This document shows positions 1-21,448 of a stretch of DNA of 21,448 nucleotides, in pieces. Each line of letters opens with the position of its first letter. Positions within the stretch are counted from its first letter, which is position 1. The notes under the pieces were generated by a model, which saw only the letters and a program-made list of their open reading frames with translations, was not told the origin of the DNA and made no database searches. Both the position numbers and the translations under genes were made by a program. Source of the stretch: a virus; the IMG/VR virus record IMGVR_UViG_3300042549_000891, positions 1 through 21,448 of that record. The stretch is one strand, 5' to 3'.

Positions 1-129
1 ACTTGTAATCTGGTCTTTAAAGGTAGAACGCACATCAATATACAAGGCAGATATGCCACATAGAACGATGAATAAAGTTGCAACCACAGGGTTTTTAGCA
101 AAGTCTTTGAACGATACAGGTAATGCCAT
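1..129 (-). CDS. small membrane protein, N-terminal part only
   Basis: This gene runs off the left edge of the window, so only its first 43 residues are visible. It starts with ATG at 129, one base after the stop codon of the preceding gene. A short polar N-terminus (MALPVSFKDFAKNP) is followed by a hydrophobic stretch at about residues 15-30 (VVATLFIVLCGISALYI) and then a charged segment. This suggests a single membrane span with a helical part outside the membrane. Its place as the fourth gene of a run of small membrane proteins downstream of a promoter suggests a role in host lysis, but that is inference from position. I do not recognise a named family. Confidence 0.6.
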   Translation of the reverse strand, partial: MALPVSFKDFAKNPVVATLFIVLCGISALYIDVRSTFKDQITS

Positions 130-130
130 T

Positions 131-679
131 TTAAAATAGTTTTATATAGTAACCCAATGAATAATGATTTGTAGTCGCGTTTATCGTAAATAAGCCGTTT
201 TTAGGCGTCTTATACCCAAGACCAAGTCCTAATCCTAATTTGTTATCAAATGCCCTTAAATCGCCTATAACACCCAAGTAAACCTCTTTCTTAGGCTTTG
301 GTATTATAGTCTTTGTAACGTAAATAGTTTTTTCGTTTATTTCAGCTTTAAAACTTCTACCCTGAATCTTGTTTTGTGAGATCGTATCTTGAATGTATGC
401 GTATCCTAATGAATCTATGCGCATAGTATCAGAATAAACCTTTACTTGGTTGTAGTCTTTTACGATAGTAATTGTATCGTGAACCTCATCTATATTGTAA
501 ATTGTGTCTAAAACGACAAAAGGGATAGATTTCCCCTTAATGTACTTAGTAAAAGTTTTCTGTTGGTAAACTGTGTCGGTATCTACGATAACCGAAGACT
601 GACCTATATATTCAGATTTGTCCTTTATAAAAAGAAACACAATAATAACCAATATCGCTATTACTATATTCTTATACAT
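131..679 (-). CDS. membrane-anchored protein with outer-membrane-like C-terminus; possible spanin-type lysis protein
   Basis: A 182-residue protein. Residues 4-18 are a strong hydrophobic anchor (NIVIAILVIIVFLFI) followed by KDK, so the N-terminus probably sits in the inner membrane with the rest in the periplasm. The middle (about 30-135) is rich in T, D, V and I in alternating patterns and is probably extended beta structure. The last 45 residues look like three or four amphipathic beta strands (YLGVIGDL, LGLGLGLGY, LFTINATT, YSLGYYIKLF) ending in a terminal Phe, as in outer-membrane beta-barrel proteins. Its ATG overlaps the stop of the holin-like gene (TAATG at 679). Known spanins bridge inner and outer membranes to finish lysis. 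A bridging role here is inference; the function is unproven. Confidence 0.7.
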   Translation of the reverse strand: MYKNIVIAILVIIVFLFIKDKSEYIGQSSVIVDTDTVYQQKTFTKYIKGKSIPFVVLDTIYNIDEVHDTITIVKDYNQVKVYSDTMRIDSLGYAYIQDTISQNKIQGRSFKAEINEKTIYVTKTIIPKPKKEVYLGVIGDLRAFDNKLGLGLGLGYKTPKNGLFTINATTNHYSLGYYIKLF

Positions 680-852
680 TACTTAAATCTTTTACTTGCT
701 TTGTAGTAATAACGAATTGCAAATACCCCTGAAATAATAGCAGTCAAACCTGCTACCAAAGTTACAAATGGTTGTACCTGTGTTAGTGTTAATGATGCTG
801 CCGTAAGGCTTATACCTGTATTAACTAATGCTTGACTGCTATCTTGTGTCAT
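679..852 (-). CDS. holin-like small membrane protein
   Basis: A 57-residue protein. The N-terminal half (MTQDSSQALVNTGISLTAAS) is polar to mildly hydrophobic. Residues 28-47 form one clear hydrophobic span, followed by a positively charged tail (IRYYYKASKRFK). Small size, a membrane span and a basic C-terminus fit a phage holin-like protein that would permeabilise the inner membrane. Its start overlaps the stop of the 47-residue gene (TAATG at 852), and its own stop overlaps the start of the next gene (TAATG at 679), so the three are translationally coupled. No holin family can be named from sequence alone. Confidence 0.65.
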   Translation of the reverse strand: MTQDSSQALVNTGISLTAASLTLTQVQPFVTLVAGLTAIISGVFAIRYYYKASKRFK

Positions 853-995
853 TAATCTTCTGTTTTTTCCTCTTTAGGCTTTTGCTCAAGTTCAAGCTGA
901 CCAAAGAAAGTTAATAATGGTAATCCAAACTCTGTAGGGATTTTGTTAATAAATGCCTTTAAGTCGTTTAATTGCTGCTCGTTTAATGTAATCAT
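852..995 (-). CDS. small hypothetical protein, first gene of the lysis-type cassette
   Basis: A 47-residue protein: a charged helical N-terminus (MITLNEQQLNDLKAFINKIP), a short hydrophobic patch (FGLPLLTFFGQL) and a Glu/Lys-rich tail (KPKEEKTED). I do not recognise the family. It is the first gene after the consensus promoter at 1014-1044, with a short A/T-rich leader and no Shine-Dalgarno sequence. Its stop overlaps the start of the holin-like gene. The tight coupling makes it likely to be a genuine gene despite its size; a role in lysis is inferred only from its neighbours. Confidence 0.6.
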   Translation of the reverse strand: MITLNEQQLNDLKAFINKIPTEFGLPLLTFFGQLELEQKPKEEKTED

Positions 996-1013
996 ATTAT
1001 TTTATTTTATTCA

Positions 1014-1044
1014 CAAATATAGTTATTTGTTACGGATTAACAAA
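1014..1044 (-). promoter_or_regulatory. Bacteroidota-type promoter for the lysis-type cassette
   Basis: On the minus strand the sequence reads TTTG (1044-1041), a 19-base spacer, then TATATTTG (1021-1014). This matches the known Bacteroidota sigma factor consensus of TTTG at -33 and TAnnTTTG at -7. Transcription would start at roughly 1007-1010, just before the ATG at 995. The -33 element lies inside the last codons of the homing endonuclease gene and the spacer covers its stop codon. Confidence 0.75.
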
Positions 1045-1728
1045 TGACAAAGGAAGTAATGCCCATTTATAGCCTTTATGGGTTCTATTATAATTTTTTA
1101 AACACTCTGTCATACAAGCAGCATTAGCTTTTAATTCTTTATAAATATATCTTCTATTGTACCAAACCTTTATCAAATTATCATTTTTATCATATTGACC
1201 TATTGGTTCATATATAGATAGCCAATATTGTTCAGTTTTTCTTTTATGTTCATCTGTCCAAGAACCATTTGATTTCCCTTTAAAATACTCTGATAACTTT
1301 CTTCTATGTTCTTCAGATTTTGGTCTATTTTTTAATGCAATAGATATTTTTAAATTTCTTTCTTTTGTAAGAGGGGGTTTATGTTTTGCAGCTTCTCTTA
1401 ATTTAGCCTTTGTTTCTTCAGATGCTTTTCTACCTTTATTCCATAATCCATTCATTTCCTCTCCACCATCGGTTAAATTAGCAAGTGTGCCTGTCTTTTT
1501 ATCTATTCTACCATACAAAGAAATAAGTTCAATTTCCTTCTCTAATGCTTGTTCTCTTGTTAAATCATCAAATAATATTTCTACATCATAATTGGTTCTT
1601 GAAACTATTGATTTCCAAATTATGTTTTTTCTTTGATTCTTCTCATAAGCCCTTTTTATATGAGTAGCTATGCCAATATAAAAAGGTTCATTCTTATCAA
1701 GCCTAATATGTCTGTAAACGTATGCCAT
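1030..1728 (-). CDS. GIY-YIG homing endonuclease with NUMOD motifs
   Basis: A 232-residue free-standing homing endonuclease. The N-terminal GIY-YIG nuclease domain (about 1-90) shows VYRH at 4-7, YIG at 17-19, an Arg at 26, a Glu-rich helix (ALEKEIELI, 61-69) and the ANLTDGGE motif (83-90). Residues about 98-160 carry repeated NUMOD3-like DNA-binding motifs (KGRKASEETKAKL; RPKSEEHRRKLSEYFKGK). Residues about 175-223 look like a NUMOD1-type helix-turn-helix (IGQYDKNDNLIKVW). Such enzymes cut DNA lacking the element and spread by repair. The gene appears more A/T-rich than its neighbours. Its last eight residues, LPLSFVNP, closely resemble the end of the upstream gene, LPLPFSNP. No intron or intein is evident. 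Confidence 0.9.
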   Translation of the reverse strand: MAYVYRHIRLDKNEPFYIGIATHIKRAYEKNQRKNIIWKSIVSRTNYDVEILFDDLTREQALEKEIELISLYGRIDKKTGTLANLTDGGEEMNGLWNKGRKASEETKAKLREAAKHKPPLTKERNLKISIALKNRPKSEEHRRKLSEYFKGKSNGSWTDEHKRKTEQYWLSIYEPIGQYDKNDNLIKVWYNRRYIYKELKANAACMTECLKNYNRTHKGYKWALLPLSFVNP

Positions 1729-1733
1729 TAAAG

Positions 1734-1741
1734 CAAAGATA
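1734..1741 (-). promoter_or_regulatory. possible -7 promoter box of the homing endonuclease
   Basis: The minus strand reads TATCTTTG, a full match to TAnnTTTG, ending six bases before the endonuclease ATG at 1728. A transcript from it would be nearly leaderless. No TTTG is present at the expected 19-21 bp spacing (TTTT occurs at about 15 bp), so the promoter is uncertain. Confidence 0.35.
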
Positions 1742-1745
1742 AAGA

Positions 1746-2072
1746 TTAAGGGTTAGAAAAAGGCAGAGGCAAAGAAATTATCGGTGGATTAACTTGATTC
1801 TCTATTTGAGCATCTAAATTAAGGTCTAAAGCCTCTACATCTATTGAATCATCTAACCAACCACAAACGATGTCATAGGTTAACTCCTCGTAAGGTATAA
1901 AGTTAGCAACATCATCCTTTGAGAATGATTGACTGCCGTAAACACTTGCAAAGTATTCTACTCCGTTAATTGTTTCTTTAGCAAACCTTGACCAATGAAC
2001 ATTTATAACAAAATCTGTAAGCGTTCCGTCAGTTGGAACTGAATCCATTTGGTTAATGTAAAAGTATTTCAT
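1746..2072 (-). CDS. small conserved phage protein, function unknown
   Basis: A 108-residue acidic protein. The N-terminus has the pattern YxINQMDSVPTDG followed by VINVHW (about residues 23-27) and VYGSQSF (44-50), then FIPYEELTYDIVCGWL (58-73) and a Pro/Leu-rich end (PPIISLPLPFSNP). I recognise this kind of protein as recurrent in tailed phages near tail-fibre or lysis genes, but its role is not known to me. The start is ATG at 2072, one base after the fibre stop. Downstream lies the inserted homing endonuclease, whose C-terminus resembles the end of this protein. Confidence 0.75.
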   Translation of the reverse strand: MKYFYINQMDSVPTDGTLTDFVINVHWSRFAKETINGVEYFASVYGSQSFSKDDVANFIPYEELTYDIVCGWLDDSIDVEALDLNLDAQIENQVNPPIISLPLPFSNP

Positions 2073-2073
2073 A

Positions 2074-5049
2074 TTATTTATTTAAGATTAATTGTTTTAA
2101 TTCTTCTATTTGTGCTTGTTGCTGCTGTATAGCCTTTACTAATATTGGGATAAAGTCTTGTCTTAAAGATTTGTATGTTATAGCATTCTCATCTTCATCT
2201 TTATTTTTCCATTCATCAATTAAATCAGGAAAAATACTTTCAACTTCTTGAGCAATAAATCCTCTTACATTTTTTCCATTATTACCACTTTCAACTTTCC
2301 AATCATATTTTCTTGGTTTTAGTGCCATAATAGCATCCAATCCAATATCTAAATCTTGAATGTTTTCTTTTAATCTTTCATCAGAAATAGCTGATATACT
2401 TTGATTAGTTGCAAACACTGTACCAGCTCCATTAACTTTAAATCTATATGCAGAATTTGTTATATCCCTTACATAATAAGTTTCTTCTGCATTTGTAATA
2501 CTTGCAAACATAGCACCATTATCGTCAAATCTAAAGCCATCAGCAGCATCTATATTAATAGTTGTTTTACCAATTAATACTCGTGCATCCGATGTGATTC
2601 TCATTTTTTCGCTTGGCGCACCAGCATTTGAAGTATTAAACTTTATATCACCAGTTCTATTTCCAGCACTTGTTGTAACACCTTCTATCGTAGCAAATGA
2701 TGTGTTTGTTCCACCATTATTTGATGCCCATATTACTGCATATCCAGCACCAGCAGTTGAAACTGGGTCGTATAATCTTACATGACCATCTTGAATTTCT
2801 AATTTAGCAGCAGGACTACTCGTTCCGATTCCAACGTTACCAGCTACTATATTTAATACATCTGTATTTGTTGCATCTCTAAATCCTAAAATATTACTTC
2901 TTGCATAGATTCTGCCTTGTAATGTAGTTCCATCAAATTTGAAAAAACTTACAATATTATCATCTACACCAGCATTGTTTCTACCATTTAATATCATTGT
3001 AGTTCCACCACTATTTGAATTTGCCGTTACACTACTTGAGAATGTAGCAGCTTGATTTGCTGCTAATGTTAATGCAGTTGTGCCACCGCCTGTTTCTAAA
3101 GTAATTGTTCCACTCGCATTATAGTTAGCTAATGTAACTCTGTCAGATGACCAATATAAAGCACCACTACCTGCAGTCATCCCTGTTAATCTATATGCTG
3201 ATGCTTGAACTGTACTTGAAAAAACTGCACTCGTTCCGTTTAATGCACCTGTTAAAGTACCACCTGTTAAAGGTAGGTAAGAACTTAAAGCAGAACTTGT
3301 AATATATCCTGCACCATTTGTGATTTGGTCATTATTTGTAGGTATTGTGATTACCCCTGTTGTGCTATTGTAAGCACCACTACCTGCCACAAAACTTAAA
3401 GCTGCTCTTGACCTTGCATCCGTAAAGTAAAGGTTTGTTCCTTCTGTTACTTGTGTCGTTGTATAATCGCCACTTGCTGCCACAACCGCACCTGTTCTAC
3501 CAAATACACTTGTAACAGGATAATTAATATTAGATGTCAATGCTATTGTTCCACTTGCATCAGGCAAAGTCCAAGTTCTTGCACTTGATACTGTTGTAAT
3601 TGGCTGTAAATAATTAGTAAACCCTCCTGACTTTAATACTAATGTACCAATAGCCGTAGCGGTATCTCTTGATAAAGCTGCCAACCAATTTCCTGATGTA
3701 TCAGTAGCAAAAACATTTTGAGCATACAAATCAAAAAGACCTAAAGTAACATTAGCGGTTGCGCCTGTGTATGGTACATAGCTACTTAAATTAGATGTCA
3801 ATGCAATAGTACCTGATGCATTTGGAAATGTGTAAGTTCTATTAGTTGTATTGTCAAAATTTAATTGAGAATATTTTGCTGTATCTGCATCATATAAAGA
3901 TAAAATACTATAATTTGAAATTTTACTTGCATAAATTGCAAAGCTATTTCCAAGTGCTGTAACAGGTGCGCCAAAAGTTAAATTTAAAGCATTGTTAAAA
4001 ATAACAGGAGTATTAAAAGACTTTAATCCTGTTATTGTTTGAGTAGTATCAAGAGTAACATAATTACCTGCAGGTTGCTTTGCATTAAACGTACTCCAAT
4101 CTGTTGAACTTAACTTACCTGTATTTGTAGCCGAAGCAACAGGCAGATTAAAAGTATGAGTAGCCGTTGAACTTGATATGTTAAAATCCGTTCCACTTGT
4201 TCCTGTCGCTAAAAATTGTACTTGTCTTGTTAAGTTATTTAACGAAGTTAATCCCTTAGAAAATGTTGTAACTACTTGGCACAAATGATTGTTCTCTGTG
4301 TGTAAAGTAACTACTCTTGTATCCACGTTAACATATATTCTAATTGCTATTCTATCAGTTATTGCTAAAGTAGTTTGAGTAACAGGTATAGCAAAATAAT
4401 AAGGACTTAAAGTTGTACCGTTTGTTAAATATTCAGGTACGCTTTGGCTACTTCCTATTAAAGTAAAAGTAGTGCCGTCATACTTATAAACCTCTGCATA
4501 TACATAAGGATTGTGATTATTAGAGTTTACACTAAAATAAAACTCACAATTAAAGTTTCCTGCAGGTACTTCTAATAAAGCAGGGTCATTAGCATCAGTT
4601 AAGTAACTTGCTATGTATCCATTAGTTGAAGCCGTAATATCTGTTCCTGCACCTGCAATAGGGTCTTTACTAAATTCTCTATAAGCAACACCTCCTATTG
4701 TACCTTGACTTACACTTGAATTTAGATAATAAGATACAGAACTTCCCCCACCTGTTGATGTTGGGAAATCTGCCAATGCGCCATCCCCTCTAACATATTG
4801 AGTAGCATCCCCTGCAAATCCAATATTAATAGTTCCTGCACTTGTAATTGGACTGCCTGTTATCGTTAAAGCGTTTCCTGTTTCTGTAATCCCTACACTT
4901 GTAACAGTACCCGTTGTGGCAAATAAATTAGCTATCTGTAATAACGTAATCTTTTTACTTACTCCTGTAATCGGATCGCCTATAATTGTTAAATCAGAAG
5001 TTTGTGGTGCAACGTTTGTCGCTAACTGATTAATTTTTTTTGATTCCAT
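2074..5049 (-). CDS. tail fibre / receptor-binding protein with C-terminal endosialidase-type chaperone
   Basis: A 991-residue fibre protein. The start at 5049 is chosen because it overlaps the preceding stop (TAATG) and gives the N-terminus MESKKINQL; an in-frame ATG 30 bases upstream would lie inside the previous gene. The N-terminal part and shaft are Thr/Ser/Gly/Asn-rich beta repeats typical of trimeric fibres (GTVTSVGITETG, SNLSSYVPYTGATANVTLG, TEGTNLYFTDARSRAAL, LPLTGGTLTGAL). A more globular segment lies at about 110-260. The last 103 residues begin SDERLKENIQDLDIGLDAI and contain GFIAQEVESIFP and a final helix rich in Gln and Glu: the Peptidase_S74 intramolecular chaperone, which helps trimerisation and cleaves itself, probably just before Ser889. 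It is likely the host-binding protein. Confidence 0.92.
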   Translation of the reverse strand: MESKKINQLATNVAPQTSDLTIIGDPITGVSKKITLLQIANLFATTGTVTSVGITETGNALTITGSPITSAGTINIGFAGDATQYVRGDGALADFPTSTGGGSSVSYYLNSSVSQGTIGGVAYREFSKDPIAGAGTDITASTNGYIASYLTDANDPALLEVPAGNFNCEFYFSVNSNNHNPYVYAEVYKYDGTTFTLIGSSQSVPEYLTNGTTLSPYYFAIPVTQTTLAITDRIAIRIYVNVDTRVVTLHTENNHLCQVVTTFSKGLTSLNNLTRQVQFLATGTSGTDFNISSSTATHTFNLPVASATNTGKLSSTDWSTFNAKQPAGNYVTLDTTQTITGLKSFNTPVIFNNALNLTFGAPVTALGNSFAIYASKISNYSILSLYDADTAKYSQLNFDNTTNRTYTFPNASGTIALTSNLSSYVPYTGATANVTLGLFDLYAQNVFATDTSGNWLAALSRDTATAIGTLVLKSGGFTNYLQPITTVSSARTWTLPDASGTIALTSNINYPVTSVFGRTGAVVAASGDYTTTQVTEGTNLYFTDARSRAALSFVAGSGAYNSTTGVITIPTNNDQITNGAGYITSSALSSYLPLTGGTLTGALNGTSAVFSSTVQASAYRLTGMTAGSGALYWSSDRVTLANYNASGTITLETGGGTTALTLAANQAATFSSSVTANSNSGGTTMILNGRNNAGVDDNIVSFFKFDGTTLQGRIYARSNILGFRDATNTDVLNIVAGNVGIGTSSPAAKLEIQDGHVRLYDPVSTAGAGYAVIWASNNGGTNTSFATIEGVTTSAGNRTGDIKFNTSNAGAPSEKMRITSDARVLIGKTTINIDAADGFRFDDNGAMFASITNAEETYYVRDITNSAYRFKVNGAGTVFATNQSISAISDERLKENIQDLDIGLDAIMALKPRKYDWKVESGNNGKNVRGFIAQEVESIFPDLIDEWKNKDEDENAITYKSLRQDFIPILVKAIQQQQAQIEELKQLILNK

Positions 5050-5498
5050 TAATAAGTATAATTTGTAGGCACCTGGCACCTGTTGTTTATAAATGGTAAA
5101 TTCAAAGCAATATCACACTTGACACCTGCTAAAAAATCAGGATCAGATTCCGTGAAATATGTCATTGGAATATTATCCCCGCAAGTCCAAGTAACTACCC
5201 CATAATCTAAAGGGTATCTTAATTGAGCAATAAAATCTTGTGCTACCAATGTTTGATCTGATAAAACTTCCGTTTCGTTTGTTTCCTCTGATAGCATTCT
5301 ATCCATAAAGTAAAAACTGAAATTGAAATCTATTTCTTTAGCACCTATTGTAGCACCTGTTAACGTAAAAAACATAGCAGGATAAGTAACCTCGCCATTG
5401 CTTAAACGTTCCCAGACATCCCCAAAGTAAACAAAATTAATTTGTTCGTGGTCGTTTCCTATCTTTGTCAGTTCGCTGACGATTTGATTCAAAGTCAT
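5049..5498 (-). CDS. conserved phage neck/tail-terminator-like protein (tentative)
   Basis: A 149-residue acidic protein between the connector and the fibre. The start gives MTLNQIVSELTKIGNDHEQINFVYFGD, and the centre has AMFFTLTGATIGAKEI and a hydrophobic beta strand (FNFSFYFMDRM). An N-terminal helix, a central beta sheet, the size and the position after the portal and connector all resemble neck or tail-completion proteins of siphoviruses, but I see no diagnostic motif. Its stop overlaps the fibre start (TAATG at 5049). Its first 68 bases overlap the tail of a small upstream gene by 62 bases. The gene is very likely real; the function is tentative. Confidence 0.6.
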   Translation of the reverse strand: MTLNQIVSELTKIGNDHEQINFVYFGDVWERLSNGEVTYPAMFFTLTGATIGAKEIDFNFSFYFMDRMLSEETNETEVLSDQTLVAQDFIAQLRYPLDYGVVTWTCGDNIPMTYFTESDPDFLAGVKCDIALNLPFINNRCQVPTNYTY

Positions 5499-5565
5499 TC
5501 TTTTTAGCTTTTTCCAAATAAACTTTTAGCTTATTTTGGTTTTTTATAGTTACTTGTTTACTCAT
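5437..5565 (-). CDS. small basic protein (possible)
   Basis: A 42-residue, very Lys/Arg-rich frame beginning MSKQVTIKNQNKLKVYLEKA and ending KDRKRPRTN. It starts one base after the connector stop codon (5567-5569), which is the spacing seen at other junctions here. It overlaps the next gene by 62 bases in another frame, far more than the usual overlaps in this genome. It is either a genuine small basic protein, possibly nucleic-acid binding, or a spurious frame. I do not know the family. Confidence 0.4.
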   Translation of the reverse strand: MSKQVTIKNQNKLKVYLEKAKKNDFESNRQRTDKDRKRPRTN

Positions 5566-5566
5566 A

Positions 5567-6163
5567 TTAGCAGCATCCAATATTACCCTGATACCTTTCC
5601 TCAAAAGTTCTTTTACGTTTGCCCTCGTAATCATCATCATTGCAACAAGCATCCCCTAAGTACATTGAAACTGTGTAACCTTCATTATCAGGCTTGATTG
5701 AATCAATGCCGCTACCAAAGTTTAGGTAGTTAGGATATAAAGCATTGTTTTGTTTTAGGTATTTAATTAACCTTTGCTTGTAAAATTCTGCTCTGGCTTT
5801 GTATCTATTAGCCACATCAATCATATCTTGCATTGACGGATTTTCTTGATTTTCGCCTGACTTTCTTAAAAGCCCTTTGTTATAAAACTGAAACGATAAG
5901 CCTTGTGGTAATTCAGACATTACAAAATAGATTAATGTATCTACAATGTAATCGTCTAATAAAGTAGTTTGTAAATTTGTGTATGTATTGGTATCAACCG
6001 CCGTTTGTAATTCATTGTAAAGTGCCGATCCTAAAGCAGGCAAAATATACATATCTTGCGCCGTTTTAATTTCAGGCAATACTAATTTTTCATCTACGTT
6101 TGCGTGCAATCCTGTTCTGTCTTTAATTGACTGGACTGATATAAATAAAGTATTCTTGCTCAT
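5567..6163 (-). CDS. head-tail connector-like protein
   Basis: A 198-residue protein starting MSKNTLFISVQSIKDRTGLH. The start at 6163 is chosen because it overlaps the portal stop (TAATG); a longer in-frame version would extend 45 bases into the portal gene. Residues about 10-50 contain the pattern IKDRTGLHANVDEKLVLPEIK then AQDMYILPALGSALYNEL, which I recognise from a recurrent Bacteroidota phage family (I think DUF6712, unverified) located next to the portal. The mostly helical content and the position fit a gp6-like adaptor that joins portal and tail. The C-terminus is acidic then basic and ends with two cysteines (NIGCC), preceded by another CC pair (GDACCNDDDY). Confidence 0.65.
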   Translation of the reverse strand: MSKNTLFISVQSIKDRTGLHANVDEKLVLPEIKTAQDMYILPALGSALYNELQTAVDTNTYTNLQTTLLDDYIVDTLIYFVMSELPQGLSFQFYNKGLLRKSGENQENPSMQDMIDVANRYKARAEFYKQRLIKYLKQNNALYPNYLNFGSGIDSIKPDNEGYTVSMYLGDACCNDDDYEGKRKRTFEERYQGNIGCC

Positions 6164-8085
6164 TATTTTTTTCTTGTTACTATGTTTGAAACCCATTGAT
6201 GTCTGCAACTTGGCTCGTGTGTATTAGTACCAGGCTTTGTGTACCAACCACCTTTACGATCCCATACTGAATATCCTAATCTTGCACTCATTAACTCTAT
6301 TTCGCTACGGCTATAAACCTTATTTGCGTCTAATAAAGCTACGCAAAATGGACGGCTTGTATCCTTATCTGCATTACTAAATCCTGCTTTCCATTCATAA
6401 GAATATCTAATCAGCAATTCCGTTGTCTGTGGCTTAATCTTTTCTAAAATATCCTTTAATGGCTCTGTCAAAGTATGCTCTGTAATTACATTCTCATCAA
6501 TCCCTGTACCTATTGTGTATTGCTTTGGTTGAATATGCCCGTCATCAATCAATTTTTTAATAACTTCATTGATAGTATCAACGCTTTGATCTAAGGTAGT
6601 CGCCAAAACTTCTGGCGTTATTCTTTTATCCTTAGCCATCAAATCAAGCACATTCGCTTGTAATTGATTTACCTCTGCAAATAACTGATATTCAGAATCA
6701 TCATTAAAACGAGTTCTTGACTTCCAAATGTTATAGTTATCCTTTGCCTCGCCAAACTCAAAAAACACGCTGAAATCGTCTGAAAATGCTTCTGGTTGTG
6801 CTACTTGTATATTTTCCCCACCCTCTTTTGGTTGTAAAGCAACTAATGCTCTAAGCTCATTTGGCGTAAACTGATTTAAAACTTTAGTTGCAACTAATGG
6901 CGATAAATTATTTATTGCATTAATAACGTCTTGATTTGTTGCTGATGTTTTTTCTTCAAGTGCCATCAATCCAACTTTATCTCTAAGTTCATCTTTAGAC
7001 ATAATTTGTAATAAACCATTTTCTGTCAATTCAATTCCAATTGCTTCTGTAGGTATAATTTTTAAATCAGCATCTTCAATACCTCTGTATTTAAATAGCA
7101 TATTGAATACACTTTCAAGATGCATCTGCTTACTATTAACGTAAGTATTTTTAAAGATTTCATAGCCGTCTCTCATTTCTGAACGGCTGCCTAACTTACC
7201 TGCCTCTGCAATACCAAAGATTGATGGCGTTGTAATTTGATGCCCTGAAAATATATTAGTTTGAATCAAAGAATCCACTCGTCCAAAGTCCTCTTTTGTA
7301 ATATCAGAAGTTCCTAAATCGTCAACGATAGGCTTTCTTGCGCTATCATTTACAAAGGCTAAAATAAACTTCTTGCCATCTGATCCGCTAAATCTATTTG
7401 TAAAGCGTTTTTCAATATTGCGCTTTTCATCATCCGAAGGCTCGCCATTAGGTAGGGTAATAAGTTTACTTGCAGAAAACCCTGTCTGTGCATTACCTAA
7501 AACGTGCTTTGATATTTCAATATCTGATTCTATGTAATTAAGCGCACCAAAATAACCTGGCAAAGAATAGTAACCCATATTTGGGCGGTATTCTTTTATG
7601 TAAAGAATGTGCTTGCCGTATGGATTAGCAGGGTTAAAAGCAGGATAAACCTCCGCCTTTTCATTCCTGTCTGCCCAATCCTCTTTATACCAAAATTGTG
7701 TGTTGTCTTTATTAGTACGAATCTTAGTATAATCACAATGCCAGATTTCGCTTAACTGACCTGTAACTGACCAAATGATTTCCAAATAATAACCCCCAAA
7801 TAACTCGGCATCTAAAGATACCTTTCTTGTTAAATCTTCAAGGCTTTCCATTCTATTGACTTTCTCAATAAAAGGTTTTGCTTCCTCGCTTCCTGACCAA
7901 CCATTTGCAGTAATATAATGCACCTTGCTTTTTACAATGGCATTATGTTTAGCTGACTTATTAAAAAGTTCAACTAAGTAGTTTGGGTAATCGTTGCGAT
8001 CGCCATACTGAATATATCCTTCGCCTTTCTTTTCTTTAAATTCAGGCTGCTTGGCTTCCGCAAATGTTAGTACTCTTAAATCCAT
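6163..8085 (-). CDS. portal protein with C-terminal MuF/minor-head-like extension
   Basis: A 640-residue portal, longer than the usual 400-500. Residues 1-420 have the portal layout: an N-terminal wing (GEGYIQYGDRNDYPNYLVEL), the HNAIVKSKVHYITANGW stretch at 48-63, the core with DAELFGGYYLEI (92-103), and the stem/crown region with ITTPSIFGI (284-292) and SEMRDGYEIFKNTY (302-315). Residues about 465-520 resemble a winged helix (LDLMAKDKRITPEVLATTL). The last about 85 residues include SRPFCVALL, GGWYTKPGT and CRHQWVSNIV, which resemble the C-terminus of MuF/SPP1 gp7-type minor head proteins. No separate MuF gene is visible. It forms the DNA channel at one capsid vertex. Its start overlaps the preceding stop (TAATG at 8085). 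Confidence 0.88.
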   Translation of the reverse strand: MDLRVLTFAEAKQPEFKEKKGEGYIQYGDRNDYPNYLVELFNKSAKHNAIVKSKVHYITANGWSGSEEAKPFIEKVNRMESLEDLTRKVSLDAELFGGYYLEIIWSVTGQLSEIWHCDYTKIRTNKDNTQFWYKEDWADRNEKAEVYPAFNPANPYGKHILYIKEYRPNMGYYSLPGYFGALNYIESDIEISKHVLGNAQTGFSASKLITLPNGEPSDDEKRNIEKRFTNRFSGSDGKKFILAFVNDSARKPIVDDLGTSDITKEDFGRVDSLIQTNIFSGHQITTPSIFGIAEAGKLGSRSEMRDGYEIFKNTYVNSKQMHLESVFNMLFKYRGIEDADLKIIPTEAIGIELTENGLLQIMSKDELRDKVGLMALEEKTSATNQDVINAINNLSPLVATKVLNQFTPNELRALVALQPKEGGENIQVAQPEAFSDDFSVFFEFGEAKDNYNIWKSRTRFNDDSEYQLFAEVNQLQANVLDLMAKDKRITPEVLATTLDQSVDTINEVIKKLIDDGHIQPKQYTIGTGIDENVITEHTLTEPLKDILEKIKPQTTELLIRYSYEWKAGFSNADKDTSRPFCVALLDANKVYSRSEIELMSARLGYSVWDRKGGWYTKPGTNTHEPSCRHQWVSNIVTRKK

Positions 8086-8459
8086 TATTGTCTTATTTTA
8101 TAAGTGTCCGTTGTAGTATATTCCGTAAAATTGAAAGGCGTTCCGACTAATTCCATAATCCCTGATTCTAATAAATTTAGACCTGCAGGATTTAGATTAG
8201 ATGTACTTGTCTGCTCGTATATATTGTAGTCATATTGACCATTTAAAGCAGTACTAAAATTAGTATTTGTAACGATACTAAATTCATTGTATCTGTCCTT
8301 ATATTGGCTTATGTCTGTATTATTTAACATAACAAATTTAACCTCTGTATTTGCACTTCTATTAGTAAATACAAACAAATAGTTTGGATTAGTCAATAAC
8401 TGCTTTTCAGTTAGGGTTAAAATTATGTTTTGGGTTGCCCCCTTTGTTAACCTAATCAT
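8085..8459 (-). CDS. conserved phage protein upstream of portal, function unknown
   Basis: A 124-residue, mostly beta-rich protein beginning MIRLTKGATQNIILTLTEKQ, with NYLFVFTNRSANTEVKFVML at about 26-45 and a C-terminal TEYTTTDTYKIRQ. I have an impression that proteins with this opening recur in Bacteroidota phages, but I know no function. It is the first gene after a strong terminator at 8510-8535, and its stop overlaps the portal start. A small hairpin (TAGCT/AGCTA, 8469-8482) precedes its start codon. A structural role is likely from position only. Confidence 0.65.
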   Translation of the reverse strand: MIRLTKGATQNIILTLTEKQLLTNPNYLFVFTNRSANTEVKFVMLNNTDISQYKDRYNEFSIVTNTNFSTALNGQYDYNIYEQTSTSNLNPAGLNLLESGIMELVGTPFNFTEYTTTDTYKIRQ

Positions 8460-8509
8460 ATATCTATATAGCTAAAAAGCTAATTTGTTGCATATCCTAC
8501 AATAAAAAA

Positions 8510-8535
8510 CCGCCGAACCAATGAAGGAACGGCGG
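8510..8535 (-). terminator. intrinsic terminator after the putative tail tube gene
   Basis: Read on the minus strand, CCGCCG (8535-8530) pairs with CGGCGG (8515-8510) across a 14-base loop and is followed at once by six T residues (8509-8504). This is a textbook rho-independent terminator in the 101-bp gap between the putative tail tube gene and the next gene. A tandem 8-bp repeat (aaacctat, 8537-8552) lies just upstream. Confidence 0.85.
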
Positions 8536-8560
8536 CAAACCTATAAACCTATGAAAAAAC

Positions 8561-9082
8561 TTATGCGCCTGCGGTTGTCAATACAGAGTAAACTGCTTGA
8601 GCTACGCTTGGAGCTAATGCGGCTTCTGCACCTGTAAAGGTTAAAGCGAATCCACTTCTGTCGCCTTGAGCAGTACCTGTACCAGCAGTACCAGCAGTTA
8701 AATCTAATCCTCTTGTTTTACCAAGATACCAATATACGCCGTTTGAATCCTTTACTACTGCAATCAAAGTATTTTGAGCAAGTAATAAAATCTCGTTTCT
8801 TGTAGCGGTTTGTAATTTATTTAATACAACCATTAATTCCTGTGCATAAAATACTGTTCCATTCTGTACGTTTGTAGTAATAGTTTGATTCATCATTGAT
8901 GTATCTTTTACTTGCTCGTATTTATAGAACTTCTTACCTGATGCCTTTGTTAATGCGGTAATTACACCACTCGCTTCGGTTGTAGCAGTTACGTTGGCTG
9001 CTTCTATAAAATACACTTCCGTAACACCGCCTAAGCTATCACGGCAGTCTAAAGTGTATCCTGATGTTAATGCACACGGCAT
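8561..9082 (-). CDS. probable major tail tube protein
   Basis: A 173-residue protein starting MPCALTSGYTLDCRDSLGG. It has a Thr/Ala-rich beta-type first half, a central segment (VFYAQELMVVLNKLQTATRNEIL), then VVKDSNGVYWYLGKTRGLDL at about 123-142 and AQGDRSGFALTFTGAEA near the end. The last pattern (GD, G, alternating hydrophobics, F-x-G-x-E) and the length resemble tail tube proteins. It directly follows the major capsid gene, with a terminator on either side, as expected for a highly expressed structural protein. A capsid decoration protein is the main alternative. Its long A/T-rich leader has no Shine-Dalgarno motif. Confidence 0.55.
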   Translation of the reverse strand: MPCALTSGYTLDCRDSLGGVTEVYFIEAANVTATTEASGVITALTKASGKKFYKYEQVKDTSMMNQTITTNVQNGTVFYAQELMVVLNKLQTATRNEILLLAQNTLIAVVKDSNGVYWYLGKTRGLDLTAGTAGTGTAQGDRSGFALTFTGAEAALAPSVAQAVYSVLTTAGA

Positions 9083-9110
9083 AATATTAAATTTAAAATT
9101 TTATTAAAAA

Positions 9111-9132
9111 TGGGGGGCGATTAAACCCCCCA
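9111..9132 (-). terminator. intrinsic terminator after the major capsid gene
   Basis: On the minus strand TGGGGGG (9132-9126) pairs with CCCCCCA (9117-9111) around an 8-base loop and is followed by TTTTT. It begins four bases after the major capsid stop codon and probably allows partial read-through into the next gene, for which I see no consensus promoter. Confidence 0.75.
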
Positions 9133-9136
9133 ATAA

Positions 9137-10090
9137 TTATGCTAAGATAAACTTAACGATCTCGTCTGGGAACGCTACGTTTACACCCATTTTGAACTCA
9201 GATACGAAACGAACTTGATCAGCTTCTTTTGCGTAGAAAATTTCAAACTTTTCTTCTTCGTTCAACAAATCTGTTCCTAAGAACAAGTTGCTTAAACGCA
9301 TTGCATAAACCTTGTTAGTTCCGTTTAAACCTTGTAAAGCAATAACTTTAATTGGAGTACCAGGTAATACGAACTCGCTATCAGCTTTCACATCAATTGA
9401 ATAATGGAATTGGTTAGCGTTCTTTAATGCAATAGTGTAAGTTCTGAAAACGTCTTGACCACAGAAGATAGTCATATCGTCAGCAGCTACAACTTGTGCA
9501 GGGATTGCTTGATATACACCATCAAAAATGCTGATTACATTCGCAGCAGTAATTGTGCTTAAAGGCGCACCACTAATGAAAGTAGAAGCGTTAGCAGCTA
9601 CAACACCAGAAGCAGCTCCGATTAACTTAACAAGTCCGTCAAATCGAGAAAGATTTGCGTTGCCTGAAGTTGTATCGCCCTGCCATAACGCAACTTCTAA
9701 TTGAGCAGCAATTGTTTTTGCTTTCTTATCTGCAAACTCTTGCTCAAAAGGAATAGAATCATACATTGATCCTGTTGGTAATGCTTTTTGTAAGTACTTA
9801 GCTTCTAAGTCTTTAGGACAAAGAGATTCGTTTACTTTAATTTTTCCAACTGTTACTGTTCTTTGAGTAAAAGTTGTTGAACCAGATGCAGTAAATCCGC
9901 AAGATCCACCTGCTTGGAAGATTGCGTCTGTGTCCATAATGTTAATTGTTTCAGCAGACTTTACGCCTACCATAACGTTACCTGCGCTTTTAATTAAAGC
10001 TGCAGTCTTTGCACCTAATACAGAATCAGTTACCAATAAGGCTTCGTTTTGCTCTGTATAAGCGGCTAATGCGTCTACGTTAAATCCCAT
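9137..10090 (-). CDS. major capsid protein
   Basis: A 317-residue protein starting MGFNVDALAAYTEQNEALL. Features expected of an HK97-fold capsid protein: an N-terminal helical arm, a beta-rich middle with FTQRTVTVGKIKVNESLCP (about 74-92), the long helix around EQEFADKKAKTIAAQLEVAL (116-135) and ALWQGDTTSGNANLSRFDGL just after it. The second half contains IFCGQDVFRTY and a beta-rich C-terminal A domain ending DEIVKFILA. It follows a protease and a scaffold-like gene, the standard capsid assembly order, and is followed by a terminator. No delta-domain-sized N-terminal extension is present, in keeping with a separate scaffold. The A-rich leader before the start is typical of Bacteroidota genes. 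Confidence 0.85.
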   Translation of the reverse strand: MGFNVDALAAYTEQNEALLVTDSVLGAKTAALIKSAGNVMVGVKSAETINIMDTDAIFQAGGSCGFTASGSTTFTQRTVTVGKIKVNESLCPKDLEAKYLQKALPTGSMYDSIPFEQEFADKKAKTIAAQLEVALWQGDTTSGNANLSRFDGLVKLIGAASGVVAANASTFISGAPLSTITAANVISIFDGVYQAIPAQVVAADDMTIFCGQDVFRTYTIALKNANQFHYSIDVKADSEFVLPGTPIKVIALQGLNGTNKVYAMRLSNLFLGTDLLNEEEKFEIFYAKEADQVRFVSEFKMGVNVAFPDEIVKFILA

Positions 10091-10095
10091 TTTAT

Positions 10096-10704
10096 TTAAT
10101 TTTTAGTGTTTAAAATTGCGTTTCTATATTTTTCTAATCTTTGTTCTTTAATGCCCTTTGTGTTTACAAACTCATTAAAGCTATTTGGTTTCTTAATAGG
10201 ATCTTCGCTTGGCGTATTTGAAAGTGCTTCAATCAATTCAGCTACTTGTGCAAATCCTTGCTTAACCTTATTCTCTAAATCCAAAACTTTTGCGTCAGAT
10301 AAGTTTTTAGCTTCAGTCAATTCAGCAATCTTTGCCTCAAACTTTTCAGCCATTTCCTCCATCTTCTTATCTTCATAATCTTTACCTGCTTCAACGTCAA
10401 CTTCTGGACTTGCTTCCACTACTTTAGTTTCGATTTCGGTAATTTTTCCGTTCTCATCTAAGGTAATTTCTGTGCCGTCCATCAATTCGTGACCTCCTGC
10501 TGGTGCTGGTTGCCCTTCAATAGTTACTAAACCGCCAATCTCTAAAGCTGAAATCTCAACCTTAGTTCCGTCCATTAATGAATATTCTGCCATCTCAACC
10601 TTAGTTTCCTCAACTTTAGGCTCAATAACTTCATCTTCCTTAACAGGCGCAGCGTTGTCCTCAAACAAAGCCTTAATTTTTAAAATTGCTTCCTGTGCGT
10701 TCAT
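10096..10704 (-). CDS. scaffold-like capsid assembly protein
   Basis: A 202-residue, very acidic protein lying between protease and capsid genes, the usual place for the scaffold that fills the procapsid and is then degraded. Residues about 20-40 are Glu/Val-rich. Two related segments, each with the core LMDGT (43-47 and 74-78), form a short internal repeat linked by LEIGGLVTIEGQPAPAGG. Residues about 110-160 are a predicted coiled coil (MEEMAEKFEAKIAELTEAK), and the C-terminus is basic (IKEQRLEKYRNAILNTKN), as in many scaffolds whose basic end binds the capsid protein. The function is inferred from position and composition. Confidence 0.65.
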   Translation of the reverse strand: MNAQEAILKIKALFEDNAAPVKEDEVIEPKVEETKVEMAEYSLMDGTKVEISALEIGGLVTIEGQPAPAGGHELMDGTEITLDENGKITEIETKVVEASPEVDVEAGKDYEDKKMEEMAEKFEAKIAELTEAKNLSDAKVLDLENKVKQGFAQVAELIEALSNTPSEDPIKKPNSFNEFVNTKGIKEQRLEKYRNAILNTKN

Positions 10705-10741
10705 ACTTTTTTTATTATATAGTTAAAAAATAAATAGTTTA

Positions 10742-11335
10742 TCACTTAACTTGTGATAATATTTTTTGGATTGCATCTACCATAGACGCAACCTTGTTCA
10801 CTTCCTTCGGTTTATAGGTAAATAAACCCTCTACGCTGAATCCCATTATTTGTCCGCTTTTAACCTTAGCCCACGCCTCGTCATTATCCACGATCATAGA
10901 CCCAAACCAACTGCCAACAGGCGCATCTTCAAAGCCTTTCATTGGCATAATGCCACGAGAAGGATCAGAGATAAAACTTTCAAATAAAGTAACCCCCTCA
11001 AATTGTTGCTTAGAATCGTGCATTAAATTAACATTGCTTTGGAAGCCTTTTTTAAAAAACTTCTGTACAATCTTAAGAATAGTGTCCGAACTAAAAGCAA
11101 CATAGTAATCGCCATAAGTAGCATCAGACCTAAAAATAGGCGTATCAGCCAACATAATAGCACCCGAAATAATACGGCGATCTTCATTTGTTACCTCAAA
11201 TTTTTGGGTTTTATTAAATGCGTTCCAATTCTTTTGTATTGCAGGACGATCAACTAATGCAATGAAATCAACTTGTGAATCATCTTCTATGCTATCTGTA
11301 ATGTCCAACATATAAATAGGTATCTCTGTATTCAT
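10742..11335 (-). CDS. XkdF-like prohead protease
   Basis: A 197-residue protein of the XkdF-like putative serine protease type. It opens with IPIYMLDITDSIEDDSQVDF then IALVDRPAI (25-33). A His in NLMHDSKQQFEG (His106), acidic residues in FESFISDP, and the Ser of MGFSVEG (Ser167) match the conserved His and Ser of that family. The GSWFGSMIVDNDEAWAKV block at 141-158 is also typical. Phage enzymes of this kind cleave scaffold and capsid proteins during head maturation. Neighbours agree: scaffold and major capsid genes follow directly. It starts 34 bases after the tape measure stop. Confidence 0.8.
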   Translation of the reverse strand: MNTEIPIYMLDITDSIEDDSQVDFIALVDRPAIQKNWNAFNKTQKFEVTNEDRRIISGAIMLADTPIFRSDATYGDYYVAFSSDTILKIVQKFFKKGFQSNVNLMHDSKQQFEGVTLFESFISDPSRGIMPMKGFEDAPVGSWFGSMIVDNDEAWAKVKSGQIMGFSVEGLFTYKPKEVNKVASMVDAIQKILSQVK

Positions 11336-11369
11336 ATCTTTAAATAGTTTATTTGTGAATATTTATCGT

Positions 11370-13175
11370 TTAACTAAATCTTGCTCTTTGTCTTATGGCT
11401 GCCATTCTTTGTTGATTGCCTGTAACATCTGTCTCAATAACGTATGCCCTAACTGCCTGATTGCCTAAATCATTAATTGATTGTTGATTTAATTGTGTCA
11501 TTTGCGCACTTGGTAATTGTGGTAAAATAGGTGCTTGCGATGAAATTGAAGGAACAGAAGCACCACCACCACCACCGCCAGGAACTTGAACGGCAGTAAT
11601 TGATTTAACTGCACGCATACCCGTTGCTATTATAGCAGCAACAGACGCGATTTTTTGAATAGTACCAAATGGTTCTGGCAATGTTGATTTTGCTCTAATA
11701 ACCTCAGAAGCTCCCGTATAAGTATTAATCAAAGCACTTGCAATTCCTAAAGCCTTTCCTGCTTTTGTTTGCTCACCAATTATTGATCCTAAAGACATTG
11801 CAGCATCTGCAATATCGTAAGCTGCATTAACTCTTAAATTCCTTTCCTCCTCAGCCATTTTTTTCTTTGCGTCTGAATTTGCTTGATCTATTGCTAATAT
11901 TTGAACTCCAGTTTGTTTAATAGTAGCTAAAGACTTATTTTGCCATATTACATTTTTATCTATTTCATCATTTCTTTTTTTATCCCTTTCGTTTGAATCT
12001 TCTTGTTCAAATTTTCTAATGTCATCTATATATATTCCCTCGCTATTTTTACGAGCAAATTCTCTACGTTTTAAATAGTCTTCATAACTTTGTAATAAAT
12101 CTTTTTGTAATTTTTCTGCTGCCTCTTTTTCCTCTCTTTCTTTTTTCTCTTGATATTCTTTTCTTTTCCTTGCTTCATTTTCAAATGCAGCTACTTGACC
12201 ATCTATATTTATTTTATTGATTTCTGCGCTACTTTCCTCTGCTGCTTTTGCATCCTTTCCATAAACTTCTTGATAATGCCTTTGATGTGATTCTGCTCTT
12301 AGCCTTCTATATTTTTGCTCAATTTCAAATATTTGTTGTTCACTTGCACCCTTTGCTTTTGCTTGAGCTATATCTAATTTTTCTTGACCTTCTAAAAAAT
12401 TTTTTTCCGCATCCAAAGCTACTTTAGCACCATCCGATATTTTTTTATTTAATTTATTTTGTGCTTCCTCTGCCTTCGCCGCCGCACCTACATAATTAGA
12501 AAATGCTTGTACTGCTAATCCTAATGCTACTACTAATATGCCAATACCTGATGCAATTAATGCAATCCTAAATGCTTTCATTGCAGTTGTAGCACCTGTA
12601 ACTGCTGTGGTAGTTGTAACTGTTGCAACCCCTTGTTCAACTGTTGCTACTGTTTGCGCTTCGGTTGCAATAACATCTGCCTCTGTAACTACAACCTTTT
12701 GTCCTAATATAAAATTATATGCTTGTTGAAATAAGGATGTACTTTTTATAACCGCACCTAAGTTTTTAAAACTATCTACCGCCTCTCCAACAGATTGCAA
12801 GCCCTGTGAAATAGCCATTGCAGATTGAACCTTTAAAAGCATTTTTTGAACGTCCTCTGATTCGCCACCTAATAAACCCATTGCACCTTGCACCGCAGCA
12901 AATCCACCAGCAACTCCTGATAAGGATGCGGTAACTGCTTTAAACTTTGCATCTGGATTAAAGGCTTCCGTCATTGCCTTTGCATCGCCAATCCTATCTT
13001 TTAATTCCCCTGCTCTTTTTGCTGCCTCAATAGCTTCCTTAGATGTAGCACCAAACTTATCCGCCAACGCAGACACTTCCGCCTGCGCTTCCCTTAATTG
13101 TGCTTTAAGTGATCCGACAGATTTTCCTGCCTGATCGGTATTGACATTTATGTTTAAATCTAAATTCTGTGACAT
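11370..13175 (-). CDS. tail tape measure protein
   Basis: A 601-residue protein with a typical tape-measure layout: an N-terminal coiled coil rich in Ala, Glu and Lys (about 18-70); a Gly/Ala-rich segment (80-105); a Thr/Val-rich stretch (160-198); a strongly hydrophobic segment at 202-224 (IALIASGIGILVVALGL); a highly charged coiled coil (about 235-400); and a C-terminal part with GKALGIASALINTYTGASEV and a Gly run. It sets tail length and enters the host during DNA delivery. At roughly 1.5 angstroms per residue the tail would be near 90 nm, an estimate by the usual rule. Its start overlaps the stop of the upstream tail gene (TAATG at 13175). Confidence 0.92.
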   Translation of the reverse strand: MSQNLDLNINVNTDQAGKSVGSLKAQLREAQAEVSALADKFGATSKEAIEAAKRAGELKDRIGDAKAMTEAFNPDAKFKAVTASLSGVAGGFAAVQGAMGLLGGESEDVQKMLLKVQSAMAISQGLQSVGEAVDSFKNLGAVIKSTSLFQQAYNFILGQKVVVTEADVIATEAQTVATVEQGVATVTTTTAVTGATTAMKAFRIALIASGIGILVVALGLAVQAFSNYVGAAAKAEEAQNKLNKKISDGAKVALDAEKNFLEGQEKLDIAQAKAKGASEQQIFEIEQKYRRLRAESHQRHYQEVYGKDAKAAEESSAEINKINIDGQVAAFENEARKRKEYQEKKEREEKEAAEKLQKDLLQSYEDYLKRREFARKNSEGIYIDDIRKFEQEDSNERDKKRNDEIDKNVIWQNKSLATIKQTGVQILAIDQANSDAKKKMAEEERNLRVNAAYDIADAAMSLGSIIGEQTKAGKALGIASALINTYTGASEVIRAKSTLPEPFGTIQKIASVAAIIATGMRAVKSITAVQVPGGGGGGASVPSISSQAPILPQLPSAQMTQLNQQSINDLGNQAVRAYVIETDVTGNQQRMAAIRQRARFS

Positions 13176-15202
13176 TATAAAAAATATTTTGTTTCAATAA
13201 CCTTTAATAAACTAATTTTTGTTGTCTTGTATTCCATTGGGTTAAACCCATCTACTTTATTCAGCCTGAATAATATTCCATCAATCCAATAAAACTTACT
13301 AAAGTCTAAGTTCATAATGTCAACAGTATCTAATAAAGCTGAACAAGTTAATAACTTTGAATCCTTGCTTGTTATTTCTGCAATGTATTCACTATGATAA
13401 GCGTTAAATACATTAGTTGTAGGATAAGTTGTAGCATTGAATTGTATCTCAAAAGGTACGCCAAAGTTAATATCATTTGTAGGTGCAAAAGGATTATCTA
13501 AATGCCCACCATATCCATAGGTAGTAAGGGTATCAAGGACTGCTAAACTATTTAATATATTATAACTCGTTCTGCCTGTTATTTTTTTAGCTTGCATTAT
13601 CCTGATAACACTATCCATTGAATTTTCTTTTGTATTATTATCAGATACCTTATAAATAGCAGGGTATATTTTATCCGTGCCTGTCTTTTGGTATAATACA
13701 CTTGGCGCAAAGATTACTTCAAGCGAATCAGTTTCTTTACTAAAATCATATTCAGTATCAAAAATTCTATCGCCATAACTTTCATTATATTTTTTCTTAT
13801 AATTCTCATTGTAAAAATCGTTATCCTCTTTAAACTTATAATGAAAATATCTTGCGTTTAATTCACTCATTGGCTTGATACTCAAAGGCTTAGACCTATC
13901 TATTTTATTAGACCAGTCTAAAGCAGTTGCGCTTGATTCGGGATAAAAATTAATAAATGGTTTTATCATTATTTTTTTATCATCCCAAGTATCTTCATAT
14001 ACATATAGATTAAACATCTTTGTAATGCTTAAGAAAAAGTCTCTTTGAAATATACCCTTTGGAATTGTATCATTAACAATTAATCCATCCCCATAAGCTA
14101 CATCAACAGGCACAAAAGAATCCGAGAAAAAAGAAACTTGCCCCTCTGTTATCGTAACAGGTGGGTCATCTCTATTAGGTGCTGTGTTGGTAAACCTAAA
14201 ACTTATTGCGTCATTTGTTACAATTAGTATTTCAAATTCGCCATCCTCACCAACTCCATCTGCAAAACTTGATTCATAAACGCTTACGCCATTTTTTAAT
14301 ATATTAAAAACTCCGCTTGTTGAATCCCCTGAAAATGAATAAATCATCTTTAAGGTAATAGAAGTTGCGCCTGTATAAGTGAATACACTATTTGAAGACG
14401 TTGCAACTAATCCTGATCCTGTTACTGTTGTAAATCTATATAGGCTTGTTCCTGTAATTATTTGTTCTGTTGTTCTTGTAGCTACAGGAAAATTGCTTGT
14501 AGTCTTTGTTAAGCTCTTTTGATTGTGTGGAATGATAAGCCTATTAAATAGTTCCTGATCCCCTGCTAATAAATCTAATGTATAAGTGTAATCAGTTCCT
14601 GCAAATATCTTTTCTAAATACTCCGCTACATATAAAGCAGGACGAAATGACTTTACTTGAAAGTTAACTTTGTCCGTGCTTACATTTCCGTAATCAATCA
14701 ATGGATAAAAGTAACCTGATCCTGCAACACTATCCCAACTTGCTTTTATATTAGTTACATCGTAAACGTGATCGTATGCGCTAAAATCTAAGTCTGATAA
14801 TCTCTTGTTTCCTAATGCAGTTATAAATCCACCCAACTCCCCAAACACAGAGCATTGATACTCAATGGTTTTGTCATCAATTACAATCTCTAATATCCTT
14901 AAAGTTCCTTTAAATATTTGGATTTTATCAATAAATATTTTACAATTAGCTTGTTTTGAAGCGTTAAAATTGTAGTTAACATTCGGTAAATTATCATCTG
15001 TATCATTCGCATTCCCTAAATCAAATATAAAGCCAAATATTTTATTGTTTGTAGCCGTACCTGTTATGGATATTGTTTTACTATATGAAGTGTTTTTACT
15101 ACCGAAGTCGGTAATATCATCAATCGTATATGTAAACTCGGTACTTATATCCTGTACTAAATCAAGTCTATAATCTTCAATGTATATTTCTGTACTAATC
15201 AT
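13175..15202 (-). CDS. large beta-rich tail/baseplate protein
   Basis: A 675-residue protein with no signal peptide or membrane span. The N-terminus (MISTEIYIEDYRLDLVQDIS) is followed by FTYTIDDITDFGSKNTSYSK and then ISITGTATNNKIFG. This resembles the opening of proteins placed next to the tape measure in Bacteroidota siphoviruses. Most of the length is alternating hydrophobic beta strands with Asn/Asp/Tyr-rich loops. Its place between another beta-rich structural protein and the tape measure suggests a distal tail or baseplate hub component. I cannot assign it to Dit or Tal. Start and stop are both coupled by TAATG to its neighbours. Confidence 0.65.
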   Translation of the reverse strand: MISTEIYIEDYRLDLVQDISTEFTYTIDDITDFGSKNTSYSKTISITGTATNNKIFGFIFDLGNANDTDDNLPNVNYNFNASKQANCKIFIDKIQIFKGTLRILEIVIDDKTIEYQCSVFGELGGFITALGNKRLSDLDFSAYDHVYDVTNIKASWDSVAGSGYFYPLIDYGNVSTDKVNFQVKSFRPALYVAEYLEKIFAGTDYTYTLDLLAGDQELFNRLIIPHNQKSLTKTTSNFPVATRTTEQIITGTSLYRFTTVTGSGLVATSSNSVFTYTGATSITLKMIYSFSGDSTSGVFNILKNGVSVYESSFADGVGEDGEFEILIVTNDAISFRFTNTAPNRDDPPVTITEGQVSFFSDSFVPVDVAYGDGLIVNDTIPKGIFQRDFFLSITKMFNLYVYEDTWDDKKIMIKPFINFYPESSATALDWSNKIDRSKPLSIKPMSELNARYFHYKFKEDNDFYNENYKKKYNESYGDRIFDTEYDFSKETDSLEVIFAPSVLYQKTGTDKIYPAIYKVSDNNTKENSMDSVIRIMQAKKITGRTSYNILNSLAVLDTLTTYGYGGHLDNPFAPTNDINFGVPFEIQFNATTYPTTNVFNAYHSEYIAEITSKDSKLLTCSALLDTVDIMNLDFSKFYWIDGILFRLNKVDGFNPMEYKTTKISLLKVIETKYFL

Positions 15203-16428
15203 TATCTAAATTGACTATTTGTATATTTACCTACCTCTATTCCAATCTCAAAATTAAATAGCTTATCGCTTACCTCTAATTTATATTCGTAGTTTGTATC
15301 AGCTATTGTTACAGGGAAATAAGCACCTTGCACCTCCATATAACATATAGTACTTGCTACTAATTGCGCAAGCCATTCGTAATCCTGTTGACTAACCCAA
15401 TCGCTTATTAGCTTATATTTATCTGTATGCTGAATAGCATAGTTTAAAGTAGTTTCATTGTACCTATTGTAAGCATCATTGTTTCTCATTTGATTGCCTA
15501 TCAACTGCCAATCATTGCGTCTATATGAAGCCCTTTTAAATTCACTTGACCTTTTATTGACCAATGCAAATTTCATAGTATCCCAACCTCCTAATCTATT
15601 CAGGAAGTGCAAATTGTATTGCTTAAACTTAGGATAGCACTTTTGTACAAACTTAAGTTTACGAGATTCTGCAACCCCTAATTTTAAATAAACATTGTAT
15701 CCGTAAGTATTCTCATTGATTATATTTGATCCTGCAAACGTATTGATATGCCCTGCTTGTAGGTTAAATAGATTCATCTGCCCTGTTAGCGTTACGCTTC
15801 CGCTTGCCGTATTGATAACCGCACCGCTTTCATTTATTACATCTACCACCGCAGTATAAGACCCAGCAGTTATTTTTAGATAGGTAGCAAAAAAATTATC
15901 GCCGTATTCTAAAACAATATTATCTGTATCCCTTTCTGTAAGCCAATCATCTGTGTAATTTTCTAATAAAAGGTTATCATAATAGTCAGATAAAACCAAA
16001 GGTGTGTTATTGTTTACAAATAGAATGTCCGCAAATAAAGGCGGATAGTAATTGTAAGCACTTAAATTGCCAGATGCTAAATTATAATTGCTGATTGATC
16101 CTGACGCATTTAGATATTCCTCGCCTACTCTATATTGATAATCAACTTTAATCTTATCATTTGTAGCTACCAAGATTGAATTACCAGAAGGCTCAAAATA
16201 GTTTTGAACATAAGCCCTTACCACAGGACTTGAATTGTAAATGCCATAGCTACCTTCTGCGCTTGGTGCGGGATATATCTTTGTTCTGCTAACCTGTGCG
16301 CCATCTATGAATATATCATAAATAAACTTAAAGGAAGTTTCGCCTACATTTGTAGAACTCGCTACAAACCAAAGGTCGTCGTGCATACTGCTATAAGTTG
16401 CAGGACTACTTTCTATTGTTATTGCCAT
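15202..16428 (-). CDS. beta-rich tail/baseplate protein
   Basis: A 408-residue protein starting MAITIESSPATYSSMHDDLW, with repeated short strands and aromatic loops (FKFIYDIFIDGAQV, SPVVRAYVQNYFEP) and a conserved-looking centre (FNLQAGHINTF, YLKLGVAESRKLKFVQKCYP). The WDTMKFALVNKRSSEFKR segment at about 288-305 looks like a core fold motif. I do not recognise a named family; position and beta content suggest a distal tail or baseplate structural protein working with the 675-residue neighbour. Its first 23 bases overlap the end of the upstream gene, and its stop overlaps the next start (TAATG at 15202). Confidence 0.6.
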   Translation of the reverse strand: MAITIESSPATYSSMHDDLWFVASSTNVGETSFKFIYDIFIDGAQVSRTKIYPAPSAEGSYGIYNSSPVVRAYVQNYFEPSGNSILVATNDKIKVDYQYRVGEEYLNASGSISNYNLASGNLSAYNYYPPLFADILFVNNNTPLVLSDYYDNLLLENYTDDWLTERDTDNIVLEYGDNFFATYLKITAGSYTAVVDVINESGAVINTASGSVTLTGQMNLFNLQAGHINTFAGSNIINENTYGYNVYLKLGVAESRKLKFVQKCYPKFKQYNLHFLNRLGGWDTMKFALVNKRSSEFKRASYRRNDWQLIGNQMRNNDAYNRYNETTLNYAIQHTDKYKLISDWVSQQDYEWLAQLVASTICYMEVQGAYFPVTIADTNYEYKLEVSDKLFNFEIGIEVGKYTNSQFR

Positions 16429-17077
16429 CTTTTATTTCGTTTGCTATTTGTGTAATTTTTATTTCAACATCAAATCCTAATGCTGCGTTCATAACCTTTT
16501 GAAAATCAGCTCCGAATACACTATCCCTTGCCTTGTCAAAATACCTGGTTGATCTTAATCCTTCTTTGTGTATCTTTCTTGCTATTGCATATTTTAAACT
16601 TTTAGTTCCCTCTGCTGCTTTTAATTCCACTCCGAGCTTAGTATATTTTTTTACTTGGGTTGCTTTTTTCTTACCATACTTTAAAAAACCTTCTACCACC
16701 GAAATAGGAATAGCCTTTTTACTGCTCTTAAAAGCATATGGCGTTTTGCCGTCTGCCTTTATATTTTTAGTTCCCTTTACACCCTGATTAACAAAATCCC
16801 AATACTTTGACGCAGGAGTATTTTTAGGGTAACCCATTGACAAGGTATAAGTTGTTCCGAATTGAGTAACTTCAAAAGTTAAATTATTCTCTATATTACC
16901 AGAAGCAATAGAATTGTTTGCATTTAAATTATCAATAGCCGCTTGTTGGAACTCTGCGCCGTATTTTAGAAGCATTGCCTTGATAACAGGCATATCTGGT
17001 TTGTCAGATTTTTGTTGCCCTAATGTGCTTAAAAAGCCATCTGCTATCGCCTTTGCCTGTGCTTGACTAATACTCAT
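16406..17077 (-). CDS. HK97 gp10-like tail-completion/head-tail joining protein (tentative)
   Basis: A 223-residue basic protein. The N-terminus is helical (MSISQAQAKAIADGFLSTLG). Residues about 48-82 read like the gp10-type core (ANNSIASGNIENNLTFEV, then YTLSMGYP), followed by ASKYWDFVNQGVKGTK and a basic stretch with YAFKSSKKAIP, patterns common in minor capsid or tail-completion proteins. The C-terminal half is Lys-rich (GKKKATQVKKYTKL). It is the first gene after the terminator at 17119-17141 and the tail chaperone, a usual neighbourhood for this family. Function is inferred from pattern and position. Confidence 0.55.
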   Translation of the reverse strand: MSISQAQAKAIADGFLSTLGQQKSDKPDMPVIKAMLLKYGAEFQQAAIDNLNANNSIASGNIENNLTFEVTQFGTTYTLSMGYPKNTPASKYWDFVNQGVKGTKNIKADGKTPYAFKSSKKAIPISVVEGFLKYGKKKATQVKKYTKLGVELKAAEGTKSLKYAIARKIHKEGLRSTRYFDKARDSVFGADFQKVMNAALGFDVEIKITQIANEIKDGNNNRK

Positions 17078-17118
17078 AACAATAAATAGATAAACGGCTT
17101 AAATATACCGCACAAAAA

Positions 17119-17141
17119 ACCCCCACCATATTGGCAGGGGT
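17119..17141 (-). terminator. intrinsic terminator after the tail chaperone
   Basis: On the minus strand ACCCC (17141-17137) pairs with GGGGT (17123-17119, with a further G at 17124), with an inner CC/GG pair around an AATAT loop, followed by a T run (17118-17113). It lies 12 bases after the stop codon of the -1 frame of the tail chaperone. That placement supports that frame as the true gene end, because the 0-frame stop is 89 bases earlier. Confidence 0.7.
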
Positions 17142-17152
17142 AAACCACAAAA

Positions 17153-17901
17153 CTATAATTGCCTATGTAACTCTCTATCGTAATCCGCTTTTGCTTTTAA
17201 ATAAGACAATGTATTTAAAGCCTCTATTGTTAATCTATCGTAAACTTCCTCAACTCTGATATTTTCGTGGTCGGCAATAAGTTTGGCTGAATAATGCCAT
17301 CCAAAATATTGCATAAATCTGTTACCACTTGGCTGCATTGGGCTTTCGTCTGCCCCGTCATCATCATTTTGGTCACCAAATAATCCCTTGTAACTTCTAT
17401 CCAATTTCTGAATACTTGATAAAAAAAAACCAACGAAAAATAAACGTCTTGAAAATTAGCTTGTAAAATATCGTCTGCATAATCTTCGTGCTTTGCTGCG
17501 TCGTACTTATCATCAACCCAAAATCCAAGCCAATTCCTTTTTTGTGGCATTACCATTGTAGCACCTAACTTATGCAGGTTTCCGTATATATCCCCTACAA
17601 ATGCCTTGCTTTCTACATACCTTCCGAATGGCATCCTTGTAACATCATAAATCAATCGGTATCTTTTGCCATTTACTTTTATAACATTTACAGGTTTGCC
17701 CTCTGGCATACTATTTAAAAAATCGCATTCCTTTAGCTTTGCCTTGTATTCCGCTTGTGTTAAGCTATCTACCTGGTTTTCAGTCATATTGTAAACAATG
17801 CCTATAAGTTTAAACGACTTTTCTATTTCGTCGTCTTGTTTATTTGCAAGTGTTTTTACAATATTCTGATACTGCCAAACGCTAATGTTATTCCATTTCA
17901 T
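17153..17901 (-). CDS. tail assembly chaperone, transframe (-1) product, gpG-T type
   Basis: The full product is predicted by a -1 shift at the nine-T run 17429-17421: residues 1-160 come from the frame starting at 17901, then 89 residues from the -1 frame ending at 17153, giving 249 residues. The shared part (MKWNNISVWQYQNIVKTLAN, MPFGRYVE) ends at YFSLVFF. After the shift the sequence reads LSSIQKLDRSYKGLFGDQ and later WHYSAKLIADHENIRVEEVY, LNTLSYLKAKADYD, which looks protein-like and continuous. Lambda-type G/GT chaperones use a -1 shift to coat the tape measure during tail assembly. Alternatives are a sequencing error in the homopolymer or a natural frameshift. Confidence 0.65.
17230..17901 (-). 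CDS. tail assembly chaperone, unshifted (0-frame) product
   Basis: A 223-residue reading of the same gene without the frameshift. Residues 1-160 are shared with the transframe form. After the T run it continues as YQVFRNWIEVTRDYL and ends SELRKFTID. That 63-residue tail looks less like a folded domain than the -1 frame, and the 0-frame stop lies inside the -1 coding region. By analogy with lambda gpG, this would be the abundant short form. If the T run is a sequencing error, this product does not exist. The ATG at 17901 overlaps the end of the 52-residue upstream gene by 14 bases. Confidence 0.5.
   Translation of the reverse strand: MKWNNISVWQYQNIVKTLANKQDDEIEKSFKLIGIVYNMTENQVDSLTQAEYKAKLKECDFLNSMPEGKPVNVIKVNGKRYRLIYDVTRMPFGRYVESKAFVGDIYGNLHKLGATMVMPQKRNWLGFWVDDKYDAAKHEDYADDILQANFQDVYFSLVFFYQVFRNWIEVTRDYLVTKMMMTGQTKAQCSQVVTDLCNILDGIIQPNLLPTTKISELRKFTID
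17422..17428 (-). promoter_or_regulatory. slippery heptamer for -1 ribosomal frameshifting
   Basis: In the 0 frame the minus strand reads GTT TTT TTT TAT, so T TTT TTT matches the X XXY YYZ slippery rule. There is no stop in the -1 frame from the run to 17153. I do not see a strong stem-loop or a Shine-Dalgarno-like stimulator nearby. Confidence 0.6.
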
Positions 17902-18046
17902 AGCACGAAGTTATTAAAAGTTCCTCAATATCATTATCAGATTCTAAGATTTCATCAATCTTATTTAATACATCTGCGCAAGTAAAGGGCTGCCCTGTCT
18001 TACATTGCTGATCCACCCAATCCCGAAGGTCAATTAATTGTTTCAT
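17888..18046 (-). CDS. small acidic hypothetical protein
   Basis: A 52-residue protein (MKQLIDLRDWVDQQCKTGQP, then FTCADVLNKIDEILESDNDI, ending SCYEME). It is predicted to be helical and acidic, with three cysteines. It starts 8 bases after the methyltransferase stop and overlaps the tail chaperone start by 14 bases, so it lies in a coupled run and is probably real. I do not recognise the family. Confidence 0.55.
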   Translation of the reverse strand: MKQLIDLRDWVDQQCKTGQPFTCADVLNKIDEILESDNDIEELLITSCYEME

Positions 18047-18054
18047 AGATAGTT

Positions 18055-18669
18055 TTATTTACACGATTTTAAAATTTCTAAACATAAATCTTCTGGAATT
18101 TTACTTCGTTCATAAGAACCTTTTAAACCCTGTGTTCCTGTTCTTGATCCTCTTGGAGCAGCAATATGGCAACTATCCCCATTCTTGCACATAGGTCTTG
18201 GAATCCATTTTTCGCTATTAGTCCATATATCAGTTGGCTTCATTCTTGTATCCCCATATTGACAATATGTAATACTTTGTCTTTTGAAATTATCCATAAA
18301 ATCCATTTTCCTCAATAAACCTCTGGGGTTTTCAATAAAGAAGTATTTAGGCTTAAAGTAGTTAATTATTTCTATTGTTTTTTTTGCTAATTCAATACCA
18401 AGTTTAGCAGTATCTGTTTTAGGTATGTAAGCATTTTTTCCTCCTGTCCAATGATGCCCTAAAGCTGCAACACTAAATCCCGTACAAGGGGGGGATGCCC
18501 ATATAATATCAGGTTGAAATGGAACTTTATTTATATCAAAATCTAAAATACTTGTAACATAATCAATCTTTTCAAAATTAATTAAATCACTTGAAAAAAC
18601 TTCATAGCCTAAAATTTCAGATGCTTTGCCTATTGAACGGCTGCCTGCAAACAATTCCAATACTTTCAT
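18055..18669 (-). CDS. compact C5-cytosine DNA methyltransferase
   Basis: A 204-residue enzyme that would transfer a methyl group from S-adenosylmethionine to C5 of cytosine. Motif I is LELFAGSRS (4-12), motif IV is SPPC with catalytic Cys62, motif VI is ENPRG (113-117), and a motif-VIII-like block QYGDTRMKPTDIW lies at 137-149. It is far shorter than typical enzymes (300-400 residues). I see no sizeable target-recognition domain and no clear motif X near the C-terminus, which is common in small phage versions. A likely role is protecting phage DNA from restriction. The gene start overlaps the stop of the winged-helix-like gene (ATGA). No partner restriction enzyme is visible. Confidence 0.85.
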   Translation of the reverse strand: MKVLELFAGSRSIGKASEILGYEVFSSDLINFEKIDYVTSILDFDINKVPFQPDIIWASPPCTGFSVAALGHHWTGGKNAYIPKTDTAKLGIELAKKTIEIINYFKPKYFFIENPRGLLRKMDFMDNFKRQSITYCQYGDTRMKPTDIWTNSEKWIPRPMCKNGDSCHIAAPRGSRTGTQGLKGSYERSKIPEDLCLEILKSCK

Positions 18670-19025
18670 AATATAAATTTTTTTAGTCCGTTTGCGCTTG
18701 TCATTATTGCCTCCGCCCTTTGTGTCAGGCTTTCAATCTGGTTAAGTAACTCTGCCCTATCCTTTGTGCAATAATATCCGTTTGATGTACCCATAACAGG
18801 AAGTATGCCTTCTGATCGTATGAAGTTAATTATCTTCCTTAGTCTTGGTTCGCTAAATAGCTTGATGCCGTACCTATTTTTATTTTCGTTTATTGCATTA
18901 ACAATATCCGCAGCCTTGATAGGATTGTCTTTTGTCTTTGTACTTAAGCCCTTGATAATTATAGGCACAAGTTTCTTTTCGTCCTCTGTTAATTCCTTTG
19001 TTATTTCCTCAAAGTTAGTTATCAT
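18666..19025 (-). CDS. winged-helix-like phage protein
   Basis: A 119-residue protein. After an acidic N-terminus (MITNFEEITKELTEDEKK), residues about 35-90 read like a winged helix: IKAADIVNAINENKNRYGIK, then SEPRLRKIINFIRSEGIL (recognition-helix-like), then a beta wing with GTSNGYYCTKD. The C-terminus is a helical coil (ELLNQIESLTQRAEAIM). I have seen similar small proteins in Bacteroidota phages but know no proven role; DNA binding is inferred. It overlaps the methyltransferase start by four bases (ATGA), so the two are probably made together. Confidence 0.65.
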   Translation of the reverse strand: MITNFEEITKELTEDEKKLVPIIIKGLSTKTKDNPIKAADIVNAINENKNRYGIKLFSEPRLRKIINFIRSEGILPVMGTSNGYYCTKDRAELLNQIESLTQRAEAIMTSANGLKKFIL

Positions 19026-19035
19026 ATTATAGGTT

Positions 19036-19209
19036 TTACGATACGTCTGCCATTGCTAAATTTAGCATTTTTATTTGAATCCTTAACTCTTTATTTTCCT
19101 TTTCTTTTAAGCCTAATTCCTTTTCAATCTTTGCAATCCTTTCTATAAGCAACTCATTTTCCAGGCGGATCATATATTCCTGCCCCATTAAATAATTATT
19201 CTTAGTCAT
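19036..19209 (-). CDS. small coiled-coil protein
   Basis: A 57-residue, highly charged protein (MTKNNYLMGQEYMIRLENEL, then a Glu/Lys-rich helix) with heptad-like Leu/Ile spacing from about residue 14 to 52, so probably a short coiled coil. It begins about 12 bases after the T run that ends the structured element at 19221-19289, and stops 10 bases before the winged-helix-like gene. Function unknown. Confidence 0.6.
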   Translation of the reverse strand: MTKNNYLMGQEYMIRLENELLIERIAKIEKELGLKEKENKELRIQIKMLNLAMADVS

Positions 19210-19220
19210 AAAATTGATTT

Positions 19221-19289
19221 AAAAAAGCCGCCCAAAGTTCACCAAATTACTACCTTTGTTTTTTTAATATTAAAAATCCTTCAGGCGGC
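19221..19289 (-). terminator. GC-stem terminator enclosing a structured 51-base loop
   Basis: On the minus strand GCCGCC (19289-19284) pairs with GGCGGC (19232-19227), followed immediately by six T residues (19226-19221), as in an intrinsic terminator. The 51-base loop holds two further elements: a perfect 16-bp palindrome TTTTTAATATTAAAAA (19276-19261) and a 5-bp hairpin CAAAG/CTTTG (19258-19254 with 19237-19233) that abuts the outer stem. Together they could fold as a three-way junction. It separates the zinc-binding gene from the coiled-coil gene. Confidence 0.6.
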
Positions 19290-19295
19290 GTAAGT

Positions 19296-19475
19296 TTATA
19301 ATTTGTTTATTTGTTCTTGTTCTAATAAGCGATCCGTTTCCCTATCTTGTTGTAATTCCTCTTGAGGTGTTTCCTCCTCCTCCTCATCTTCCCAATCGCA
19401 ATGTTCTAAGCAGTCAGGACAAATATCTATTTCTTCCATTGTGGTATGTGCGCCGCAGCAAGTTGAATATGGCAT
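19296..19475 (-). CDS. small zinc-ribbon-like protein
   Basis: A 59-residue protein starting MPYSTCCGAHTTMEEIDICP. Cysteines at 6, 7, 19, 22 and 26 and histidines at 10 and 25 (CCGAH ... CPDCLEHC) suggest a small zinc-binding knuckle. It is followed by an acidic run (DWEDEEEEE) and a helical Glu/Gln-rich tail. Proteins with CCGA and CPDC motifs of this size are recurrent in Bacteroidota phages, role unknown to me. It starts one base after the stop of the 42-residue membrane protein, suggesting one transcript. The structured terminator follows 6 bases after its stop. Confidence 0.7.
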   Translation of the reverse strand: MPYSTCCGAHTTMEEIDICPDCLEHCDWEDEEEEETPQEELQQDRETDRLLEQEQINKL

Positions 19476-19476
19476 A

Positions 19477-19605
19477 TTATAAGTTTTCTATTAAAGCCGT
19501 TAATAATAAAGCACCGCCCATAATATACCAGAACCATTTTCCTGATAGGCTTTCCGCTTTGTATTGCTCGTTTCTTTTTTCTTGTAAGGTTTTTAATCTG
19601 TTCAT
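19477..19605 (-). CDS. small single-span membrane protein
   Basis: A 42-residue protein with a basic N-terminus (MNRLKTLQEKRNEQYKAE) and one hydrophobic segment at about 23-40 (KWFWYIMGGALLLTALI). The charge pattern suggests an N-terminus in the cytoplasm. It is the first gene after the TATATTTG box at 19629-19636 and is followed at one base distance by the zinc-ribbon-like gene. Function unknown. Confidence 0.6.
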   Translation of the reverse strand: MNRLKTLQEKRNEQYKAESLSGKWFWYIMGGALLLTALIENL

Positions 19606-19628
19606 AGTGTTTGTTTTGGTTTAGGATT

Positions 19629-19636
19629 CAAATATA
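19629..19636 (-). promoter_or_regulatory. promoter -7 box (TATATTTG) upstream of small-gene cluster
   Basis: The minus strand reads TATATTTG, identical to the -7 box at 1014-1021, lying 23 bases before the ATG at 19605 in a 113-bp gap. No TTTG occurs at the -33 spacing, so any promoter may be weak or need an activator. Confidence 0.5.
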
Positions 19637-19686
19637 CAACTTTTATACATATTCTATACATCTTGTAAATATTTATTTAAAAATAT

Positions 19687-19718
19687 GATAAGCGGTAAAT
19701 ATAAAGGATAAGCGGTAA
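19687..19718. repeat. two 12-bp direct repeats, 20-bp period
   Basis: The plus strand has gataagcggtaa at 19687-19698 and again, identically, at 19707-19718, separated by an A/T-rich octamer. The second copy ends one base before the terminase stop codon. The 20-bp period, close to two helical turns, and the place 51-82 bp upstream of a promoter-like box suggest an operator or a protein-binding site. The function is inferred. Confidence 0.6.
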
Positions 19719-20870
19719 TTAAGCAAAGGCGTAACGCCCTGATCCCCTTTTATAGTTAAAGTTCTGCCAAGCTAAAGCCAATGCCATAACGCAGTCATCG
19801 TGGAATCCTGAAGGCGCAGAATAGCGTACCCCATTAGCCGTGAATTGATATTCAAATATGTCCAATTCGTCAACAATCACCCCCTCTGGATAGCTTATCT
19901 TGCCCTGTTGTATTGCCTGTGCTAAGCCCTCCATTAATTGTTGCTTTGATTGACTTGTAAACTTTAAGCCTTCTATGTTTATTCCTTCCCTTTTTAAGTC
20001 CTCAAGGATAGGATCGCCAACACCTGTGCTATCTGCTAATATAGGCGCAGCAGGGAGCCTTCTAATTGTTTCCTTAGTATTATGCCAATCCATTTGGAAG
20101 CGGTCAAAATAAGCCACGTTACCCCCATTGTCAAGCCCTATGATAACTGTAAAGTCAACTGACTTAGCAAGGTCAATCCCATAAGCTACGATTTGCTGAC
20201 TTGATATAGGACGGATGCAGTTTTTTATATATGCATTCCCGAATGGGTTTGCGCTATTTTCCGAAGGGTTTGCAAGGTACTCTTGTTCAAATACAACCTC
20301 TGGCAACTGCAATTTAGCTTCGTCTATTTCCCTTGTATTGATATATGGATTGTCATAGGTACTAAATTTAAAAGATTGCCAATCAGCCTCGCCCTGCTTC
20401 ATAAACATAGAGTAAAAAAAGTTCTTGCCTCTGGGCGTGGATAGGAATACCGCCTTACCTTGATAATCAGTTAGCGTTGGGCGTATGCTATTCTGCCATC
20501 CTGATTCTAAGTCAGGGATAAAAGCCGCCTCGTCTATGATAACTAAATGAAATTTGCGACCTCTTAAATTGTCTAATCGTTCCCCTGTATAAAATTCAAT
20601 TGATCCGTTATTAGGGCAATATATCTTTAAGTTACTGATATTGTTTTTAAAAGGAAGTGCTGCCGTAAGCCTTTCAAAAAATGCCTTTGCCAATTTATAG
20701 GTAGGCGTAATGTAGGCGACTTGCCCACCTTTGATTGCTTCGCTGATTGATAGTATCTGTGATAGTTCTGATTTCCCGAATCTTCGTCCGCACATAACCA
20801 CAATAAAACGCCTATCGCATTCTAATATTTTCTTTTGGTTTATATGTGGACTTGGTAATTCTATGCGCAC
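19719..20870 (-). CDS. terL: terminase large subunit
   Basis: A 383-residue ATPase and nuclease that packages DNA into the procapsid. The ATPase domain has Walker A GRRFGKS (28-34), Walker B HLVIIDEAA (108-116) and the coupling motif STPRG (144-148). The C-terminal RNase H-like nuclease has acidic residues in AYGIDLAKSVDF (Asp233), ILADSTGVGDP (Asp280) and FHDDCVMALALAW (Asp358/359). The length is on the short side but all motifs are present. The start is GTG at 20870, overlapping the TAG stop of the small subunit (TAGTG). The 113-bp gap after it holds the direct repeats and promoter box. Confidence 0.95.
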   Translation of the reverse strand: MRIELPSPHINQKKILECDRRFIVVMCGRRFGKSELSQILSISEAIKGGQVAYITPTYKLAKAFFERLTAALPFKNNISNLKIYCPNNGSIEFYTGERLDNLRGRKFHLVIIDEAAFIPDLESGWQNSIRPTLTDYQGKAVFLSTPRGKNFFYSMFMKQGEADWQSFKFSTYDNPYINTREIDEAKLQLPEVVFEQEYLANPSENSANPFGNAYIKNCIRPISSQQIVAYGIDLAKSVDFTVIIGLDNGGNVAYFDRFQMDWHNTKETIRRLPAAPILADSTGVGDPILEDLKREGINIEGLKFTSQSKQQLMEGLAQAIQQGKISYPEGVIVDELDIFEYQFTANGVRYSAPSGFHDDCVMALALAWQNFNYKRGSGRYAFA

Positions 20871-21229
20871 TATAAAATAGTTTTGCCTTCAACAAATACA
20901 ACCTCGATCCTGGTATCTTGCTGAATATCCATTTGTTCTTTAGGCTTGCCATATACTCTGGTTAGTAAAGTATCTAAAGAATACAAGCTGCCCTTTTCTA
21001 AAGACTTACGCATAGCTGCTGCAATAGTTTTTTCTAATATCGTAGCCTTTGGATTATCCCAAACCTTTTTAAGTTCGTCCATATCCATTGACATCATCAC
21101 TTGGATTGTATCGTTTATTTCGCTTAGCTTATAACCTTGCTCTTTGAGTAGACTAACATACTTTCTTGGACGTCCATTTGGGTTGCCTGATTCACCTGGC
21201 TTATATGGTATTAAATGTTCTTTGCTCAT
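20870..21229 (-). CDS. terS: terminase small subunit / DNA-binding packaging protein
   Basis: A 119-residue protein directly upstream of and overlapping the large subunit. Its N-terminus contains KPGESGNPNGRPRK (10-23), a motif found in phage DNA-binding proteins that often precede the large terminase gene (DUF5681-type). A helical centre (LKEQGYKLSEINDTIQVMMS; EKTIAAAMRKSLEKGSL) and a short acidic beta end (TRIEVVFVEGKTIL) follow. It would recognise the packaging site and recruit the large subunit. The start is four bases after the methyltransferase stop. Confidence 0.75.
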   Translation of the reverse strand: MSKEHLIPYKPGESGNPNGRPRKYVSLLKEQGYKLSEINDTIQVMMSMDMDELKKVWDNPKATILEKTIAAAMRKSLEKGSLYSLDTLLTRVYGKPKEQMDIQQDTRIEVVFVEGKTIL

Positions 21230-21233
21230 TCTG

Positions 21234-21448
21234 TTATTGTTCTGTTTTTATATACGCATTTCCGTTTCTTTTTACTTCTAAAGTTGGGTCAAGTTTTTTC
21301 ATTCTATCTACAATCACTTGGCAGTATTTAGGGTCAAATTCCATTCCGTAACAAATCCTATTTAGTTGATGACAAGTTACCATTGTACTTCCAGAACCAA
21401 GATAAGCATCTAAAACTAACTTAACTTCAATCTTTGAATGTCTATCTG
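21234..21448 (-). CDS. DNA adenine-N6/cytosine-N4 methyltransferase, C-terminal part only
   Basis: The gene enters from the right edge and only its last 70 residues are visible. They contain the AdoMet-binding motif I (LDAYLGSGSTMVTCHQLNR, with GSGST at about visible residues 17-21), then CYGMEFDPKYCQVIVDRM, the classical end of a beta-class amino-methyltransferase, in which the catalytic DPPY-type motif precedes motif I. That catalytic motif must lie outside the window. With the C5-cytosine enzyme at 18055, the phage has two DNA methyltransferases, likely used against host restriction. The target base and site cannot be told from this part. Confidence 0.85.
   Translation of the reverse strand, partial: DRHSKIEVKLVLDAYLGSGSTMVTCHQLNRICYGMEFDPKYCQVIVDRMKKLDPTLEVKRNGNAYIKTEQ

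Follow-up and report, generated by a model that had tools for sequence, protein, structure and literature searches.

How does a homing endonuclease gene come to lie between two related copies of the end of one small phage gene, with that gene still at full length and the promoter of its neighbour still in place? The question is raised by the window, by which we mean the whole stretch of 21,448 nt that was analysed (positions 1 to 21,448 of the viral IMG/VR record IMGVR_UViG_3300042549_000891). The preliminary description of this DNA had proposed that the endonuclease either brought a replacement end for the small gene or captured the original end as its own C terminus; comparison with relatives indicates that both hold at once. 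Our overall reading, which we regard as very probably correct, is that a GIY-YIG-type homing endonuclease entered the 3' coding end of a DUF7936 gene together with a replacement for that end and reads into the native end that it displaced. The features concerned, all on the minus strand, are as follows.

1746-2072, minus strand: small target gene of 108 aa, DUF7936 family (PF25590; Pfam, PHROG 7802), kept at full length.
1749-1772, minus strand: replacement for the 3' end of the small gene (LPLPFSNP), putatively imported with the endonuclease and common to carriers L009, L028, L029 and L012.
1734-1741, minus strand: TATCTTTG, a -7-type box 5 nt upstream of the endonuclease ATG, assigned to the imported unit.
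1030-1728, minus strand: GIY-YIG-type homing endonuclease ORF of 232 aa (PHROG 314, homing endonuclease, 5e-22; NUMOD3, 5e-6).
1444-1728, minus strand: GIY-YIG-like nuclease domain, residues ~1-95, with residues invariant in 23 relatives.
1063-1335, minus strand: DNA-binding region (NUMOD3 plus I-HmuI-like HTH), residues 132-222, ending in KGYKW.
1033-1056, minus strand: native 3' end that belonged to the small gene (LPLSFVNP), captured as the apparent endonuclease C terminus.
1014-1044, minus strand: native downstream promoter TTTG-N19-TATATTTG, with the same spacing in nine loci of the window's class.
852-995, minus strand: 47-aa gene downstream of the native promoter, found directly after the small gene in endonuclease-free relatives.

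The small gene matches DUF7936 at E=2.8e-18 and 67 bits, against a curated cut-off of 27, and 80 viral relatives align to its residues 1-108 or nearly so. Read on the minus strand, it ends in ..NPPIISLPLPFSNP-TAA and is followed by TCTT, TATCTTTG, CTTTA and the endonuclease ATG; the endonuclease ORF in turn terminates in ..KGYKWALLPLSFVNP-TAA, followed by the 8 bases CAAATAAC and by TATATTTG at 1014-1021. Both junctions had been described correctly to the base (LPLPFSNP-TAA plus 4 bases before TATCTTTG, LPLSFVNP-TAA plus 8 bases before TATATTTG), and the TTTG-N19-TATATTTG promoter is present as claimed, its TTTG at 1041-1044 falling within the last endonuclease codons. The duplicate ends said to flank the endonuclease can likewise be seen in the window, at 15 of 24 identical bases, a weak DNA similarity that a repeat finder run on the window did not report as a repeat; the window alone was for this reason insufficient, and the claim needed relatives.

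Viral loci carrying the small gene were fetched (80 in total, 67 of them without an endonuclease of this kind alongside), and the junctions of the endonuclease-free loci sort into classes. In the class comprising L003, L011, L014, L015 and L035, the gene ends in LPLPFVNP-TAA-CAAATAAC (or CAAAATAC)-TATATTTG-TGAATAAAATAAAATAATATG, with the next gene immediately after. The 84-nt right junction of the window (end, stop, promoter and start of the next gene) matches endonuclease-free L015 at 79/84 positions, where shuffled queries reach at most 43/84, and it is from this comparison that the likeness of the two ends draws its significance. The small gene of these relatives thus ends directly before the TATATTTG promoter, in a sequence that matches the endonuclease end and not the upstream one, so that the native gene end is the right-hand one. 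To judge from these alignments, the native end of the small gene now serves in the window as the C terminus of the endonuclease.

The nuclease domain of this enzyme carries the variant motif YRH-x8-FYIG and, across 23 relatives, invariant YRHIRLDKNEPFYIG, R26/R33, E65/E67 and N84, comprising the conserved Arg, Glu and Asn of a GIY-YIG catalytic domain. Pfam GIY-YIG (PF01541) matches 4 of the 23 family members, with a best E of 0.001, and Foldseek returns the UvrC GIY-YIG N-domain at probabilities of 0.8-0.97 with E>0.05; we make the GIY-YIG assignment tentatively. I-HmuI is an intron-encoded HNH enzyme. Its structure (PDB 1u3e) ranks first in Foldseek (E=9e-3), and in profile comparison its DNA-binding region is matched at E=7e-4, with the match ending near profile position 220; the DNA-binding regions are alike, whereas the nuclease domain here is GIY-YIG-like instead. 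The predicted structure has its last strand at 220-224 and pLDDT below 50 for the final residues (230-232), and the captured codons are in this model located past the folded enzyme. A search of the genome collection with the endonuclease returned zero relatives, as did a search among phage records with the protein encoded at 9137-10090 (virion structural by PHROG). The TAnnTTTG boxes and the best-scoring relatives of the endonuclease, from Flavobacterium and Bacteroides phages, point to a phage of Bacteroidetes type. The window also encodes a C-5 cytosine DNA methylase (PF00145) at 18055-18669.

Coincidence of a native gene end with an endonuclease end was found in eight complete cases, namely the window and seven further genes from three phage groups, with tails that differ among the seven (FTNP, FQNP, FSNPQLSL.., SNPAKI and KDSENI among them). 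The right ends of L084, L083, L082, L088 and L090 match endonuclease-free loci at 97-99.6% over 171-238 nt, and those of L086 and L092 at ~85%. The group 1 endonucleases L084, L083 and L082 share 89-100% protein identity with the window copy and carry other tails: LPLPFVNP-TAACAAAATACTATCTTTATAA in L084 (endonuclease-free match L033, 97%), LPLPFTNP-TAGGAATAATGAGG in L083 (L023, 98%) and LPLPFTNP-TAATTTATTTGAATATTTAAC in L082 (L055, 99%). In group 2 (~74% identical), L086 ends in LPFQNP, with a best endonuclease-free match of 85%, and L088 in LPFSNPQLSLQIKNNENEVQTNQTISAGH, matched by endonuclease-free L170 at 99.6% over 238 bases; in group 3 (~62% identical), L090 ends in PWSNPAKI (~97% over 175 bases, 80/81 at the end itself) and L092 in PWKDSENI (85%). 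The match to endonuclease-free loci starts in all cases right past KGYKW, KHKW or FK and crosses the stop into the next gene, with three different fusion points for the three groups. These comparisons indicate that the right end in each recipient is its native one and that the tail is in frame directly after the end of the conserved DNA-binding domain. Searching by pattern for the conserved end of the endonuclease yielded no additional contigs. Cases within each group have common ancestry, every locus is an uncultured viral contig, and the three groups may share one ancestral fusion, so that the eight cases are not eight independent inventions. Separately, the L083 endonuclease is a mosaic at residues ~120-140, where a 60-nt NUMOD3 stretch shares 65% identity with the window copy as against 88-90% for its neighbours.

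The fate of the target gene varies among these carriers. The small gene retains its 108 aa unshortened in group 1, in keeping with the preliminary claim that the target is left whole, whereas in group 2 it is shortened to 106 codons; L170 has ~24 more, whose counterpart is now the L088 endonuclease tail. In L082, the endonuclease with the captured small-gene end (3986-4699) comes straight after a tail-fibre-like gene and the 8.6-kb contig lacks the small gene, so the target is not kept in every case. By alignment, the native sequence downstream has stayed in place, promoter included, and the target gene is of full length in the window's group; the expectation that insertion would preserve the downstream promoter, there assigned to genes with a putative role in lysis, was thereby borne out. 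A second candidate end-capturing family, found at the group 2 junction (L168, L169, L183, L205, L229 and L233) and presumably NUMOD4/HNH-like by its M.xIPGYPxY start, was rejected: its members have a normal end, ..KNKTTLIYA, and no gene-end capture.

The left end behaves differently from the right one. The sequence LPLPFSNP-TAA-TCTT-TATCTTTG is common to L009, L028, L029 and L012 despite their differing right flanks, and TTTATCTTTGCTTTAATGGC occurs in 4 viral contigs, all of them carriers, after the small gene and before an endonuclease. Between the window and L028, the gene end is 96-98% identical and the sequence further upstream 62-88%, most of the endonuclease is 100% identical, and the first 60 nt beyond it drop to 77%. 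Between L090 and L092 of group 3, the last DUF segment and the gap are 100% identical; identity is 95-100% for the greater part of the endonuclease, falling near the endonuclease end (85, 87 and 73%) and ranging over 48-93% downstream. Left end and endonuclease body are on this pattern a pair that moves together. The end nearest to the imported one in other phages is that of endonuclease-free L010 (71/75 bases), so the imported end alone is no mark of an endonuclease. Positions -31 to -26 of the gene end, at which the replacement is unlike the majority of endonuclease-free alleles, were considered as the cleavage site and rejected, as L010, L039 and group 2 fit poorly. In L012 (2120-2740), the imported gene end, the promoter box and the first ~26 bases are joined to another, 190-aa GIY-YIG-type endonuclease body, which is found in L073 after the TATATTTG promoter; as this joint falls no more than 30 bases into the endonuclease gene, the left part is exchangeable as a module.

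Taken together, the sequences suggest a mobile unit made up of a replacement 3' end, a stop, a promoter box and a GIY-YIG-type endonuclease, inserted inside the DUF7936 coding end. The earlier placement of entry at the 3' end of the small gene therefore stands as to the gene end and shifts as to the exact point, which would lie between NPPI.. and LPLPF, inside coding DNA, and not beyond the stop. From there the endonuclease reading frame would continue into the recipient's displaced gene end, where the native stop codon would terminate it. We infer that the endonuclease cuts intact alleles near the insertion point and that repair of the break copies the unit, the body of the upstream gene providing left homology and the LPLPF-coding stretch common to endonuclease tail and recipient providing right homology, and that carriers would be protected by their recoded replacement end. 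The tail would then be a tolerated by-product of the fusion, one that supplies homology for the right arm and leaves the downstream promoter undamaged. A constant left end with a recipient-specific right end is the pattern expected from break repair with two homology arms.

The strongest competitor to this homing scheme holds that an ancestor acquired the tail in a single capture and that it was then passed on as part of whole segments, through phage recombination and not through endonuclease-driven homing. Fusion points are indeed alike within a group and phages recombine freely, yet the boundary at the endonuclease tail is sharp, left end and endonuclease are near-identical between differing flanks, as break repair predicts, and the three groups have three fusion points; we consider this course of events unlikely. 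Far less probable is a tandem duplication of the small-gene end that came first, with the endonuclease landing between the copies and importing nothing: the ends do resemble each other in protein and order, as a duplication would have it, but the left copy is nearer to ends of other phages and shared among carriers with differing right flanks, the right copy always fits the local endonuclease-free class, a mosaic across phages that disfavours duplication, and no doubled end without an endonuclease was noticed in the displayed part of 247 compiled endonuclease-free DUF7936 ends. That LP.FxNP is an ordinary C-terminal motif of the endonuclease family, resembling the gene end by chance or convergence, has very little left to recommend it; the peptide is short and its two copies in the window share only 15/24 nt, as noted, but at the DNA level the identity runs on past the stop through promoter and next gene, the tails are recipient-specific, and family endonucleases at other positions terminate in GYKWEYYK or similar with the tail absent, no close relative at an unrelated locus having been found to end in LPLSFVNP. 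The preliminary description had named such relatives, or endonuclease-free relatives dissimilar at the junction, as evidence against its own reading, and strong similarity was found at the junction instead. Finally, although many GIY-YIG endonucleases are intron-encoded, a self-splicing intron that houses the endonuclease and restores the gene can practically be dismissed, as the upstream gene is full-length with a stop of its own, and a group I intron was rejected for want of any Rfam match at E<=1 in 700-2400.

The promoter boxes bear on how such a unit, entering by the homing route favoured here, would be expressed. TAnnTTTG occurs 20 times on the minus strand of the window and 18 times on the plus strand, so the -7 box alone is not rare. 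In the window's class, the TTTG of the native downstream promoter lies inside the captured codons, and retaining these codons retains the promoter. Among the fetched loci, a TAnnTTTG ends 3-5 bases upstream of the ATG at 12/76 endonuclease starts and at 0/205 small-gene starts, a spacing that suggests leaderless endonuclease messages. As for the claim that the insertion gives the endonuclease a promoter box, the box TATCTTTG is there, but no TTTG was found 16-23 bases upstream of it, and its role as the endonuclease promoter is only plausible.

Related endonucleases also occur at the start of DUF7936 genes, in L091, L102, L105, L107, L113, L117, L132 and L147. These loci have a stop-ended remnant of the gene's first codons upstream of the endonuclease (for example MATTYKWVRHK-stop, MALETKWVVSLYFN-stop and MKYWYINQL..) and a full-length gene downstream. 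Remnants match endonuclease-free gene starts at 54/66 bases in L117 and 50/66 in L147, and at only 42-44/66 in L102, L105 and L132. A mirror form with a replacement start in place of a replacement end would be the natural reading of this arrangement.

The closest known counterparts are the mORFs of fungal mitochondria (Allomyces macrogynus atp6; Glomus sp. atp6/atp9/cox2/nad3), in which a foreign C-terminal end arrives with an endonuclease ORF and replaces that of the target, leaving the native end downstream at 91-98% identity to close relatives, as against 64-81% for the inserted end (PMC3630166). The phage carriers likewise show a foreign C-terminal end brought by an endonuclease ORF, as seen in the left end shared despite differing right flanks, and a native end that lies downstream and is closer to relatives than the inserted one. 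The native end of mORFs is described as a downstream remnant, whereas in the phage unit it is the in-frame endonuclease C terminus, with the native stop in use; the captured end, moreover, holds part of the downstream promoter (in the window's class), and there are several tail types in different recipients. By analogy, phage units and mORFs would work alike, and we do not claim membership among mORFs for the former.

In phages, the free-standing Seg (GIY-YIG) and Mob endonucleases of T4 are intergenic, and several of their genes contain promoters of neighbours, according to the sections of the T4 account used here (PMC2988022). They resemble the present unit in being free-standing and beside conserved genes, where neighbours' promoters must survive and flanks are co-converted, and differ in that a replacement gene end is not described in those sections (PMC2988022). 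The same sections report that mobE of Aeh1 splits nrdA into two gene pieces, reassembled as protein (PMC2988022). As far as that source goes, both endonucleases lie within coding sequence without intron or intein; unlike nrdA, the DUF7936 gene gains a new end and remains one piece. A search of the open-access literature found no phage precedent for a replaced gene end. The feature is real, and the strategy has already been reported for fungal mitochondria; new are the occurrence in phages, the use of the native end as C terminus of the endonuclease itself, the presence of several tail types from one recipient to another and the survival of the downstream promoter.

More generally, such end-exchange units might constitute a third general route of phage endonucleases into coding sequence, beside introns or inteins and split genes, combining a replacement 3' end (a 5' start in the mirror form) with a tail rewritten per host by the displaced gene end, and always keeping right-arm homology and the neighbour's promoter, a generalization that we see as evenly balanced between holding and failing. 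It is an acknowledged problem how a free-standing homing endonuclease gains entry to a packed phage genome and leaves genes and promoters undamaged; here an answer can be read from the sequence. The displaced gene end is a natural footprint that records both the entry site and the allele that was entered, and this footprint lets homing be counted in uncultured phages.
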